Part shown: piece by piece, positions 1-64,000 of the stretch
Layout of the letters: every line of letters starts with the position of its first letter
How positions within the stretch are numbered: position 1 is the first letter of the stretch
Source of the DNA: Clostridiales bacterium
Lineage (GTDB): Bacteria > Bacillota > Clostridia > Christensenellales > Borkfalkiaceae
NCBI GenBank assembly: GCA_015055655.1
Contig: SVHW01000003.1
Location: 62,001-126,000 of the forward strand
DNA length: 64,000 nucleotides
Direction of reading: 5' to 3'
The notes under the pieces: generated by a model
Databases searched by the model: none
What the model was told of the DNA's origin: nothing
The model's input: only the letters and a program-made list of their open reading frames with translations
Made by a program: the position numbers and the translations under genes

Positions 1-3000
1 CGTCGAGGATTGTCTTGCTTGCGCAATGCCGTCCAACCATACTTCGTATGCCGTCGCGTTGGTAACTCCGCTCCAAGATACTACGTTGTCCGTAATGCTG
101 ATTACAGGAGCCGCGATTTGCGTACCCGTAAGCGTTACTTCGTTGGAAAGGTCACTGTTGGTATAAACCGTGCCGTCACCTACCGCTTTCACTTGTACGG
201 TGCCTTGTTGCGTCATCGTATAGCTCGTTGCCGATTGCGTTGCCACTTCTGTGCCGTCTACGTAGATAACGTATTCCGTCGCGTTTGCAACTGCCGCCCA
301 GCTTACTACCTTGCCGCTGAGGCTAATCGAAGGAGCGCTAAGCTTCGTCGCCGTAAACGTCACTTCGTTAGATTGCGCACTTGCGTTATATTTGTCTTCG
401 CTGTTCACCGCTTGTACGGTAATCTTGTCGCCGGCATTGGTCAACGTGAACGTTCTTTCCGTTTGCACCGCTTGCGCTGCGCCGTTCAACGTTACGATAT
501 AGCCCGTCGCGTTGGTAACCGCATCCCAGCTTGCTACGTTGCCGCTAAGCGTTACCGTAGGCGCTGCCAACGTTTCTTTATACGAGAAGTAACCAGACCA
601 GTCACTATCCGCATAACCCGCGTTGAGGTCACCTTTCGCACGGATGCGTACCGATTGACCGCTGGTGAGCGTCATCGTTGCGCCGTCCAATTTGAATTCC
701 GTACCCGTTGCGTCGTTTTCAGGTTGATATACGTAGCCGCTTGCATTTGCAACTGCTTCCCACGTCAATACGCTGCCGTTTTGCGTTACGTTAGGCGTTG
801 CCACTTTTATCAAGTTCAACGTAATGTCAGCCCAATCACTATCCGCATACAACGGATTGGTGGTGGTTGCTTTTACATAAATCGTTTGTCCGTCTGCAAT
901 CGACACTTTGTTGTCGGTTACAGGTTTTTCTGCGCCGTCTGCGCCCACTTTATACGCATAACCCGTCGCATTTGCTACGTCTGCCCACGTTACGTTATAT
1001 CCGTCACGCGAAAGCGTAGGTGCGGTGAGTTTCGTCGCCGTGAACGTTACCGCTGCAGAATAGTCACTATCCTTATAGAGCAGGTCGCCGCTGCGTACTT
1101 TTACTTGAATCGATTGACCGCTGATAAGCGTTACTTCGATAGGCGCATCCACTTCCGTTTCTACGTCGCCAATCTTGTAAACGTAACCGCTTGCGTTTGC
1201 AACTGCCGTCCACGTCGCTACGTTCGCTTTATCGCCTGCGCCAAGCGTTACTACGGGCGCGCTGAGTTTCGTCGCGTTGAACGTTACCGCCGTCGACCAG
1301 TCGCTTGCGTTGTACAACGTTTCGTTGCCAATCGCTTTTACGTAAATCGTTTGTCCGTCGGTAAGCGTTACGGAAGTGCCAGCCGTCGTCTTTTCTTCGC
1401 CGTCTTCGCCAATCTTGTAGATATAGCTCGTCGCGCCGTCTACTGCCGTCCAGCTTGCCGTTCTGCCGTCAAGCGTTACTACGGGAGCCGCAAGCGTGCC
1501 TTTGGTGAACGTTACTTCGTTAGAATCGTCACTGTCTTTATAAAGTACGCTGCTGCTTACCGCCACAACTTTGAGGGTTTGACCGTCGCTAAGTACGTAG
1601 CTTCTATTGTTATTATCTTGTCTTGCAACTTCTGCGCCGTCTACGTAGATAACGTATTCCGTTGCGTTGTCAACGATTGCCCAGCTTGCTACGTTGCCGT
1701 TAAGTTCTGCTACGGGCGCGCCGAGTTTCGTCGCGTTGAACGTTACCGCGTTCGATTTCGTGCTGTCGTTGTAAAGCGCTTCGTCGCCGATTGCCACAAC
1801 TTGAATCTTGTCGCCGTCAACAAGCGTGTAGCTGTTTTCGGTAATCGTTGCTGTTTCTACGTCGTTGATATATACGATATAGCTCGTCGCGCCGTTTACC
1901 ATGCCCCAGCTTGCTACGTTGTCGTTAAGTACCACTACGGGAGCCGCAAGCGTCAATTTATCAAACGAAGCTGCCGCCGACCAATCACTTGCTTTATACA
2001 ATACGTTGTCCGTGATTGCTCTAACTTCAATTTCGTCACCAGCAGCAACCGTTACGCTGGTATCTGCCGTCTTTTGCGCTTCGCCGCCGTTAATCTTATA
2101 TTCGTAACCCGTCGCGTTTGCAACCGCTTCCCACGTCGCGTTCGTTCCTACAAACGTTACGACAGGCGTGCCGAGTTTCGTTGCCGTGAACGTTACCGGG
2201 TTAGAAATCGCACTTTCCGTCTTGTAAAGCACGCTCGTGCTGATTGCTTTCACCGTAATCGTTTCGCCGTCTACAAGCGCATAGCTGAGTTCGGTAATCG
2301 TTGCTTTTTCTACGCCGCCAATATATACGACATAGCCCGTTGCGCCGTCAACCGCCGTCCAGCTTGCTACGTTGTCGTTAAGTTCTACTACGGGAGCAGC
2401 AAGTTCTTCCGCCGTGAACGTTTCCGCGTTAGAAATCGCACTTTCCGTCTTGTAAAGCACGCTCGTGCTGATTGCTTTCACCGTAATCGTTTCGCCGTCT
2501 ACAAGCGCATAGCTGAGTTCGGTAATCGTTGCTTTTTCTACGCCGCCAATATATACGACATAGCCCGTTGCGCCGTCAACCGCCGTCCAGCTTGCTACGT
2601 TGTCGTTAAGTTCTACTACGGGAGCAGCAAGTTCTTCCGCCGTGAACGTTACTACGTCAGATTTTTCACTGTTGTTGTAAAGTTTTTCGTTACCTACTGC
2701 CACAACTTGAATCTTGTCGCCATCGGTAAGACCTTCGTATTTTATAGCACCCTTTTCCGTCGCAACTACTTCGTCGTTTACGTAAACGATATAGTCCGTC
2801 GCGTTGGAAACTCTAGCCCAGCTTGCTACGTTGCCGTCAAGCGTTACTACGGGTTTGTCAAGCGTACCTTTTACGAACTTAGCGGAAGTAGCCCAATCGC
2901 TATCCTTATACAACTTATCGGTGGACGTCGCCTTAACGTACAACGTATCGCCGTCGCTAAGTTCAATTTCGTCCAACGTCGTCGTCGTATTTTCAACGCC

Positions 3001-6000
3001 GTCTTCGTTAATCTTATAGGTGTAGCCCGTTGCGTGCTCTACCGCCGTCCAGCTTGCTATATTCTTGTCAAGCGTTACGTTGGGCGCGCCGAGTTTCGTC
3101 GCGTTGAACGTCACCGCGTCAGAGCTGTTGCTGTTGTTATACAACTCGCTGCCAATCGCCACAACCGTAAGCGTTTCGCCGTCGTTGAGTTCTACGGAAA
3201 GTACCGTTGCTTCAACCGTCGTGTCTTCGCCGTTTACCGTGAGGATATAGCTCGTTGCGTTTGCAACTTCCGTCCAGCTTGCTACGTAACCGTTAAGCGT
3301 AACTTCGGGTTTCGCCAAATCGCCCTTCAATACAACTTCGTTAGATTCTACGCTGTCGTCAAACAATTCCGCGTCGCCTACCGCTTTTACGGTAAGTTTC
3401 GTGCCAGCCGTCATTTCATAGCTATTTTCTGCTTGCGTTGCAAATTCTTCGCCGTTTACATAGATAACGTATTCCGTTGCGTTTGCAACCGCCGTCCACG
3501 TCGCTACGTTGTCTTCAAGCGTTACCACGGGCGCTGCAAGCGTGCCTTTCAATACAACTGCGTTAGATTCTGCGCTGTCGTTGTAAAGCGCTTCGTTGCC
3601 TACCGCTTTTACGGTAAGTTTCGTGCCAGCCGTCATTGCATAGCTGGTTTCTGCTTGTTTTACAACTTCTTCGCCGTTTACGTAGATAACGTATTCCGTT
3701 GCGTTTGCAACCGCATCCCACTTCGCTACGTCGCCGTCAAGCGTTACCACGGGCGCTGCCAAATCTTGTTTTGCGAACGTTACGGGGCTGGACCAGTCAC
3801 CGTCTTTGTACGCGCCTACGCCAACCGCTTTTACCGTAATCGTATCGCCGTCTGTAAGCGTCACTTCAAGGGGTTCGTCTACTTTCACCGCGTCGCCGCC
3901 GTTAATCTTATATTCGTAACCCGTTGCGTTGTCTACCGCCGTCCACGTCGCTACGTTCGCTTTATCGCCTTCGCCAAGCGTTACGATAACGTCGCTGAGT
4001 TTATCTGCTTCGAACAATCTTTCCGCTTCGCTGTCGTTGTAAAGTTCTCCACCGATTGCCTTAACCGTAATCGTATCGCCGTCGTTAAGGGCAACTGTAG
4101 TAGGCTCGTCAACCTGCGTGCCTTCGCCTTCATTATTTATAATATATACGTAGCACGTTGCGTTTGCAACCGCTGTCCACGTCGCTACGTTGCCGCTGAG
4201 CGTGATTACGGGAGCTTCCAAATCGCCTTTCAATACGTCGGGTTCGGATTCTGCAGGGTTGTAAACTTCTGCTTTACCAACCGCTTTAACGACAATCTTT
4301 TGCCCTTCGCTAATCGGATACGTCGTTCCCGTTTGCGTTGCAACTACTTCGCCGTTTATGTAGATAACGTATTCTTTCGCGCCTTCTACCATATCCCAGC
4401 TTGCTTCGTTGCCGCTGATTTCTACCGCAGGCGTTGCAAGCGTCTTCTTGGTGAACGTTTTTTCTACCGATACTGCACTTTCCGCCTTGTAAAGTACGTT
4501 CGTGCTGATTGCTTTTACCGTAATCTTTTCGCCGTCTACAAGCGTATAGCTGAGTTCGGTAATCGTTTCTTTTTCTTCGCCGTTAATATATACGGTATAG
4601 CCCGTTGCGCCGTCTACTGCCGTCCAGCTTGCTACGTTCGCGTCGTCGCCTTCACCAAACGTTACCGTAGGTTTCGCAAGCGCTTTCGCGTTAAACTTCT
4701 TGCTGCCGGATTCTTCGCTGTCGTCAAACAATACGCCGTCGCCTACCGCTACTACCGTAATCGTATCGCCGTCTACAAGCGCGTATTCCGTCGCCGTTTG
4801 CACTGGTTGCGCTTCGCCGTTTACCGTTACGATATAGCCCGTTGCGTTTGCAACTTCCGTCCACTTCGCTACGTTGCCGTCAAGCGTTACTTCTTCGGGC
4901 GCTGCAAGCTTGCCTTTCCAAATAACTTCGTTGGACGCCGCGCCGTTATCAAACAATACGCCGTCGCCTACCGCTTTTACGGTAAGTTTCGTGCCAGCCG
5001 TCATTGCATAGCTGAGTTCGGTAATCGTTTCTTTTTCTTCGCCGTTTACGTAAACGATATAGCCGATTGCGTTGTCAACTTTCGCCCACGTCGCTTTATA
5101 ACCAACCGCAACGTTGCCTTCGCGCGTTACTACGGGCGCTGCAAGCGTGCCTTTCAAGATAACTTCGTTAGATTCTGCGCTGTCGTCAAACAATTCCGCG
5201 TTGCCTACCGCTTTTACGGTAAGTTTCGTGCCAGCCGTCATTTCATAGCTGGTTTCTATTTGCATTTCTTGCGCTTCGCCGTTTACCGTTACGATATAGC
5301 CCGTTGCGTTTTCTACTTCTTCCCAGCTTGCTACGTTGTCTTCAAGCGTTACTTCGGGAGGTGTAAGCGTGCCTTTCAATACAACCGCGTTAGATGCTAC
5401 GCTGTCGTTGTAAAGCGCTTCGTTGCCCACCGCTTTTACAGTAAGTTTCGTGCCAGCCGTCATTTCATAGCTGGTTTCTATTTGCATTTCTTGCGCTTCG
5501 CCGTTTACCGTTACGATATAGCCCGTTGCGTTTTCTACTTCTTCCCAGCTTGCTACGTTGTCGTCAAGCGTTACCACGGGAGCAGCCAAATCTTTCTTCG
5601 CGAAGGATACTTCGTCGGAAGGTTCACTATCCAACAAATACGTGCCGTCGCCGATTGCCACAACCGTAATCGTATCGCCGTCTGCCATCGTATAGTTCAA
5701 CGTCGTTTGCATGTCTTGCGCTTCGCCGTTTACCGTTACGACGTAGCCTTGCGCGCCGTCAATCGTCTCCCAGCTTGCTACGTTGCCGTCAAGCGTTACT
5801 ACGGGCGCGGTAAGTTGACCTACCGTAAATTCAACCTCGTTAGACCAAGCACTATCGTTATACAATTCGTTGCCGATTGCTTTCACTTTGAACGTGTCGC
5901 CGTCTGCAAGCGTTACGTACAATTCCGTCGCTTCCGTTTCTTCGCCGTCATTGATAACGTATACGTAACCTTCTGCGTTCTCTACATCGTTCCAGACTGC

Positions 6001-8904
6001 TTTATTGCCGTCAAGTCCTGCCACGGGCGCTTCAAGCGTGCCTTTCGTGAAGGATACTGCGTTCGACCAAGCGCTGTCCACATACGCTTCGCCGTCGCCG
6101 ATTGCTTTCACTTTGAACGTGTCGCCGTCCGCAAGCGTTACGGAGAATTGCGTAGCTTCCGTTTCTTCGCCATCATTAATTATATATACGTAACCCGTTG
6201 CGTTTTCTACTTCTTCCCACGTCGCCACGTTGCCGACAAGCGTTACTACGGGCGCGGTAAGTTGTTCAGGAGCGTTATATTCTTTTTCTACAGAAGCTTC
6301 ACTGTCAAGGAAGAATACGCCGTCGCCTACCGCTACTACCGTAATCTTTTCGCCGTCTTCAAGCGTATAGCTGAGTTCGGTAATCGTTTCTTTTTCTTCG
6401 CCGTCAATATATACGGTATAGCCACTTGCATTGGCAACCGCATCCCACTTCGCCATGTTGCCGTCAAGCGTTACCACAGGGGTAGCAAGCTGCGTAGGTT
6501 CTACAGGTTCTACTATCGTGCCGTCCATATATACTGCGTTCGCTTCGAAAATCGTCAGCTTGAACGAGATGCTCAAAGGACAGTAAATATTTATCTTCAA
6601 TTCGCCGTTTGCATACGCGCCGCTTTGTTTTGCTTTCAACAACGTCGCGCTGTCAATCGTGATATCGTTCCAGCCTGCTTTCACTCTGCAAAGCGCTACG
6701 TCTCCAAGCGACAATTCAGGACCAGCGTCGCCGCTAAACACTTTCAAGTGTACGTACGACATTTCTCTGATTTCTGCATCCTTCAACTCTTCGCCAAGCG
6801 ATACGTACATCGTTTCGTTTTCCGCTGCCGTTACCACTTCGATTCTCGGGTTCACTTTGTCGATTTGGTCTCTTAATGCTACCGTTAACGACAATTTTTC
6901 TGCCCTTACGTCCGTTGCCTTCGTGAAGTTATTCAGTTGTTCTGCCCTAAATCCTTCTGCGTTGGGATTATACGTCGGGTAGTTATGACGTACGACGATT
7001 TCCGTCGTTTCCGTCGTTTCATTGCCCGCTTTATCCGTCGCTTTCACCGTGAGCGCGTACTTCGTTCCTTCAATGCCGATTTCCGTGCCGCCCATTACGC
7101 TCGACGTTACGTCTGTGCCGTTCTTCGTCACGGTGTATTCTACGGTGACGTCTTCCATACTGTTGTCGCATACGTAAACGTTTCTTTCTATCGCATTTTT
7201 AATAGGTTCGCCTGCATACGCACTGATATTACCATATATACCTTTATATGTAGCTTTTGCACTACCGTCTTCCCCGTAAACCGCACTCTTCGCGATTTCC
7301 GCACCTGCGCCTACGGATACGATGGGCGCGCTCGTGTCTGCGCCGTCTTCTTCGTAGAAGATACCCACTAAGTTGTCAATGTACAAATCTACCCCTTCCG
7401 GTCCACGGAATTGAAGGTAAATATGGTCGGAAGAATTATAGTTTCCGGAACCGGGCACAGAATTGAGAATTGCGCCGTCAATGTAGTCCTTCGAGAAGTC
7501 TTCCATCGTAAAGCGGAGGATATTTTCGCCTTTCTTAACGTTGATGGGTTGACCGCTCGTCGCTCTGTTGTTCAACAGATAGATACCCGAGCTAATACCC
7601 ACCAAGTTATCGGATGCCCACAGATAGAACGCGATTTCGTCAAATCCGTTCAATACGTAATATTTAGGCACAGCTACCACTTTGATGAAGCCGCCGTCGC
7701 CTACGCCGCGCGTCGTTACTTTCAACGACGTGCCTTCGTCGCCGTAACGGAATTCGTCACTCAGCGTGCCAAGCGTTTCTTCGCCGTTAAAGTATTGGAA
7801 CGCCGTCGTTACGTCTGCCGAATCAAAGTCGCAAAGTTCTACCATACGCGCGCACTCTACTGCGAACGATACCGAACCTTCGTTGCCAAGCGTGTCTTTC
7901 GCCGTGTACGTTACCACGTATTCGCCAAATTGCGTCGGCGTAATCTTGCCGTCTTGCACCGCTACGTCCGTGCCGTTATACGTTACTTTCACCGTTACGC
8001 CGTCTTTTTCACCGCCTTCTACGCCGTTGAAATCGTACGCCGTCCAATCGGGCAACGCCACCGCTTTGTCTTTAAATACGAGCATACCGTCTGCCGAAGC
8101 GGGAAGATTGAACGTAGGACCTTGCGTGTCTTCTACCGTTACTTTCGTCTTCGCTACTTCTTGTACGCCGCCCACCTCGATGTAATAGGTGATAAGGTGT
8201 TCTTCCATGCTTTCTACGAAGAATCTCGTGCCACGGCCACCAACGTCTATCTTTTCGCCGTCACACGTCACCCAAGGGAACGCTTTATGCCAGTTGCCGT
8301 CGTATTCTACGTAAACGATAGGCATTTCCGTAATCTCGTCAACCTCAGCCTTGATTGTGTCGTAATGGTTCTTGAATTCGCCAACCAATGCTTGGTCGAA
8401 TACGCCGCCAACGTCGCTCTCAATAATTTCGCCTTCGGGGATTTCGTTGCTCATTAACTTGTCGCAAATGTCACACATTGCGTCGCCGTCTTCATCCACG
8501 CAGCCGCTGATTTTCACGCCGCATACGTCGCAAAGGTGGTCGCTATTTTCGTCTTTGCATTCCGACAAGACTTCTTCGCAGATATCGCAAAGGTGGTCGC
8601 TATTTTCGTCTTCGTGGATGCACTCCAACGATTCGAAACAAATATCGCAAGTATTATCGCCGTCCTCGTCGATACAATCGGATATCTTTTCATAGCAGAT
8701 ATCGCAAAGGTGGTCGTCGTCAAAGTCACCACAAGGGATAACTTCACCGCAACCGTCGCAGTTATGGTCGCCATCGTTATCTTCACAAATGTGCGGCTCT
8801 TCTTCCTTAAACATGCAGCCAGACGTATAACCGCAAGCAATCCCAGAGCCGGCAAAAATACCGAACACTACAGCAAGATAAATGGCAGCTGTCCATTTCT
8901 TCAT
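1..8904 (-). CDS. Giant secreted repeat protein with about 29 fibronectin-III-like repeats (C-terminus beyond window)
   Basis: An uninterrupted minus-strand frame of 2,968 codons runs off the left edge. The ATG at 8904 follows AAGGAG at 8914-8919 and a hydrophobic signal peptide (residues 4-24). Residues about 35-150 are a Cys/Asp-rich head with repeats of the form CxDExxDHxCDxC, probably metal or calcium binding. Then come an Ig/HYR-like domain ending in KDTLGNEG, a jelly-roll-like segment, a second Ig-like domain ending in KATDKAGNET, and another jelly-roll-like segment. From about 6.5 kb to base 1 there are about 29 copies of a roughly 76-residue beta module with the core APVVTLDGNVASW, a fibronectin-III-like fold. 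Such proteins are usually cell-surface adhesins or glycan binders; the ligand is unknown. No sortase motif or S-layer anchor is visible because the C-terminus is missing. No catalytic domain was recognised. Confidence 0.9.
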   Translation of the reverse strand, partial: MKKWTAAIYLAVVFGIFAGSGIACGYTSGCMFKEEEPHICEDNDGDHNCDGCGEVIPCGDFDDDHLCDICYEKISDCIDEDGDNTCDICFESLECIHEDENSDHLCDICEEVLSECKDENSDHLCDVCGVKISGCVDEDGDAMCDICDKLMSNEIPEGEIIESDVGGVFDQALVGEFKNHYDTIKAEVDEITEMPIVYVEYDGNWHKAFPWVTCDGEKIDVGGRGTRFFVESMEEHLITYYIEVGGVQEVAKTKVTVEDTQGPTFNLPASADGMLVFKDKAVALPDWTAYDFNGVEGGEKDGVTVKVTYNGTDVAVQDGKITPTQFGEYVVTYTAKDTLGNEGSVSFAVECARMVELCDFDSADVTTAFQYFNGEETLGTLSDEFRYGDEGTSLKVTTRGVGDGGFIKVVAVPKYYVLNGFDEIAFYLWASDNLVGISSGIYLLNNRATSGQPINVKKGENILRFTMEDFSKDYIDGAILNSVPGSGNYNSSDHIYLQFRGPEGVDLYIDNLVGIFYEEDGADTSAPIVSVGAGAEIAKSAVYGEDGSAKATYKGIYGNISAYAGEPIKNAIERNVYVCDNSMEDVTVEYTVTKNGTDVTSSVMGGTEIGIEGTKYALTVKATDKAGNETTETTEIVVRHNYPTYNPNAEGFRAEQLNNFTKATDVRAEKLSLTVALRDQIDKVNPRIEVVTAAENETMYVSLGEELKDAEIREMSYVHLKVFSGDAGPELSLGDVALCRVKAGWNDITIDSATLLKAKQSGAYANGELKINIYCPLSISFKLTIFEANAVYMDGTIVEPVEPTQLATPVVTLDGNMAKWDAVANASGYTVYIDGEEKETITELSYTLEDGEKITVVAVGDGVFFLDSEASVEKEYNAPEQLTAPVVTLVGNVATWEEVENATGYVYIINDGEETEATQFSVTLADGDTFKVKAIGDGEAYVDSAWSNAVSFTKGTLEAPVAGLDGNKAVWNDVENAEGYVYVINDGEETEATELYVTLADGDTFKVKAIGNELYNDSAWSNEVEFTVGQLTAPVVTLDGNVASWETIDGAQGYVVTVNGEAQDMQTTLNYTMADGDTITVVAIGDGTYLLDSEPSDEVSFAKKDLAAPVVTLDDNVASWEEVENATGYIVTVNGEAQEMQIETSYEMTAGTKLTVKAVGNEALYNDSVASNAVVLKGTLTPPEVTLEDNVASWEEVENATGYIVTVNGEAQEMQIETSYEMTAGTKLTVKAVGNAELFDDSAESNEVILKGTLAAPVVTREGNVAVGYKATWAKVDNAIGYIVYVNGEEKETITELSYAMTAGTKLTVKAVGDGVLFDNGAASNEVIWKGKLAAPEEVTLDGNVAKWTEVANATGYIVTVNGEAQPVQTATEYALVDGDTITVVAVGDGVLFDDSEESGSKKFNAKALAKPTVTFGEGDDANVASWTAVDGATGYTVYINGEEKETITELSYTLVDGEKITVKAISTNVLYKAESAVSVEKTFTKKTLATPAVEISGNEASWDMVEGAKEYVIYINGEVVATQTGTTYPISEGQKIVVKAVGKAEVYNPAESEPDVLKGDLEAPVITLSGNVATWTAVANATCYVYIINNEGEGTQVDEPTTVALNDGDTITVKAIGGELYNDSEAERLFEADKLSDVIVTLGEGDKANVATWTAVDNATGYEYKINGGDAVKVDEPLEVTLTDGDTITVKAVGVGAYKDGDWSSPVTFAKQDLAAPVVTLDGDVAKWDAVANATEYVIYVNGEEVVKQAETSYAMTAGTKLTVKAVGNEALYNDSAESNAVVLKGTLAAPVVTLEDNVATWTAVANATEYVIYVNGEEFATQAENSYEMTAGTKLTVKAVGDAELFDDSVESNEVVLKGDLAKPEVTLNGYVASWTEVANATSYILTVNGEDTTVEATVLSVELNDGETLTVVAIGSELYNNSNSSDAVTFNATKLGAPNVTLDKNIASWTAVEHATGYTYKINEDGVENTTTTLDEIELSDGDTLYVKATSTDKLYKDSDWATSAKFVKGTLDKPVVTLDGNVASWARVSNATDYIVYVNDEVVATEKGAIKYEGLTDGDKIQVVAVGNEKLYNNSEKSDVVTFTAEELAAPVVELNDNVASWTAVDGATGYVVYIGGVEKATITELSYALVDGETITVKAISTSVLYKTESAISNAETFTAEELAAPVVELNDNVASWTAVDGATGYVVYIGGVEKATITELSYALVDGETITVKAISTSVLYKTESAISNPVTFTATKLGTPVVTFVGTNATWEAVANATGYEYKINGGEAQKTADTSVTVAAGDEIEVRAITDNVLYKASDWSAAASFDKLTLAAPVVVLNDNVASWGMVNGATSYIVYINDVETATITENSYTLVDGDKIQVVAIGDEALYNDSTKSNAVTFNATKLGAPVAELNGNVASWAIVDNATEYVIYVDGAEVARQDNNNRSYVLSDGQTLKVVAVSSSVLYKDSDDSNEVTFTKGTLAAPVVTLDGRTASWTAVDGATSYIYKIGEDGEEKTTAGTSVTLTDGQTIYVKAIGNETLYNASDWSTAVTFNATKLSAPVVTLGAGDKANVATWTAVANASGYVYKIGDVETEVDAPIEVTLISGQSIQVKVRSGDLLYKDSDYSAAVTFTATKLTAPTLSRDGYNVTWADVANATGYAYKVGADGAEKPVTDNKVSIADGQTIYVKATTTNPLYADSDWADITLNLIKVATPNVTQNGSVLTWEAVANASGYVYQPENDATGTEFKLDGATMTLTSGQSVRIRAKGDLNAGYADSDWSGYFSYKETLAAPTVTLSGNVASWDAVTNATGYIVTLNGAAQAVQTERTFTLTNAGDKITVQAVNSEDKYNASAQSNEVTFTATKLSAPSISLSGKVVSWAAVANATEYVIYVDGTEVATQSATSYTMTQQGTVQVKAVGDGTVYTNSDLSNEVTLTGTQIAAPVISITDNVVSWSGVTNATAYEVWLDGIAQARQSST
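2203..2653. repeat. Near-identical tandem 228-bp units within the giant gene
   Basis: The stretch starting at 2203 recurs at 2431 with almost no differences over about 220 bp. The period of 228 bp equals 76 codons, one fibronectin-III-like module. The other modules share only their core motif at the DNA level. This is therefore a recent duplication of one module. A second young pair (period 222 bp) lies at about 5239 and 5461. Confidence 0.85.
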
Positions 8905-9213
8905 AAAACCAATCTCCTTATCCTATCATTCCGAGTTGTTTTTTGTTACAATTCATAGGTGACATTGCGCGTTAGAATAACAATTCACCTTATTCATTAT
9001 ATATTATATCTCGCCAAAGTATTGTAATATGATACTATAAATTTGTAAAATAATTTATTTTTGTTTGCTTTTCCCAATCGGGGAAAAACGCGGCGTATTT
9101 TTTATAAAAAAATAGTTTTTTTGCGTGTTTTGCTTAATTTTTAGCGATTTTTTTGATAAAAAAAGGCAAAAAACGATGAAAATTCCCCGCAAAAACCCCG
9201 TGATAAATTTCCA

Positions 9214-9410
9214 AAAAACGATGCGAATTTTTGTAATTTTTTGCCCGTTTTTTTACGGATTTTTTCCGTGTTTTTGCATAAAAAAGCCCCGAAAAACGAC
9301 GCAAATTTTTATAATTTTTTGCCCGTTTTTTTACGGATTTTTTCCGTGTTTTTGCATAAAAAAACGCCCGAAAAACGACGCGAATTTTTGTAATTTTTGC
9401 CCGTTTTTTG
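9214..9410. repeat. 78-bp tandem repeat, about 2.5 copies, upstream of the giant gene
   Basis: Units begin at 9214, 9292 and 9371 with AAAAACGA(T/C)GC and carry GCCCG, a small ACGGA/TCCGT hairpin followed by T runs, and TTTTTGCATAAAAA. A partial degenerate unit precedes them at about 9170. The repeat lies about 310 bp before the start codon of the giant surface protein, so copy number could affect its expression. Confidence 0.8.
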
Positions 9411-9485
9411 GGGTTATATTTGGAGAAAAATTATACTTTTTTTAATGCTTTTTTACAAGAAAAACTTACCGATAAAGTAGAAAAA

Positions 9486-9510
9486 CAGGGGGCGAAACTC
9501 GCCCCCTTAA
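9486..9510 (-). terminator. Rho-independent terminator of the fakA operon
   Basis: On the minus strand GGGGGCGAGTTTCGCCCCC is followed by TGTTTTT, about 20 bp after the acyltransferase stop codon. It closes the fakA-degV-acyltransferase operon. Confidence 0.8.
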
Positions 9511-9530
9511 ACGTCCGTTTTTCGTTGGTT

Positions 9531-10322
9531 TTATTCTGCTTTTTCCGCTTCGTTTTGCACCGTTTCTTCGTCGGTTTTTTCGTCTTTTTTCTCGATATAT
9601 TCGAAATACAAACGGTTTACCGCGTCGCAGAAACGTTGCGCGATTTCTTCCCTCGACAAGCCCTCTTTTACCATATCTTGCACGTACATCGGCTTATCGA
9701 TAATCATAATACGCTTTTTCAAATGATAATAGGTGGGATAAATAGGCAAATCTATCCCGTTTGCGCGGTAATATTTCTCCGCAAGCATAACGAACCCGGG
9801 GAAAAATTCCGTCAATATCGTCTTATACCCGTCGTTGGAGTTTTCGGGATATACCATAATGGGAATATTCTTATCCAACATTTCACAGCTGTAACGAAGG
9901 GTTTTAATCAATCTCCCGTCGGGATAGGTGGGAATCATCCACATACCTTTATAGGGAATAGGGTTGAGCGTTGCCACCAAACCCGATTTAAACGAGTTCC
10001 AAAGCCCGGGCTTTTTCTTCAATTTTTTAATGTTGAGGATATCGCGCAAATAGTTTTTACGTTGACTCCAATAACCGAGCATTTCGTGCGCGCCCCACTT
10101 CGCTGCCTTCTTGGGGAAATAAATATCGAGCGCGGGAGGGCCACTTTTTGCCGAGTGGTTTGCCACGATAATACTCTTGTCCTCAATTTCGCCTGCAAGA
10201 TTGATAATTTCGGGTTTTTTCGCCGCTATGCGCATAAATAACGACAAAAACGCCCATAAGGGATGTTTTCTTTTAGGATTTGGTACTTTGTACGGTTTAT
10301 CCTTTCTTTCTTTTTTAGCCAT
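9531..10322 (-). CDS. PlsC-like lysophospholipid/glycerolipid acyltransferase
   Basis: 263 residues, predicted membrane-associated acyltransferase of the PlsC superfamily. ANHSAKSG (about residue 55) stands where the family has NHxxxxD, and YPENSNDG stands where it has FPEG(T/S)R, so both signature blocks are recognisable but divergent; the missing Asp after the His is unusual. The C-terminus is a charged tail rich in Lys and Glu. It is the last gene of an operon with fakA and a DegV protein (14-nt gap, ribosome site AAGGAAG). The likely job is to transfer an activated acyl chain to a glycerolipid acceptor, but the substrate is inferred only from family and context. Confidence 0.7.
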   Translation of the reverse strand: MAKKERKDKPYKVPNPKRKHPLWAFLSLFMRIAAKKPEIINLAGEIEDKSIIVANHSAKSGPPALDIYFPKKAAKWGAHEMLGYWSQRKNYLRDILNIKKLKKKPGLWNSFKSGLVATLNPIPYKGMWMIPTYPDGRLIKTLRYSCEMLDKNIPIMVYPENSNDGYKTILTEFFPGFVMLAEKYYRANGIDLPIYPTYYHLKKRIMIIDKPMYVQDMVKEGLSREEIAQRFCDAVNRLYFEYIEKKDEKTDEETVQNEAEKAE

Positions 10323-10336
10323 ACTTACTTCCTTTT

Positions 10337-11227
10337 TTATTGTTTATTCACTATCACTTCTTTTCCAAATAAGAATACGCCTATCATGCCAGGGCCCACC
10401 GCCGAACCTACAGCCGAGCCCACGTAACCAATGTCTACTTTTACTTCTTTACCAAGCGCAGTAAACAGCATTTGTTTTAATATTTCCGCCTCGTCTAAAC
10501 AATCCGCGTGGCAAATCATCACTCTTTGATAAGGAACGTCTTCCCATACTTCCTTTGCCATTTCCGCAATTTTTTCCAACGAATTTTTTCTTCCCTTTAC
10601 TTTTGCATAAGCGAAATTTCTACCCAACGCATCGGCAATAATAATGGGTTTAATATGCAACAAGCCGCCAAAAAAGGCGCTTGCAGCGCTCACGCGGCCC
10701 GCTTGCTTTAAATAGGTAAGCTTATCCACCGAACCAATCATGTTCACCGTGAGTTTGTTCGCTTCTATCCAAGCCGCCGCTTCTTCTATCGTTTTACCTT
10801 CCGCGCGCAGTTCGCTTGCGCGAATAGCCAATAAGCCCAACGCAAAACATGCGCGAAGCGCGTCAATGCAAATTATTTTCATGTCGGGATATTTTTCCAA
10901 CACTTCTTCACGGGCAACGTAGCTCGCTTTAATACCCGCGGAAATTTCTGAGGACGTTCCTACGTATAATACGTCGTAACCCGCTTCTGCGTACTTGGTA
11001 AACGCCGCTTTGTATTGCGCCGCATTTACTTGTGACGTGATAAAACGCTTCCCTTCGCGCATCGCGTCGTAGAATTCTTTTGCGGGCATTTGTTTCCAAT
11101 CCAAATCCACGTCGTATTCTTGCCCATCGCAAGAATAATGCATGCAAACGTATTCAATGTCGTACGTTTCACGCAGCTCTTGATACAAATCGCAGCCAGA
11201 ATCGGTTAAAATAATATATTTTCTCAT
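10337..11227 (-). CDS. DegV family fatty-acid-binding protein (FakB-like)
   Basis: 296 residues, matching the usual DegV length. The N-terminus has LTDSGCDL, the strand-loop that binds the fatty acid carboxylate; TSQVNAAQY and YVGTSSEISAG follow, and the C-terminal domain has GSAVGSAVGPGMIGVF, where a His-containing H(T/V)GPG motif is more typical. DegV proteins hold a fatty acid while FakA phosphorylates it. The gene lies 17 nt after the fakA stop with AAAGGG as ribosome site, so a FakA-FakB pair is encoded in one operon. Confidence 0.85.
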   Translation of the reverse strand: MRKYIILTDSGCDLYQELRETYDIEYVCMHYSCDGQEYDVDLDWKQMPAKEFYDAMREGKRFITSQVNAAQYKAAFTKYAEAGYDVLYVGTSSEISAGIKASYVAREEVLEKYPDMKIICIDALRACFALGLLAIRASELRAEGKTIEEAAAWIEANKLTVNMIGSVDKLTYLKQAGRVSAASAFFGGLLHIKPIIIADALGRNFAYAKVKGRKNSLEKIAEMAKEVWEDVPYQRVMICHADCLDEAEILKQMLFTALGKEVKVDIGYVGSAVGSAVGPGMIGVFLFGKEVIVNKQ

Positions 11228-11244
11228 TTTTTCCCTTTGTTAAT

Positions 11245-12927
11245 TTACTCGATAATCAATAAGAAATCGTAAACGTCTTGTCCGCCCTCGATTTCGTACA
11301 TCTCTACGTGCGTGTAATCCTTTTCAATGCACGCGCGCAACGCGTCTTTTTCTTCGTCCGTTACGCCGTTGCCGTACACGACGATTAAAAATTCTTTTTC
11401 CGCCACGCCCAACTTTTCTATCAGCGAACACACCGCTTCCGTTTTCGTGGGTTGACAAAGCAGCATCGTGTGGTCGGTAAAGCCCATATACCCGTCTTTT
11501 TCAACCTTGACGCCGTTGAGCTCCGTCGTGCGCACCGCGCGGGCTACCATACCCGTCACCGTGCCTGCCATGCTCTCTTCCATCTGCGCTTGAATCGCGT
11601 CAGCGTCTTCCAACTCGTAATCCACCATTGCCAACGCCGAATAGCCTTGCCCGATGTTTTTACTTTCAATAACGCGGATTTCGGAATCGGTATAGATACT
11701 TGCCGCTTGTTTTGCCGCCATTACGATATTGCCGTTGTTGGGCAAAACGAAGACGCAATCGGCGTTCACCGTATCAAACGCCTTGATAAAATCTTCCGAA
11801 GAAGGGTTGTTCGTTTGGCCGCCGGAAATCACGTAATCCGCGCCCATTTCCAAAAACGTGCTTCTCAACCCTGCGCCTGCCGCTACCGTTACCGTCGCGT
11901 AAGGACGACGCGCGCGCTTGGGCATTTTCACCTCTTCCGCAATCGCCGATTCCGTCGCGCTCTCTTCGTGCACTTCGTTGTGTTGCAACGTCATATTTTC
12001 GATTTTTACGGTGAGATATTCGCCGTATTTTTGGCAATATTGCAATACCATGTACGGGGTCATCGTATGAACGTGCAGTTTTATAATCGTGCCCGTTTTG
12101 AACGCCACCACCGAATCCCCTATCGTTTCCAGATAGGCAACCAGCTCGTCCACGGAGAAGTTTTCTACGTCCGTTTTGCTCTTTTGTAAACGGAGCAATA
12201 ATTCGGTACAATACCCAAATTCCATCACGGAATTTTCGTCAAACTTCGACAAGTCCACCGCCTTTTGCGTTCCGCTTGCCAAATCGCTGACGCCTTCCAC
12301 TTTTTCGCCGCCGAGCGTCTTACAAAAACCTTCCGTAATATACACAAGCCCTGCGCCACCGCTGTCGATAACACCTGCCTCTTTCAATACGGCAAGAAGG
12401 TTGGGCGTCTTTTCCAACGATTTTTTCATCTCTACGAGATAACCGCCAAAAAACTCTTCCACGGTCATATCCTCATAATGTTGCGCGCAAATATTTTCCA
12501 CCGCCTCACGGGCAACGGTTAAAATCGTGCCTTCTACCGGATGCGCCACCGCACCGTACGCACATTTAACGCCCTGTTTCAAGGCTTCGCCAAGCTGTAT
12601 AACGGTAGCTTCCGTTTGCCCTTTTAATCCCTCGCTAAGCCCGAAAAAGAGTTGGGATAAAATAACGCCGGAATTTCCTCTTGCACCCAAAAGCATCCCT
12701 TGCGCCATTGCGTGCGCCTTGTCGGCTATCGCCGTTTTTTCTTCGTGCAACAGCTCGTTTAAGCCGCTTTGTAAGGTAAGATACATATTTTCGCCCGTAT
12801 CACCGTCGGGAATAGGGAAAACGTTTAAATCGTTTACCTTTTGCGCGTTTTTTTGTAAGTTGGCTACACCGCCGAGAATCATCTTCTCAAACAGCGCGCC
12901 GTCAATTGTTTTTCTTTCGTTTGCCAC
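11245..12927 (-). CDS. fakA: Fatty acid kinase subunit FakA (DAK2/YloV family)
   Basis: 560 residues from the GTG at 12925-12927. The N-terminal DhaL/DAK2 kinase domain carries NVFPIPDGDTGENM, the ATP/Mg site, and LGARGNSGVILSQ; the C-terminal half has the DegV-like domain with ISGGQTNNPSSEDF. FakA transfers phosphate from ATP to FakB-bound fatty acids, giving acyl-phosphate for phospholipid synthesis. An upstream ATG at 12987 is excluded: the -10 box TACAAT (12986-12991) overlaps it. The GTG fits where family proteins begin and has AAGGAG 12 nt upstream, a slightly long spacing. It is first in the operon, followed by its likely FakB partner and an acyltransferase. Confidence 0.9.
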   Translation of the reverse strand: MANERKTIDGALFEKMILGGVANLQKNAQKVNDLNVFPIPDGDTGENMYLTLQSGLNELLHEEKTAIADKAHAMAQGMLLGARGNSGVILSQLFFGLSEGLKGQTEATVIQLGEALKQGVKCAYGAVAHPVEGTILTVAREAVENICAQHYEDMTVEEFFGGYLVEMKKSLEKTPNLLAVLKEAGVIDSGGAGLVYITEGFCKTLGGEKVEGVSDLASGTQKAVDLSKFDENSVMEFGYCTELLLRLQKSKTDVENFSVDELVAYLETIGDSVVAFKTGTIIKLHVHTMTPYMVLQYCQKYGEYLTVKIENMTLQHNEVHEESATESAIAEEVKMPKRARRPYATVTVAAGAGLRSTFLEMGADYVISGGQTNNPSSEDFIKAFDTVNADCVFVLPNNGNIVMAAKQAASIYTDSEIRVIESKNIGQGYSALAMVDYELEDADAIQAQMEESMAGTVTGMVARAVRTTELNGVKVEKDGYMGFTDHTMLLCQPTKTEAVCSLIEKLGVAEKEFLIVVYGNGVTDEEKDALRACIEKDYTHVEMYEIEGGQDVYDFLLIIE

Positions 12928-12985
12928 GGAAAAAATATTCTCCTTTTGCGTGTATCGCGCACGTAAACCATACGCGTACGTTGAC

Positions 12986-13014
12986 ATTGTAACATTTTTT
13001 TATTACTTTTTCAA
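12986..13014 (-). promoter_or_regulatory. Promoter of the fakA operon
   Basis: TTGAAA (13009-13014) and TACAAT (12986-12991) are separated by 17 nt on the minus strand. The leader before the GTG start would be about 50 nt. Its position rules out the longer fakA frame. Confidence 0.75.
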
Positions 13015-13190
13015 GCGTTTGCACCTATTTTCACGAGATTTTGTTTTTTAAGCTTTACATTTTCACAATCTTTTCACAAAAAATGGTGTTTTTGGGGTTT
13101 TTTAGGCGATAAAAACCGTCTTCTTTTTAACTTTGTTAAAAAACACACAAATAAATTGTGAAGAAATTCCGTCTAATTTGCGTCGTTTAT

Positions 13191-13413
13191 AAAGAAAAAC
13201 GCCCCGTGAAAGGGACGTTTGTCTTTATAAACTGTTCAAGAAATAGTTTAATTTTTCCTTTTGTTCGCTGCTTAAATGTTCAAATACCAACGAAAAATGT
13301 AATTGCACGCTTTCTTTTCGTTCACTTTGAACGTTTACCCCAAAAACCTCATTTCTTATTTCTTGTATTTTGAGCTCGATTTCCTTTTGAACATATTTGT
13401 TTTTTATTGGCGC
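13191..13413. repeat. Left copy of a 223-bp direct repeat
   Basis: It aligns without gaps to 19747-19969 (offset 6,556 bp) with about 90% identity by eye. It contains a terminator hairpin (GGGACGT/ACGCCCC) and the 3' half of the Rho-N/SAP-like gene. The two copies are in the same orientation and bracket the serine hydrolase and the McrB-like module. Confidence 0.9.
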
Positions 13414-13434
13414 GCCTGTTTTGGGCGCGCGCAA
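13225..13434 (-). pseudogene. Truncated copy of the Rho-N/SAP-like gene
   Basis: The frame encodes 69 residues whose last 62 nearly match the C-terminus of the intact protein at 19781-20170 (shared blocks NVQSERKESVQLHFSLVFE and EKLNYFLNSL, with minor changes). The N-terminal Rho-N/SAP-like domain is absent, replaced by MRAPKT. It keeps the parent terminator but shows no ribosome site or promoter. It is best read as a 5'-deleted remnant left by a duplication. Confidence 0.75.
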
Positions 13435-13450
13435 ACTTTTCGCGTCGTTT

Positions 13451-14677
13451 TTATCTCAACGCTCTTTTTACCGCTTTTTCAAACTTGGTAGCGCTTTCAT
13501 TTCCAGCCCCGCCGTCCACCGTAGAATTCTTCATATATACCGCCACGATTTCGTTGCTAGGGTCTATCCAAAAATGAGAGCCGTACGCGCCGCTCCAACC
13601 GAACGCGCCTTTGGGTAAATACGGGTGATTATCGTCCGCAATCACTCTCACGCCCAACCCCCAAAACGTAGTGTCGTCAACCTTTACCTTTGGCGTGGAC
13701 ATTTCCTTAAAAACTTCTTCTTTCATAAGCCGCCCCGTCTCCGTCTTACCCTTATTTAAGAGCATAGTGGCAAATTTTGCATAGTCTTCCATGGTAGAAG
13801 CAAGCCCCGCACCCGCCGCACAATGCGTAACGGGATAGTTCCCAAACACACATCCGTCTGGCATCTGCACCGTGGTGTTTCCGTTTTCATCCCGTCCATG
13901 CATATCAATTACACGCGACCATTGTTCCGTAGTAGGCATAAAGGTTGTATTCGTCATACCGCAAGGCTCGAAAATTTCTTGCGTGTAAAACGCTTGTAAG
14001 GTTTGCCCTGAAACCTGCTCGATAATATACCCAAGCGTCGAAAATGCGGCTACCGCGCTATAAAATTGCGTAGAACCTGGCTCAAAATCCACGCCGAGCT
14101 CAGCAAAGCGTTTCGCATAACTTAATGAAGTTTTTCTGTCCTCGTTAGTGATAAAACTTTCTTTTTCCGTATCGTTGCTTCCTATCCCTGACGTGTGCGT
14201 AAGCAAATGTCTAATGGTTATGGCGGTTTTCGCTACGCCTAAATCCAGCAATTTGCCCCCGTCCGTCTTCGTAATACGCACGTTTTTGTATTCGGGGATA
14301 AATTTCGCCACTTCGTCGTCAAGCGAAAGCAAACCGCGGTCTACCAGTATCAACGTCGCCACCGCCGTAACGGGCTTCGTCATAGACGCCAAACGGAAAA
14401 TCGTAGTATCGTTCAACGGTTTTTTAGCAAGAGATGCGTAACCGAAGTAGTTTTTATAAACTACTTCTCCCTTTTGCATAACAAGATATCCCGAACCGAA
14501 AACCTTGTTGTTTTCAAAATCGAATTCCGCAATTCTTTCGATTTGTCTTGTCAGTTTACGTTTGTTGAGTATTTGCGTTTGTCCCCCACATCCGTTTGTC
14601 TTGCAAGCGAAAAAGCCAACGGAGCAACTCAAAGCCACTATCATCCCAAACACTCGCATAAAAAACTTTTTCTTCAT
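13451..14677 (-). CDS. Serine hydrolase, beta-lactamase class C family, probable lipoprotein
   Basis: 408 residues from the ATG at 14677 (five more codons are possible, start 14692; neither has a clear ribosome site). The N-terminus MKKKFFMRVF with hydrophobic core ends at FFAC, a passable lipobox. The catalytic SxxK is SMTK in RLASMTKPVTAV (about residue 98), and RHLLTHTSGIG is the usual downstream block. The second catalytic motif appears as YSA (FYSAVAAFSTLG) and the third region as GAYGSHFW. The family includes D,D-peptidases, esterases and class C enzymes; without the exact triad the substrate cannot be named. It sits between the 223-bp direct repeats, downstream of the McrB-like pair on the same strand. 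Confidence 0.8.
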   Translation of the reverse strand: MKKKFFMRVFGMIVALSCSVGFFACKTNGCGGQTQILNKRKLTRQIERIAEFDFENNKVFGSGYLVMQKGEVVYKNYFGYASLAKKPLNDTTIFRLASMTKPVTAVATLILVDRGLLSLDDEVAKFIPEYKNVRITKTDGGKLLDLGVAKTAITIRHLLTHTSGIGSNDTEKESFITNEDRKTSLSYAKRFAELGVDFEPGSTQFYSAVAAFSTLGYIIEQVSGQTLQAFYTQEIFEPCGMTNTTFMPTTEQWSRVIDMHGRDENGNTTVQMPDGCVFGNYPVTHCAAGAGLASTMEDYAKFATMLLNKGKTETGRLMKEEVFKEMSTPKVKVDDTTFWGLGVRVIADDNHPYLPKGAFGWSGAYGSHFWIDPSNEIVAVYMKNSTVDGGAGNESATKFEKAVKRALR

Positions 14678-14835
14678 AACACCGCTAACCATCTCTTTTT
14701 ATATATCGCATTTTACCATATTTCCCTTTGGTTGTCAACGCCCTTTCTTATCCTTACTTTTGTATGCAATGTTCTCTTCGTAGTTTAACGCTCGGCAATG
14801 TTTTGTCTATTTCCAATAATCCTCCACCCGAATAT

Positions 14836-14896
14836 CGGGTGGTTTTTCTTTATATCAACAAAACCTTTCCCCTCCTTGCAAAGGAGGGGAAAGGAT
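14836..14896. terminator. Inverted repeat after the zinc-ribbon gene
   Basis: CCTTTCCCCTCCTT (about 14865) pairs with AAGGAGGGGAAAGG (about 14881). It lies about 20 bp beyond the stop of the McrB-partner gene and is a likely terminator or processing hairpin for the two-gene operon. Confidence 0.6.
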
Positions 14897-14916
14897 AACC
14901 ACTTATGAAATTGTCT

Positions 14917-16449
14917 TTATTCGTGTACTTTCCCACATTTCGGGCAAATCGTTTTACCAAAGAAATTAATATCCGTGATATTTCTAAAAAACAATTGCGA
15001 TTCGATAAATTTATCCGTAAGGAATTTATTTCTCTTATTCGCTTCTTCGGGCGCAACTTTGGGCGTATATTCATAAATACCCGTTTCAAAATAGGCTTCT
15101 TGCTTTTCGGGACAAACCGTTTGCTTAATAACCGTTCTACAAGGCACGCAAACATGGCCTTCCTTCGTCGGCGTAAGCGTTTTGCCGCAGAAGGGGCAAA
15201 CGTCCCTTTTTTCGTCGCTGTATACCATCCCACGGAAGATAAGCTGTTGCATCCTTCTAAACGAGTCAATATCAAAAATACTCAAGTAGAAAAAGCCTTT
15301 CACGCCGCTTTCCCACGGGTCTGCATAGAAATATTCGTCCGCGCTACATTTCGCCTTAAATTTCTCTACTTTTCTCTCGTCCTGTTCCCCGTCGTTACGG
15401 AAGATTAAACAGATGCGATAATCTTTGTCCTTGTGGAAGGAAAAAAGCAAACCGCGAATCCCTTCGCAACGGTATTCTTCTAACTCCAATTTCCAATCTT
15501 TAAAAGTTGCCTCCGTGCTAAGGTTTAAGAAATTTAAACGTTTTCTCGTTGTAAATTGGAAATTAAAATGCCCCGCCGAGAAAACTGCCAACATATTACA
15601 GTACGCCGTGTACCCTTCTCGCGAGGCGTCGCCAACGTACAACTCGTCCTCAATTTCCGCATTGGTTGCAATAAACCATCTCAAAAGGGAATACACCTGT
15701 ATATAATCTTTATGCAAACGGAAAACGTTCGTCTTTTTCAACGTTAATTTTGATTTGTCCTTTTTACAATGCCGATACACGCTGCTGTGCAATTTTGCGC
15801 GCAAGGTATTGTCGATAAACAACAACTTTTCAAGGCAGCGCCCGTATGCCATTTGATATTCGTCCTGCGCACGAGAATACCCAAGGTTCAGTTTCCCTAT
15901 AGCCAAAAAATAATTCAAATGGTTCGTTCGTTGTAATAAATTGACGTGCAAATCACGGTGCGCGTACATGATATCTTTAAGCAAACTGATGTTGCGCTTT
16001 ACGTAACTAAGGATAATATTGATAAGCCGTGCAAAGGCAATATTCTCATAGATGAGATATTCTTCACACTTATCCAACGTCATCAGCTTTTTCGGCTTCA
16101 GTTCACCATCCTTGATATCCCCCCAAAGCTCGCTATGTCGGGATACGTGGCACATCGATTGGTTGTTCACCACGCGTACGGACTCAATAGGCAAAACGTT
16201 GTATACCTCTGTTAAACGAGTAATTGGCTTGGAGAAAATGCGTTTCAACGAGGGTAGCGCACGAATAATTTTATTCAACGTTCTCTCAATTTCTCGAAAA
16301 TGCCCGTCTTTGGGCGTGACAAATAAGTTGACCGTCGTCAACGTAAGCGCGTCAAAATCAGCGTAGGATAACCTGTTTTTTTCTTGAGCAAATTCTAACA
16401 ACGCAGAATATTCGTCATCCAAATCCTTTGGCAGTTGATTTTTCTGCAT
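14917..16449 (-). CDS. Partner protein of the McrB-like ATPase, DUF2357-like with C-terminal zinc ribbons
   Basis: 510 residues, no signal peptide or membrane segment. The start ATG (16447-16449) is one base after the ATPase stop, so the two are translationally coupled. The segment around RHSELWGDIKDGELKPKK and ENIAFARLINIIL resembles the N-terminal part of DUF2357 proteins, which accompany McrB-type ATPases; this assignment is by eye. Residues about 416-440 hold CPFCG and CVPC, and the extreme C-terminus has CPKCG: two zinc-binding sites. I could not find a convincing PD-(D/E)xK nuclease core, the usual effector in McrC. It may be a nucleic-acid-recognition subunit, or carry an unrecognised effector domain. 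Gene order (ATPase then partner) matches mcrB-mcrC. Confidence 0.6.
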   Translation of the reverse strand: MQKNQLPKDLDDEYSALLEFAQEKNRLSYADFDALTLTTVNLFVTPKDGHFREIERTLNKIIRALPSLKRIFSKPITRLTEVYNVLPIESVRVVNNQSMCHVSRHSELWGDIKDGELKPKKLMTLDKCEEYLIYENIAFARLINIILSYVKRNISLLKDIMYAHRDLHVNLLQRTNHLNYFLAIGKLNLGYSRAQDEYQMAYGRCLEKLLFIDNTLRAKLHSSVYRHCKKDKSKLTLKKTNVFRLHKDYIQVYSLLRWFIATNAEIEDELYVGDASREGYTAYCNMLAVFSAGHFNFQFTTRKRLNFLNLSTEATFKDWKLELEEYRCEGIRGLLFSFHKDKDYRICLIFRNDGEQDERKVEKFKAKCSADEYFYADPWESGVKGFFYLSIFDIDSFRRMQQLIFRGMVYSDEKRDVCPFCGKTLTPTKEGHVCVPCRTVIKQTVCPEKQEAYFETGIYEYTPKVAPEEANKRNKFLTDKFIESQLFFRNITDINFFGKTICPKCGKVHE

Positions 16450-16450
16450 A

Positions 16451-19426
16451 TTAATCCTCGTTCAATTTTAAGATAAACTTGCTACATTCGTGTAAATTCA
16501 GCTTTTCAAATTCCGCCGCCAACAACTCTTTATTTTCCACGCTCTTAAGTTCAAGCTTGCTAACCACTTTGCTCAGCAAAATCTTTTCTACTGCACTGTG
16601 GATAACCTTGTCCGAAGAAGCAAAACAGGAGCTGTAAACGTTAACGAAGCTTTCTATTTGCATTGCAATACGGTTACCAAACGAGATATTGTAAGGAGCA
16701 AGCAGTTTTTCCACTTCGCCGATAACGGGATATTCGTCAATGTTAAACTTAACCTTTTCTTTTGCCTTTGCAAACAGCTTTTCAAGCATATCAACAGGCA
16801 GGAATTTTTGGGGGACAGGGTCGTTATAATGCAACACCTTCGGCGCACGTTTATTAAAGTTCATCGTGTGCGCTCTGTCGTATACCTTATCACTGATTTC
16901 AAACGTACTTTCGTCACGGTTTGCCGTACCGATAAACCACACGTTTCCGGGGATTTTTATCGTATGCCCTTCAAACAAGCCTTCATACGGCACCTTTTCT
17001 CCTTCTTCCGTACGCATAAGACAAACGTTGAGAAGACGCAACTCTCTCTTATCCGGTTCGTTTTCCATAAGCGAAAGGAAATCGGAGAAATAATACTCGA
17101 TACGGCTAAGGTTCATTTCGTCCAAAACGATAAAGGTAAGCGTGTCCGCGTTCAGTTTTGCACGATACAACGCCTGCGTAAATTTCTTCGGCGTGAAGTT
17201 TTTACTAAATTCGTTGTAATAACCAAGCAGTTCGTTTTTATCTCTCCAAGAAGATTCCACTTCGATAATCTCGCACGTAGCGTGTAATGCTTCGGCAAAA
17301 ATTTTAGGAAGACTGGTTTTGCCCGTACCGCTCATACCTTGCAAAATAGTAAGTTTCGTCGTCCCTAACCCAGCAACAAAGGTTGCAATGTCTTCTTCCG
17401 TGTAAGACAAATGCAAACGGCTGTCACGAGCATACTGCACGACGAATTGAACCAACTTAGGCAGGGTAGGCTTATCGAATAATTCTTCGCGCTTTTTCGC
17501 AAGTTCTTCTTGGTATTGTGGAATTTTTGCATCCAACTCTGTAAAAATAGGGCAAGGGTCTGCGAAAAACACCTTTTCTTCCTTGGTTGCCACATCTTCC
17601 ACTATTACGGTGCCGTCGTTGCGCGTTGTCAATAATTCTTCCGGCAAATCCTTTAAGGAAATTTCCCCTTCTATCGTTTGCGGAACTTCGCTTTCTTCCA
17701 TTAACGCGTACTCGCGTTCTACCGTAATCCCTTTCGTATACGGGTTGCGGAATAACAAGTACGTGATTACCACTGCCGAGCCGAGCGAATAATACAACGC
17801 GTCGCTCTCTACTTTATATTCCAGCCCCCACGCCAGCATTTCATTCAACCACTCTTCGTCTTTAAAGTAACTGCTAACATATCCCTTCAATATCCCCTCG
17901 TCTAATGCTTGTACTACTTCGTAATATTTCCCGAACATACCCACAAGGAAGGTGGCAATCGTACAAACCGTAACTGCCGTTAACGCAACCTTGTAAAATA
18001 CGTTTGAACGGCTGAGGAAAGAAATTAAAGTGAAGAAAAACGACACGGCTATCAACGACAACAGCGCGATAATGATAAAGGCAATCGTTTGCGCGCCTTT
18101 GTCTAATATGAGATAGTTTTTAATTAAATCGTACCCGATTAATTTTATGTTAGGAAGTTTTATGTCCAAAAATTCAGGCAACACTTGCTCCCCAAAGGAA
18201 ATGGTAAGGATATTGGTAAGCAACGCAACAACGGAAAACGCCGTAATCAGCATAGCGCAAACAAACAACTCTATGCGCGCTCTGTACAAAACCTTTCTCT
18301 TTTTGCGTCTCTTCTCTTTTTTGACGTCTACTTGTTCCTTTTCTTCTTTTTTTACCAAATATAACTTTCGATAAATACCCAGCATTATAGCGTGCGCCAC
18401 GAGAAGACACGCCGTAATAATCAGCGGAATGAAATTGCTCGCCACGAACACCGCCGCACCCGTCATATAAAAGACGGAACTAGCAATAATGCCACCGATA
18501 AAATATATAGCCGTGAATACCGTGGCAAAAATAATGGTCTTCTTAGACGCCTCCACCAATAGCTTTTCGTCGGAGAAAATTTTCGTGACGCAACCTGCAA
18601 AATATTTTAACACAATAACAATTGCAATGGTTATCCCCACGAACGTAGCCATTGCCGAACAAATCATATTATTGCTAAGCGTTCCGCCTTGTCGTAAGAA
18701 ATAAAGAATTTGTATCGGGTAAAGATTGACGTATTTGCGTGAAGCAACTGCTTTGTATTGACAAAAAGCAACAAAGTACAAACAAATAACGACAACTACG
18801 CTGGCCGCCGCCAACGCCAAAAAGATACCCTTTCTAATCCATTGTTGCTTTACCGAACCCAACTCTTCGTCCTTTTCCGTTTTGGGTGCGTTCTCTTTAT
18901 TTAAAAACGTAGCAGCCACCATATAGATGACGTAAAATACAAGCGCAAGGATGAAAAGCGCACCACTATGTACCGCGTGAATCCCCTGCGTAACGTCAAA
19001 TATACGCATCAACGAGCAAATAATAATGCTGCTTAAATAATATACGCACGTCATTGCAACCGAAAGTAACACCGTCTTTCTTGCGTATTTTGCCAATCTA
19101 TTTTCGTCGTAGAAGAAGCTAAGTACGCCCTTCCCCAAAAACAACAGTGCGACACCTAACATAACGATGCCAGCAAGGAAAATAGCAAGCCCTATATACG
19201 CCGTATAATGCTCCCAATTCTTCACGTCGAATAGCAAGCTAAACATTTTAATGGGCACTATCGTTTCTTCCTCACCCGTTACCGTTCCGTAACTGATATA
19301 GGGAACAAGCATCGTCACCAGCATCAACACAGCGCTAACAACCAACGCCCCCAACAAGAAATATTTGCGGCTTTTTGCGATAATTACACCCACTTTTTCT
19401 TTTATCATCGTAAAAAAGTCTTCCAT
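16451..19426 (-). CDS. Membrane-anchored McrB-type AAA+ ATPase
   Basis: 991 residues. The first 560 contain about 12 hydrophobic helices with short basic loops (for example KKEKRRKKRK). The soluble C-terminal part is an AAA+ module of the McrB/MoxR branch: Walker A GMSGTGKT at about residue 700, Walker B FIVLDEMN at about 767, then GTANRDES with DKVYDRA at about 836-850. The last corresponds to the sensor/arginine-finger block that in McrB reads MNTADRS...LRRRF. The MNxxD GTP signature is changed, so nucleotide preference is uncertain. A strong promoter and GGAGGAG precede the ATG. It forms a two-gene operon with the zinc-ribbon protein. McrB proteins are cytosolic restriction motors; a polytopic membrane domain is unusual and suggests action at the envelope. 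Confidence 0.75.
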   Translation of the reverse strand: MEDFFTMIKEKVGVIIAKSRKYFLLGALVVSAVLMLVTMLVPYISYGTVTGEEETIVPIKMFSLLFDVKNWEHYTAYIGLAIFLAGIVMLGVALLFLGKGVLSFFYDENRLAKYARKTVLLSVAMTCVYYLSSIIICSLMRIFDVTQGIHAVHSGALFILALVFYVIYMVAATFLNKENAPKTEKDEELGSVKQQWIRKGIFLALAAASVVVVICLYFVAFCQYKAVASRKYVNLYPIQILYFLRQGGTLSNNMICSAMATFVGITIAIVIVLKYFAGCVTKIFSDEKLLVEASKKTIIFATVFTAIYFIGGIIASSVFYMTGAAVFVASNFIPLIITACLLVAHAIMLGIYRKLYLVKKEEKEQVDVKKEKRRKKRKVLYRARIELFVCAMLITAFSVVALLTNILTISFGEQVLPEFLDIKLPNIKLIGYDLIKNYLILDKGAQTIAFIIIALLSLIAVSFFFTLISFLSRSNVFYKVALTAVTVCTIATFLVGMFGKYYEVVQALDEGILKGYVSSYFKDEEWLNEMLAWGLEYKVESDALYYSLGSAVVITYLLFRNPYTKGITVEREYALMEESEVPQTIEGEISLKDLPEELLTTRNDGTVIVEDVATKEEKVFFADPCPIFTELDAKIPQYQEELAKKREELFDKPTLPKLVQFVVQYARDSRLHLSYTEEDIATFVAGLGTTKLTILQGMSGTGKTSLPKIFAEALHATCEIIEVESSWRDKNELLGYYNEFSKNFTPKKFTQALYRAKLNADTLTFIVLDEMNLSRIEYYFSDFLSLMENEPDKRELRLLNVCLMRTEEGEKVPYEGLFEGHTIKIPGNVWFIGTANRDESTFEISDKVYDRAHTMNFNKRAPKVLHYNDPVPQKFLPVDMLEKLFAKAKEKVKFNIDEYPVIGEVEKLLAPYNISFGNRIAMQIESFVNVYSSCFASSDKVIHSAVEKILLSKVVSKLELKSVENKELLAAEFEKLNLHECSKFILKLNED

Positions 19427-19466
19427 GTTCTCCTCCGTAAGACCGTTTTTTTGATTCTACCTTTTT

Positions 19467-19495
19467 ATTATATAGCCCTTTTTTGAAAATGGCAA
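19467..19495 (-). promoter_or_regulatory. Promoter of the McrB-like operon
   Basis: TTGCCA (19490-19495) and TATAAT (19467-19472) with a 17-nt spacer on the minus strand, about 40 nt before the start codon. The strength suggests constitutive expression. Confidence 0.75.
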
Positions 19496-19517
19496 GTGAT
19501 TAAACGCGTTTTTACAC

Positions 19518-19583
19518 TCATTTCATTTTTAATAAATCGCCCAAAAATGTGCCTAAAAATACAACGAAAAATAATATCCACAT
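19518..19583 (-). CDS. 21-residue hydrophobic peptide upstream of the McrB-like gene
   Basis: A short frame encodes MWILFFVVFLGTFLGDLLKM plus a final Lys, in effect one membrane helix with a charged end. It has a good ribosome site (AAGGGAG, 6 nt from the ATG) and an upstream TATAAT with TG extension at about 19608-19615. It may be a small membrane peptide linked to the adjacent membrane ATPase, a leader peptide, or a chance frame in an AT-rich gap. It is too short for family recognition. Confidence 0.35.
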   Translation of the reverse strand: MWILFFVVFLGTFLGDLLKMK

Positions 19584-19706
19584 AATAAACTCCCTTTTTT
19601 ACGTCTATTATAACAAAATAAATATGACAGTTTCCGTCGAGTATATTAAAATATTTCTAATTTTTCCCGCGGTGGTGTGAGGCAAAGCACTCACTCTCGT
19701 TCGTGG

Positions 19707-19782
19707 CTCCACCCTCGACTCTCGCCAGTCTTTGGCATACCACCAAAAAGAAAAACGCCCCGTGAAAGGGACGTTTTTCTTT
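19707..19782. repeat. 76-bp direct repeat, left copy
   Basis: It reads CTCCACCCTCGACTCTCGCC, then a GGCATACC block, then an A-rich run and the hairpin ACGCCCC/GGGACGT. It matches 20865-20940 at the same length. The two copies flank the Rho-N/SAP-like and HTH genes, and the right copy abuts the tRNA-Gly gene. The hairpin doubles as terminator of the Rho-N/SAP-like gene. Confidence 0.8.
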
Positions 19783-19969
19783 ATAAACTGTTCAAAAAAT
19801 AATTTAATCTTTCCTTTTGTTCGCTGGTTAAATTTTCAAATACCAACGAAAAATGTAATTGCACGCTTTCTTTTCGTTCACTTTGAACGTTTTCCCCAAA
19901 AACTTCATTTTTTATTTCTTGTATTTTAACCTCGATTTCCTTTTGAAAATATTTGTTTTTTATTGGCGC
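19747..19969. repeat. Right copy of the 223-bp direct repeat
   Basis: Ungapped match to 13191-13413; here it is the 3' part of the intact Rho-N/SAP-like gene plus its terminator. This copy is probably the donor, since the gene is complete. Confidence 0.9.
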
Positions 19970-20170
19970 ACCACGTTTTGTTCTACGTGGCGTTTTTTCA
20001 CCGACCAGCACGCATATAATTTCCCGCACTAAATCCGCTTTCCTCATTGCTGTCGGCGCAGAAATACCCAACTCCCTTCCGTAACTGCGCAAACTGCTTA
20101 TACTCAGCCCTGCAAGATATTCCCCACATAATTCTCGAAACCTTTGCTGCTTCTCTTTTGTTTCAGCCAT
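19781..20170 (-). CDS. Rho-N/SAP-like domain protein
   Basis: 129 residues from the ATG at 20170, chosen because AAGGA lies 7 nt upstream; a further in-frame ATG at 20200 lacks one. Residues about 20-58 (LSISSLRSYGRELGI, then MRKADLVREII) resemble the helix-extended-helix fold of the Rho N-terminal/SAP family, often nucleic-acid binding. The remainder is charged and helical with no known domain. Its 3' half is duplicated at 13225. It faces the HTH gene at 20276 across a 105-bp region with repeated TACCAAT motifs, suggesting shared control. Function unknown. Confidence 0.65.
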   Translation of the reverse strand: MAETKEKQQRFRELCGEYLAGLSISSLRSYGRELGISAPTAMRKADLVREIICVLVGEKTPRRTKRGAPIKNKYFQKEIEVKIQEIKNEVFGENVQSERKESVQLHFSLVFENLTSEQKERLNYFLNSL

Positions 20171-20206
20171 TTCTTCTTCCTTTCCTATGATATATCCCAT
20201 TTTATC

Positions 20207-20251
20207 ATTGGCAATACCAATAAGTCAAGTATTTTTATTATAAATACCAAT
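20207..20251. promoter_or_regulatory. Putative operators between the Rho-N/SAP-like and HTH genes
   Basis: ATTGG-CAATA-CCAAT is a palindrome at 20207-20221, and TACCAAT recurs at 20245-20251. The sites lie in the divergent promoter region and are natural candidates for binding by the HTH protein encoded at 20276. Confidence 0.5.
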
Positions 20252-20275
20252 AAAATATTAGTGGAGGTAATAAAA

Positions 20276-20497
20276 ATGGTTACGTTAGAAAAAATTCAAA
20301 TTGCTCTTGCCGAAGCGTTAAAACAACGAACGATAACGCAGGAAGAATTAGCCAAAAAAATCGGTGTAAACCAATCAATGATTTCCCATTATATTACTGG
20401 GAGAAGTATGCCTGCTCTGGACACGTTATCCCGAATTTGTAGCGTGCTTGATTTAGACGCAAACGAAATCCTTTGCGTAGAAAGAACCTCTTATTAA
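20276..20497 (+). CDS. Small XRE-family HTH regulator
   Basis: 73 residues from the ATG at 20276, which has GGAGG 8 nt upstream; a longer in-frame extension to 20144 would run through the operator region and is rejected. The protein is almost entirely one Cro/CI-type HTH: TQEELAKKIGVNQSMISHY then GRSMPALDTLSRI. No effector domain. It probably controls itself and the divergent Rho-N/SAP-like gene. Similar solo HTH genes are common in mobile elements. Confidence 0.8.
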   Translation: MVTLEKIQIALAEALKQRTITQEELAKKIGVNQSMISHYITGRSMPALDTLSRICSVLDLDANEILCVERTSY

Positions 20498-20540
20498 CAT
20501 CATTGAAAACCGAAAACGCACCACTTAGGGTGCGTTTTCT

Positions 20541-20561
20541 TTTTGGAGCAGGTGACGAGAG
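20541..20561 (-). repeat. tRNA-Gly 3'-end fragment 1
   Basis: TTTTGGAGCAGGTGACGAGA repeats the CCA end, acceptor and T-stem of the tRNA-Gly gene at 20942 in the same orientation. A hairpin (GCACC/GGGTGC) lies just to its left, as a terminator would after a tRNA. The tRNA homology is lost after about 20 bp. Confidence 0.75.
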
Positions 20562-20734
20562 CGTGCTTTTTCTTCGAAAAATCACCGCCTTCGCAATTAT
20601 AAATTACTCGGCTAATTTTGCTAAAAACGATTATCAACCGTTTTTTATACGCAAAATTCCCCCACGGAGTTCGACTCTCCTACATTATCTATACTAAAAT
20701 AAAAAGATGTACCGCAATAGGGCACATCTTTTTA

Positions 20735-20758
20735 TTTTGGAGCAGGTGACGAGAGTCG
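20735..20758 (-). repeat. tRNA-Gly 3'-end fragment 2
   Basis: TTTTGGAGCAGGTGACGAGA followed by GTCG, again with its own hairpin on the left (GATGT/ACATC with T run). The intervening 20562-20734 also contains a T-arm-like GGAGTTCGACTCTCC at about 20664. The series looks like successive scars at a tRNA attachment site. Confidence 0.75.
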
Positions 20759-20864
20759 CGCCTTTGGCGGCGCGCCCCGACAAACGATTATCAATCGTTT
20801 GGTTTGCCGTCAAACTCTTTTGTTTTTCTACTACGTAGGGCAAACAAATCGCTCCCGCGATTTT

Positions 20865-20940
20865 CTCCACCCTCGACTCTCGCCAGTATTCGGCATACCG
20901 CCAAAAAAGAAAAACGCCCCCATAAGGGACGTTTGTCTTT
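20865..20940. repeat. 76-bp direct repeat, right copy
   Basis: Second copy of the 19707-19782 repeat, ending directly at the 3' side of the tRNA-Gly gene. Its hairpin (ACGTCCC/GGGGGCGT, then TTTTTC) is in the right place to terminate the tRNA transcript. Confidence 0.8.
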
Positions 20941-20941
20941 T

Positions 20942-21016
20942 TGGAGCAGGTGACGAGAGTCGAACTCGCCGGGAACAGCTTGGGAAGCTGCCGCCATACC
21001 GCTAGGCGACACCTGC
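20942..21016 (-). tRNA. tRNA-Gly (anticodon CCC)
   Basis: On the minus strand the acceptor GCAGGTG pairs with CACCTGC. The anticodon stem is GCAGC/GCTGT with loop TTCCCAA, giving anticodon CCC. The T arm is GCGAG-TTCGACT-CTCGT, and CCA is encoded. It reads glycine codon GGG. The locus carries fragments of its own 3' end to the left and looks like an integration hot spot. Confidence 0.95.
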
Positions 21017-21105
21017 ATTTTTGCCGCTGTGCTTTCAACGGCTTTTTTATTATACGCATTTTTTCTCTTCTTGTCAACGCTTTTTTCGCGCTCTTTTGAA
21101 ATTTC

Positions 21106-21495
21106 TTACGCTTTCACGCTCTCTCGACAATCTTTGCACGTGCCGTAAAACTCTAAAGCGTAACTCTCTACGTCAAAATCGTCGCACGCCTTCGCAATAA
21201 TGCCGCTTTGCGGCAAGCCCTCTACCGTGACGTCCGCTACCCTTCCGCATTGCAAGCATCGCCCGTGACAATGCGGCGCTACGTTATAATCGTACCGCAC
21301 TTCGTTGCCCGCGCTTCGTATCTCTAACGCCCTTCCTCCTATCGCAAACCCGTTTAATACCCGAAATACCGTCGCACGGGATACCGTTGGGTACGCTTCG
21401 TGTACGTATCCGTATACCTCCGTCGCCGTGGGATGGTTTAACGTCTTTAACGCTTCGTATATGATTTGCTTTTGCTTCGTCTGCCTCTCTTGCAT
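21106..21495 (-). CDS. Fur/PerR-family metal-dependent repressor
   Basis: 129 residues from the ATG at 21495 (AAAGG upstream). A start at 21543 is rejected because that stretch holds the operator-like palindrome. The N-terminal winged helix is recognisable by HPTATEVYGYV and PTVSRATVFRVLN. The C-terminal dimerisation/metal domain has PHCHGRCLQCG and CKDC, the paired CxxC structural zinc site. The family includes Fur, PerR and Zur; the lack of a long His-rich regulatory loop does not settle which. In an anaerobe with rubrerythrin nearby, a PerR-like peroxide role is plausible but not shown. Confidence 0.85.
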   Translation of the reverse strand: MQERQTKQKQIIYEALKTLNHPTATEVYGYVHEAYPTVSRATVFRVLNGFAIGGRALEIRSAGNEVRYDYNVAPHCHGRCLQCGRVADVTVEGLPQSGIIAKACDDFDVESYALEFYGTCKDCRESVKA

Positions 21496-21522
21496 ATTTT
21501 TTCCTTTTCTTATTAAGATTGA

Positions 21523-21538
21523 ATACTGATTACAGTAT
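21523..21538. promoter_or_regulatory. Operator-like palindrome before the Fur-family gene
   Basis: ATACTG-ATTA-CAGTAT is a perfect inverted repeat 28 bp before the start codon, consistent with autoregulation by the Fur-family protein. Confidence 0.6.
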
Positions 21539-21597
21539 AACATACTTTTCCCTATCCGTCAACCGTTTTTTCAAAAAAACTTTTTTGGTAAAAAGAA

Positions 21598-21616
21598 AAG
21601 GCGGAACGTCCGCCTC
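21598..21616 (-). terminator. Terminator of the sleB-ypeB operon
   Basis: GGCGGACGTTCCGCC followed by TTTTC on the minus strand, about 10 bp past the ypeB stop. Confidence 0.75.
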
Positions 21617-21625
21617 CTCTATTTA

Positions 21626-23530
21626 TTATAAGTTTTTAACGTTTACTATAGCAATTTCCTCGCCGTTTATCGCATCCGTATAGACGAGATATTTTTCGTC
21701 CATATACGAACAGAGAAACTCGTATGCGGCGCGTTCACCGCGTTTGCTCTTCACCACGGCAAGGCGGCCGAATTCCACGGCTAAGCCCTCGTGCAGTTTT
21801 GCCTGCGCGTCCTGCATCGTCAGTTGCGTTTTCACTTCCGTTCTTCGCGTATGATTTTGCAAGTATTTCGACGCGTCAAAGCCCGTCACCACACCTCTTT
21901 CGCGACATACTTTTACACGCACGGTATCGGGATAGTACACGACGCCGTCCGTTTCGTACACGAAAGTGAAATCCGCGTCCGTGCCGTTTTCACGCGTGCG
22001 CACCGCCGTCATATCCTCATAACCGAGCTTTTCTAAAAAGTTTTGCGCTATCGTTTCCGCGTTTTGTATATCGAATTTTTCTTCACTACAAGGCGCGTAA
22101 TAATCAAATCGAATCAGTTCCCCGTCGTTACAATCGATTTCCGCAAACAACAACGTGCCTGCTTCGTCATAGCCTTGTACGTTATACGCAGCGTAGCTTT
22201 GCCCCAACGTTTCACCCACGCATTGGAACTGCGCAACGTGATAGCCGTCAAAATAGCGTTTGCAAATTTCTTCCGCTTGCGCCGTGTCTAACTTGGGCGA
22301 ACCGCCTTGGTTTTCTTCGGGGGCTTGCATTTTTGGTTGCATACCTGCCCCCTGCATTTTATCTTCTAACGCTGCGCGGTTTTCTTCCAACGTCAATTTT
22401 TCTAATCCGTTCCACATATCGGCAAACGCGCCTTCGCCTTTCTTTATAAACATAGAAACGTCTTTATCCGTCATTTTCACAAGATATTCGTCCAGCTTTC
22501 CACGAATTGAGTGATTCGTTTCATACAGTCTTTGCAACGTTGCCTCGTCTTCCTGAGAAAGACTCTCGCCACGTCTTAACTTTGCCAACATACGTTCGCA
22601 AACGCCGCCAACGCGATTGATAAACGTCGTGACGTTTTTGTCCGTTTCGCTATCCATCGGCAATTTTTCCAAATCCAATTCCGCAAGCCGCGTTTGCACC
22701 AATAAATCGGTGAGAATACGCTGCTGTTGCGTAGGCGTCGCCGCAATCCGCGCCCTATCCAAATCGTCGTCCACGTGTTCCATAATCCCCACCAGCTCGT
22801 ACGTCGTGCTTTGCGCGCTCCGCGTTGCGTTGTTTTGCATATCTTTCATCTCCAACGCGCCTACCGTCACCGCCGTCGTTAAACCGAGCGTCACCGCGCC
22901 CAGCGCAATGACCGCGGCAAGCCATCCGCCGTAGCCCTTTTCTTTTCTTCTATGCTCACGGGGTTGTTTCTTCTCCGCGCGTTCCCGTTTTCCTTTCTCC
23001 TTTTTCTGCGTACGGTTGGCTTTTTTATGCGCCCTTTCTCTACGCCACGCCTCTTCTTCTGCGCGCAGTTTTTCCAAGACTTCCTTTCTCGCCGCAGCGC
23101 GTTTGCTCGCGTTTGCTTTACGTTCCGCGCGTTTTTTCGCCGTAGCCGCCTTGCGTTCCGCGCGTTTTTTCGCCGCAGCCGCCTTGCGTTCCGCCAAACG
23201 CTTTTCCATACGTTCTTTTCTTTCCGCTTTTGCTTTTGCCGCGCGCGCTTTTCGCTCTGCCGCCGTCAATTTTGCCCGTTTTGCCGCTTTTTTCGCCTTT
23301 TTTTCCTTCTTTTTTAAGGCGGCATCCACCCGTTTCTTTGCGTGGGCGTTCTCTTTTTCAACCTTCTTCTCCACTTCCTCGCTGGCAGCGGCTTGCTTTT
23401 GCGTCACCGTTTGCGTTTCCACGACGTTTGGCTCTGTTTTTTGCGTTTTAACACTCTTTTCCACGCGCTCCACCTTCTCCGCGCCTGACGAAAGATTTTT
23501 GGCTACGCTCTTTTTTTGCTTTTCTTCCAT
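21626..23530 (-). CDS. ypeB: Spore germination protein YpeB
   Basis: 634 residues from the ATG at 23530, which has AAGGAGG 6 nt upstream. YpeB is needed for correct placement and stability of the cortex-lytic enzyme SleB. Residues about 202-230 form the membrane anchor; beyond it are helical YpeB repeats and C-terminal PepSY-like modules (LFAEIDCNDGELIRFDYY, YLVYTDAINGEEIAIVNV). Unusually, the N-terminus before the anchor is about 200 residues of Lys/Arg/Ala/Glu-rich sequence with repeated KKRAERKAA units, absent from the typical 450-residue YpeB. It probably forms a long cytoplasmic basic helix. The gene follows sleB by 19 bp. Confidence 0.9.
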   Translation of the reverse strand: MEEKQKKSVAKNLSSGAEKVERVEKSVKTQKTEPNVVETQTVTQKQAAASEEVEKKVEKENAHAKKRVDAALKKKEKKAKKAAKRAKLTAAERKARAAKAKAERKERMEKRLAERKAAAAKKRAERKAATAKKRAERKANASKRAAARKEVLEKLRAEEEAWRRERAHKKANRTQKKEKGKRERAEKKQPREHRRKEKGYGGWLAAVIALGAVTLGLTTAVTVGALEMKDMQNNATRSAQSTTYELVGIMEHVDDDLDRARIAATPTQQQRILTDLLVQTRLAELDLEKLPMDSETDKNVTTFINRVGGVCERMLAKLRRGESLSQEDEATLQRLYETNHSIRGKLDEYLVKMTDKDVSMFIKKGEGAFADMWNGLEKLTLEENRAALEDKMQGAGMQPKMQAPEENQGGSPKLDTAQAEEICKRYFDGYHVAQFQCVGETLGQSYAAYNVQGYDEAGTLLFAEIDCNDGELIRFDYYAPCSEEKFDIQNAETIAQNFLEKLGYEDMTAVRTRENGTDADFTFVYETDGVVYYPDTVRVKVCRERGVVTGFDASKYLQNHTRRTEVKTQLTMQDAQAKLHEGLAVEFGRLAVVKSKRGERAAYEFLCSYMDEKYLVYTDAINGEEIAIVNVKNL

Positions 23531-23549
23531 ATCCACCCTCCTTTTTCCG

Positions 23550-24299
23550 TTAAATGGCAAATACGTGTTTGCCGATAACCGTCACCGTTTGCCTATCGAA
23601 AATCCAAGCGCTCGTCGCGACGGCAGGGTTGTAATAATACAACGCGCCACCCGTCGGGTCCCAGCCGCTAATCGCGTCTTTCGCCGCGCGCATCGCCGTA
23701 TCGTTGGGCGTTAAATTGATTTGCCCGTCCGTCACCGCCGTAAACGCGTGCTTTTGATAAACTACCCCGGAAATCGTATTCGGGAACGCTGAATTTCTCA
23801 CTCGGTTTAACACCACCGCGCCGATAGCTACCTGCCCCGTATACGGTTCGCCTCTGCCCTCCGCGTAAATCGTACGCGCCAATAAATATACGTCCGCGCT
23901 GGAATATTCCCCCGCGCCGCCGCTTGCCGAACCGACAAGCACGTTATACGAAGACGTCATACCAAGCGCCTTATACGTGGCTTTCCCTACGATACCGTCC
24001 GCCTTTAATCCGTTCTTTTTTTGGAAAGCGATAACCGCTGCTTTCGTGCCTGCGCCAAATACGCCGTCCACGCTCCCTTTATAATATCCCCAAGATTTCA
24101 GGCGGCGTTGCACTTCCCGCACTTCGCCTCCTTTGCTGCCTTGTTTTACTATTGCCGCCTCTTCCGCTTCCGCCCTTTCCACGGCGACGTCCGCCGCGCA
24201 TAAGGGTTGACGCGACGTTGCCTGTCTTACGCCTGTAACAGCGATAACGCCAACCGCCATCGCCAATGCCGCCGCTACCGCACCCGTTCTCTTTTTCAT
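23550..24299 (-). CDS. sleB: Spore cortex-lytic enzyme SleB
   Basis: 249 residues. A signal peptide (about residues 1-28) is followed by a peptidoglycan-binding domain ([20 protein letters not shown], then [13 protein letters not shown]) and a C-terminal Hydrolase_2 catalytic domain. Its key block is [15 protein letters not shown], containing the catalytic Glu, followed by GAVVLNRV. SleB is a lytic transglycosylase acting on muramic-delta-lactam-containing spore cortex during germination. AGGAGGG precedes the start. It is cotranscribed with its partner gene ypeB and lies 68 bp after spoIIR. Confidence 0.95.
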
Positions 24300-24319
24300 A
24301 CTTGTCCCTCCTGTATGTA

Positions 24320-24365
24320 TTCAACGCGTACACGGTAGGGTGTTTTTTCTTCAACGCATACCTGC
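24320..24365. repeat. Dispersed 30-bp repeat, copy A
   Basis: TCAACGCGTACACGGTAGG begins at 24321 and TCAACGCATACCTGC at 24351, a 30-bp period with a T-rich spacer. The same 45-bp arrangement occurs at 57219-57264. It fills the gap between spoIIR and sleB. Confidence 0.8.
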
Positions 24366-24367
24366 TA

Positions 24368-24916
24368 TCAGCGTTTTTCTCGCCAACGTTGGATAATTTC
24401 AAGAATTTTACTCTTATACACCACGTTTTTACCGCGCGGCGCGGCAAAACATAACGGCGGATACACGACACACCACCAATTATCCCCCTTGCCGCTTCCC
24501 AGCTCGATAATCAGCGCCGTATATTCCCCTGCCGGCAACGTGTAGCCCTCGTACACCCGCGTAGGGAACGTTTCCTTTTGCAAACGCGCGCTTGCGCCGT
24601 AGGAAAAACCGTTTTTTCGCAACGTTGCCGTCGCCACGCGCGCCACGTTGTTTAGCTGATTTCGCACGTTTTTCACCGCCTCGTCTTTCGTGTTGCAATC
24701 TGCCACCGTGGGCGTTAAATACGCCACTACGTCGTCGCGCACCGCGTATTTTACCGCTTGCGCCGAAGACTCGTTAGAATCGGCGCGGATATGAATCCGT
24801 AAATATTCCGTATCCTTGCTTTGTCGCGCGTCGGCTTGCCAGCCTGCGCCTGAAAAACCGATTGCCGTTACACTTATTATGATTGACAAAAGAAAAAATA
24901 TGCAAATTTTTTTCAT
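24368..24916 (-). CDS. spoIIR: Stage II sporulation protein R
   Basis: 182 residues with an N-terminal signal sequence (about 4-24), fitting secretion into the intermembrane space between forespore and mother cell. There SpoIIR activates the protease SpoIIGA to process pro-sigma-E. Family hallmarks seen are LRIHIRADSNESSAQAVKYA and, near the C-terminus, NWWCVVYPPLCF. Length is typical. It lies 68 bp upstream of sleB on the same strand, so the three sporulation genes may be read together. Confidence 0.93.
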   Translation of the reverse strand: MKKICIFFLLSIIISVTAIGFSGAGWQADARQSKDTEYLRIHIRADSNESSAQAVKYAVRDDVVAYLTPTVADCNTKDEAVKNVRNQLNNVARVATATLRKNGFSYGASARLQKETFPTRVYEGYTLPAGEYTALIIELGSGKGDNWWCVVYPPLCFAAPRGKNVVYKSKILEIIQRWREKR

Positions 24917-24995
24917 AAAAAATAACCTCCGTGTAGTTACACGAAAGTTATTGCCTGTATTTTTACATTTTATACGCCTTGACGGAATATATCTT

Positions 24996-25499
24996 TTACT
25001 TTATCTCTGCCCAGCTGTGCTCGTGCAGTTCCCCCTCCTCCAAAAGATTCGGGTAATCGTTTTGACGAAGCGCCTCGTACAACGCCACCGCCACCGAATT
25101 GCTTAAATTGAGCGAACGGGCCTCAGAGAACATCGGGATACGCAAACAAGTTTCTTCGTTTTGCAATAAAAGTTCTTCGGGCAGCCCTTTCGTTTCCTTC
25201 CCGAACACCAAAAAATCGCCGTCGCGAAAGGTAACGTCGCTGTGACGGTGTCTGCCTTTCGTCGTAAAAAAGAAAAACCGACTGTCGGGATATTGATTTT
25301 TCAATTCATCAAAGCTATCGTAATAGGAAACTTCTACGAGGTGCCAATAATCCAGCCCTGCGCGTTTTAAGTACTTATCGCTCACCTCAAAGCCCAACGG
25401 GCGAATCATATGCAAATGCGTACCCGTCGCCGCGCACGTACGCGCGATATTGCCTGCATTTTGCGGAATTTCCGGCTCTACCAATACGATATGGAACAT
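24996..25499 (-). CDS. trmL: tRNA (cytidine/uridine-34-2'-O)-methyltransferase TrmL
   Basis: 167 residues, the size of minimal SPOUT methyltransferases. The motifs are EPEIPQNAGNIART at the N-terminus, VFGKETKGLP in the middle and PMFSEARSLNLSNSVAVAL at the trefoil knot that binds SAM. TrmL modifies the wobble base of tRNA-Leu isoacceptors. It appears to be a single gene, divergent from rubrerythrin. Confidence 0.92.
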   Translation of the reverse strand: MFHIVLVEPEIPQNAGNIARTCAATGTHLHMIRPLGFEVSDKYLKRAGLDYWHLVEVSYYDSFDELKNQYPDSRFFFFTTKGRHRHSDVTFRDGDFLVFGKETKGLPEELLLQNEETCLRIPMFSEARSLNLSNSVAVALYEALRQNDYPNLLEEGELHEHSWAEIK

Positions 25500-25674
25500 A
25501 TATTCTTCCTCTATTTATATATTTACGTCGATACGCTCGACCTAACCATTGTAACAAAAAATATATGCTATCGCAAGCGATTTGGCATAGTTTTCTATTT
25601 TTTTCGCCGTATAACGTCGCTCTTTTCACCCATACTGCATATAGAGGCAACGCCTTAAAAGGAAGATTTTATTT

Positions 25675-26271
25675 ATGCAATTTGAAAACACGGAAACTTT
25701 TAAAAACCTCGCCCGCTCGTTTGCAGGCGAATCACAAGCAGGTATGCGATATCAAATGCTTGCAAAACTTGCTATGCAGGAAAAACTGAAAACGCTTTCG
25801 GACGCCATACGAACGATTGCAAAGAACGAAACGTTACACGCCACGCAGTTTTTTAATAAGATTATCGAAAAAACAGGCAGCCGTGATAACGTCGAATTCG
25901 ACGCAGGGTATCCCTTCCACGCCGGCACGTTGGTAGAAGGCTTAAAATTTGCCGCTATGGACGAAAAAAGCGAATCGGAAGAGATTTACCCCAGCTTTGC
26001 CGCTACGGCAAAAAAAGAGGGCTTTGAAGACGTAGCCGCGTTATATACGATGGTGGCAGACGTGGAAAAACAACACAAAATCGTTTTTCAATACTTGTGC
26101 GACGCCGTCAAAAACGGCACGTTGTATAAGGCGGAAAGCCCTATCCTTTGGATTTGTAGCGAGTGCGGTTATATGCACGTAGGCAACGAAGCTTGGCAGG
26201 TTTGCCCTTTGTGTAAAGCAGGACAAGGCTACGTTGATTTACACCTGCCTTTTGAGGGCGTTAGAGAGTAA
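25675..26271 (+). CDS. Rubrerythrin
   Basis: 198 residues. The N-terminal ferritin-like four-helix domain has the diiron ligands in AGESQAGMRY and NETLHATQF and in the second pair DVEKQHKIVF. The C-terminal rubredoxin domain has CSECGYMHVG and CPLCKAG, the two CxxC pairs for the FeS4 site. It reduces hydrogen peroxide using electrons from rubredoxin or NADH oxidoreductases, a standard defence in anaerobes. The ribosome site is AAGGAAG. Confidence 0.95.
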   Translation: MQFENTETFKNLARSFAGESQAGMRYQMLAKLAMQEKLKTLSDAIRTIAKNETLHATQFFNKIIEKTGSRDNVEFDAGYPFHAGTLVEGLKFAAMDEKSESEEIYPSFAATAKKEGFEDVAALYTMVADVEKQHKIVFQYLCDAVKNGTLYKAESPILWICSECGYMHVGNEAWQVCPLCKAGQGYVDLHLPFEGVRE

Positions 26272-26334
26272 TCGAAGTTCTATTCGTAAATAAAAAACGC
26301 CTTTGGGGCGTCTCGATATAAAAAGGAGAAAAGT

Positions 26335-26463
26335 ATGAAAAACAAACAAAACAATTACTCAAAAAACAAGAACTGCGGCAACAAGAATTGCTCTAATAAA
26401 GCAAACAAGAACAACGAAAACGGTGAAAACCATAGTTATAGCCATGGCGGCAACAACGACTAA
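26335..26463 (+). CDS. 42-residue Asn/Lys-rich protein
   Basis: Starts MKNKQNNYSKNKNCGNKN and is almost entirely Asn, Lys, Gly and Ser with two Cys; it ends with a His-containing HSYSHGGNND. A strong ribosome site (AAAGGAG, 7 nt) supports translation. Small basic Asn-rich proteins occur in spores of Firmicutes, but no family was recognised. The 3' end overlaps the next short gene in another frame. Confidence 0.6.
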   Translation: MKNKQNNYSKNKNCGNKNCSNKANKNNENGENHSYSHGGNND

Positions 26464-26599
26464 ACGCCGCATACCTGCCCCTACCAAACGCGCGTTAGAC
26501 GTATTTAACGCGCCGTCGAATACCGACGTAAACGGCAGCTATACGGGCAGGCCGAAAAACAAACGGGAAAAACCCGTACAGGACGCAGACGATTTGTAA
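26444..26599 (+). CDS. 51-residue conserved-looking small protein
   Basis: Overlaps the previous gene by 20 bp in a different frame. The protein is basic at the N-terminus (MAATTTKRRIPAPTKRAL) and ends in DVNGSYTGRPKN...PVQDADDL. The GSYTG...PVQDADDL pattern is one I associate with short uncharacterised clostridial proteins, though this is from memory. No clear ribosome site precedes its ATG, so translation may be coupled to the upstream gene. Function unknown. Confidence 0.55.
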   Translation: MAATTTKRRIPAPTKRALDVFNAPSNTDVNGSYTGRPKNKREKPVQDADDL

Positions 26600-26613
26600 T
26601 CTGCTCTTATAAA

Positions 26614-26656
26614 GAAAACTCCCCTTTACGGCGCGATGCCGTTTGGGGGAGTTTGT
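26614..26656. terminator. Bidirectional terminator
   Basis: AAACTCCCC and GGGGGAGTTT enclose an inner ACGGC/GCCGT hairpin, with T/A runs on both sides. It ends the rubrerythrin-side transcript and the convergent zinc-ribbon gene. Confidence 0.8.
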
Positions 26657-26663
26657 TTTTTAC

Positions 26664-27197
26664 TTAGAAATCGTCGTCTTTTCTCTTACGTTTAGAACCG
26701 CTTTTGGGGGTAGGCGCGTCGTCATCGTCGAAATCGTCGTCGTCATCATCGTCGTCGTCATCGTCGTCCATATCGTAATAATCGTCCGCCGAAACGTATT
26801 CGAAATCGTCTTCTTCCGCGCTGGTTTCTTCTTCCTCTTCTTCCTCTTCTTCCTCTTCGTCGAATTCGGAATCGGGAATCCCCAAATCAACGTCGTCTTC
26901 TTCGTCGTCTAAATAGCTACGCCAAGACGCGTCTTCTTTGTCTTCGTCTTCGTCGGTTTCTTCCTCTTCGTACTGCGTCTTTTTCTTGCAGTTTTCGCAC
27001 ATCTTTTCCCCGAACGCCATATAGTTTTCACCGCAAATAGGACAAAGTTCCGTTTCCTCTGCGGCTTCCTCTGCCTCAATGTCGTCCGTGAACGTTTTTT
27101 CGCCAAGCAGTTCTTTTACGCAAACTTCGCAATATTCCTGTGTGTCTGCGTCAATAAAGTTTAATTCGCATCTCGGACATATAACGTATCTTGCCAT
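26664..27197 (-). CDS. Zinc-ribbon protein with poly-acidic tail
   Basis: 177 residues. Two short zinc ribbons lie at the N-terminus (CPRC with CEVC; CPIC with CENC). From residue about 80 it is dominated by Glu and Asp, including runs of ten Glu and twelve Asp, and it ends with a basic patch GSKRKRKDDDF. Such acidic tails often contact basic proteins or RNA polymerase, but no function can be assigned. Coding is supported by the zinc ribbons and a consistent frame through low-complexity DNA. It lies between rubrerythrin and a large lipoprotein. Confidence 0.65.
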   Translation of the reverse strand: MARYVICPRCELNFIDADTQEYCEVCVKELLGEKTFTDDIEAEEAAEETELCPICGENYMAFGEKMCENCKKKTQYEEEETDEDEDKEDASWRSYLDDEEDDVDLGIPDSEFDEEEEEEEEEEETSAEEDDFEYVSADDYYDMDDDDDDDDDDDDFDDDDAPTPKSGSKRKRKDDDF

Positions 27198-27323
27198 AAT
27201 TTTTCCCTCATTATTTTCCTTTCTTGGTAGGACTGCTATATTATATTAAGAAATGAAAAATTTGTAAACCGTTTTTGCGCCGTTTTCGTATTTTTTTTAT
27301 AAGTTTTTCTATTTTTTATAAAA

Positions 27324-27356
27324 AAAAGGCTGCATTGTTAGGGTGCAACCTTTTTT
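27324..27356 (-). terminator. Terminator of the lipoprotein gene
   Basis: GGTTGCA/TGCAGCC stem followed by TTTTTTT on the minus strand, directly after the stop codon. Confidence 0.75.
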
Positions 27357-27362
27357 CTCGTT

Positions 27363-29687
27363 TTATTCTTCTTTCGCTTCGGTTTCTTCCGCAGCTTCTT
27401 CTACGGTTTCTTCCACAGCTTCTTCCGCAGTTTCTTCCACGGGTTCTTCCACGGTTTCCGTCGTTTCTTCTACCGTTTCCGTGGCGTCTTCGTCTGCGTA
27501 AACGTCAATGCTCTTATCGTCCGTCGTATCAATCTTCTTGCGTTTGTACGCGTTTACCGTAGCTTCCGCTTCCGCTTTCTTCGCTTTCTTCTTTTTCACG
27601 ATAATCACCGCGGTGACAGCGCCTGCCGCTACTACGCCGATACCCACGCCGATAAGCAACCATTTCAACCACGTCGCCATACCGCCGTCTTGTTCTTCTT
27701 CAACGTCTTCGTATTTACGGACAACCGTTCTCCAAGCTTCTGCAATCGCGTCTTCGTCTTCCTTCGACGTCTTGCCTACTTGCGTAAAGAAATTCTTTTC
27801 CAATTTCCCCGCAAATTCGCCGCCGTCAGCAAACAACGTTGCGAATTCGTCAAACTTTTCGCCCTTCGATTCGCTGTATTGGTCACGGAATTCGTTAAAG
27901 ATACCCTTTTCGCCCGTACGGAAGAAGTAACGCATCGCTTCTTGCAAATCGCTGTAATTAGAATATTTACCGATTTTTTCTTCTACCGCTTTATAGGCCT
28001 CGTTCGCGTCTTTGATTTCCTTTACCGTGCCCATCTTGGCTGCGTACACGTAGTTGAAAGAGCTTTCGCCAATCAACGCGGCGTTGGCAAAGAGCACCGT
28101 GTCGCCGACGATTTCAGGCTTGTACCAATCGTTGGCAAACGTGAGATAATTCAACGATGCCACTTGATATTCTTCATTGTCGTTCAACGCATTGTATTGT
28201 TCCGCTGTGCCGGTATATTTCACTCTGGAAAGGTTTTGTCCGTTCGCAGTCGCCGCGCAGAAATACACGTAATCCCCGTCTATCTTCCAAAGGGTGGGCG
28301 AACCTACGCCGTTGGCAATACGAACTGCCGCGATAGGCGCTTTGTTTTTGTTATCGTAACCTGCTTTGTAAAGGTTGTTATCCGACACGTATATATAATA
28401 TTGTTGTTTTTTGCCGTCTTTATAATCTTTATAATACAACGCCGCGCCGCTTGCCGCGTTGGTGGTGGAAAGCGCCACTATGTTTTCCGTCGCTTTCACG
28501 TTGTCAACAATCGAGTTCCAACCGTCTACTTCTACCGTTTCGTCTGCCAAGCAATACAACGTCGTATCCGTTCCGTCCGAAGTCGTTTTTTGCACTCTGC
28601 TACGCGTAAAATACAAAACGCCGTCTTGATAACAATCTTCACCCAGCGTATAGGTATACCCATCGTATTCCGCTGCGGCGGTCTTGTCTGCTTGGTTATA
28701 CTGCGTTTGCGGAATATAATTGCCGTTGCCCACGCCGTCTAAAACGAGTTCGCCAAGGTTCACGTACGGATACGTGGAATAATCCTCGAAATTGTAAACG
28801 TCGTCGTGGTCGTGCCCGTCGTGGTCTTGTTCTTCGTTTTTCGCTTCCATTTCCGCTTTATCAAAAGCGTATTCCGTAATCTTTTCGCCCTTTGCGTTAT
28901 ATACGGTGTATTTCGCATTGTTAGCGTCGGTAACAGCCGTTGCGCCTGCGTTTACACGATATACTTGGTCATAGCTTTGTTTCGTGCCGTCGTCCGACGT
29001 AACGTTCATCGTATAATATACGTACGGGTTCGTCGGGTCTACGCTGTCGAAGAAGAACGCAGATTTTGCGCCCGATACCAACGTGCTGATTTGTTTCGTT
29101 TCCGTATTCACCGATTTCAACGAGCTGCCCTCTTTATACAGGCAATATACGACGCCGTTTTCTTCTACGAAACGGTAAACGCTGGCGTTATCGGAAAGAC
29201 GCAAGAAACAATCCTTCGAAGGACCTTCCGTGCCGTCCAATTTCGCACGCTTGAAATCGAGATAAGAAGACGCTACTTCGCCTCTGTCCGTCTTTTCCGT
29301 AGTAGGCGTTGCATAATATACGTAATCCCCATAGATAAAGATACCCGCATCGTAATCTTTTGCAACGAATAAGGAAGGCACTACCGTTTTTACGTTGGAA
29401 TAATTGCCATTTTTTAAATCGTTTTTGGAAATACGCATCAGCGCGCCTTTTACTACGTTGCCGTACGTGTTGTCAACGTCCGACGCGGCTTTCCCGTTGA
29501 TAAAGTAAACGAAATCGCCTTTTTCAACGACGAAACCGCCGTTGGAAGAAACTTCCGCCGCCGACGTATATCCGTCCAATCTATCGCCTTTATAATCGAA
29601 CGTGCCGCCGCCGCACCCTACGAAGGTTGCGCCAATGCACGCCGTTGCAAGCAATATACCGAGTGTTTTTTTCATTTTATCCCTCAT
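27363..29687 (-). CDS. Large beta-rich lipoprotein with C-terminal membrane helix and acidic tail
   Basis: 774 residues from the ATG at 29687 (AAGGAG, 9 nt). The signal peptide ends in ATFVGCGGG, a lipobox-like sequence. Most of the protein consists of repeated beta segments of the type GDYVYYATP, NGVVYCLYKE, DGDYVYFCAA, suggesting a beta-propeller of the DUF5050/TolB kind. An inserted HDGHDHDD may bind metal. Near residue 660 a membrane helix (WLLIGVGIGVVAAGAVTAV) is followed by a Lys patch and about 90 residues of VEET/EEAxEE repeats. Anchoring at both ends, with an acidic cytoplasmic tail, is uncommon. Function unknown; a surface sensor or scaffold is possible. Confidence 0.75.
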   Translation of the reverse strand: MRDKMKKTLGILLATACIGATFVGCGGGTFDYKGDRLDGYTSAAEVSSNGGFVVEKGDFVYFINGKAASDVDNTYGNVVKGALMRISKNDLKNGNYSNVKTVVPSLFVAKDYDAGIFIYGDYVYYATPTTEKTDRGEVASSYLDFKRAKLDGTEGPSKDCFLRLSDNASVYRFVEENGVVYCLYKEGSSLKSVNTETKQISTLVSGAKSAFFFDSVDPTNPYVYYTMNVTSDDGTKQSYDQVYRVNAGATAVTDANNAKYTVYNAKGEKITEYAFDKAEMEAKNEEQDHDGHDHDDVYNFEDYSTYPYVNLGELVLDGVGNGNYIPQTQYNQADKTAAAEYDGYTYTLGEDCYQDGVLYFTRSRVQKTTSDGTDTTLYCLADETVEVDGWNSIVDNVKATENIVALSTTNAASGAALYYKDYKDGKKQQYYIYVSDNNLYKAGYDNKNKAPIAAVRIANGVGSPTLWKIDGDYVYFCAATANGQNLSRVKYTGTAEQYNALNDNEEYQVASLNYLTFANDWYKPEIVGDTVLFANAALIGESSFNYVYAAKMGTVKEIKDANEAYKAVEEKIGKYSNYSDLQEAMRYFFRTGEKGIFNEFRDQYSESKGEKFDEFATLFADGGEFAGKLEKNFFTQVGKTSKEDEDAIAEAWRTVVRKYEDVEEEQDGGMATWLKWLLIGVGIGVVAAGAVTAVIIVKKKKAKKAEAEATVNAYKRKKIDTTDDKSIDVYADEDATETVEETTETVEEPVEETAEEAVEETVEEAAEETEAKEE

Positions 29688-29866
29688 TGTAAAGGACTCC
29701 TTTTTTCTTCGAAATACCTATAAGGTATTATTCGACTATTTTAACGCATATTCTATTATATATCAAAACGGCAATTAAAGCAATAAAAAACGCCGTAAAT
29801 TTTTCTCTTTTTTGCGTGAAATTTTTTAAAAATCGTCAAAAACAGTCTTTTAGGGGGTAGATTTCT

Positions 29867-30079
29867 ATGGAACCGTTTGCCTTATTTAATCTTTTGCAAT
29901 CACTTTTATCGGGAAACAGCGCCGAAAGCAGCGCGGAAAAAGAGGCTTTTTCACCCTCTCTTCCTACGGAAGAGCCTGTAAACGACGCGCCGCAAGAGCC
30001 TATCCCCACCCCCTCGCAAGAGGCGGCTTTGCGCTTTTTAATCGAGCACGAAAACAGGGCAAAACGAACGAAAAAATGA
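29867..30079 (+). CDS. Hypothetical 70-residue protein
   Basis: Begins MEPFALFNLLQSLLSGN, has a Pro/Glu-rich middle, and ends with a helix ALRFLIEHENRAKRTKK. A GGGGG stretch 9 nt before the ATG can serve as ribosome site. A terminator follows at 30138. No domain recognised; probably a real but uncharacterised cytosolic protein. Confidence 0.5.
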   Translation: MEPFALFNLLQSLLSGNSAESSAEKEAFSPSLPTEEPVNDAPQEPIPTPSQEAALRFLIEHENRAKRTKK

Positions 30080-30137
30080 CGCGTTGGCTACGCGAACCCA
30101 CGCGTACGTAAAAGCGTTTGCGTGGAAAAAGAAAACC

Positions 30138-30172
30138 CCGAACACCTGTATGGTGTCGGGGTTTTTTGCCGT
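30138..30172. terminator. Bidirectional terminator before rpsI
   Basis: CCCCGAACACC and GGTGTCGGGG with T run on the plus strand and a mixed T-rich run on the minus strand. It ends the 70-residue gene and the convergent rplM-rpsI operon. Confidence 0.8.
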
Positions 30173-30182
30173 AAGGCAAGAA

Positions 30183-30596
30183 TTATCTCTTCGAGAATTG
30201 AGGTGCGCGACGAGCTTTCTTCAAGCCGTACTTCTTTCTTTCCTTTGCACGAGGGTCACGCGTCAAGAATCCAGCCGCTTTCAATACGGGACGGCAGTTT
30301 TCTTCTGCTTCGAGGAGCGCGCGCGCAATACCAAGACGGATAGCGCCTGCTTGACCGGTGTAACCACCGCCAATAACGTTTACCATAACGTCGTATTTGC
30401 TTTCCACGTCTACTGCAACGAGGGGTTGCTTAACGATGTATTGCAACGTACCTTGGGGGAAATAATTTTCAAAAGCGCGGTCGTTAATCACAATCGTGCC
30501 GTTGCCGCCGGGGATAAGACGTACGCGAGCGATAGCCTTCTTTCTTCTGCCCGTTCCCCAGAATTGAATCTTCTTTTTCACACTTGCTTTTGCCAT
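30183..30596 (-). CDS. rpsI: 30S ribosomal protein S9
   Basis: 137 residues with the S9 signatures [33 protein letters not shown] and the conserved C-terminal SKR that reaches the ribosomal P site. The N-terminus has a short Lys-rich extension before the core. It lies 16 bp after rplM, the standard pairing. Confidence 0.97.
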
Positions 30597-30612
30597 TTTT
30601 CAGTCCTCTCCT

Positions 30613-31044
30613 TTAGTCCACTTTCAGTTCTTCGGGTTTTTGCGCCGCATGGTTGTGTTCCGCGCCCTTGTAAACGCGAAGCTTTTTAAGCGTAGCTCTG
30701 CCGAGGCTGTTTTTGGGGAGCATACCTTTTACCGCTTCGTAAACGGCAAGGTCGCTCTTTTCCGCCATCAACTTCTTGTAGGAAATTTCCTTCAAGCCGC
30801 CGATGTAACCGGTGTGATATCTATAAAATTTATCTTCCAACTTCTTACCCGTCAAAACGACTTTGTCCGTGTTGATAACGATAACGAAATCGCCCGTGTC
30901 AACGTTGGGAGTGAAGGTGGGTTTGTGCTTGCCGCGAAGGACGGAAGCCACTTTGGTAGCAAGACGACCAAGGGGAATACCCGCTGCGTCTACGACATAC
31001 CATTTTCTTTCAACCGTTTCGGCGTGCGCCATATAGGTTTTCAT
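30613..31044 (-). CDS. rplM: 50S ribosomal protein L13
   Basis: 143 residues, typical for L13: [20 protein letters not shown] at the N-terminus, [19 protein letters not shown] in the middle and [19 protein letters not shown] near the C-terminus. First gene of the rplM-rpsI operon, with a consensus promoter and a leader of about 130 nt. Confidence 0.97.
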
Positions 31045-31174
31045 AATATGTTACTCCTTATTTCGTGTGTATTTTTTCATTTTTTCTCAATGCGTCGTAA
31101 AAACTGAATCCTTGAAAAATACGTTCAACTAACGGGAAAAAACGAGGTTTTTCAAGCAGTTTTGCCAACTTGCC
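31045..31174 (-). promoter_or_regulatory. Leader of rplM with possible structured RNA
   Basis: The leader contains CTTGAAAAA and TTTTTCAAG, able to pair, the latter within TTTTTCAAGGATT, a 13-mer also present in the rplU leader (60021-60033). Ribosomal-protein leaders in Firmicutes often carry autoregulatory structures; this one is a candidate. Confidence 0.4.
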
Positions 31175-31179
31175 TATTT

Positions 31180-31208
31180 ATTGTATTATGAAACGAAATT
31201 TAAGTCAA
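31180..31208 (-). promoter_or_regulatory. Promoter of rplM-rpsI
   Basis: TTGACT (31203-31208) and TACAAT (31180-31185), spacer 17, on the minus strand. Confidence 0.8.
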
Positions 31209-31365
31209 GCTGTTTTGCGCCTACTTTTTCATTTTTTTTTATTTTTTTAAAAAATTTTTTCGTGAGTAAAAACCTCGCATAAATACAATATTATATATAT
31301 ACTTTGCCCGCCCGTTTTATTTTCCGCTTGCGGATAAAATTTTTCCGTTTTTCCCCTGCTTTTTA

Positions 31366-31394
31366 TTGCTTTTTTTTGCTCTATCCGTTATAAT
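31366..31394 (+). promoter_or_regulatory. Promoter of the fructose-bisphosphate aldolase gene
   Basis: TTGCTT (31366-31371) and TATAAT (31389-31394), spacer 17. Confidence 0.7.
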
Positions 31395-31433
31395 ATTAGC
31401 ATATGGAATAAAAATTTTTGGAGGACATACACT

Positions 31434-32372
31434 ATGCCTTTGGTAACTACTACCGATATGTTTAAAAAAGCGTACGCAGGGAAATACGCTATCGGCGCGT
31501 TCAACGTAAACAATATGGAAATGATTCAAGCCATCGTTGAAGCGGCAAACGAAGAAAAATCCCCCGTCATTTTGCAGGTTTCCGCCGGCGCAAGAAAATA
31601 TGCGAACCCCGTATATTTGAAAAAGCTTGTGGAAGCGGCTGTGGAAACGACGAATATTCCCATCGCAATGCACCTCGACCACGGCGCAGATTTCGAAATT
31701 TGCAAAGCTTCTATCGACAGCGGCTTTACCTCCGTTATGATTGACGCTTCTTCTCATCCTTGGGAAGAAAATATCGAAATCACGAAAAAGGTCGTAGAAT
31801 ACGCACACGATCACGGCGTCGTTGTTGAAGCGGAACTTGGCAAACTTGCAGGCATCGAAGACGACGTAAACGTAGCCGCGGCTGACGCGCAATTCACCTC
31901 CCCCGACGAAGTGGAAGAATTTACGTCCAAGACGGGTATCGACTCCTTGGCAATCGCCATTGGAACGAGCCACGGCGCGTATAAATTCAAACCCGGTCAA
32001 GACCCGAAACTTCGTTTGGATATCTTGGAAGAAATCGGCAAAAGACTTCCCGGCTTCCCCATCGTATTGCACGGCGCTTCTTCCGTTCCCCAAGACAAAG
32101 TTGCTATCGTAAACCAATTCGGCGGCAGTATGCCTAACGCAATCGGTATCCCCGAAAGCGAACTGAGAAAAGCGGCGCAAATGGCGGTTTGCAAAATCAA
32201 TATCGACTCTGACCTTCGCGTAGCGTTCACGGCGGCGATTAGAAAGCATTTCAGCGACGCTCCTTCCCACTTCGACCCTCGTCAATACCTTGGCGACGCA
32301 CGCGCGATGATGAAGGAAATGGTAAAACACAAGATTGTCAACGTGCTTGGCTCTGCTGGCAAAGCGTTTTAA
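31434..32372 (+). CDS. fba: Class II fructose-1,6-bisphosphate aldolase
   Basis: 312 residues. Cleaves fructose-1,6-bisphosphate into DHAP and glyceraldehyde-3-phosphate in glycolysis. Zinc and substrate motifs are AMHLDHG (about residue 80), VVVEAELG, AIGTSHGAYKF and VLHGASS; the late NIDSDLRVAF contains the conserved Asp. TTGGAGG lies upstream of the ATG, with a good promoter and a terminator of its own, so it is monocistronic. gapA is located 1.1 kb downstream. Confidence 0.96.
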   Translation: MPLVTTTDMFKKAYAGKYAIGAFNVNNMEMIQAIVEAANEEKSPVILQVSAGARKYANPVYLKKLVEAAVETTNIPIAMHLDHGADFEICKASIDSGFTSVMIDASSHPWEENIEITKKVVEYAHDHGVVVEAELGKLAGIEDDVNVAAADAQFTSPDEVEEFTSKTGIDSLAIAIGTSHGAYKFKPGQDPKLRLDILEEIGKRLPGFPIVLHGASSVPQDKVAIVNQFGGSMPNAIGIPESELRKAAQMAVCKINIDSDLRVAFTAAIRKHFSDAPSHFDPRQYLGDARAMMKEMVKHKIVNVLGSAGKAF

Positions 32373-32380
32373 TTAAAATG

Positions 32381-32410
32381 AAAAACGGCTCGGTTTTCGA
32401 GCCGTTTTAT
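32381..32410. terminator. Terminator between fba and the convergent gene
   Basis: AAAACGGCTCG-GTTTT-CGAGCCGTTTT, with T/A runs on both sides. Confidence 0.85.
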
Positions 32411-32817
32411 TTTTGCGTTCTTCCTATCATTGCCGCGCGCAATCGTTCCCTTTCCGTAAAAAACCAACGTTTTAATTGCGCGTATATTTCCTTCCCGTAT
32501 TCCCCAAAATAGATATCTTCCATATCGTCTATCTTTCGCAAAATATCATACGGCAATAGAAGATACGTCCGTTTTGCCTTCTCTATCATCTGCAACGTTT
32601 TTTCTTGATAATTTTCTTCTTCGTCCAGCGCTTTATTGACGGTAAACATACACCGCAACAGCGTTTCCTTTCTCTTTTTCCCCTTAAACGCCTTGACGTG
32701 ATACATACGCAAACTGAGCTGTACCGCCTCTAATAAGGAAATTCTCTCTCCGTATATATCGCCTTTCGTATATGGAAAATCAATTTCTAACGATTGATAT
32801 TCTTCCATCTTCCCCAT
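32407..32817 (-). CDS. Hypothetical 136-residue cytosolic protein
   Basis: The ATG at 32817 has GAGGAG upstream; an in-frame ATG at 32877 has none and lies in AT-rich DNA. The protein is highly charged and helical, with KGKKRKETLLRCMFTVNKAL and LLLPYDILRKIDDMEDI; no signal peptide or known domain. It faces the HTH gene at 32966 across a short divergent gap. Confidence 0.6.
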   Translation of the reverse strand: MGKMEEYQSLEIDFPYTKGDIYGERISLLEAVQLSLRMYHVKAFKGKKRKETLLRCMFTVNKALDEEENYQEKTLQMIEKAKRTYLLLPYDILRKIDDMEDIYFGEYGKEIYAQLKRWFFTERERLRAAMIGRTQK

Positions 32818-32965
32818 TTCTCTTTTCTCCTCTTTTTTATTGATTATAACATATTTTTTTGAAAAACACAATCGCAATATGAATATTTTTCACTTATAAT
32901 TCGTATTTTACAATTGTAATTGTATTAAAATATAAATGTAACTTGCAATTTAGGAAGAATTATTT

Positions 32966-33274
32966 GTGAATATTGTAGAAAAAATCGACAAATTAAGAAA
33001 AGAGAAACGTTGGACAAAATCTATGCTTGCCACGCAAGCAGGTATTACTCCAAATACTGTTTACAATTGGTATAATGACAAAAAAGCCACGCCCACGCGC
33101 GAATCTATTGAAAACGTATGCGCCGCACTCGGCGTTTCAGTAATTAGTATGTACGCAGACGTTGAGGCAGGCGATTTAACGGCGGAAGAATTGGAGCTTT
33201 TAGAGGCGTTTAGGAAAGTCCCCGATAAGAAAAAAGGCGTGGCGATTGCCACCTTGAAAGCTATGTGCGAATAA
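32966..33274 (+). CDS. XRE-family HTH regulator
   Basis: 102 residues from a GTG start (32966) with AGGAAG 8 nt upstream. N-terminal Cro/CI HTH: TKSMLATQAGITPNTVYNWY, then ATPTRESIENVCAALGV. The C-terminal tail (LTAEELELLEAFRKVPDKKK) is the short helix found in many solo Firmicutes regulators. The palindrome TTACAATTGTAA at about 32908 upstream may be its operator. A terminator follows at 33284. Confidence 0.85.
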   Translation: MNIVEKIDKLRKEKRWTKSMLATQAGITPNTVYNWYNDKKATPTRESIENVCAALGVSVISMYADVEAGDLTAEELELLEAFRKVPDKKKGVAIATLKAMCE

Positions 33275-33283
33275 AAAACGTAG

Positions 33284-33312
33284 GAACGAAAAAATCGTTC
33301 CTCTTTTTTGTT
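33284..33312 (+). terminator. Terminator of the HTH gene
   Basis: AGGAACG-AAAAAAT-CGTTCCT followed by a CTTTTTT run. Confidence 0.75.
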
Positions 33313-33350
33313 TTTGCAGAAAGATTTTTTATAATGGGCGCATAAAATTA

Positions 33351-33379
33351 TTGACGAAAGATAAAAAGTATGCTAAAAT
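33351..33379 (+). promoter_or_regulatory. Promoter of gapA
   Basis: TTGACG (33351-33356) and TAAAAT (33374-33379), spacer 17. The leader of about 85 nt is AT-rich with no obvious riboswitch. Confidence 0.7.
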
Positions 33380-33470
33380 ATTATTTGGTTGAAAGCGGAT
33401 TGCTGTTTTCCCGTTTTTACAAATAAAAAGTATTAAATAAATTTTATCATTTTTTGGAGGAATTTCTATT

Positions 33471-34490
33471 ATGGCAAACGTAAAAGTTGCAATCAACGGT
33501 TTTGGCCGTATCGGTCGTCTTGCGTTTAGACAAATGTTCGGCGCAGAAGGTTATGAAGTTGTTGCTATCAACGACCTTACCAGCCCTTCTATGCTCGCAC
33601 ACCTTTTGAAGTATGACACGGCGCAAGGTAGATACGCTCTTGCAGAAACGGTTTCTGCTGACGACGAAGCAGGCACGATTACCGTTAACGGCAAAACGAT
33701 TAGAATTTATGCAGAAAAAGACGCTGCTAACTGCCCTTGGGCTGCTAACGACGTAGACGTAGTGCTTGAATGCACGGGCTTCTATACGTCCAAAGCTAAA
33801 TCCGAAGCGCACATCAAAGCTGGCGCAAAGAAAGTTGTTATCTCCGCCCCTGCTGGTAACGACCTTCCTACCATCGTTTACAGCGTAAACGAAAAGACGC
33901 TTACGAAGAACGACACCATCATCTCCGCTGCGTCTTGTACGACCAACTGCCTTGCTCCTATGGCAAACACGCTTAACAAGCTTTCCAAAATTAAGAAAGG
34001 CTATATGACGACGATTCACGCTTACACGGGCGACCAAATGGTTCTCGACGGCCCTCATCGTAAAGGCGACTTCCGTCGTGCGCGCGCTGCTGCTGCAAAC
34101 ATCGTTCCCAACTCCACGGGCGCAGCAAAAGCTATCGGCCTTGTTATCCCCGAACTCAACGGCGTTCTTGACGGTTGCGCACAACGCGTTCCCGTTCCCA
34201 CCGGTTCGCTTACCCAACTCGTTGCTATCTGCGAAGGCGAAGTTGACGCGGCTACGGTAAACGCTGCAATGAAAGCTGCTGCTTCCAAGTCCTTCGGCTA
34301 CACGGAAGAAGAAATCGTTTCCTCCGATATCATCGGCATCACCTACGGTTCCCTCTTCGACGCTACGCAAACGAAGTGCATGCCTATGGGCGATGGCAAC
34401 ACGCTTGTTAAAGTTGTTTCTTGGTACGACAACGAAAACTCCTACACCAGCCAAATGGTTAGAACGATTAAGTACTTCGCTGAACTTTAA
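33471..34490 (+). CDS. gapA: Glyceraldehyde-3-phosphate dehydrogenase, type I
   Basis: 339 residues. Rossmann NAD motif [13 protein letters not shown] at the N-terminus; catalytic Cys in [12 protein letters not shown] (about residue 156); His in [10 protein letters not shown]; substrate loop [20 protein letters not shown]. Catalyses oxidative phosphorylation of G3P in glycolysis. GGAGG precedes the ATG and a terminator follows at 34537; monocistronic. Codon use is strongly biased to C-ending codons, as in highly expressed genes. Confidence 0.97.
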
Positions 34491-34536
34491 TCGAAAACGG
34501 AGTTTCGCTTTCACGTGAAACATTTATAACGAAAAC

Positions 34537-34573
34537 AGAACACCTCCCGATTTTTTCGGGAGGTGTTTTTTTA
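34537..34573 (+). terminator. Terminator of gapA
   Basis: AACACCTCCCGA-TTTT-TTCGGGAGGTGTT with a T run. Confidence 0.9.
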
Positions 34574-34836
34574 TTGTATTCAAGCCGTTGAATACGGTGG
34601 CTCGCCGCACAAACGCCTATCGGCGTTGGATAACGCAAAACTGCGTTTTGCTTTTAGGACGGCTTTTATCCGCCTTGTGGCGGCCCTTAACAAAGTGTCG
34701 TATGGGCGTTGCCCCTACACCCATAAGGGGCTATGCCCCTTAACCCCTCGTTGACGATATTGTTACATAAAGCCGTAACGAAGGATAGAAAGTTTTTGGG
34801 CGTGGAGCCTCTCCACTTGCCAGCGGTGGCTCACCT
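34574..34836. other. Hairpin-rich intergenic region without a gene
   Basis: About 260 bp beyond the gapA terminator hold a series of small inverted repeats: CGCCTATCGGCG, GCAAAACTGCGTTTTGC, CCGCCTTGTGGCGG, CCCATAAGGGG with TGCCCC, and AGCCTCTCCACTTGCCAGCGG. No convincing coding frame or tRNA fold was seen. It could be a remnant of a mobile element or a structured RNA. Confidence 0.5.
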
Positions 34837-35568
34837 TTAGTCCCTATTTCGTCTGCCGAATAAAAGGAATACCCATACGGCGAAACGCAAGAAATATACG
34901 AGCGAGGTGAGCAGCGACGCCACGTACGTCATTGCCGCCGCCGACAACATTTTTTCCGCGTACGGGAGTTCTTCGTCCGTCAAAATCCCCTCCGCTATCA
35001 ACATCTTTTTCGCCCTACGGCTTGCGTTGAGTTCCACGGGCAACGTCACCAACATAAACACCGTCGAGCCGCCGTATAAAATAACGCCTGCCATAGCAAG
35101 CCAATATCCAACGTCCGTGTTTTGCGTTTGCGTGACGAATACGTCTAAGATAAGCCCCACCAAAACGAGAGGCAACGCAAGATACGTGCCGATATTCACC
35201 ACAGGCACAAGCGCCGTACGCAATACGTAAGGGATATATTTCCTTTTCTTTTGCATTACGTGCCCTATCTCGTGCGCCGCCACGGCAACAGCCGCGATAG
35301 AGTCGTTTCCGTACGTGCTTTCGGACAAATTCACGATTTTCTTCGTGGGGTGGTAATGGTCGGAAAGCGAGCCTTTCACCCTGCCGACGGAAATATCGCG
35401 CACGCCGTTGCTACGCAACAGGCGTACGGCGGTGTCATACCCCGTCATCCGCGATTTCGTGCCCATATCTTGGTAGGCGCGATAGGTGCTATGCACACGC
35501 ATACTCGCCCAGCCGGAAAATATCGCGCAAAGCAATATCAACCCAAAAAATATCAAATAATATTCCAT
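34837..35568 (-). CDS. YugP-type membrane zinc metallopeptidase
   Basis: 243 residues. An N-terminal membrane helix is followed by the catalytic AAHEIGHVMQ (HExxH at about residue 98) and three further hydrophobic segments. The block SLSDHYHPTKKIVNLSESTY, before the active site, is typical of the Zn_peptidase_2 (YugP) family, small membrane proteases of unknown substrate in Firmicutes. The conserved ELNASRRA late in the protein may supply the third ligand. Stands alone next to rsmI on the same strand. Confidence 0.88.
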   Translation of the reverse strand: MEYYLIFFGLILLCAIFSGWASMRVHSTYRAYQDMGTKSRMTGYDTAVRLLRSNGVRDISVGRVKGSLSDHYHPTKKIVNLSESTYGNDSIAAVAVAAHEIGHVMQKKRKYIPYVLRTALVPVVNIGTYLALPLVLVGLILDVFVTQTQNTDVGYWLAMAGVILYGGSTVFMLVTLPVELNASRRAKKMLIAEGILTDEELPYAEKMLSAAAMTYVASLLTSLVYFLRFAVWVFLLFGRRNRD

Positions 35569-35617
35569 TTCCTTCTTCCTTATTTATAGTATTCGCACGC
35601 GCGCCAAAGTTATGCCT

Positions 35618-36421
35618 TTATAAATCAATCGCAAACGGATACAATTCCGATTTGGATACTCCTCTATCTTTGGCGGCGCGTTTCAGCGCCTCTTTTTTGT
35701 CCAGCCCCGCCGCCATATAATGGCGAATATGTTCCTTCTCGCTCAATGCGTTCAACGGCGACTCTCCCACTTTTGCGCCCTCGACAAGCAACACGTATTC
35801 TCCGCGTTTTTCTCCAACCAGCCCTTCGGCGAGAGTAAAGTTTGCCGCCTCTTCGTGAATTTTGGTAATCTCGCGCACAGAAGCCGCTTTTCTGTCACCA
35901 AACGTTTCGTACATCGCCGCTATATCCTTATCTACATCCTGCGGCGCGCTGTGAAAGATAAGCGTGCACTCGCAATCTTTATACTTTTCCAACAGCGCTT
36001 TTTTCTCGCTCTTTTTATCGGGCAAAAAGCCGATAAAGGCAAACCTATCGGCAGGCAACGCAGAAAGCACCAACGCCGCCACCGCCGCGCACGCGCCGGG
36101 GATAAGGGTGTACGTTTCCCCTGCCTCGCGCAAAATTTGGCATACGGTATTGCCCGGGTCGGACACGACGGGCGTGCCTGCGTCGGACACGACGACGACG
36201 TTTTCCCCACGCCGCGACGCTTCTAAAATCTTTTCCGCCGCCTCGCGCTCGTTAAATTTATGACAGGCGTACAGCGGTTTTTTTATCTCGTACGCGTTGA
36301 GCAGTTTTATCGTGTGCCGCGTATCTTCACAGAAAATACAATCGGCGTTTTTCAATGTTTCCAACGCGCGCAGCGTAATGTCTTTTAAGTTTCCTATCGG
36401 CGTAGCCACAAAGCTGACCAT
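35618..36421 (-). CDS. rsmI: 16S rRNA (cytidine-1402-2'-O)-methyltransferase
   Basis: 267 residues, tetrapyrrole-methylase fold: FVATPIGNLKDITLRA at the N-terminus, CEDTRHTIKLL, VVVSDAGTPVVSDPG for SAM binding, and FIGFLP. RsmI methylates C1402 in the ribosomal decoding centre. In many Firmicutes it lies next to the tRNA adenine methyltransferase gene (yabB), as here, 31 bp downstream of it. Confidence 0.95.
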   Translation of the reverse strand: MVSFVATPIGNLKDITLRALETLKNADCIFCEDTRHTIKLLNAYEIKKPLYACHKFNEREAAEKILEASRRGENVVVVSDAGTPVVSDPGNTVCQILREAGETYTLIPGACAAVAALVLSALPADRFAFIGFLPDKKSEKKALLEKYKDCECTLIFHSAPQDVDKDIAAMYETFGDRKAASVREITKIHEEAANFTLAEGLVGEKRGEYVLLVEGAKVGESPLNALSEKEHIRHYMAAGLDKKEALKRAAKDRGVSKSELYPFAIDL

Positions 36422-36452
36422 TTTTTCTCTCCTTTTCTTGCTGTATCTGCGT

Positions 36453-37148
36453 TTACCTTTGATTGACTATCGTTGGCAAAATATCACAGGACGGTTTGCC
36501 GCCTTTCACGCCTTCTATCATCACCAGATACGGTTTCGCCCCTTCCCTGCCTGCCACAAATTGTATTTTCTTCACTTCTATATTGACGGCTTTCAATTCG
36601 TAACACACTTCCGCAAGTCTATCTGCGCGATGCAACATCGCTATTCTACCGCCGTATTTTAAGGCAAACGCCGCGGCTTTGGCGATTTCGTTTAGCGTCA
36701 GCGTGATTTCCTTACGACAAATTGCCTTTTCGTAACTGTCGTTGTCAAAACCGCCGCGCTCGTACGGGGGATTGCATAAAACGAGCGAGAATTTCTCGCG
36801 ATATTTTTCGTCTAAATCTTGCAACCTGCCGATTTGGAAGGAAAAGTTATCAAAATCGTTATATACCGCCGTCTTTTTGGACAGACGCAAAAGCGGCTCT
36901 TGCAGCTCGAACAACGTAAACGTCAAATCCTTCTTTTCCCGACGGTTCAACGCATAAAAATGGAAGGCGACGATGCCGCTGCCTGCACAAAAATCCGCCA
37001 CCACGTCCCCGTTTTTTGCCGTTGCAAATCTGGACAGCAATACGGAATCGGACGTAAAACGGTACAGCGAAACGTCTTGCACGATTTTTAATCCGTCCAA
37101 AAGCATATCTTCTAACACTTCGTTTTCTCTCAGCTCTATCTCCGCCAT
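36453..37148 (-). CDS. tRNA1(Val) adenine-37-N6-methyltransferase-like protein (YabB/TrmN6)
   Basis: 231 residues from the ATG at 37148 with AAGGAG 6 nt upstream; a longer frame to 37196 has no such site. Class I SAM methyltransferase: VVADFCAGSGIVAF is motif I and LVLCNPPYERGG carries the NPPY typical of amino-methylating enzymes. The N-terminal DGLKIVQDVSLYRFTSDSVL matches the TrmN6 family. The precise tRNA substrate is inferred. Confidence 0.88.
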   Translation of the reverse strand: MAEIELRENEVLEDMLLDGLKIVQDVSLYRFTSDSVLLSRFATAKNGDVVADFCAGSGIVAFHFYALNRREKKDLTFTLFELQEPLLRLSKKTAVYNDFDNFSFQIGRLQDLDEKYREKFSLVLCNPPYERGGFDNDSYEKAICRKEITLTLNEIAKAAAFALKYGGRIAMLHRADRLAEVCYELKAVNIEVKKIQFVAGREGAKPYLVMIEGVKGGKPSCDILPTIVNQR

Positions 37149-37239
37149 ACCTTGCTCCTTTGTATCAAGTATATCAAGTCGTGGCGGAAAAGTCAATAGA
37201 ATAGGGATAGTATCGTATCAAAAAACGCATACTTGCATT

Positions 37240-38733
37240 GTGAATAAAAATACAAAACCTTTGCAAAAAGAATTACGAACAAACCTGCAAGCGCTGAAAA
37301 AGGCGCTCCCTGCCGAAGACGTTTTAACGTACGATTTTCAAACGGCAGACGACGTGGATTGCGCCCTTATCTACGCAGACGGCATCGTCAATAAAGAACT
37401 GCTTGGCACGCTGGTGGCGCGCCCCCTTTCTGCGCTCTCTTTGCGCGATTATAAAGACGAACAAGCAAAAGCAACCGCCGTGGAAACGACGGCGCGCTTT
37501 CCCGAACTCAAACGTAAAGAAACGTTACAAGACGCCGTAAAAGAAATTTTGGACGGCAACACCTTACTGCTCGTGGACGGCATAGCCGTCGGGTTTATTT
37601 TGGGCGCGAAACTGCTGCCCAATCGCGCCGTCATTGAACCGCCCACCGACGTCACCGTCAAAGGCCCAAGGGAAGGCTTTATCGAAGACGTGAAAACGAA
37701 TATGGCACTCGTTCGAAAACGGCTAAAAACGCCCGATTTACGCTTTGAAATGCACAGCGTTGGAAAACGTTCTAATACGGCGGTGGCAATTTGCTATCTC
37801 GACGGCACGGCAAACGAACAAGCGTTGCAAGAGGTACGTAGCCGCATAGCGCAAATCGACGTGGATATCGTCCCCGATTCTTCGTACGTGGCGGCGCTTA
37901 TCGCCCCTCGGCCGCGTTCTATCTTCCGCTGCATCGGCACGACGGAAAAACCTGACGCGTTCACCGCCAAAATCGCCGAAGGCAGGGTGGGGATATTGGT
38001 GGACGGCTCGCCTATCGCGCTCACCGCGCCGTACGTGTTGACGGAAGATTTTCAATCGAGTGAAGATTACTATATCTCCCCCTTTTTAGCCACGACTTTT
38101 CGCGCGTTGCGTTTGATTTCCCTGCTCGTCGCTATTCTGCTACCTGCCTTTTACGTATCCGTGCAAATTTTCAAAATGCAACTCGTTCCCTTAGGGTTAA
38201 TGCTAACGATAGCCAGCAGCGTACAAGAACTGCCGCTTTCTCCGTCTTTGGAGATGTTCGTCGTGCTATTTTTATTGGAAACGTTAAAAGAAGCCAGTAT
38301 CCGTATGCCCAAATACGTGGGTATGTCCCTATCCGTCGTGGGCGCGTTGGTATTGGGTGAAACGGCGGTAAACGCAGGGTTTTTATCCACTCCCGCCATC
38401 ATCATCGTCGCCTTTTCGGGGATATGTATGTACACCGTGCCCAATTTCGTGGAAACGGGCAGCTTGCTTCGGTGGCTTTTCCTTATCGTATCCGGCTGCT
38501 TTGGCCCGTTTGGGATTATACTACTGCTTGCTTTCGTGCTGACGTATCTACTCACAAGCGATTGTTTCGATACACCCCTGCTTGCCCCGTTTTCTCCGCT
38601 TTCCACGCGAGATTTACGTGATTCTGTGGTGAAATACGGTATGTCGTCGCTTACCAAACGTCCACGTATTTTTCAATCGAAAAACAAAACGCGTTTGCGC
38701 GTTACCGCAAACAAAGGAACGGATAATGACTAA
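37240..38733 (+). CDS. Spore germination receptor subunit A (GerA family)
   Basis: 497 residues from the GTG at 37240; the open frame extends upstream to 36973 but that part is antisense to the methyltransferase. No strong ribosome site is visible, so the start is tentative. The N-terminal soluble domain has TLLLVDGIAVGFI, and EPPTDVTVKGPREGFIEDV is the family signature. Four or five membrane helices follow (from about residue 290, LRLISLLVAILLPAFYVSV). It forms the nutrient-sensing complex of the spore inner membrane with the B and C subunits encoded directly downstream (8-bp overlap). Confidence 0.93.
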   Translation: MNKNTKPLQKELRTNLQALKKALPAEDVLTYDFQTADDVDCALIYADGIVNKELLGTLVARPLSALSLRDYKDEQAKATAVETTARFPELKRKETLQDAVKEILDGNTLLLVDGIAVGFILGAKLLPNRAVIEPPTDVTVKGPREGFIEDVKTNMALVRKRLKTPDLRFEMHSVGKRSNTAVAICYLDGTANEQALQEVRSRIAQIDVDIVPDSSYVAALIAPRPRSIFRCIGTTEKPDAFTAKIAEGRVGILVDGSPIALTAPYVLTEDFQSSEDYYISPFLATTFRALRLISLLVAILLPAFYVSVQIFKMQLVPLGLMLTIASSVQELPLSPSLEMFVVLFLLETLKEASIRMPKYVGMSLSVVGALVLGETAVNAGFLSTPAIIIVAFSGICMYTVPNFVETGSLLRWLFLIVSGCFGPFGIILLLAFVLTYLLTSDCFDTPLLAPFSPLSTRDLRDSVVKYGMSSLTKRPRIFQSKNKTRLRVTANKGTDND

Positions 38734-39823
38734 CCTGCTTTCTACCCCTTCTAACGAGCGCGTTTGTTCTAGACAAATCGCCTTTTTTGCCGCGTTCGTT
38801 TTGCCCGTTTATAAACTGTTAGAACTGCCTTCTCTTTTGGCGCGCTTTGCCGAAGGAGATTTGCTGTTGCCTGCGCTCTTTCAATTCCTTTTACAGGCAG
38901 GCGCGCTTCTCGCGCTGCTGTACGTTGCTTCCCGTTCTAATCAAACGATTATCGAACGGCTGGAAAAGCGGCTTGGCAAATGGGTAAAGCTCGTTTACAG
39001 CGCATACGCGGCGATGTTTTTGCTTGCCGCCGTATTGCCCCTGCTCGATTTAGAGAAATTCGTTTACGCCGCGTTTTACGATACGTCGCCAACACTGTTC
39101 TCGTTTGCCGCGTTTTTCCTTTTCTCGGCGTTTTTTTGCTGCAAGGGGGTAAAAGCGCTTGGCCGCGTGGGGGACGTAAGCCTGTTTTTGTTTCTTATCC
39201 CCTTTTTCGCGCTTATCGTTATGTCCCTTGTTGAGGCGGATATCTCCAACCTATTGCCTTTCTTTGAAAAACCCCTCTACGCGTCTTTCAAAAGCGCCAC
39301 CTACACCGCGCCGCAATTTATCGACGTACTGTTATTGCTGCCGCTTATCGCCAACTTGCGTTTTCGCAAAGGCGACGGCGTGAAAATCGCCACGGGCTAT
39401 ACCGCAGGCGCGCTGTTTACCCTCCTTTTTCTCGCCGTGTTCTACGGCATTTATTCCACCATTGCCCTGCGAAAGCATTACGCCTTTGCTAAAATCGCGC
39501 AATACTTCCCCGTCCTTTCCGTCGTGGGCAGAATTGATTTACTGTTCGTATATATGCTGTGTATCGTGTTATTTTTCTTCGTGGCAAGCCCTTTGCGCAA
39601 CGCCGTCGCTTGCGTGGGCAAAGCCAGCGGCTTGCGCAGCAAAACGCTGCTCTCCTTTCTCGTCAACCTCGCCGCCTTTCTCTTCGTTCTATTTTGTAAT
39701 AAATATTACGACCGTATCTACCGCTTTTTCGGCAACTATCTCTTCCCCGTGTTTTGGGCGTTTTCGCTTCTTCTGCCCCTAGCTTTACTATTCTTAAAAA
39801 ATAAGGGGGAAAACGATGCGTAA
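38726..39823 (+). CDS. Spore germination receptor subunit B (permease-like)
   Basis: 365 residues with about ten membrane helices, an APC-superfamily fold that binds the germinant. Begins NERVCSRQIAFFAAFVLPVY. Overlaps the A subunit by 8 bp and the C subunit by 8 bp, so the three are translated in a coupled way. The ligand cannot be deduced from the sequence. Confidence 0.92.
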   Translation: MTNLLSTPSNERVCSRQIAFFAAFVLPVYKLLELPSLLARFAEGDLLLPALFQFLLQAGALLALLYVASRSNQTIIERLEKRLGKWVKLVYSAYAAMFLLAAVLPLLDLEKFVYAAFYDTSPTLFSFAAFFLFSAFFCCKGVKALGRVGDVSLFLFLIPFFALIVMSLVEADISNLLPFFEKPLYASFKSATYTAPQFIDVLLLLPLIANLRFRKGDGVKIATGYTAGALFTLLFLAVFYGIYSTIALRKHYAFAKIAQYFPVLSVVGRIDLLFVYMLCIVLFFFVASPLRNAVACVGKASGLRSKTLLSFLVNLAAFLFVLFCNKYYDRIYRFFGNYLFPVFWAFSLLLPLALLFLKNKGENDA

Positions 39824-41057
39824 ATTACACCAAAAAAACACCGTTCGGTATTTCCTTATCGTCATCGCGTTATTGTTTTTTCTCTTTTTGTCGGGTGATT
39901 TCGGGCTGGTGGACGTACAAAAAACCGCTATCGTAATGGCGGTGGGCATAGACAGAGAAGAAGACGCGTTTATCGTCACTTCCCAAATCGCCGTGCCAAA
40001 GGCTTCCGACAGCGGTAAATCCAGCGAAACGGTGCAAATCGTCAGCCGCGGCAAAACGGTTGCCGACGCTTTTGAAGAAATCAACGCCAAAACGGGTTGG
40101 TATCCAAAACTCGTGTTTTGTCGCTTAATTTTACTGGGCGAAAAAACGGCGCAAAACAACGTATTTGACGCGCTCGATTTCTTCTTGCTGGACGAATATA
40201 TCTCGGATAATTGCCTACTTGCCACCTGTGACGGGCAGGCAAAAGATTTGCTGAACGTAAAAGCTTTGGTGGACGCTTCCGGCAGCGTAGCGATACAAAA
40301 AATCCTCTCCTCGCACGCCCAACGCGTGGGTACGGTGCTTCCAACGACGCTGCGGGAATTTTCCATCGGGTATTACAGCGAAAGCAAGAGCGCCTTTATG
40401 CCCGTCTTGAAAACGCAGCCGCAACAAGACCCCGTCGACGATACTTCGCCAAATCCCCCAAACGGCGCCGCACCCTCCGCCGCAACACAAGCCCAGACCA
40501 GCGCCCAAGAAAACGGCGGAAAGAACGCTGAAAACAAAGACGAAGAAAAACCGATATTCAGCGCAGGCGAAACGGCGCTATTTTACGCAGGGAAACGGGT
40601 GGCTACGCTGACGGAAGAAGAAACGTTTGCGTTCAACGCCGTAAAAAACAAACTGCGCCTTGCCGCCTATTCGGTAGAAACAAACGAGGGCGCATATACC
40701 CTTTCCTTAAAACGCAACTCCCCAAAAACGGTTTGCACGTTGGGCAAAAACGGACGCGTGTCCTATCAAATCCACGTCAAAATCAGCGCAGGCTTACTTG
40801 ACAGCGCCAACGCCTTTTCCAAAACCGAAGGCATTGACGGCGGCGATACCCCTCCATCGGCGTATCAGGCGGCGGAAAAACTGCTTGCCGCGCAAATCAG
40901 CTCCACCTTCGAAAAATCTCGCGTTAGCGGTTGCGACCTTTTCGGGCTGTTGGAAACGCTGCAAAAACGGGAAAATAAACGCTTTGAAAGTGTGAAAACG
41001 ACGGCGCTTGAAAACGCCGCCCTTACCGTGCGCGTCCAATTCCAAAACATCCGCTAA
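39816..41057 (+). CDS. Spore germination receptor subunit C, lacking the lipobox cysteine
   Basis: 413 residues. GerC proteins are lipoproteins whose signal peptide ends LSGC. Here it reads FLFLSGDFGLVDVQKTAIV, with Asp (GAT) where the Cys should be, while the following TAIVMAVGIDREED matches the family. The N-terminal segment may then remain a membrane anchor. A Pro/Ala/Gln/Asn-rich linker (about residues 205-245, including AATQAQTSAQENGGKN) is inserted between domains 2 and 3. The C-terminal third is a normal GerC domain 3. Last gene of the operon. Confidence 0.9.
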   Translation: MRKLHQKNTVRYFLIVIALLFFLFLSGDFGLVDVQKTAIVMAVGIDREEDAFIVTSQIAVPKASDSGKSSETVQIVSRGKTVADAFEEINAKTGWYPKLVFCRLILLGEKTAQNNVFDALDFFLLDEYISDNCLLATCDGQAKDLLNVKALVDASGSVAIQKILSSHAQRVGTVLPTTLREFSIGYYSESKSAFMPVLKTQPQQDPVDDTSPNPPNGAAPSAATQAQTSAQENGGKNAENKDEEKPIFSAGETALFYAGKRVATLTEEETFAFNAVKNKLRLAAYSVETNEGAYTLSLKRNSPKTVCTLGKNGRVSYQIHVKISAGLLDSANAFSKTEGIDGGDTPPSAYQAAEKLLAAQISSTFEKSRVSGCDLFGLLETLQKRENKRFESVKTTALENAALTVRVQFQNIR

Positions 41058-41118
41058 AAGAAAAATTTTCCCCGCCTTTTTATACACCGCGCAGCTTTGA
41101 ATATACAATTATTGCCGC

Positions 41119-41600
41119 GTGCATAACCCATCGCCTTGTGGATAACTTTTGCCGTTTTCGCAAAAAGAACGTTTGTTTGTGGATAAAATAAGCACTTTTA
41201 TACAATTTTACCCGTTTTTTACGAAACGTTGCCCCGTTTTAAAAAGTTATCCACCGATTTTCCCCCGAATATATGTTTCGAATTTTTGTTCGTTTTGCCG
41301 ATTTATCCACCGAAAAACGGGCTTTTTTCGCCCTTAACCCGTTTTTTGGCAGGAAATTGCTTTTTTGTTTTTCTTGTGAACAACCAACTTATCCACAGTT
41401 TTTCATTTTTGTATGTGGAAAACCCTTAGTTATCCACTTTTGGGCAAAAAATGGCGGATAAACGGCGATGTATATTTTTATAAATGCATTTTTTCGGGCA
41501 AATTCGACAACCGCCGACAAACGTTTTTTACATAAGTTATCCACCGAAATAAAAGTTATCCACCCCGCGTTTTGGGGCGGTGGATAACTTTTTCACCGAG
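41119..41600. other. DnaA-box cluster 1, possible origin or DnaA-binding region
   Basis: About ten TTATCCACA-type boxes lie in 460 bp without a gene. Perfect ones are at 41137-41145(-), 41178-41186(-) and 41389-41397(+). One-mismatch boxes lie at 41247, 41303, 41430, 41537 and 41556 (+), and at 41414 and 41579 (-). The last pair, at 41551-41592, forms a 14-bp inverted repeat (AAAAGTTATCCACC and its complement) that may also act as terminator for cvpA. The region lies between gerC and cvpA. Confidence 0.8.
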
Positions 41601-41660
41601 GGAAGGCAACAAAAAAACGGACGCGCGCGCGTCCGTAGTTTTTTATGGATATTTCGTGGA

Positions 41661-42371
41661 TTATACCAAAATCCAGCCGATAATGGCGTTGATGGGGTTG
41701 TGGTTGTACAGCAACCGTAAAAACAGGCTGTTATGGAAAAAGGAAGTGATGTTATTGGAGGGAAGAAGAGAGAGTACGGCAACGACGCCGCTGATAACGA
41801 GCACGCCTTTCAGCAAGCCAACGACGAAGCCGAGAATTCGGTTTGCGCCGCCAACCAACGGAATTTTATTGATGAGCGAGGAAAGAATTTTTCTTAAACA
41901 GGAAATAAGGAAGTTAATCAAGAAGTACAGCACGAAAAAGGCGATAACCGACGTAAGGAATTTGCCGAGAGGCGCGCCTGCCACCATAGCAAGCGTCGTG
42001 CCTTCGGGTAACGTGCTGTTCCCCACGCTTTCCAAGATATACTTCGCCAAAAACGACGGAATATTGCTCTCCTCCAAGCGCATTGCCAAACCGCCGTTGG
42101 ACACGTCCACGTTCATTGCCGAAATTTTTCCCAGCGCTTTGGCGCAAGCGTTTTCCAAAAGCTCTTGCAAGCCAAATAATCCGTTCGTCCAATCCAGTAA
42201 GCCACGGAAAAGCGAAAAGGCAAGGATAAGCGCCACTAGCGACGCGATAAGCCCGAACAGGCAATCGATAAAGCCGCGCTTTGCCGATAAAACGGCAAAC
42301 CCGATAATGATGAAGATTGCCAAGCCGTCCAATAGCAATCCTGCCCACGATACGTTCAGTAATCCCAGCAT
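41661..42371 (-). CDS. CvpA family membrane protein
   Basis: 236 residues with four or five membrane helices. The first segment includes LAIFIIIGFAVLSAKRGFID, close to the CvpA N-terminus, and the last includes RILGFVVGLLKGVLVISGVV, another family hallmark. CvpA proteins are linked to colicin V export in E. coli and to envelope integrity more generally; the role in Firmicutes is unclear. Single gene, facing gerC across DnaA-box cluster 1. Confidence 0.85.
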   Translation of the reverse strand: MLGLLNVSWAGLLLDGLAIFIIIGFAVLSAKRGFIDCLFGLIASLVALILAFSLFRGLLDWTNGLFGLQELLENACAKALGKISAMNVDVSNGGLAMRLEESNIPSFLAKYILESVGNSTLPEGTTLAMVAGAPLGKFLTSVIAFFVLYFLINFLISCLRKILSSLINKIPLVGGANRILGFVVGLLKGVLVISGVVAVLSLLPSNNITSFFHNSLFLRLLYNHNPINAIIGWILV

Positions 42372-42574
42372 TGTTCCCTCCTTTTTTCTTTTCCATTATT
42401 GCCCAGCGTTTTTTCTTTTTATGCGTAACGAGGCAAACTCTTTTTTTATTATAGCATACCGTAAAAAATTTTTCAACCAATTGACGAAAATTGCTCTTTT
42501 TTATTTCCTTACCCGATTATTTTGTAAACGAACGGGGAATACTCTCTACGCAATCGCCCTGTAAGGAGAACTCC

Positions 42575-43174
42575 ATGGAATACGCCTTTCATATATATAA
42601 TAAGCTGGCCGCAGACGGTATGCTAATGGCAACGGAAAAACTGCTGCAACAACGCGCCGTAAACAATCCCACTTCCCCCTTTTCAAAGCGCAACGACGCC
42701 ACGCCCGTAATCGTGTGCGTGGGCAGCGATTTGGCCATCGGGGACAGTTTAGGCCCTATCGCGGGCTCTATGCTAAAATATAAAACGCAAGGCAACTCTG
42801 CGTTTATTTACGGCACACTCTCTTCCCCCGTTACGGCAAAAGAAATTAAATATCTTCGCGCGTTTTTGAAGGACGCGCATCCCAAAAGCCCCGTCATCGC
42901 CGTGGACGCCGCCGTAGGCAGCGAAGGGGATATCGGGCTGATAAAAGTGTTGGACGCCCCTTTATACCCTGGCGCAGGCGCAAATAAACGGCTGGGCGCG
43001 ATTGGGGATATTTCCATCTTGGGTATCGTTGCGGAAAAATCGGTGGCGAATTACGGGCTTTTTAACCGCACGCGGCTTAACCTCGTCTATTCTATGGCGG
43101 AAATCGTTTCCGAAACGCTTGCTTCTTTGTTATGGCAAAGAAAGGGCGCGCAAACGGGCAAAACCAGCGGATAA
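42575..43174 (+). CDS. yyaC: Spore protease-like protein YyaC
   Basis: 199 residues from the ATG at 42575 (AAGGAG, 6 nt); the frame is open for 28 further codons upstream. DUF1256/YyaC family, related to the germination protease GPR. Motifs: VIVCVGSDLAIGDSLGPIAG, VIAVDAAVGSEGDIG, and GAIGDISILGIV. Expressed in sporulating cells of Bacillus, and found near the origin there too. Its stop lies only 4 bp from the queT stop on the opposite strand. Confidence 0.9.
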   Translation: MEYAFHIYNKLAADGMLMATEKLLQQRAVNNPTSPFSKRNDATPVIVCVGSDLAIGDSLGPIAGSMLKYKTQGNSAFIYGTLSSPVTAKEIKYLRAFLKDAHPKSPVIAVDAAVGSEGDIGLIKVLDAPLYPGAGANKRLGAIGDISILGIVAEKSVANYGLFNRTRLNLVYSMAEIVSETLASLLWQRKGAQTGKTSG

Positions 43175-43178
43175 ACGG

Positions 43179-43700
43179 CTATTTACGCTTATTTATAATT
43201 CGTTTTATCCCAAAATACAAGGGAGTGCCCAGCCCGTACACCCATACGCTTTCCGTAAGCAATAACGAACCTACGTAGGTGAAATACGCCACGACAACGC
43301 TGGAATACCCTTCTCCGCCGCCGCATAAAAACACGATGACGAGTGGAATTGCAAACGCGTTGATTAGCACGGGGAATATCCCCCCTAAAACAATCCGTAA
43401 CCAGTCCTTTTGAAAGATTTTGCCTATCAACCAAGTAGCAACCGCCGCCAAGAGCGTCGCCGACGCCCCTATCGTAATATCGTACACGGCGTAAGGCGAA
43501 GCGATATTGGACAGCGCGCAGCCGATAAACAGCGCCAGCACGGATTCGGGGAAGAAAAGGGGTAAAATACAAAGCGCCTCTGCCGGACGAACTTGCAACG
43601 GTCCAAAGGCAAAGGGCATAAAGGCGTAAGTGAGCGCTACGTACAAAGCGGCAATAACGCCTGCGCGACATAAACGCTTTGTCAAACTGCTGTTTTTCAT
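43179..43700 (-). CDS. queT: QueT, queuosine-precursor transporter subunit
   Basis: 173 residues from the ATG at 43700; an adjacent TTG at 43703 is less likely. Five or six membrane helices; FGPLQVRPAEALCILPLFFP is the QueT signature. It is the substrate-binding (S) subunit of an energy-coupling-factor transporter that imports queuosine precursors for tRNA modification. The assignment is supported by the preQ1 riboswitch in its leader. The ECF ATPases and T subunit are not in this window. Confidence 0.94.
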   Translation of the reverse strand: MKNSSLTKRLCRAGVIAALYVALTYAFMPFAFGPLQVRPAEALCILPLFFPESVLALFIGCALSNIASPYAVYDITIGASATLLAAVATWLIGKIFQKDWLRIVLGGIFPVLINAFAIPLVIVFLCGGGEGYSSVVVAYFTYVGSLLLTESVWVYGLGTPLYFGIKRIINKRK

Positions 43701-43708
43701 CAAATTGT

Positions 43709-43752
43709 ACCTCGGTTTTTTTATTAGGAAGTGTTCTACCGAAAACCTTCCT
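43709..43752 (-). promoter_or_regulatory. preQ1-I riboswitch before queT
   Basis: Leader on the minus strand: stem GGAAG (43747-43751) with CTTCC (43727-43731), loop containing TTCGGTAGAACA, then an A-rich strand ending ACCGAGG. Loop CGGT pairs with ACCG to form the H-type pseudoknot, which would hide the ribosome site GAGG. This is the layout of preQ1 class I: ligand binding turns off translation of queT. Confidence 0.9.
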
Positions 43753-43762
43753 TTCGTCGTTT

Positions 43763-43791
43763 ATTATACTACTTGGGAAAAAACTTGTCAA
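43763..43791 (-). promoter_or_regulatory. Consensus promoter of queT
   Basis: TTGACA (43786-43791) and TATAAT (43763-43768) with a 17-nt spacer. It starts within a few bases of the terminator of the upstream ABC permease gene. Confidence 0.9.
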
Positions 43792-43799
43792 CCGAAAAA

Positions 43800-43833
43800 A
43801 AAGCCCGTTTGCGAATTTTCGCAAACGGGCTTG
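43800..43833 (-). terminator. Terminator of the ABC transporter operon
   Basis: AAGCCCGTTTGCGA-AAAT-TCGCAAACGGGCTT then TTTTTT on the minus strand, 9 bp after the permease stop. Confidence 0.9.
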
Positions 43834-43841
43834 TCTATTTA

Positions 43842-45644
43842 TTATTCTATCGTTTTTAACGACGCGTTCATATCCGTTTTCACTATCTTCTTCCGCAATA
43901 ACAGCGTGGAAATAAACCCAAACAACATCGTCATTACGGGCGTCAATACATAGCTCCACCACTCTACTTCCGCCAAAGAACCAAAGCTGATGAAATCGAA
44001 GACGAAATTTACGAACGCCATCCCAAGCGGCACGCCCAGCACCGCGCCTATCGCGCACATAATATACACTTCGCGATAGATATACCCCGTCACCTCGCGC
44101 TCGTGATAGCCCAGCACCATCAGCGTAGCAATCTCGCGCGTGCGCTCGCTGACGTTGATGTTCGTTAAATTATAGATAACCAACGCACATAACACGCCTG
44201 AAAAGACGATTAACACCGCGGATATCCCGATAAGCGAGCCCGCTTCGCCGTGGTTCACCGCGCAGTTAAACAGCCCTAAGCCTGCAAATACCAGCACCGT
44301 CGCTCCCACCACGGAAATTACCGTCATTAAGAAACGGCTTTTGAATAATAAGACGTTGCGTACCGTCGATTTATACTTAAAGGAAAGCGCCTTCCAGATA
44401 AACGGAATTCTTTCCAAAATCACCTTTTTCCCCGCTTTCGGGGCTTTGGGCGTCAATAACTGCGCCGGCTTGCTCGACGTCGCTTTTTTTCCGCAGAGCG
44501 CAGCAAGCACTACGTTGGCGAGCAGGATTATCCCAAACGTTAACGCGTAATAATAGAAATTGAGCGAGTCGGGAAAAGGCGGCATACGGTATTGCATATT
44601 AAACCCGTTGTATAACAAACTCGTCAACAGCAACCCGATAAAAAAGCCGATACCGCCGCCGATTGCAGAACCTACCGCAACAAACCATACGTACTTGCCC
44701 GTGATGCGGTTATCCGCAATGCCCAGCGTCTTTTGACAGGCGATTTGCGCGCGCTCTTCCTCAAAGAGCCGCGACATCGTGGAATAGACCACGAGCAGGG
44801 TAACGAGCAGGAAAAATACGACGAAAATTATCCCGATTTGCCCCACCTTTTCCGCGTAGGAAAACAGCGAGTACATCCCGATATTTTCGTATAAGGTAAG
44901 CACCGTTGCCCCGTCGCCTAAAAGCGTTTCCGTTTCCGCTTTCACTATCGCTATATTTTCTTCGTAATCGTTGGAAAACAACTCCCCAAACGCTTCGTTG
45001 CCCACGCGCACGTATATATCGTTGATTATCGGTGGCGTTTGCGTATGGAAATAGTAAATTTCTTTCAGCGTAAGGACGTCTTCTTGCGAATCTTCCCGTT
45101 TGGTGAAACTCGGCTCGTCCTCGTTGTAAATGTGTAACGGATTATAGACGATACCGCTAACGGTATACGCCGTTTCGCCGCCCGTCATAGGGTTGGGGAT
45201 ATACACCGTATCGCCGACGGCGCAAGACGTTAAGCCTTCCGTTTCTCTCTCGGCAAGGATTTCCCCTTCCTGCGTGGGCAGTTCCCCTTCCAATAACTCT
45301 ATTTTCCCCAACGAGTCTTCTACATTCAACCAATACACGCGCAGCGCGTTTTCCCCTTTTGCCGTTTCGTAGCAAAAGCCCGTTTTCACGTTTTCTTCCC
45401 CAAAACGCTGGCATACGGTTACTATCTCTTGCGGCGTAAACCCAGACGGGCTGCTGCTCTTGATATATAAATCGGTTACGCGGCTTTGTTCGTATAAATC
45501 GCGCGCGCCGATTTTGATTTTATTTTCCACTTCGCCAATGCCCGACATAAACCCGATACTCACCGCCACGATAGCGATAATCGTCGTAAAGCGCGCAAAG
45601 TGTTTTTTGAACAGACGGAACGCCGTCTTTAACCCTGCTTTCAT
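43842..45644 (-). CDS. ABC transporter permease, FtsX/MacB type
   Basis: 600 residues. The ATG at 45644 shares its A with the TAA stop of the ATPase gene (TAATG); a GTG two codons earlier is possible. N-terminal membrane helix, an extracytoplasmic domain of about 220 residues, then a set of helices with the FtsX domain (LVVYSTMSRLFEEERAQIAC) and a second FtsX block (TNINVSERTREIATLMVLGY). This topology is that of export or mechanotransmitting MacB-like systems, often for antimicrobial peptides or lipoproteins. Substrate unknown; no sensor kinase pair is adjacent. Confidence 0.88.
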   Translation of the reverse strand: MKAGLKTAFRLFKKHFARFTTIIAIVAVSIGFMSGIGEVENKIKIGARDLYEQSRVTDLYIKSSSPSGFTPQEIVTVCQRFGEENVKTGFCYETAKGENALRVYWLNVEDSLGKIELLEGELPTQEGEILAERETEGLTSCAVGDTVYIPNPMTGGETAYTVSGIVYNPLHIYNEDEPSFTKREDSQEDVLTLKEIYYFHTQTPPIINDIYVRVGNEAFGELFSNDYEENIAIVKAETETLLGDGATVLTLYENIGMYSLFSYAEKVGQIGIIFVVFFLLVTLLVVYSTMSRLFEEERAQIACQKTLGIADNRITGKYVWFVAVGSAIGGGIGFFIGLLLTSLLYNGFNMQYRMPPFPDSLNFYYYALTFGIILLANVVLAALCGKKATSSKPAQLLTPKAPKAGKKVILERIPFIWKALSFKYKSTVRNVLLFKSRFLMTVISVVGATVLVFAGLGLFNCAVNHGEAGSLIGISAVLIVFSGVLCALVIYNLTNINVSERTREIATLMVLGYHEREVTGYIYREVYIMCAIGAVLGVPLGMAFVNFVFDFISFGSLAEVEWWSYVLTPVMTMLFGFISTLLLRKKIVKTDMNASLKTIE

Positions 45645-46345
45645 TACCACTCTATCTCCTCAATAGGTTTGGGCTGTGCGTTGACGTATACCCCTTCTAC
45701 GCGCCCGTTTTTAATCGTGATAACCTTGTCTGCCATCTCTTTCAACGCTTGGTTATGCGTGACCACGACGACGAGTTTTTTATTTTGTTTGCATACGTCG
45801 TGCAAAAGCCGTAAAATGTTTTTACCCGTCACGTAATCGAGCGCGCCGGTAGGCTCGTCACAGAGCAACAGTTTCGGGTTTTTGGCTATCGCGCGCGCGA
45901 TACTCACGCGTTGCTGTTCACCGCCGGAAAGTTGCGCGGGGAAATTGGTTAAACGTTCTCCTAAACCCACGCTTTGCAGCACCGTTTTCGGGTCTAACGC
46001 GTCTTTACAAATCTCCGTGGCAAGTTCCACGTTTTCTATCGCCGTCAAATTGGGCATCAAATTATAAAACTGGAAAACGAACCCGATATCTTCTCTGCGG
46101 TATTGGGTGAGTTGCTTTTTATTCAATTTGGAAATTTCTTTGCCGTCTAACGTAATCTTTCCTTCCGTGGCGTCGTCCATACCGCCCAAAAGGTTCAAAA
46201 GCGTCGTCTTGCCTGCGCCGCTTGGCCCTAAGACGACCACGAATTCCCCGTTCTCCAACGAAAACGATACGTCGTCTAAGGCGCGCAACGCGCCTGCCTG
46301 CGATTGATAATCTTTAATCACTTTTTCTAAGGTTAAATAACTCAT
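45644..46345 (-). CDS. ABC transporter ATP-binding protein, MacB/LolD type
   Basis: 233 residues. Walker [19 protein letters not shown]-loop [13 protein letters not shown], signature [14 protein letters not shown], Walker [12 protein letters not shown] and the H-loop VVVVTHNQ. This subfamily pairs with FtsX-type permeases, encoded directly downstream with a one-base stop/start overlap. Confidence 0.93.
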
Positions 46346-46447
46346 ATCCGTTCTTGCCTTTTTATATATTTTGTAAACCGTTTGTTTGGGGGAGCAAAAC
46401 GCATCGCACTAATAAGCACGATGCGTTGATATTTTATTTTGTTTGCG

Positions 46448-47359
46448 TTATTCTTTATCTTCGCCGCCATTTCCGCTGTTGCCAAGGAAAATACCGAAGA
46501 AATCGTTAGACGTCTTCAACGTCGTGCCACCGGAAGCGTTGTTGCCGCCTTGGTTAAATTTCTTGTATCCGCCCTTGTTGCCACCCTTGTTGCGGTTAAA
46601 CGAGCTGCCTCCACGTTTATTGTAGCCGCCTTTGTTGCCGCGACGTTCGTTGTCACGTCTGTCCCCTCTGGCAGGGATAGCCGGCAACGTTTCGTCTTCT
46701 AAGTTGTCGGGAATTACAACGATATAACGGTTAGGCTCTTTTCCTTCGCTTTCCGTTTTCACCCCTTCGTAGGAAGAAAGCGCAGCGTGGATAATCCGTC
46801 TTTCGTACGGGTTCATCGGTTCTAATTGAATTTTTCTTTGCAAGCGCATTGCTTTTTGCGCCAAATTTTCCGCAAGCTTGTTCAGCGTAGCTTCACGGTT
46901 TTCGCGATAATTTTCGCAATCGACAACGACGCGTTTGTAATCGTCCCTGCCCTTATTGGCTACCGCCCCTGCCAGCGTTTGAATTGCGTCGAGCGTCGCG
47001 CCGTGCTTGCCGATAACCGCCGTCGTGTGCGCTGCCGTTACGTTGATTTCTACCTTTTCCGCTTCGGATACGAGTTCGGTACAAGCGGTGATATTTAACA
47101 GCTTAAACAAGCCTTCCAAGAAAACCACCGTTCTTTCGCCGTCCGTCATACCGTCCGTATTTACTACGGGCGCAGACGTTTCTTCGTTGTCCGCTTCCTT
47201 TGCCGCAATTTCTACGCGCGCTTTTACCGCGCCGAAGAGTTTTTTCTTGCCTTCTTCCAATACGCGGATATCCGCCGTTTCTTTCGTTAAAGACAGCTCT
47301 TGCAAGCCCTTTTCTACGGCTTCTTCCACCGTTTTGCCTGTAAATTCAGTATATTTCAT
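46448..47359 (-). CDS. jag: RNA-binding protein Jag/KhpB with RGG-like tail
   Basis: 303 residues from the ATG at 47359 (AAAGGAG, 6 nt); the open frame upstream overlaps yidC and is not used. Jag_N domain (residues 1-52, EFTGKTVEEAVEKGLQEL), KH domain with VIGKHGATLDAIQTL, and R3H domain with NPYERRIIHAALSSYEGV. The C-terminal 80 residues are Gly/Asn/Arg/Lys-rich with NKGGYNKRGG-type repeats, longer than in standard Jag. KhpB works with KhpA as an RNA chaperone affecting cell division. Downstream of yidC as in most Firmicutes. Confidence 0.92.
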   Translation of the reverse strand: MKYTEFTGKTVEEAVEKGLQELSLTKETADIRVLEEGKKKLFGAVKARVEIAAKEADNEETSAPVVNTDGMTDGERTVVFLEGLFKLLNITACTELVSEAEKVEINVTAAHTTAVIGKHGATLDAIQTLAGAVANKGRDDYKRVVVDCENYRENREATLNKLAENLAQKAMRLQRKIQLEPMNPYERRIIHAALSSYEGVKTESEGKEPNRYIVVIPDNLEDETLPAIPARGDRRDNERRGNKGGYNKRGGSSFNRNKGGNKGGYKKFNQGGNNASGGTTLKTSNDFFGIFLGNSGNGGEDKE

Positions 47360-47409
47360 TATTCTCTCCTTTCTCTGCGCCCCTTGCCGCGAGAAATTTT
47401 TATTTGGTG

Positions 47410-48912
47410 TTATTTCTTTTTGTTTTTTCCGTTGCCTTTCTTGTCGGCGTTGGACGTTCTGGGAAGGCGGCGGTTGAATTTTTCTTGCAACGCCTTTTGT
47501 TCTCTCTTGTGTTCGGATACGTCTACGCATTTATTGATAATCAACGTCGACGCCAACGAGAAGATATTGCTCGTAATCATATAAATAGAGAACGCAGAGG
47601 AATACATAAACGAGAATACGCCGAAGACAATCGTCATTACAATCATCGTCATTTTTTGCGTAGACGCCGCTTGCCCATCCACGGACGAGTATTTTTGTTG
47701 TTCCTTTTGCGAACGCATCGCAATGAATTGTTGTAATAATATCGTGCCGATAGAAAGAACGATAAGGATATAATAGCCGTTGGCTTGCCCTTTTTGTTCG
47801 CCAAGGCTTGCCGTTACTTTATTATACGCGTCCTTTTCGTAAACGTTGGTCACCGCCGTATTGCCAACTTTCAACGCGCCGGTGCCGTCTATCGATATTT
47901 CCTGTTTCCCGTTTGCCGTTTCAAGGATAAACCGCCCGTTAGAGCTGCAAGACGAACCGCAAGAAGAACTTGCGATTTCTTTCAAGAAATCTTCGTGGTC
48001 TAAAACGGGGTGTTTATAGCTTGCGTCTGTCGCCCATACGTTTTTAATCCAAAGGAATTTCGTAGCCCCTTTAACTTCGTTTTCGTAGGCAACCTTCGCC
48101 CCTTCTGCGCCTTTGCCGTAGAAGAAATCCTTTATCTTTTCTTCGTATCCTTTATCTGCCGCCGTCAAATCGCCCAAGTACGCTTTCACTTCCGCGTTTG
48201 CTTCCGCTTTCGCGACGTCTATGACGAGGTTTGCGTGTAAATTGCCGTACGCTTTCACTTCCGCTTGCAAAACTTTCGCTTTGTCCGTCGGCGTCGTTGC
48301 CTCGTTGTACGCAGCGTTGATTGCCGCTATTTTCGTTTCGTCCCCGATAGGAAGCTTTACGAAAATAATTTTATCCGCTTCTTTAACGGTGATGGTATTA
48401 TTTTCCCAAGAATACTCCGATTCGTCGTCGATATCCACGACGTACACGTTGACGGCTTCGTTATAATTCTCCACGAGCGTGTTATAATTTTGTACCGTGG
48501 AATATTTTGCGTACGCGTTAAACGCGCCAATCGCCATAAAGAAGATGACCATTGACAAAATCATCGGTAAGCAAGACGAAAGCAAAGACATACCGCTTTG
48601 TCTTTGGATTTCCATCAACTTTTGGTTGTACATTTTTTTATCGTTGGCGTATTGCTTTTGCAATTTTTCCATCTTGTCTTTATTTTCGCGCATTTTAATA
48701 TTTTGTTTGCGCAAAGAAATGCGTTGGAAAATATCAAAGGGCAATACGATAACCTTCAAAATAAGCGAAAATAAAATAATACCGATACCAACGCCTACCC
48801 CTGAGGATATGATGCCGCGCACCAGTCTTCCTATCCAGTTAAGAGAAACTTCCAAAGGTTCTCCAAAAAGAGAGAAACCGATTTCTCCTGCTAATACATT
48901 AAAAATTTCCAT
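47410..48912 (-). CDS. yidC: Membrane protein insertase YidC/Oxa1 with large inserted domain
   Basis: 500 residues, against about 260 in typical Gram-positive YidC. The core is present: FSLILKVIVLPFDIFQRISL, the cytoplasmic hairpin KMEKLQKQYANDKKMYNQKL, LPMILSMVIFFMAIGAFNAY, then late helices (YYILIVLSIGTILLQQFI, SFMYSSAFSIYMITSNIFSL) and a basic tail. Between the second and third core helices (about residues 140-385) is an extracellular insertion of about 245 residues, mixed helix/strand and with a CGSSC motif. AAAGGAT is the ribosome site. Clustered with yidD, rnpA and jag. Confidence 0.92.
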   Translation of the reverse strand: MEIFNVLAGEIGFSLFGEPLEVSLNWIGRLVRGIISSGVGVGIGIILFSLILKVIVLPFDIFQRISLRKQNIKMRENKDKMEKLQKQYANDKKMYNQKLMEIQRQSGMSLLSSCLPMILSMVIFFMAIGAFNAYAKYSTVQNYNTLVENYNEAVNVYVVDIDDESEYSWENNTITVKEADKIIFVKLPIGDETKIAAINAAYNEATTPTDKAKVLQAEVKAYGNLHANLVIDVAKAEANAEVKAYLGDLTAADKGYEEKIKDFFYGKGAEGAKVAYENEVKGATKFLWIKNVWATDASYKHPVLDHEDFLKEIASSSCGSSCSSNGRFILETANGKQEISIDGTGALKVGNTAVTNVYEKDAYNKVTASLGEQKGQANGYYILIVLSIGTILLQQFIAMRSQKEQQKYSSVDGQAASTQKMTMIVMTIVFGVFSFMYSSAFSIYMITSNIFSLASTLIINKCVDVSEHKREQKALQEKFNRRLPRTSNADKKGNGKNKKK

Positions 48913-48937
48913 TGACTATCCTTTCAACGACGGCGCG

Positions 48938-49234
48938 TTAAAGCAGCCATCTTTTTTTGAAATATTTCTCAGGCGCAGGGTCGTATCCGCCCTTGGAAAA
49001 GGGATTGCACCGCAAAATGCGCCACGCTCCTAACAAAATCCCTATCAAGACGCCTTTATTGTTGATACACTCTAAGGTGTATTGCGAACAGGTAGGACGG
49101 TATTTACACGTCCCTAACGAAAGATGCTTTTGATAAAATAGTATCATCCGCATACACAACATTTTTAGATAGGGTTTAAAAACCGTTTTTCTCAAATATT
49201 TTACGTTCGCGCACCAAAACGAACGGAAAGACAT
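48938..49234 (-). CDS. yidD: Membrane protein insertion efficiency factor YidD
   Basis: 98 residues. Core motifs ILFYQKHLSLG, CKYRPTCSQYTLECI and RILRCNPFSKGGYDPAP are the YidD signature, including the conserved Cys residues. The ATG overlaps the rnpA stop as TAATG, so translation is coupled. The N-terminus is about 25 residues longer than usual; an internal Met (about residue 25) could be a second start. Confidence 0.93.
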   Translation of the reverse strand: MSFRSFWCANVKYLRKTVFKPYLKMLCMRMILFYQKHLSLGTCKYRPTCSQYTLECINNKGVLIGILLGAWRILRCNPFSKGGYDPAPEKYFKKRWLL

Positions 49235-49551
49235 TACAGTTTCTCCTTCTTTATCAAGGCGAGCAGTTGCTTTTCAAACGTTTGAAAAGAATATTCTCCG
49301 CAAACCTTAGGCACGATAACGAACGCGTACGTACCTTGCAGCTGCGTCTGCGCGCTGCGAAACGCCTCTCTCACCAAGCGTTTAATACGGTTTCTTTGTA
49401 CGCTTTTTCCGTGTCTTTTTCCTACGGAAACGCCCATCATCGTCTTTTCCGCAGGCTTGTACACCACCGTAAACGAAGGCGCAAAAGCGCGTTTTCCGCC
49501 CTTGAAAAGCTTGTCAAAATCCGATTGTTTTTTCAGCCGTTCATAACGCAT
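49234..49551 (-). CDS. rnpA: Ribonuclease P protein component
   Basis: 105 residues from the ATG at 49551, aligning with the family N-terminus (RYERLKKQSDFDKLFKGGKR); a longer frame to 49608 is probably unused. The RNR motif region KSVQRNRIKRLVREAFR is intact. It assists the RNase P RNA in 5' maturation of tRNA. Located between rpmH and yidD, as is standard. Confidence 0.95.
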   Translation of the reverse strand: MRYERLKKQSDFDKLFKGGKRAFAPSFTVVYKPAEKTMMGVSVGKRHGKSVQRNRIKRLVREAFRSAQTQLQGTYAFVIVPKVCGEYSFQTFEKQLLALIKKEKL

Positions 49552-49733
49552 AATTCGCCTTCTAAACAAGTTTTTACCCGTTTTTCTTTTGCTTTCTAAA
49601 AATGGCAAATCCTCTCCTTTGGAAAAAGGAAAGGAATTCGCTCGTTTTTTTCACCGTTTTTTATCTATCGTAAATTTTTTTCGTCTTATAGAAACCGTTT
49701 TTTTACGCGTTTCTACGACGGTGATGTTCCGCG

Positions 49734-49868
49734 TTAGTGGGTAAGTCTTTTTCTACCTTTATCACGACGACGTTTCAACACTCTTCTGCCGGCCGTCGTA
49801 GCCATTCTTTTACGGAATCCGTGTACTTTGCTTCTTTGTCTTTTCTTGGGTTGATAAGTTCTTTTCAT
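49734..49868 (-). CDS. rpmH: 50S ribosomal protein L34
   Basis: 44 residues, [18 protein letters not shown] then [17 protein letters not shown], ending RKRLTH. Length and sequence are as expected for L34. Ribosome site AGGAG. First gene of the rpmH-rnpA-yidD-yidC-jag operon, with its own promoter upstream. Confidence 0.98.
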
Positions 49869-49941
49869 AATCGTTCTCCTACTTCGCTTTATTGCGATAA
49901 TTTCTTATTTTTTTAACGTTTCTTTTTTCAAAAGCTTTCCT

Positions 49942-49971
49942 ATTATACCGCAAGTGGGCATTTTCCGTCAA
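49942..49971 (-). promoter_or_regulatory. Promoter of rpmH
   Basis: TTGACG (49966-49971) and TATAAT (49942-49947), spacer 18, on the minus strand. No DnaA boxes were seen in this gap, where many Firmicutes have part of oriC. Confidence 0.75.
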
Positions 49972-50041
49972 GCAATTTCACCGTTATTTTTTGCTTTCCT
50001 TGCGCTATTTGCCGCTTTTTCTCTTTTATTTTTTTCTTTTC

Positions 50042-51145
50042 TTATTGATTTCCCGTGCGCATAGGCATTACGAGATATTGGAAGCATTTATCTTCTTCAT
50101 TTTCAATCGTGAAAGGGGAATTGGGCATATTAAACGACAATACTATATTTTCTTCCGTCAACGCTTTCACCGCGTCCAAAAGGTATTTGCCGTTCATCGC
50201 TATTTTTAATTCTTTCCCGTCTAATTCCGTGTTCACCGTTTCTTCAATTTTACCCATATCCGAGTTCGCGTTGATAACAATCTTATCGCTCTTAATATCG
50301 AACACGACGAGGTTATTTTTATCGCCGCGCGTCAAAACGCCCGCGCGCTCGATACTTTGCATCAACTCGCTCTTTTTCACAATTACTTGGCTGGCAAAAT
50401 TGATAGGATAAATATTTTCCTTTCTTACGAATTCACCTGCATACAAACGGGACGTGATAACCGTATCGTTTACCTCTACGGACAATCTGTTTTTATCCGC
50501 GTAAATTTTTAACGTTTCGTCCCCTTCCAACATACGAGAAATTTCCGTCAACGTCCTTGCAGGGCATACGATTTTCATATCGCCGCCATCCGTCGTTTCT
50601 TTAAAACCGCTTGCCATACGAAGCCCGTCCAAAGCCGTCGCGTATAATTTTCCTTCCTTCGCTTCCAAAAGACAGCCTTTTAAAATAGGTCTACTTTCGT
50701 CCGTAGCGCAGCAAAACGTCACTTTGGAAATAAGTTCTTTCAAATCGTTTTGCTTGATTTCAAAATATTTTTCTTTGGAAATTTGTTCTCCGTTGAAAAT
50801 AGGAAAATCGTCTGTGGGAAGCGTTTGAATATTCGTTTCGCTATCGCCGTAACGGACAACGATGCCTTTATCGTCGGAATTGATAATTACTTCATTATAG
50901 GAAATTTTTCCCATAAAGTCGGCAAAAAATCTGCCGTTTACACAAATTTCTCCCTCTTCCAAAACTTCCGCTTTGATTTTCTTTTCAATGGAGATTTCTC
51001 CGTCGTACGCGGTGAGTAGTAATCCGTCGTTTTCCGCTTTGATTTTAATACACTCTAACACAGGCGTCATCGTTCTAATAGCGCACGCTTTACTAACGAT
51101 AAAAGCCGCTTCCGATAACGTCATACCTTCACATACGAATTTCAT
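50042..51145 (-). CDS. dnaN: DNA polymerase III sliding clamp (beta subunit)
   Basis: 367 residues from the ATG at 51145, matching the family start (KFVCEGMTLSEAAFIVSKA). An ATG at 51193 is excluded since it lies 4 bp from the -10 box. Family motifs include LDGLRMASGF and the C-terminal FTIENEEDKCFQYLVMPMR. The clamp tethers polymerase to DNA. In most bacteria dnaA precedes dnaN; here the upstream neighbour is a SLOG-family gene instead. Confidence 0.95.
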   Translation of the reverse strand: MKFVCEGMTLSEAAFIVSKACAIRTMTPVLECIKIKAENDGLLLTAYDGEISIEKKIKAEVLEEGEICVNGRFFADFMGKISYNEVIINSDDKGIVVRYGDSETNIQTLPTDDFPIFNGEQISKEKYFEIKQNDLKELISKVTFCCATDESRPILKGCLLEAKEGKLYATALDGLRMASGFKETTDGGDMKIVCPARTLTEISRMLEGDETLKIYADKNRLSVEVNDTVITSRLYAGEFVRKENIYPINFASQVIVKKSELMQSIERAGVLTRGDKNNLVVFDIKSDKIVINANSDMGKIEETVNTELDGKELKIAMNGKYLLDAVKALTEENIVLSFNMPNSPFTIENEEDKCFQYLVMPMRTGNQ

Positions 51146-51196
51146 ATCTGTTTTCCCGTCCTTTAACCTATTTAAAACACTTTTTGCGTTCAATTT

Positions 51197-51225
51197 ATTT
51201 TACCATATACACCGTTTTTTTGCAA
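51197..51225 (-). promoter_or_regulatory. Promoter of dnaN, with a nearby DnaA box
   Basis: TTGCAA (51220-51225) and TAAAAT (51197-51202), spacer 17. A DnaA box variant TTATCCACC lies at 51240-51248, just upstream of the -35, so dnaN may respond to DnaA. Confidence 0.7.
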
Positions 51226-51282
51226 GCAAATTACTCTGTTTATCCACCATAATTTCGCCTTTTTTACAAAATCTTTTTTATT

Positions 51283-51795
51283 TTATAAAAAAATCTTCTC
51301 TTTTAAGGGGTATTTTGTGGAAAAATATTTCACCGTGTACGCCGTGCCACCCGTATCCTTTTTACAATACGCCAACAAAACGTCTGCTTTATCCGCCATA
51401 AACCTATCCCGCGCTAACATACAACCTTTCGTATATTGCTCAAATAAAATCGTTGTTTCGTCTGCTTTTTTATATAACTGAGCGTATCTTTTTTTATCTT
51501 CCGCGCAATAATATTTTTCCTGATTGACGCAGGGAATACAAGCGTATAATTTTATATCTTTATACTTCATTTTGTATTTTACAACGATTTCTCCTGCAAG
51601 CAAATCAAATCCGGGCGCCATACCGCAATAAAATACGACGACTCCCCTTTCTATCAGGTTTTTAATTTCCTTTTTTAATTTCAAAATAGAAAAATCGTTA
51701 TCTAAAATACGATGCCCCGTAAAAGCGCAGCTCGTTATCGGTTTTTCTACTTCCTTCAATATCAATTGTTCTGTTTTATAAACGTCTAATTTCAT
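51283..51795 (-). CDS. SLOG-family protein (YpsA/DUF1273-like)
   Basis: 170 residues. Rossmann-like SLOG motifs: SCAFTGHRIL at the N-terminus, VVFYCGMAPGFDLLAGEIV, and ARDRFMADKADVLLAYC with GGTAYTVKYF at the end. SLOG proteins bind nucleotides or nucleotide-derived signals; YpsA affects cell division in Bacillus, and relatives work in anti-phage systems. It sits between dnaN and the putative origin, where dnaA would be expected. A direct role in replication is not shown. Confidence 0.8.
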   Translation of the reverse strand: MKLDVYKTEQLILKEVEKPITSCAFTGHRILDNDFSILKLKKEIKNLIERGVVVFYCGMAPGFDLLAGEIVVKYKMKYKDIKLYACIPCVNQEKYYCAEDKKRYAQLYKKADETTILFEQYTKGCMLARDRFMADKADVLLAYCKKDTGGTAYTVKYFSTKYPLKEKIFL

Positions 51796-51879
51796 AGTTT
51801 ACATTATATCACAAAAACGAAATTTGTCAATCGTACGTTTTCATTTTAACAGCCCTTTTCAAAAATTTATTGCCATCGC

Positions 51880-52200
51880 AGATTGATTTATTATTATATA
51901 TATTTTATATATAATAGTAATATTAGTAGTAGAGTGCGGTGGAATTGTGGACAACCTATAAAAAAGGCAGATTTTATCAAGGAAAAAGCGGTATTTTTTT
52001 GGTGGATAACGCTGTGCATAACTAAGGAAAAGTAGGTGGAAAAAATGTGTAATACTTTGTGAATAAGTGGAAAAACAAAAAATAAATAAAAATATAAGAG
52101 AGTATAATTATTTAAAAATATGAATATTTATAAAAAAGAATATAGTATTCCACAAAAGTTATCCACAGGTGGAAAAAGGTATCCACTTATCCGCAAAAGG
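51880..52200. other. Putative oriC: AT-rich unwinding region, TAG triplets and DnaA-box cluster 2
   Basis: Left to right: an AT-only stretch (about 51885-51915), TAG/TAA triplets (TAGTAATATTAGTAGTAG, 51916-51933) that resemble DnaA-trios, a short GC-rich spacer, then DnaA boxes. The boxes are 51946-51954(-, one mismatch), 52001-52009(-, one mismatch), 52013-52021(-), 52058-52066(-), 52159-52167(+, perfect) and 52187-52195(+, one mismatch). A second AT-rich stretch lies at 52075-52150. Gene orientation diverges here (minus genes left, rsmG right). Confidence 0.75.
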
Positions 52201-52262
52201 AGAGAAAAAAATAAAGAAAAAGGATTGCTATTTTTATAAATAAGTGTTATAATACAGTTACT

Positions 52263-52958
52263 ATGACGACGCAAGAAAAAATAGCAAATTATGAAAATTT
52301 AATATCGGGTGAATTCAAGGAAAAATTCGATTATTTTCGCGCTTTACTCTTAGAATATAATGAAAAATACAATTTAACCACCATTTTAGAAGAAAAAGAT
52401 ATGTTGTATAAGCATTTTTTGGATAGCGCGCTGGGAGAGAGTTTTTTCATAAAAAACGGGAAAGTGGCGGAAATAGGTTCCGGCGCGGGTTTTCCGTCGA
52501 TTCCTTTAAAGATACTCCGGCCTGATATATCCTTTGATTTATTTGAAAGCGTGGGTAAAAAATGCGATTTTTTGCGTGTTGTTGTGGATAAGTTGCAATT
52601 ATCCAACGTGCATATTTATAATATTCGCGCGGAAGATGCTGCGAAGGATAAGCAGTATAGAGAAAGATACGACCACGTTACGGCGCGCGCGGTTGCGCGG
52701 ATGAATACTTTAAGTGAGTATTGCCTACCTTTCGTGAAAGTGGGCGGCACGTTTATCGCATATAAAAGCGGCGATATAAGCGAGATAACCGAAGCGGAAA
52801 GTGCCTATAAAGTTTTAGGCGGAAAATTAAAAGAGTGCGATAGTTACGCCCTTCCGTATGATTACGGGGAAAGGACGCTGGCGGTCGTGGAAAAGATAAA
52901 AAACACGCCGCCGAGATATCCGCGTGGACAGGGAAAAGAGAGAAAAAATCCCCTTTAA
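52263..52958 (+). CDS. rsmG: 16S rRNA (guanine-527-N7)-methyltransferase
   Basis: 231 residues. SAM motif KVAEIGSGAGFPSIPLKI; family blocks LLLEYNEKYNLTTI and YDHVTARAVARMNTLSEY. RsmG methylates G527 of 16S rRNA. The gene starts about 60 bp after the DnaA-box cluster, a common neighbour of oriC in Firmicutes. The C-terminus is lengthened by a basic tail (RGQGKERKNPL). No strong ribosome site is evident before the ATG. Confidence 0.95.
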   Translation: MTTQEKIANYENLISGEFKEKFDYFRALLLEYNEKYNLTTILEEKDMLYKHFLDSALGESFFIKNGKVAEIGSGAGFPSIPLKILRPDISFDLFESVGKKCDFLRVVVDKLQLSNVHIYNIRAEDAAKDKQYRERYDHVTARAVARMNTLSEYCLPFVKVGGTFIAYKSGDISEITEAESAYKVLGGKLKECDSYALPYDYGERTLAVVEKIKNTPPRYPRGQGKERKNPL

Positions 52959-52965
52959 AAGGCAA

Positions 52966-53000
52966 AAAAAAGAACGGAATTTTCCGTTCTTTTTTATTTT
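52966..53000. terminator. Bidirectional terminator after rsmG
   Basis: AAGAACGGAA-TTTTCCGTTCTT with A and T runs on both sides, between convergent rsmG and the CpsD-like gene. Confidence 0.85.
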
Positions 53001-53005
53001 TCTAT

Positions 53006-53788
53006 TTATTTTTTTTCGTCTTCGTTGGACGAATCGTAACTATAAGAATAGTATTTGTATCTATCCGAGTGGTAAGAAAGTTTTTCGTTTACCATATAAT
53101 CGTTGACGACGACGCCAAGCACTTTCGCTTTTGCAAAGTTGAGTTTTTCCAGGGTCTTTCCAATATCGTTGACGTAAGACATTTCGTATCTGGTTACGAT
53201 AACCGTGCCGTCCGCTTGCGTAGCAAGCGCAATCGCGTCGGAAACGACGAGAAGGGGAGGCGTATCGATAATGACGTAATCGTATTTTTGTTTCAATTCC
53301 TCGATAAATTTCGTCATTTCCTCACTTTCCAACAGCTCGTAAGGGCGAGGCGCGTGCGTGCCGCAGGTGATATACGAAAGATTTTTATTTTCGCTGTAAC
53401 AATGGGTTACTTCTTCCAAGGAATTTTGTCCCGAAAGGTAATCCGCTAAGCCGGGGATAGATTTTCTTTTGAAAAATCTGGAAATTCTGCCCTTGCGGAT
53501 ATCGGCGTCTACAAGCACCACTTTCGCGTCGGAAAAAGCGAACATCAATGCAAGGTTGACAGCCACCGTCGTTTTGCCGTCTTCCGGACAAGCAGACGTC
53601 ATAACGATAACCGTGCCTTCGCCCGATTGTTTTTTAGGTACGGATACCGTCAAAGAAGATTTGAAATTTCGAAACGCTTCCATTACGTTGAAAGCTACTT
53701 TATCGGAAAGGAGATATTCTACGCGGCTGGAAGAACTGTTTTTTGCTCTATCACGGATTTTTTCGTCGTGTTTTTTAAATAAACGCAT
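53006..53788 (-). CDS. CpsD-like bacterial tyrosine kinase (polysaccharide synthesis)
   Basis: 260 residues. Walker A' as CPEDGKTTVAVNLAL, Walker A-like VVLVDADIRKGRIS, Walker B VIIDTPPLLVVSDA, and a C-terminal Tyr cluster (YKYYSYSYD) that is autophosphorylated. BY-kinases regulate export and chain length of capsule polysaccharide with a Wzz-like adaptor, encoded directly upstream with a one-base stop/start overlap. No glycosyltransferases are nearby. Confidence 0.9.
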   Translation of the reverse strand: MRLFKKHDEKIRDRAKNSSSSRVEYLLSDKVAFNVMEAFRNFKSSLTVSVPKKQSGEGTVIVMTSACPEDGKTTVAVNLALMFAFSDAKVVLVDADIRKGRISRFFKRKSIPGLADYLSGQNSLEEVTHCYSENKNLSYITCGTHAPRPYELLESEEMTKFIEELKQKYDYVIIDTPPLLVVSDAIALATQADGTVIVTRYEMSYVNDIGKTLEKLNFAKAKVLGVVVNDYMVNEKLSYHSDRYKYYSYSYDSSNEDEKK

Positions 53789-55059
53789 TAGTTTTTCTCC
53801 TTCGTAGAAGCGTTTTCTACTCTTTCACTATCTTGGAAGGTAGGGATAACCCCCAAAACGGGTACGTTAAATACGTCTGTAATTTGTTCAATACTGCGAA
53901 GACGTTTATCCGAACGGTCGATGATAATAATAACGATACAAGAAATCAACAACGCCGCCGCACCGAGGATTAAAGCGTATTTAATCGCCGTGGAGGATAC
54001 CAAACCCTCGTTCGTTCTACGCACCTCGTCCATACGGGAAATACGGATACAGCTTGTGCCGTTATATCCCGAAGGGACGGGCATACGTTCTATGATATAA
54101 GCAGGAACGGCGTCTTTTAATTTTTCACGCAATTCCATGGCGTAGGCCTCGCCGTTATATACGGAAATATTTACGTAGATGAAACTTCTTGCTAAATCGT
54201 CCGCGGATGCATCCGCCGCTTCGTCGTAGTAGGAATACGTAACCGCGCTAACGATTTTTCCAACTTCTCTTTTATAATAATCTACGTCCAATTCGCTCCA
54301 TTTTTCCACGGCTTCCTTTTTCAAATCTTCCGCGTTTTTGTTGCGTTCGGTCACCGCTTTATTCCAACTCTCATACAAAGATTCCGCTTTAAGCTGTTCT
54401 GTCGTTGCGTTTTGCAAATCGTTGATGGCAGCGTCGATTTCATCGTTGACGCCGTATATGGGGGTGTAGGGCAGTTTTGAATCTTTCATCCGTGCCTCAT
54501 TCCACAACTCGTCTAAAACAGCGGAGCGTTTTTCCACCTGTTCGTTGATATCGTTTAAGTTGCTGAGGGAATCCAACAATTCGTTGTAAGCGTTTTCATA
54601 TTTGACCACCTCCGCCGTGGCTGTTACCACGGACGTATTTAAGGTGTTCAGTTCTTCCGTGAACTTTTCTAATTCTTTGCCCGTCAACGTCGATTTTTTC
54701 TTTTCTAACGCGTCCAAACGTTCTTTTTTAGGTAAGCCTTTTTCGTTGAGCAAAAGTTTTTCCGCGAACGCTTCCGAATCGAGCAATTCCACCATGTTGT
54801 TCAACACGTTTTTATTGTACGCGCCGTAGATGCCGTACTGGCTGTCGGAAACGGCATCCCCACTATTTTTGTTGGGGTTGATATAGAATTTCATTTCCGT
54901 GCCGTAGTATTCTACGTTATGCGTACGAAGAAAACCGATGCCTGCGCCAAGCAACGCGCCTGCAATAACGATGAGAATAATCAGCTTTAATTTACTCAAA
55001 AGCAAACGGAAAATTTCCATAATGCTTATCTCATTTTGCTTTTGCAAATTTTCTTCCAT
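53788..55059 (-). CDS. CpsC/Wzz-like chain-length regulator
   Basis: 423 residues. Two membrane helices (about 27-47, LIILIVIAGALLGAGIGF, and 371-393) enclose a long, mostly coiled-coil extracellular region, longer than in streptococcal CpsC. After the second helix, DKRLRSIEQITDVFNVPVLG is the cytosolic segment that activates the partner kinase. The stop overlaps the kinase start. Upstream 55060-55192 has no gene. Confidence 0.9.
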   Translation of the reverse strand: MEENLQKQNEISIMEIFRLLLSKLKLIILIVIAGALLGAGIGFLRTHNVEYYGTEMKFYINPNKNSGDAVSDSQYGIYGAYNKNVLNNMVELLDSEAFAEKLLLNEKGLPKKERLDALEKKKSTLTGKELEKFTEELNTLNTSVVTATAEVVKYENAYNELLDSLSNLNDINEQVEKRSAVLDELWNEARMKDSKLPYTPIYGVNDEIDAAINDLQNATTEQLKAESLYESWNKAVTERNKNAEDLKKEAVEKWSELDVDYYKREVGKIVSAVTYSYYDEAADASADDLARSFIYVNISVYNGEAYAMELREKLKDAVPAYIIERMPVPSGYNGTSCIRISRMDEVRRTNEGLVSSTAIKYALILGAAALLISCIVIIIIDRSDKRLRSIEQITDVFNVPVLGVIPTFQDSERVENASTKEKN

Positions 55060-55192
55060 AAAAATCTCCTTGATTTATCTCTAATCCACATCATTATATC
55101 ACGAAAAAAACGAATTGTAAAGCCCTTTTGGATTATAAATAGTGTATTATACGCGTATATATCACAATTTTCGACGAAAAAAAGGGGAGAAA

Positions 55193-56071
55193 TCAGTCGA
55201 TTTCCGTATCGTCGTCTTCGCTTTCGTCCTCTTCTTTTTTAGGGCATTGGGGACAAGGTTTTTTAAAGCGAAGCTCGCTTGCAGGGTAGTCTTTGAAAAT
55301 CCAACCCCCGTTTTTGTCGTCTATTTTCACGCGAACTTCCATCTTTAACATATTCAACGAGGCAACGATGGCTTTCCCTTCGGGCGTGCCCACTTCCGCG
55401 CCTACTTTGGGCAGCTGTTTCGCCGCGTCCACGTAATAATCGATTTCGTAGCCCAAGCAACACATCAACCTGCCGCAAAGCCCGCTGATTTTGCCGGGGT
55501 TTAAGGAAAGGTTTTGTGCTTTTGCCATTTTCACGCTCACTTTTTTGAATTCGGGCATATTGCCTGCGCAACAGCAAACTCTGCCGCAAGGGGCGATGCC
55601 GCCAAGATATTTCGTTTCGTCGCGGATACCCACTTGGCGTAAATCGATACGGGTATGGAAGGCAGAAGCAAGGTCTTTTACCAAATCGCGGAAATCCACA
55701 CGGCTTTCCGAGGTGAAGAAAAAGGTGATTTTACCGCTATCGAAAGAGAATTCGCAATCCACGAGTTTCATTTCCAATTCCCTTGCGGCAATTTTTTCTT
55801 TGCAGATGCGGATAGCTTCCGGTTTTCTCGCTTCAAACGCCTGATATTTTTCCGTGTCCTTTTGCGTTGCGATACGAAGGATAGGTTTCAAAGGGGAAAC
55901 GATTTCGCTGTCGTCGATTTCCCGTTCGGGATGCGCCACCCAAGCGTATTCTACGCCGCGCGAGGTTTCTACGATAACGGGCGTGTTTCTTTGGTAAACG
56001 TCGCCTTCTTTGGGGGTGAAATAATACAGCTTGCCCCCGTTTTTAAATTTAATGCCTACAACTTTTGTCAT
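55193..56071 (-). CDS. ricT: PSP1-domain protein RicT/YaaT
   Basis: 292 residues from the ATG at 56071 (AAAGGAC, 6 nt). The PSP1 domain includes GGIAPCGRVCCCAG and ISGLCGRLMCCLGYE, the Cys motifs that in Bacillus bind Fe-S clusters with RicA and RicF. The Ric complex stimulates RNase Y-dependent RNA processing and affects sporulation and competence. C-terminal acidic tail. Directly follows holB, as in other Firmicutes. Confidence 0.93.
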   Translation of the reverse strand: MTKVVGIKFKNGGKLYYFTPKEGDVYQRNTPVIVETSRGVEYAWVAHPEREIDDSEIVSPLKPILRIATQKDTEKYQAFEARKPEAIRICKEKIAARELEMKLVDCEFSFDSGKITFFFTSESRVDFRDLVKDLASAFHTRIDLRQVGIRDETKYLGGIAPCGRVCCCAGNMPEFKKVSVKMAKAQNLSLNPGKISGLCGRLMCCLGYEIDYYVDAAKQLPKVGAEVGTPEGKAIVASLNMLKMEVRVKIDDKNGGWIFKDYPASELRFKKPCPQCPKKEEDESEDDDTEID

Positions 56072-56099
56072 AATACGTCCTTTCGCCAATCGCCGCGCT

Positions 56100-57095
56100 T
56101 TAACGCAAACGGGCTTTGGCGTCGTTTTCGAAAATTTTTGCCACCAATAATTCTAAACATTGCGCAAAGGTGGCGTTGAAAAACGTATGCAGTTCCGCTT
56201 TGGAAAGCTCGTTTTGCGCAAATAACAACGTGGATAAAGAAAAGCGTTCCGCCACCCGTTTTAAACGCGCGTTTTCCACGCGCAAAAGGATATGCGGATT
56301 CTCTTTTCCGTCTGCTTGCGTCTTTTGCAACAGCGCGTCGCGAAAAATCAAACGGAGCAGATATAACAATTCCTTTTTACGCTTCGTTTCCCCCGTCTTT
56401 TTAATCTGCGAAGGGAGCGCCTCTTTCGTGCAGAGCAATAGCGCAAACGCCTCGTCCACGAGCGCGCGGTAGTCGCCGCCCTCTAAGGTGTTTTGCGCTT
56501 CGCCAACGCTGCCGCCGCTTGCCGCGGCGCACAAAGAAAAATCGTTGTCCGTATATTTTCCGTCCGTATAAATGCGCTGCAACGCCGCTGCAACGTCCCG
56601 TTCGTCAAAGGGGGAGATTTCCAGCTTGGCAACGCGCGAAAGAACGGTGGGGAGGACGGGGAAAGCCGTCGTTGCGCCCAATAAAAACACGACGTCTTCG
56701 GGCGGCTCTTCCAACAGCTTTAACAATTTGTTTTGCGAGGGAATATTCGCCTCGGCAAAATCGGCGATGGCGAACGCTTTAATATCCCCTTCTACGGGGC
56801 GTAACATACACTCTTCCGTCAATTTTTCCGCGTCTTCCACGACGAATTTTTTATCGGCGGCAGGGAAGAATAAACAATCGGAAAAGGTTTCCTTATCAAT
56901 GCGTTCGGCAAGGCGTCTTTCTGCGTCCGTGCGCGGCGTATCGCAGCCAAAAATCACCTTCGCAAACGTCTTTAACGCGTTGCGTAAATTGCGCTTGTCG
57001 TCAAGGAGCAACAAATAAGCGTGCGAAAGACGGTTTTTTGCCCGTTCCGCTTGCAATAAACGGTATGCCTGCGTATTTTTAATCAACTGTTGCAT
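56100..57095 (-). CDS. holB: DNA polymerase III delta' subunit
   Basis: 331 residues of the clamp-loader fold, with RLSHAYLLLLDDKR at the N-terminus and the sensor-type block NKLLKLLEEPPEDVVFLLG followed by PTVLSRV. As expected for delta', the ATP-binding P-loop is degenerate, and the usual zinc-binding Cys residues are not evident. It opens the clamp-loading complex onto the beta clamp. Adjacent to ricT. Confidence 0.9.
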   Translation of the reverse strand: MQQLIKNTQAYRLLQAERAKNRLSHAYLLLLDDKRNLRNALKTFAKVIFGCDTPRTDAERRLAERIDKETFSDCLFFPAADKKFVVEDAEKLTEECMLRPVEGDIKAFAIADFAEANIPSQNKLLKLLEEPPEDVVFLLGATTAFPVLPTVLSRVAKLEISPFDERDVAAALQRIYTDGKYTDNDFSLCAAASGGSVGEAQNTLEGGDYRALVDEAFALLLCTKEALPSQIKKTGETKRKKELLYLLRLIFRDALLQKTQADGKENPHILLRVENARLKRVAERFSLSTLLFAQNELSKAELHTFFNATFAQCLELLVAKIFENDAKARLR

Positions 57096-57218
57096 ACTTT
57101 TGCTCCTTTTTCCTACTACGTACTACACTATTATAACATAAAACGTATAAATAATCAAGAGTTATACGCAAAAGAAAAAAGGAAAAACCTAACGTTTCTC
57201 CCTTTTTTTACTAATATT

Positions 57219-57264
57219 TCAACGCGTACACGGTAGGCTTGTTTTATTTCAACGCGTACCTGCC
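57219..57264. repeat. Dispersed 30-bp repeat, copy B
   Basis: TCAACGCGTACACGGTAGG at 57219 and TCAACGCGTACCTGC at 57249, again 30 bp apart with a T-rich middle, matching copy A at 24320. It overlaps the stop region of the DMT permease gene. Confidence 0.8.
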
Positions 57265-58205
57265 CCGTTCTTTTTATTTTTTTGATATTCTCGCAACGCA
57301 AGCAGATATTTCGCGATAGCCGCGCCAATGATAATCACGTAGCCGATAACGCTGATATAATCGGGAAATTCCCCTAAAACTATCATACCGAGAATTGCGG
57401 AAAAAAGCACTTGGGAATAATCAAACACGGAGATTTCTCTTGCGGGCGCGCACGAATACGCGGCGGTGATAGAGAATTGCGCCGCGCTGGCGCACAATCC
57501 CGCCAGCAATAAGAATACGACTTGAAGAAACTGCATCGGTTGAAATTGAATAATCGTCATTGGCAAAACGGAAAGACAGGAAAACGCAGAGAAGAAAAAG
57601 ACAATCATTGCCGTGCGTTCGCCTTTGCCGCCGAGATAATGCACGAAAGTGTAGGCAAGCCCTGCGCCCAAGCCACCCAAAACGCCGATAAGCGCGGGCA
57701 AAGTGTGTTCAATAGAAAAGGTGGGTTTCACCACGAACAGCGCGCCGAAAAACGCAACGGCTATCAGCAGCCAATTTTTCCAGCCTGCCCGTTCCCGTAA
57801 AATCAGCGCGGAAAAAAGGATGGCGAAAAAGGGGGATAATTTGTTTAAGATTGAGGCGTCGGCTACGTTCAAATGGTCGATGGCGTAAAAATTGCAAACA
57901 ATCCCCACCGTGCCTGCAATCGAGCGTGCGAGCAAAGCGGGCAAGCAGCCTTTTTTGATTTTGAAAGAACGGCTTTTACAAAGCAGGGCGAACGCGACGA
58001 CTGCCGCCACCAAGTTGCGAAAGAAGCATTTTTGGAAGGTAGGTAAATCCCCGGAAAGCCGCACAAAAATGCCCATAAGGGCGAAAAAAAGGGAAGAAAG
58101 CAAAATGAAAAACACGCCCCGTTTGGTCTGTTTTACTTTTTCTTCCCCTACGTCCTCTTGAGAGGCGTCGGTATATTGGATTTGTTGTAATTCTTCGTGG
58201 CTCAT
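57249..58205 (-). CDS. DMT-superfamily (EamA) permease
   Basis: 318 residues: a cytosolic N-terminal 28 residues, then ten membrane helices in two EamA repeats. The first includes FFALMGIFVRLSG and ARSIAGTVGIVCNFYAI, the second LGGLGAGLAYTFVHYLG and VFDYSQVLFSAILGMIVLGE. Members export or import small metabolites; the substrate is unknown. The C-terminal codons lie inside the dispersed 30-bp repeat, so the tail sequence (KKNGAGTR) may be repeat-derived. Confidence 0.9.
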   Translation of the reverse strand: MSHEELQQIQYTDASQEDVGEEKVKQTKRGVFFILLSSLFFALMGIFVRLSGDLPTFQKCFFRNLVAAVVAFALLCKSRSFKIKKGCLPALLARSIAGTVGIVCNFYAIDHLNVADASILNKLSPFFAILFSALILRERAGWKNWLLIAVAFFGALFVVKPTFSIEHTLPALIGVLGGLGAGLAYTFVHYLGGKGERTAMIVFFFSAFSCLSVLPMTIIQFQPMQFLQVVFLLLAGLCASAAQFSITAAYSCAPAREISVFDYSQVLFSAILGMIVLGEFPDYISVIGYVIIIGAAIAKYLLALREYQKNKKNGAGTR

Positions 58206-58240
58206 AGTATCATTATACGCGTTTTTTACGGAAAAGTAAA

Positions 58241-58444
58241 TTAGGTTAAAATGCTGTCAAACGTTTCGCCAAAAAATTCGCAAAGTTTGGCGAGTAGCGC
58301 AAAACTCGGTTCGCAAATTTCGTTTTCCCAAGCGCTAACCGTGCGTTGGTCGATTTCTAAAACACCAGCGAGCTGTTTTTGTGTTATTCCCGCCCCGCGG
58401 CGCAAGTTTCTTAAATTTTCCGCAAATTTGATTTTCTTTATCAT
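58241..58444 (-). CDS. Small XRE-family HTH regulator with duplicated upstream region
   Basis: 67 residues from the ATG at 58444. MIKKIKFAENLRNLRRGAGI leads into the HTH ITQKQLAGVLEIDQRTVSAW, then PSFALLAKLCEFFGE. The open frame continues upstream for 46 codons only because the 117-bp upstream segment, including the first codons (RIKKVKF), has been duplicated in frame. Palindromes TACCAA-N4/5-TTGGTA lie in front and are likely operators. Confidence 0.8.
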   Translation of the reverse strand: MIKKIKFAENLRNLRRGAGITQKQLAGVLEIDQRTVSAWENEICEPSFALLAKLCEFFGETFDSILT

Positions 58445-58663
58445 TGTAAAAATCCTATCCCTTATTGCCGTTGTTTGTAGAGTTTTATCTTTCACAATTA
58501 AAATTTTACCAAAACATTGGTAAAATACTTGATATACCAAAAATTTGACTTTCTTTATCCTTGTAAAAATACTATCCCACATTGCCGTTGTTTGTAGAAT
58601 TTTATCTTTTACAATTAAAATTTTACCAAAAACATTGGTAAAATGCTCGATATACCAAAAAAA
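58424..58663. repeat. 117-bp tandem duplication upstream of the HTH gene
   Basis: 58424-58540 and 58541-58663 match closely (period 117 bp, one A insertion). Each unit holds the first codons of the gene, its leader and one palindromic operator. Confidence 0.85.
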
Positions 58664-58697
58664 TTGGTATATTATACAAATACCAATATTTTTGGTA
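58504..58697. promoter_or_regulatory. Four palindromic TACCAA/TTGGTA operators
   Basis: TTTTACCAA-AACA-TTGGTAAAA at 58504-58525; the same with a 5-nt spacer at 58621-58643; TATACCAA-AAAAA-TTGGTATA at 58651-58671; TACCAA-TATTT-TTGGTA at 58681-58697. A half site lies at 58531-58540. These are probably bound by the adjacent HTH protein. Confidence 0.7.
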
Positions 58698-58725
58698 AAT
58701 ATACGGGTGTTTAGTAACGGTTTTC

Positions 58726-58921
58726 GTTGAAAGCTCTAATTCATTGTGATTTTGAGGACAGGCGGTTTAGCGGTCTACGAAAATAGCTATAAAAGGTAGA
58801 AGGATATGGAAATGGACGGAATTGTTGAAAGCTCTAATTCATTGTGGTTTTGAGGACAGGTGGTTTAGCAGTCTACGAAAATAGCTATAAAAGGGAGAAG
58901 GATATGGAAATGGACGGAATT
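58726..58921. repeat. 98-bp tandem duplication before a short gene
   Basis: 58726-58823 and 58824-58921 are nearly identical (GTTGAAAGCTCTAATTCATT... through ATGGAAATGGACGGAATT). The unit contains the ribosome site and first codons of the downstream gene, so the left copy has a stub start at about 58806. Confidence 0.85.
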
Positions 58922-59125
58922 ATTGCAGGGATTTATTATGGAAATTTGCAAGAGGCGGATAGAATAGAATACCCTAAAAATGAAAAGACGGAGAAACAAA
59001 CCAGATTACACAAAGAATTACAAGAAAAAATGCCGGCGGAAATCAAAGATTTGTTTAATGATTTTTTTGACACGGTGACGTTTAACATTGTGACGAATTG
59101 TTTGCCGTGTATAAAAGTGCGGTAA
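58904..59125 (+). CDS. Short hypothetical protein, DUF6809-like, possibly truncated
   Basis: 73 residues from the ATG at 58904 (GGGAGAAGG, 3-5 nt upstream); codons further upstream come from the duplicated leader. The sequence (MEMDGIIAGIYYGNLQEADR, then MPAEIKDLFNDFFDTV) resembles short clostridial DUF6809 proteins, as I recall them. The family usually runs to about 95 residues; here the end CLPCIKVR looks out of frame. Shifting by one base gives VYKSAVKF then a stop, so a frameshift is possible. Confidence 0.5.
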   Translation: MEMDGIIAGIYYGNLQEADRIEYPKNEKTEKQTRLHKELQEKMPAEIKDLFNDFFDTVTFNIVTNCLPCIKVR

Positions 59126-59198
59126 AGTTTTGATGCGCACTAAGGCGCGAAATGGAAGAGTTCTCTTTATAAAAGCACCATAGATTGTCCTGCAACGA

Positions 59199-59240
59199 AA
59201 TAGCCGCCGCGTTGAAAAACAACGCGGCGGCTATTTTACG
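59199..59240. terminator. Strong hairpin terminator
   Basis: AATAGCCGCCGCGTT-GAAAAAC-AACGCGGCGGCTATT followed by TTACG; it ends the short gene at 58904. Confidence 0.8.
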
Positions 59241-59274
59241 TACTGTTATTTTGATAAATTGTGAACCATATGAA

Positions 59275-59308
59275 AAAACAGGCAACGGAAACCGTTCCCT
59301 GTCTTTGT
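59275..59308 (-). terminator. Terminator of rplU-rpmA
   Basis: CAGGGAACGG-TTT-CCGTTGCCTG followed by TTTTTT on the minus strand. Confidence 0.8.
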
Positions 59309-59316
59309 CAATTTGA

Positions 59317-59601
59317 TTATTGCGCGTCCGCTACGGGATAAACGCTCGCTTTTTTCTTGTCTTTGCCCATTCTTTCGTAACGTACCACACCGTCAACAAG
59401 CGCGAAAAGCGTGTCGTCTTTGCCGATACCTACGTTTGCGCCCGGATGGATTTTCGTACCACGTTGACGTACAAGGATGTTGCCTGCAAGAACGCTTTGG
59501 CCGTCGCTACGCTTCGTGCCAAGACGCTTTGCTTCGCTGTCTCTGCCGTTGTGGGAAGAACCGGTACCTTTCTTATGAGCGAATAAACGAATAAAAATCA
59601 T
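59317..59601 (-). CDS. rpmA: 50S ribosomal protein L27
   Basis: 94 residues. Motifs [20 protein letters not shown] and [20 protein letters not shown] are diagnostic. The N-terminus carries MIFIRLF before AHKKG, resembling the short extension that Firmicutes remove with the protease Prp, though shortened and with a single Phe. The prp gene usually lies between rplU and rpmA; here the 52-bp gap has no room for it. Confidence 0.97.
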
Positions 59602-59653
59602 TTTTCTTTCTCCTTAATTCAAGTATTTGTTGTCCCTAAATAGGGCGGTGCGG

Positions 59654-59959
59654 TTAAAGTTCGATTTTTTCTACTTTAACAGCGGTGAAAGGTTGTCTGT
59701 GACCTTGCTTTTTACGTTCGTTCTTCTTCGCTTTATACTTGAAGACGATAATCTTTTTCGCTTTGTCTTGCTTAACAACCGTTGCAGTTACCTTTGCGGA
59801 TGCTACTTCCGCGCCGGCCTTGATACCGTTCTCGTCGGCAACCATAAGCACTTTGAAAGAAACGGAGTCGCCTTCGTTTGCCGCAAGTTTTTCCATGCGT
59901 ACAACGTCGCCTTCCGCAACTTTGTATTGCTTGTTACCGTTATCGATGATAGCGTACAT
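59654..59959 (-). CDS. rplU: 50S ribosomal protein L21
   Basis: 101 residues, [20 protein letters not shown] at the N-terminus, [20 protein letters not shown] and [14 protein letters not shown] at the end, as in L21. A strong AGGAGG ribosome site lies upstream. First gene of the rplU-rpmA operon. Confidence 0.97.
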
Positions 59960-60073
59960 ACAATTTTTACCTCCTCTTTCCAGTCTCGAAGAATATCCAA
60001 GGCGCGCGCTTTTTCAAAAAAATCCTTGAAAAATTGCGACTTAAAATAGCCCGTTTCTATCGGCTCGGATACT
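59960..60073 (-). promoter_or_regulatory. Leader of rplU
   Basis: About 110 nt between promoter and start. It includes TTTTTCAAGGATT, also found in the rplM leader, followed by TTTGAAAAA that can fold back on it, and a GCGCGCGC tract. A ribosomal-protein leader element is plausible. Confidence 0.4.
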
Positions 60074-60103
60074 ACTATATCATATTAACGCGCGCACCGT
60101 CAA
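60074..60103 (-). promoter_or_regulatory. Promoter of rplU
   Basis: TTGACG (60098-60103) and TATAGT (60074-60079), spacer 18. Confidence 0.65.
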
Positions 60104-60210
60104 GCGTTTTTTCTTTCCTTTTTTGAAAAAATTAAAAAAAATTCCGCCAAACGGCGTATTTTTCGCGGGGAAAAGCGGTAAACTGTGAGAAAAGCATAAG
60201 GAGCAAAAAA

Positions 60211-60657
60211 ATGGAAGATACCAATTTCAAACAGACGGAAGAGATTCTTTCCGAGATTTACCGCAACGCGCAGCTTGCCTTGCAATCGATTGCCAATATC
60301 CTTCCCCAAGTGGAAGACGACGAAGTGAAAAACGAGCTGTCTTATCAACACGAAGAATACGAGAAATTTTCCGCGCGCGCGGCGATGCTCGCCAAAGATA
60401 AGGGCTTGGAATTGAAAGAGCCCAACCCCTTTAAAAAGATGATGATGTGGGGCTCGATAAAGATGAATTCTATGATGGATAATTCCCGCGCGCACATTGC
60501 GGATATGATGTTGCAAGGCACGTTGATGGGGATAACCGCCCTTAGAAAATCGCAAAGCGAAACGTGTATCGAAGGCGCAGACGATGTTTTGCAGCTTTTG
60601 GACGAGATGATTGCCGCGGAAGAACGTTTTGAAAAAAAGTGGAAGGAATATTTATAA
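60211..60657 (+). CDS. Hypothetical helical protein, 148 residues
   Basis: All-helical by composition, with EILSEIYRNAQLALQSIANI at the N-terminus and DVLQLLDEMIAAEERFEKKW at the end; Met-rich centre (KKMMMWGSIKMNSMMDN). The layout is that of a four-helix bundle, reminiscent of ferritin-like or DUF proteins in Clostridia, but the paired ExxH metal ligands are not clear. AAGGAG precedes the ATG. It is followed by a terminator. Function unknown. Confidence 0.7.
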   Translation: MEDTNFKQTEEILSEIYRNAQLALQSIANILPQVEDDEVKNELSYQHEEYEKFSARAAMLAKDKGLELKEPNPFKKMMMWGSIKMNSMMDNSRAHIADMMLQGTLMGITALRKSQSETCIEGADDVLQLLDEMIAAEERFEKKWKEYL

Positions 60658-60659
60658 AA

Positions 60660-60690
60660 AAAGGGAACGGCGTGCCGTTCTCTTTTTATT
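60660..60690 (+). terminator. Terminator of the helical-protein gene
   Basis: GAACGGC-GT-GCCGTTC followed by TCTTTTT. Confidence 0.75.
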
Positions 60691-60694
60691 GGAG

Positions 60695-60723
60695 AAAGGG
60701 ATTGCGTTTTCGCAATCCCTTTA
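60695..60723 (-). terminator. Hairpin downstream of rqcH
   Basis: AAAGGGATTGCG-AAAA-CGCAATCCCTTT on the minus strand; probable terminator for rqcH, although 80 bp beyond its stop and with a weak T tract. Confidence 0.55.
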
Positions 60724-60805
60724 AAATCTATTTGTATGCCAAGGCAAAATACGGATTGCGGCGAATGCTTTTGCGTTTTATCTACCTAGGGAAGTCAAGC
60801 AATTT

Positions 60806-62524
60806 TTATTCCGCCTTTGGCGACACCAGCAACGTTTTATAATCGGTGTACGTCACGAAGCCTGCCTTGCTGCCCTTGGGCTTTTTGACGAATTTGCGCT
60901 TGCAATAGTCTACGGGAATCTTATCTCCGCCTTGCGCTTGGGAGAAATACGCGCAAAGCTGCGCGGCGTAAACAAGCGTTTCATCGCGTACCTGCCCCCC
61001 TTCCGTAAGGATAATTACGTGAGAAGAGTGGTATTTTTGCACGTGCAACCATATGTCGTCGGGAGAGGCGAGTTTTAGCAACCGTTCGTTTTGTAAATTG
61101 TTTCTTCCTACGAGGATTTTTTTGCCGTCGTGCTCGTATTCCCTAAAAGGCACGGGGGTGTCCTTTTTATTCTTTTTCAGCGTTTGTTTGGGTGCGCGGA
61201 TAAGCCCTGCGTCCAAAAGCTCCGTTTCGATTTCCTTCAAATCGTCGTCCGTATCGGCAAGATGGATAGACGAGGCGATGCTCTCGGCGTAAGAAAGTTC
61301 GTTTTCGTCGGCGGCGAGCATTGGCAATAAAATTTCCTTCGCGCGCTTTTGTTTGTTGTACGCCTTAAAATATTTTTGCGCGTTTTTGGCGGGAGAGAGA
61401 AGGGGGTCGAGTTCGATTTTCAGCGTCTTTCCCGTTTCGTCGTACCAGTTGGTCACTTCGATAAAACGCATCCCCTTTTCCATTGCGTATAAATTTGCCG
61501 TCAACAGTTCCCCTTTGATGCGATTGTCGTCTGCTTTTTCCGCTTCGCGTAATTTTTCCGCGGTGTCTTGCAGGCGTTTCGTCGTCTTTTTTATCAGCGT
61601 TTTTACGCCGCTTTCCAAGCGCCGTTTTTTATCGTCAAAGCCCTTTTTCGTTTCCCTTTTGGTGTAAAATTCGTCTTGCGCTTTGCATAAAGACGGCATT
61701 GCCACGCCCCCGTCAATCGGGAAGGCGAAAAAATCGCAAATCACGCCGTTGTCGATACGCAGGTGGGGGTTGGACGGTTCGTGTAAACAAAATTCGCCGA
61801 TGAACGTCCAAAGCGGTGCGTTTGCCGACGGGGATAGACAGCGCATAACGCCCCCGTTGGCTTTTTCTGCGCGCAAAACGAGTTGTCTTGCCGTAGGCAA
61901 GGCTAAGCCGAAGACGTTGTCGAAGACGAACTTTGCCAAGCTTTCTCCGTCGACGCCGTCCGCGCGATTTTGCATAAAGTTTTTCAATCTGTCCAAGATA
62001 GCCGCGCTGTCAAAAGGCGAAACTTTATCCTGCGGCGTAGGGTATGCGTATTTTGCGCCCGCAAACAAAATGCGGTGCGTTTCGTCCACGAGAGAGGTCG
62101 TTTTCAGCGCGCCAAGCACGACGCCTTTCTCCACCAAGACGACGTTGGAATATTTCCCCATCAACTCGCAAACGAGGGTACGGTTCACCTGTGAAAAATC
62201 GCTGCTGCAATGCAAATCTATTTCGACGATGCGTTCGAATTCGTGTTGGCGAACCGCCAAAATTTCCGCGTTTTGCAAATGCTTGCGAAGGAGCATACAG
62301 AAATTGGGCGCTGCGGCAAGCGGTTCTTTTTCCGTTGCCGACAAACAAACGCGCGCGTTGGAGGCGTTTGCGCTGATAATCAGTTTCACCGTGCTTTTTC
62401 CGGTGTATATTATAAAGGTGAGTTCGTCTTTATTCACCTGAGAGATGCGGTTGATTTTGCCGCCGACAAGCAGAGCGTTCAGCTCGGTTACGCTACGGCG
62501 GATATGAAAAGCGTCTTGCGGCAT
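60806..62524 (-). CDS. rqcH: Ribosome quality control protein RqcH (NFACT family)
   Basis: 572 residues from the ATG at 62524 (AAAGGAGG, 5 nt). NFACT-N domain (AFHIRRSVTELNALL, LLRKHLQNAEILAVRQHEF), central coiled coils (LIKKTTKRLQDTAEKLREA), and the C-terminal NFACT-R domain with ILVGRNNLQNERLL and PDDIWLHVQKYHSSHVII. RqcH binds obstructed 50S subunits and directs addition of alanine tails to stalled nascent chains. Older annotations call it fibronectin-binding protein. Divergent from trigger factor. Confidence 0.95.
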   Translation of the reverse strand: MPQDAFHIRRSVTELNALLVGGKINRISQVNKDELTFIIYTGKSTVKLIISANASNARVCLSATEKEPLAAAPNFCMLLRKHLQNAEILAVRQHEFERIVEIDLHCSSDFSQVNRTLVCELMGKYSNVVLVEKGVVLGALKTTSLVDETHRILFAGAKYAYPTPQDKVSPFDSAAILDRLKNFMQNRADGVDGESLAKFVFDNVFGLALPTARQLVLRAEKANGGVMRCLSPSANAPLWTFIGEFCLHEPSNPHLRIDNGVICDFFAFPIDGGVAMPSLCKAQDEFYTKRETKKGFDDKKRRLESGVKTLIKKTTKRLQDTAEKLREAEKADDNRIKGELLTANLYAMEKGMRFIEVTNWYDETGKTLKIELDPLLSPAKNAQKYFKAYNKQKRAKEILLPMLAADENELSYAESIASSIHLADTDDDLKEIETELLDAGLIRAPKQTLKKNKKDTPVPFREYEHDGKKILVGRNNLQNERLLKLASPDDIWLHVQKYHSSHVIILTEGGQVRDETLVYAAQLCAYFSQAQGGDKIPVDYCKRKFVKKPKGSKAGFVTYTDYKTLLVSPKAE

Positions 62525-62773
62525 ATAGCCCTCCTTTACGGCGAAAAACCCCGTTTTGCCTTTTGCGAAGATTGTCGAAAAGGGAGAAAAGCGAGATTCT
62601 TTTTTTAAATTATACCCTAAAAATCGTAAATTGTAAATAAAAACAGGGGAAAAACGCTTTATTTTCTTGGATAAATATGATAAAATGTAAAGGCAAAATA
62701 GAAAACGTAGTTTTCCACTTGCAAAAAACGACAAAAAATAAAAATAGCAATATAATAGCAGGAGAAAAGTATT

Positions 62774-64000
62774 ATGAAGTACACCACCAAAGCCAGCGAA
62801 AAGAGCACGGTAAAAATCACGCTTAAATTTGACGCGGAAGAATTCAAAGCGGCGCAAACGCAAGCGTATCTTAAAACGAGAAACAAGTTCAGCGTGAACG
62901 GTTTCCGTAAAGGCAAAGCGCCCAAAAACGTTATTGAAAACGTATACGGCAAAGGCGTATTTTACGAAGACGCGCTCAATATCCTCTTTGGGGATAACTA
63001 TGGCACGGTAATCGATAAATGCGAAAAGAAATTCACGGTAGTAGGCGACCCTGACGTATCCGTGGAAGATTTTTCCGAAGAAGGCGTAACGCTCGTTGCG
63101 GTTGTGCCCGTAAAACCGGAGGTAAAAATTTCCGCGTACAAGGGTATGAAAATTAAAGAATTCGCGTATACTGTTAAGGACGAAGAAGTGGAAGAAGAAA
63201 TCAACCGCTTGCTTGACAGAAACGCGCGCAAAGTGCCCGTGGAAGGCAGAGCAGCGCAAAACGGCGACATCGCGAATATCGATTTCGTGGGCAGCGTTGA
63301 CGGCGTAAAATTCGACGGAGGCGAAGCGGAAGGATTTGATTTGACGCTTGGCAGCGGTCAATTTATCCCCGGTTTTGAAGAACAAGTCGTGGGTATGAAC
63401 GTTGGCGAGAAAAAAGACGTAAACGTTACCTTCCCCGAAAACTATCAAGCGGAAGAGCTGAAAGGCAAAGCCGCTGTATTTGCCGTTACGCTCAACGCGT
63501 TGCAAGCAAAAGAATTGCCTGAACTCACCGACGAATTTATCAAAGACGCGACGGGCAGCGACAGCGTAGACGCGTACAAAGCGAAGACGACGGAAAGATT
63601 GCAACAACAAGCGGATAGAAGAGCGAACGACGCCACCGAAAACAGCATTTTGGAAGCCATCGCGGCGAATACGGAAGTGGAAATTCCCCAAGCGATGATT
63701 GATAGAGAAATCGATTCCCTTATGCAAAAATTCGAATATCAATTGATGTACCAAGGCTTGAAACTTGCCGATTATCTCGATTTCTTGAAAGTGACGGAAG
63801 CGGATTTTAGAAAGAACTACGAAGAACAAGCAAAGAAGAACGTAACGAGCCAACTTATCATTTCGCAAATTATCAAAGACGAAGCGATTGAGGCGACGGA
63901 AGAAGAAGTAGACGCGAAAATCGCAGAACAAGCGAAATCGGTGGAAAAAGACGCGGCGGAATACAAGAAAGGTATGGACCCTCGTCAATTCGATTATATC
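62774..64000 (+). CDS. tig: Trigger factor (C-terminus beyond window)
   Basis: 409 codons before the right edge; a full protein is about 430. N-terminal ribosome-binding domain with FRKGKAPKNVIENVYG (family signature FRxGxxP); PPIase domain with NGDIANIDFVGSVDGVKFDGG split around residue 165; helical C-terminal chaperone arms rich in Glu and Lys. It shields nascent chains at the ribosome exit. Ribosome site GGAG, 9 nt upstream. In Firmicutes it often precedes clpP-clpX, probably beyond the edge. Confidence 0.95.
   Translation, partial: MKYTTKASEKSTVKITLKFDAEEFKAAQTQAYLKTRNKFSVNGFRKGKAPKNVIENVYGKGVFYEDALNILFGDNYGTVIDKCEKKFTVVGDPDVSVEDFSEEGVTLVAVVPVKPEVKISAYKGMKIKEFAYTVKDEEVEEEINRLLDRNARKVPVEGRAAQNGDIANIDFVGSVDGVKFDGGEAEGFDLTLGSGQFIPGFEEQVVGMNVGEKKDVNVTFPENYQAEELKGKAAVFAVTLNALQAKELPELTDEFIKDATGSDSVDAYKAKTTERLQQQADRRANDATENSILEAIAANTEVEIPQAMIDREIDSLMQKFEYQLMYQGLKLADYLDFLKVTEADFRKNYEEQAKKNVTSQLIISQIIKDEAIEATEEEVDAKIAEQAKSVEKDAAEYKKGMDPRQFDYI

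Follow-up and report, generated by a model that had tools for sequence, protein, structure and literature searches.

The closest described systems belong to the NxD branch of the McrB proteins. According to the main text of the published census (PMC11090510), the NxxD motif is shortened in this branch to NxD, with E or D as the usual next residue, and the branch includes the CoCoNuTs and the CoCoPALMs. The McrB proteins of the CoCoPALMs possess one FtsB-like membrane and coiled-coil domain, and a role at the envelope, with pilus-type assembly factors, was proposed for them (PMC11090510, main text). The dead McrC homologues of Type II systems keep an inactive nuclease fold, probably for nucleic acid binding, and wherever the McrC nuclease of an NxD McrBC system is dead, another nuclease is stated to be encoded with the system (PMC11090510, main text). 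The locus described here lies in a 64,000 nucleotide stretch of a Clostridiales genome (the window) and consists of two genes, A and B. A literature search, judged from titles and the starts of abstracts, found no paper on a polytopic McrB protein.

Gene A (positions 16451–19426, on the minus strand like all the features given below) is an open frame with an ATG start, preceded at a distance of 4 bases by a putative ribosome-binding site, ggagga (19431–19436). The predicted protein of 991 aa combines a polytopic membrane domain with an NxD McrB-type AAA+ module (residues 626–991, 16454–17551). The module contains the Walker A motif GMSGTGKT (residues 697–704, 17315–17338), the Walker B motif VLDEMN (residues 767–772, 17111–17128) and the NxD motif GTANRDES (residues 833–840, 16907–16930). 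An AAA+ module with these three motifs, behind about 560 residues of membrane helices, had been reported in the preliminary description and was confirmed in the ORF. A genome scan found 310 relatives, of which the best 80 were kept. In these, GMSGTGK was conserved in 80/80 loci, N[RKS]DES in 79 and NLDET in the remaining one, giving N-x-D in all 80. This conservation, together with the helix counts of the relatives, argues that the architecture of A is not due to chance. A pseudogene or a chance ORF was ruled out, as both the motifs and the frame were conserved in the same best 80 of 310 relatives.

The match of A to Pfam AAA_5 was barely over the cut-off (22.7 vs 22 bits), and a search of the PDB sequences with A alone gave no match. 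With a profile of the AAA+ module, three McrB entries came first (E 0.0011–0.0025). By hhalign, A scored 96% against the McrB of K-12 and 0.7% against the MoxR ATPase RavA, the single MoxR control. Kinship with McrB over other AAA+ clades was thus found by the two methods, and the C-terminal module, described beforehand as McrB-type, fell with McrB. Fold comparison alone did not separate the McrB, MoxR, dynein and MCM modules for A; the assignment rests on sequence. GTANRDES has the form of the NxD branch. The region noted earlier as an altered GTP motif is indeed altered, but the change is not private to this protein, being a hallmark of that branch (PMC11090510, main text). Likewise, the fusion of an McrB-family motor to a polytopic membrane domain held, whereas the accompanying statement that McrB motors are cytosolic was too strong, since membrane-anchored McrB proteins have already been published as CoCoPALMs (PMC11090510, main text). 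The PADLOC candidate model PDC-M26A matched the AAA+ region of A at 5.4e-48. The same model also matched cousins with four and with one to two membrane helices, and the literature search found no paper on PDC-M26.

Hydropathy indicated 11 membrane segments in A. The AlphaFold2 model, built on 30 relatives (mean pLDDT 76.9), showed 12 membrane helices, the number given in the preliminary description, then a low-confidence linker (residues 580–620) and a compact AAA+ module. According to the profiles and the model, the 12 helices fall into three tandem repeats of four helices, each modelled as a helix, an extracytoplasmic beta-hairpin and three further helices. Repeat 1 (residues 1–185, 18872–19426), with its four helices and the hairpin after the first, had the lowest model confidence of the three (pLDDT mostly 50–68). 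Repeat 2 (residues 187–365, 18332–18868) was delimited by hhalign and the model, and repeat 3 (residues 374–560, 17747–18307), the best conserved, adjoins the motor. Comparison of profiles of the segments 1–185, 187–365 and 374–520 by hhalign gave 94% between repeats 1 and 2, 96% between 2 and 3, and 46% between 1 and 3. In the predicted loops of the 30 relatives, K+R numbered 24.0 per 100 residues for cytosolic loops and 7.5 for outside ones. This charge difference places the AAA+ module in the cytosol and supports a cytosolic location for both the N-terminus and the motor of A.

The relatives of A carry two or three of these repeats. Among the complete proteins (67/82), 49 had 11–12 helices and 18 had 6–8, with at least four switches between the two forms on the tree. 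The window's A belongs to a group of seven rows. Five of the six others are complete and have 7–8 helices (the sixth is split), and for this reason the extra repeat in the window's A may be a recent gain. Its repeat 1 matched best the first repeat of one relative, L054 (28% over 147 residues). Over 378 pairs, mean identity was 25% for the membrane part, 65% for the AAA+ module and 39% for B; by these values the membrane domain diverges fast compared to the AAA+ module. The pairwise identities of the AAA+ module and of B showed a correlation of 0.875, as expected of co-inherited partners, a value to be read knowing that shared ancestry alone also yields correlation.

The start codon of gene B (14917–16449) is located one base past the stop of A. 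B is a predicted protein of 510 aa, the McrC/CnuC-like partner of A. Of the 28 B members, 18 had DUF2357 (PF09823) at an E of 0.1 or less, and the B of the window was just below the cut-off of this family (23.2 vs 23.3 bits). By hhalign, B matched its counterpart in a Nostoc operon at 99.4% (E 5.5e-22, 282 columns) and that of a Deinococcus operon at 98.3% (E 2.2e-14, 254 columns). The N-terminal DUF2357 domain of McrC homologues was thus recognised in B through PF09823 and through the alignment to CnuC-like proteins. No direct match to the McrC of K-12 was obtained (hhalign 0.05%). In the model, residues 277–410 (15220–15621) adopt a nuclease-like fold, which weakly matched McrC and Bax1 in fold comparison. 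No (D/E)xK column was conserved in this region, the motif being present in at most 5 of the 28 sequences, which do not show the active PD-(D/E)xK nuclease of McrC homologues. The C-terminal region (residues 418–509, 14923–15198) has seven cysteines invariant in the 28 sequences (C418, C421, C434, C437, C446, C502 and C505), predicted to form zinc ribbons, the first of which is similar to the ribbons of ribosomal eL43 and of TFIIB-type proteins (best E 0.0027). By sequence, B is an McrC homologue of the CnuC-like kind that carries zinc ribbons and lacks a conserved PD-(D/E)xK motif.

As predicted from their layout, A and B are a compact unit bounded by a promoter-like and a terminator-like site. 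The promoter-like site, TTGCCA-17-TATAAT (19467–19495), was found in a consensus scan with 11 of 12 matches. The region contained 14 such sites against 12.0 expected by shuffling, so that a single one is weak evidence. The terminator-like hairpin (14864–14894), just 3' of B, has 14 pairs, 8 of them G-C, and a T-rich tail; 13 such sites were found in the region and 6.9 were expected. B was present at 79/82 loci, and the three loci without it end within 184 bases 3' of A. In 76 of these 79 loci B began within 60 bases after A, as in the two-gene pair originally described; it was upstream of A in the other three (L130, L131 and L133).

When neighbouring genes were clustered, with at least 3 kb on both sides available in only 50 of the 82 loci, B recurred at 77/82, and the next cluster, ABC-transporter-like, at 14 loci and on either strand. 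No third obligate gene recurred widely across the 82 loci, nor did a nuclease, HEPN or other, in tandem with A. The candidate of a third gene obligatorily associated with A and B was rejected on this ground; three early-branching loci do have one. The nearest gene on the same strand lay within 60 bases upstream in 9 of 67 loci and downstream in 18 of 74. The homologues were not embedded in a fixed housekeeping operon, B being the only neighbour to recur. A location in defence islands, suggested in the preliminary description, was not borne out among the 143 of 239 nearest neighbours that were scanned, a set read with no control: the 25 commonest of the 128 Pfam families were housekeeping ones, and 7 PADLOC models, including cysteine-desulfurase-type DndA and SspA, were hit at E 1e-10, each by 1 to 4 members.

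The distribution of A was patchy. Among 396 genomes of the window's order it was found in 11, counting the window's own (E 1e-120 or better), and in 27 of the 150 genomes of an Acholeplasma-type order, with one copy each (E 1e-100). The records of the best 80 of the 310 relatives were titled Bacillota, Acholeplasma-like or related, were mostly metagenome-assembled, and were scattered among the genomes of these groups. In a quick tree, the Anaeroplasma rows nested among the Clostridia rows. This suggests gene transfer, in which binning errors may be included, as most of the relatives come from metagenome assemblies. No relative was present on a viral contig among 58 candidates. Plasmid matches (266 records) covered the AAA+ part of A alone, none reaching 80% of the protein, and B had no match on plasmids.

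Within 6–20 kb, the window shared only A and B with three of the loci (L021, L022 and L058), and with two more (L055 and L056) it shared A, B and a weak match to one distant window ORF. Reverse-strand overlaps also appeared in this comparison and were shadows of A and B. The gene order of the closest genome examined was TrmL, SpoIIR, SleB, YpeB, Fur, tRNA-Gly, RhoN, a VWA-domain protein, DAK and DegV, and the flanking DAK-type protein was 79–80% identical to that of the window. At the position of this VWA-domain protein, the window has A, B and a gene of the beta-lactamase family. As part of our tentative overall explanation, A and B would constitute an accessory, horizontally mobile two-gene module, the site of which varies between close relatives.

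We propose that A and B form a self-contained, mobile and membrane-embedded McrBC/CoCoNuT-like machine, with no nuclease of its own, most likely used in an abortive response to phages or other invaders that acts on the membrane. We hold this reading with somewhat less than even confidence. It is our first choice because the nuclease is dead and has no companion, the membrane domain is built of repeats and changes fast, and the layout is that of a mobile pair. The McrB lineage, the NxD(E) motif, the membrane topology with its repeats, the CnuC-like B and its want of a conserved catalytic motif, the co-inheritance, the patchy mobility and the match to PDC-M26A were counted in its favour. Against it were counted the lack of a known-defence neighbourhood in the 143 of 239 neighbours, the absence of viral-contig relatives among the 58 candidates, the restriction of the plasmid matches to the AAA+ part, and the status of PDC-M26A, a candidate model that extends to the 4-helix and 1–2-helix cousins.

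In this model, by analogy with McrBC, six A modules would assemble into a ring beneath the membrane, bringing together about 72 helices. B would dock on this ring by its DUF2357 part and stimulate NTP hydrolysis. B may use its zinc ribbons and dead nuclease fold to bind a nucleic acid or a ribonucleoprotein linked to infection. Instead of DNA or RNA cleavage, the outcome of the ring's strokes would be an opening or deformation of the membrane domain, or a signal passed through it. A more precise version, which we consider possible but less likely, is that the clade has lost the cutting of DNA and RNA, and that upon sensing of nucleic acid by B the NTP-driven A ring puts the large membrane assembly built of repeats under strain until it becomes leaky or signals.

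A possible but less likely explanation is that of an envelope machine, in which the membrane ring would serve in the export, extraction or assembly of surface proteins or in membrane maintenance, with B as a regulatory stalk. The extracytoplasmic hairpins modelled in every repeat and the absence of a defence-gene neighbourhood among the same 143 of 239 neighbours are consistent with such a role. So is the comparison with related branches. In the AAA+ tree the clades matched the membrane architecture: 82 polytopic rows (support 100), 6 four-helix rows (99) and 17 one-to-two-helix rows (82). When CoCoNuT-like rows were added the polytopic clade was kept (100/100) and joined them at 83/94; both trees carry long-branch warnings. 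No origin of the four-helix cousins from a single-repeat ancestor was seen (hhalign 7% or less). The genome of the window also has a four-helix cousin (L023), next to a DUF2357-like gene. S26 signal-peptidase-like genes were found near 14 of the 17 loci of the one-to-two-helix clade, which looks like the CoCoPALMs, as opposed to 0 of 5 four-helix and 2 of 83 polytopic loci; as the model was seeded in a one-to-two-helix locus, these counts favour that clade. ORFs with a SipW-type signal were near 9 of the 17 one-to-two-helix loci, none of the four-helix and 6 of the polytopic ones.

Four loci (L130, L131, L133 and L158) branch early among the polytopic ones, outside the main clade. Three of them (L131, L133 and L158) have the gene order B, X, A, and in L130 B precedes A directly. 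The N-terminus of X is a signal peptide, with a lipobox-like sequence in L131 and L133 and less clearly in L158. The X proteins are weakly related (phmmer 24–31 bits between L131 and L158, 13–17 bits between L131 and L133) and matched no Pfam family above cut-off. Together, the signal peptidases of the one-to-two-helix clade and this exported-protein-like gene point to the envelope; on account of these related branches, an envelope or export machine ranks not far below our first choice. On the other hand, the polytopic and four-helix loci largely lack the S26-like genes, the main polytopic clade has no recurrent exported partner, the zinc ribbons and nuclease-like region of B would be odd for an export device, and the distribution is patchy and mobile.

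A tethered type IV restriction system, in which the membrane domain would be an anchor near the site of DNA entry and cleavage would be performed by a host nuclease or an unrecognised site of B, is improbable. The McrBC ancestry, the nuclease-like region of B with its weak matches to McrC and Bax1, and the companion nuclease said always to accompany published NxD systems with a dead McrC (PMC11090510, main text) would suit it. They are opposed by the lack of a conserved (D/E)xK column in B (at most 5/28), by the lack of a nuclease or other third gene recurring beside the pair, and by the fact that a mere anchor does not need 8–12 helices in repeats of changing copy number. Similarly hard to credit is a MoxR-like chaperone remodelling membrane protein complexes, its resemblance to McrB being ancestral only, since hhalign gave 0.7% for RavA vs 96% for McrB and the partner is of the McrC/CnuC-like type instead of a VWA protein.

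To return to the membrane-acting abortive system, its interest lies in the fact that the polytopic clade appears to break the rule of the companion nuclease, the motor and its dead partner alone recurring in the examined loci. The position freed on the motor is filled in this clade by a membrane domain with a varying number of four-helix repeats. Should the membrane be the target, this family, known for cleaving nucleic acids, would have a second mode of action, and if the leak or signal version is true, an ancestral restriction system was turned into a device for membrane killing or membrane signalling. At about 4.5 kb, the autonomous pair is also small.

Among the known systems, PDC-M26A of PADLOC-DB is a candidate model that concerns the AAA+ region only and says nothing on the membrane repeats. 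With EcoKMcrBC of E. coli K-12 the locus shares the AAA+ fold, the Walker motifs and the position of the sensor asparagine, and McrC is among the weak fold matches of B; EcoKMcrBC differs by its NxxD motif, its N-terminal DNA-binding domain and its active PD-(D/E)xK nuclease. The CoCoPALMs, as presented in the main text of the census (PMC11090510), similarly associate a membrane-anchored NxD McrB with a DUF2357 partner. They have an FtsB-like membrane and coiled-coil domain where the polytopic proteins have 8–12 helices in tandem repeats and form a separate clade, and they have signal peptidases nearby, in contrast to the polytopic loci (2/83).

The CoCoNuTs (CnuB/CnuC) are similar in their NxD McrB AAA+ module, their DUF2357 partner and the C-terminal zinc CxxC pairs, and Types II and III, like the present pair, have an McrC homologue without a nuclease motif (PMC11090510, main text). 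Judged from gene order and motifs, four plasmid operons (L151–L153 and L156) and a phage-labelled one (L155) are probably CoCoNuT-like. Their order is a gene for an AAA-domain protein or a kinase-annotated gene, a hypothetical gene, an AAA ATPase and a DUF2357-type protein; Pfam detected no HEPN domain in the hypothetical gene of the four tested. Their AAA proteins have GTANHDET or GTANTDES and no membrane segment, and that of the Deinococcus plasmid was 37% identical to A over 333 residues. The C-terminal series of CxxC is also present in the Nostoc and Deinococcus partners compared to B. Judged by length (510 aa vs 705 and 724 in the two proteins compared), B would be without the coiled-coil inserts of the CoCoNuTs, and no helicase, HEPN or other nuclease gene recurs beside A and B. 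Finally, the GTPase of the CoCoNuTs bears a long coiled coil, whereas A bears membrane repeats in its N-terminal region instead.

The membrane-anchored AAA+ gene A and its McrC/CnuC-like partner B lie in a variable site bounded by a RhoN-domain gene and a DAK-type gene, with a tRNA-Gly about 1.2 kb away. In the window (13000–19780) this site is taken up by A and B together with a gene of the beta-lactamase family, whereas a VWA/DUF11 protein occupies the corresponding site in the closest genome examined (L136:5330–7050).

In three early-branching polytopic loci, signal-peptide genes are placed between B and A (L131:4355–5347, L133:6435–7967 and L158:8104–8814). Their kinship to one another was weak, and the L133 protein carries about ten acidic helical repeats (ELLDNEDFMDVYRELLSRENIWDYV). 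Acidic repeats, near-identical and in series (EVVAEDGEQPA), form the linker ahead of the AAA+ module in a four-helix cousin (L034:5631–6917).

The window's own genome contains a second membrane-anchored NxD AAA+ gene (contig C3, L023:731–4969). Its product of 622 aa has about 4–5 helices, and the next gene encodes a protein of 788 aa that matches DUF2357 weakly (E 0.0065). At L029:7043–11172, a single operon places one DUF2357-like gene between two AAA+ genes of the 1–2-helix type, an arrangement from which a mixed ring could result.

A cytosolic NxD AAA+ gene (motif GTVNTDES) precedes a DUF2357 protein gene with an intact-looking PDDEXK_7 match on the Lactococcus lactis plasmid p275A (L154). 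The pair sits between ISS1 copies, near an annotated abortive-infection gene. Finally, a human faecal scaffold labelled Bacteriophage sp. (MT835511.1, record status UNVERIFIED; L155:89–9346) may be bacterial DNA despite its label. Its four same-strand genes (1049, 535, 824 and 689 aa), the third with a Walker motif and the fourth with weak DUF2357 similarity, follow a CoCoNuT-like order.
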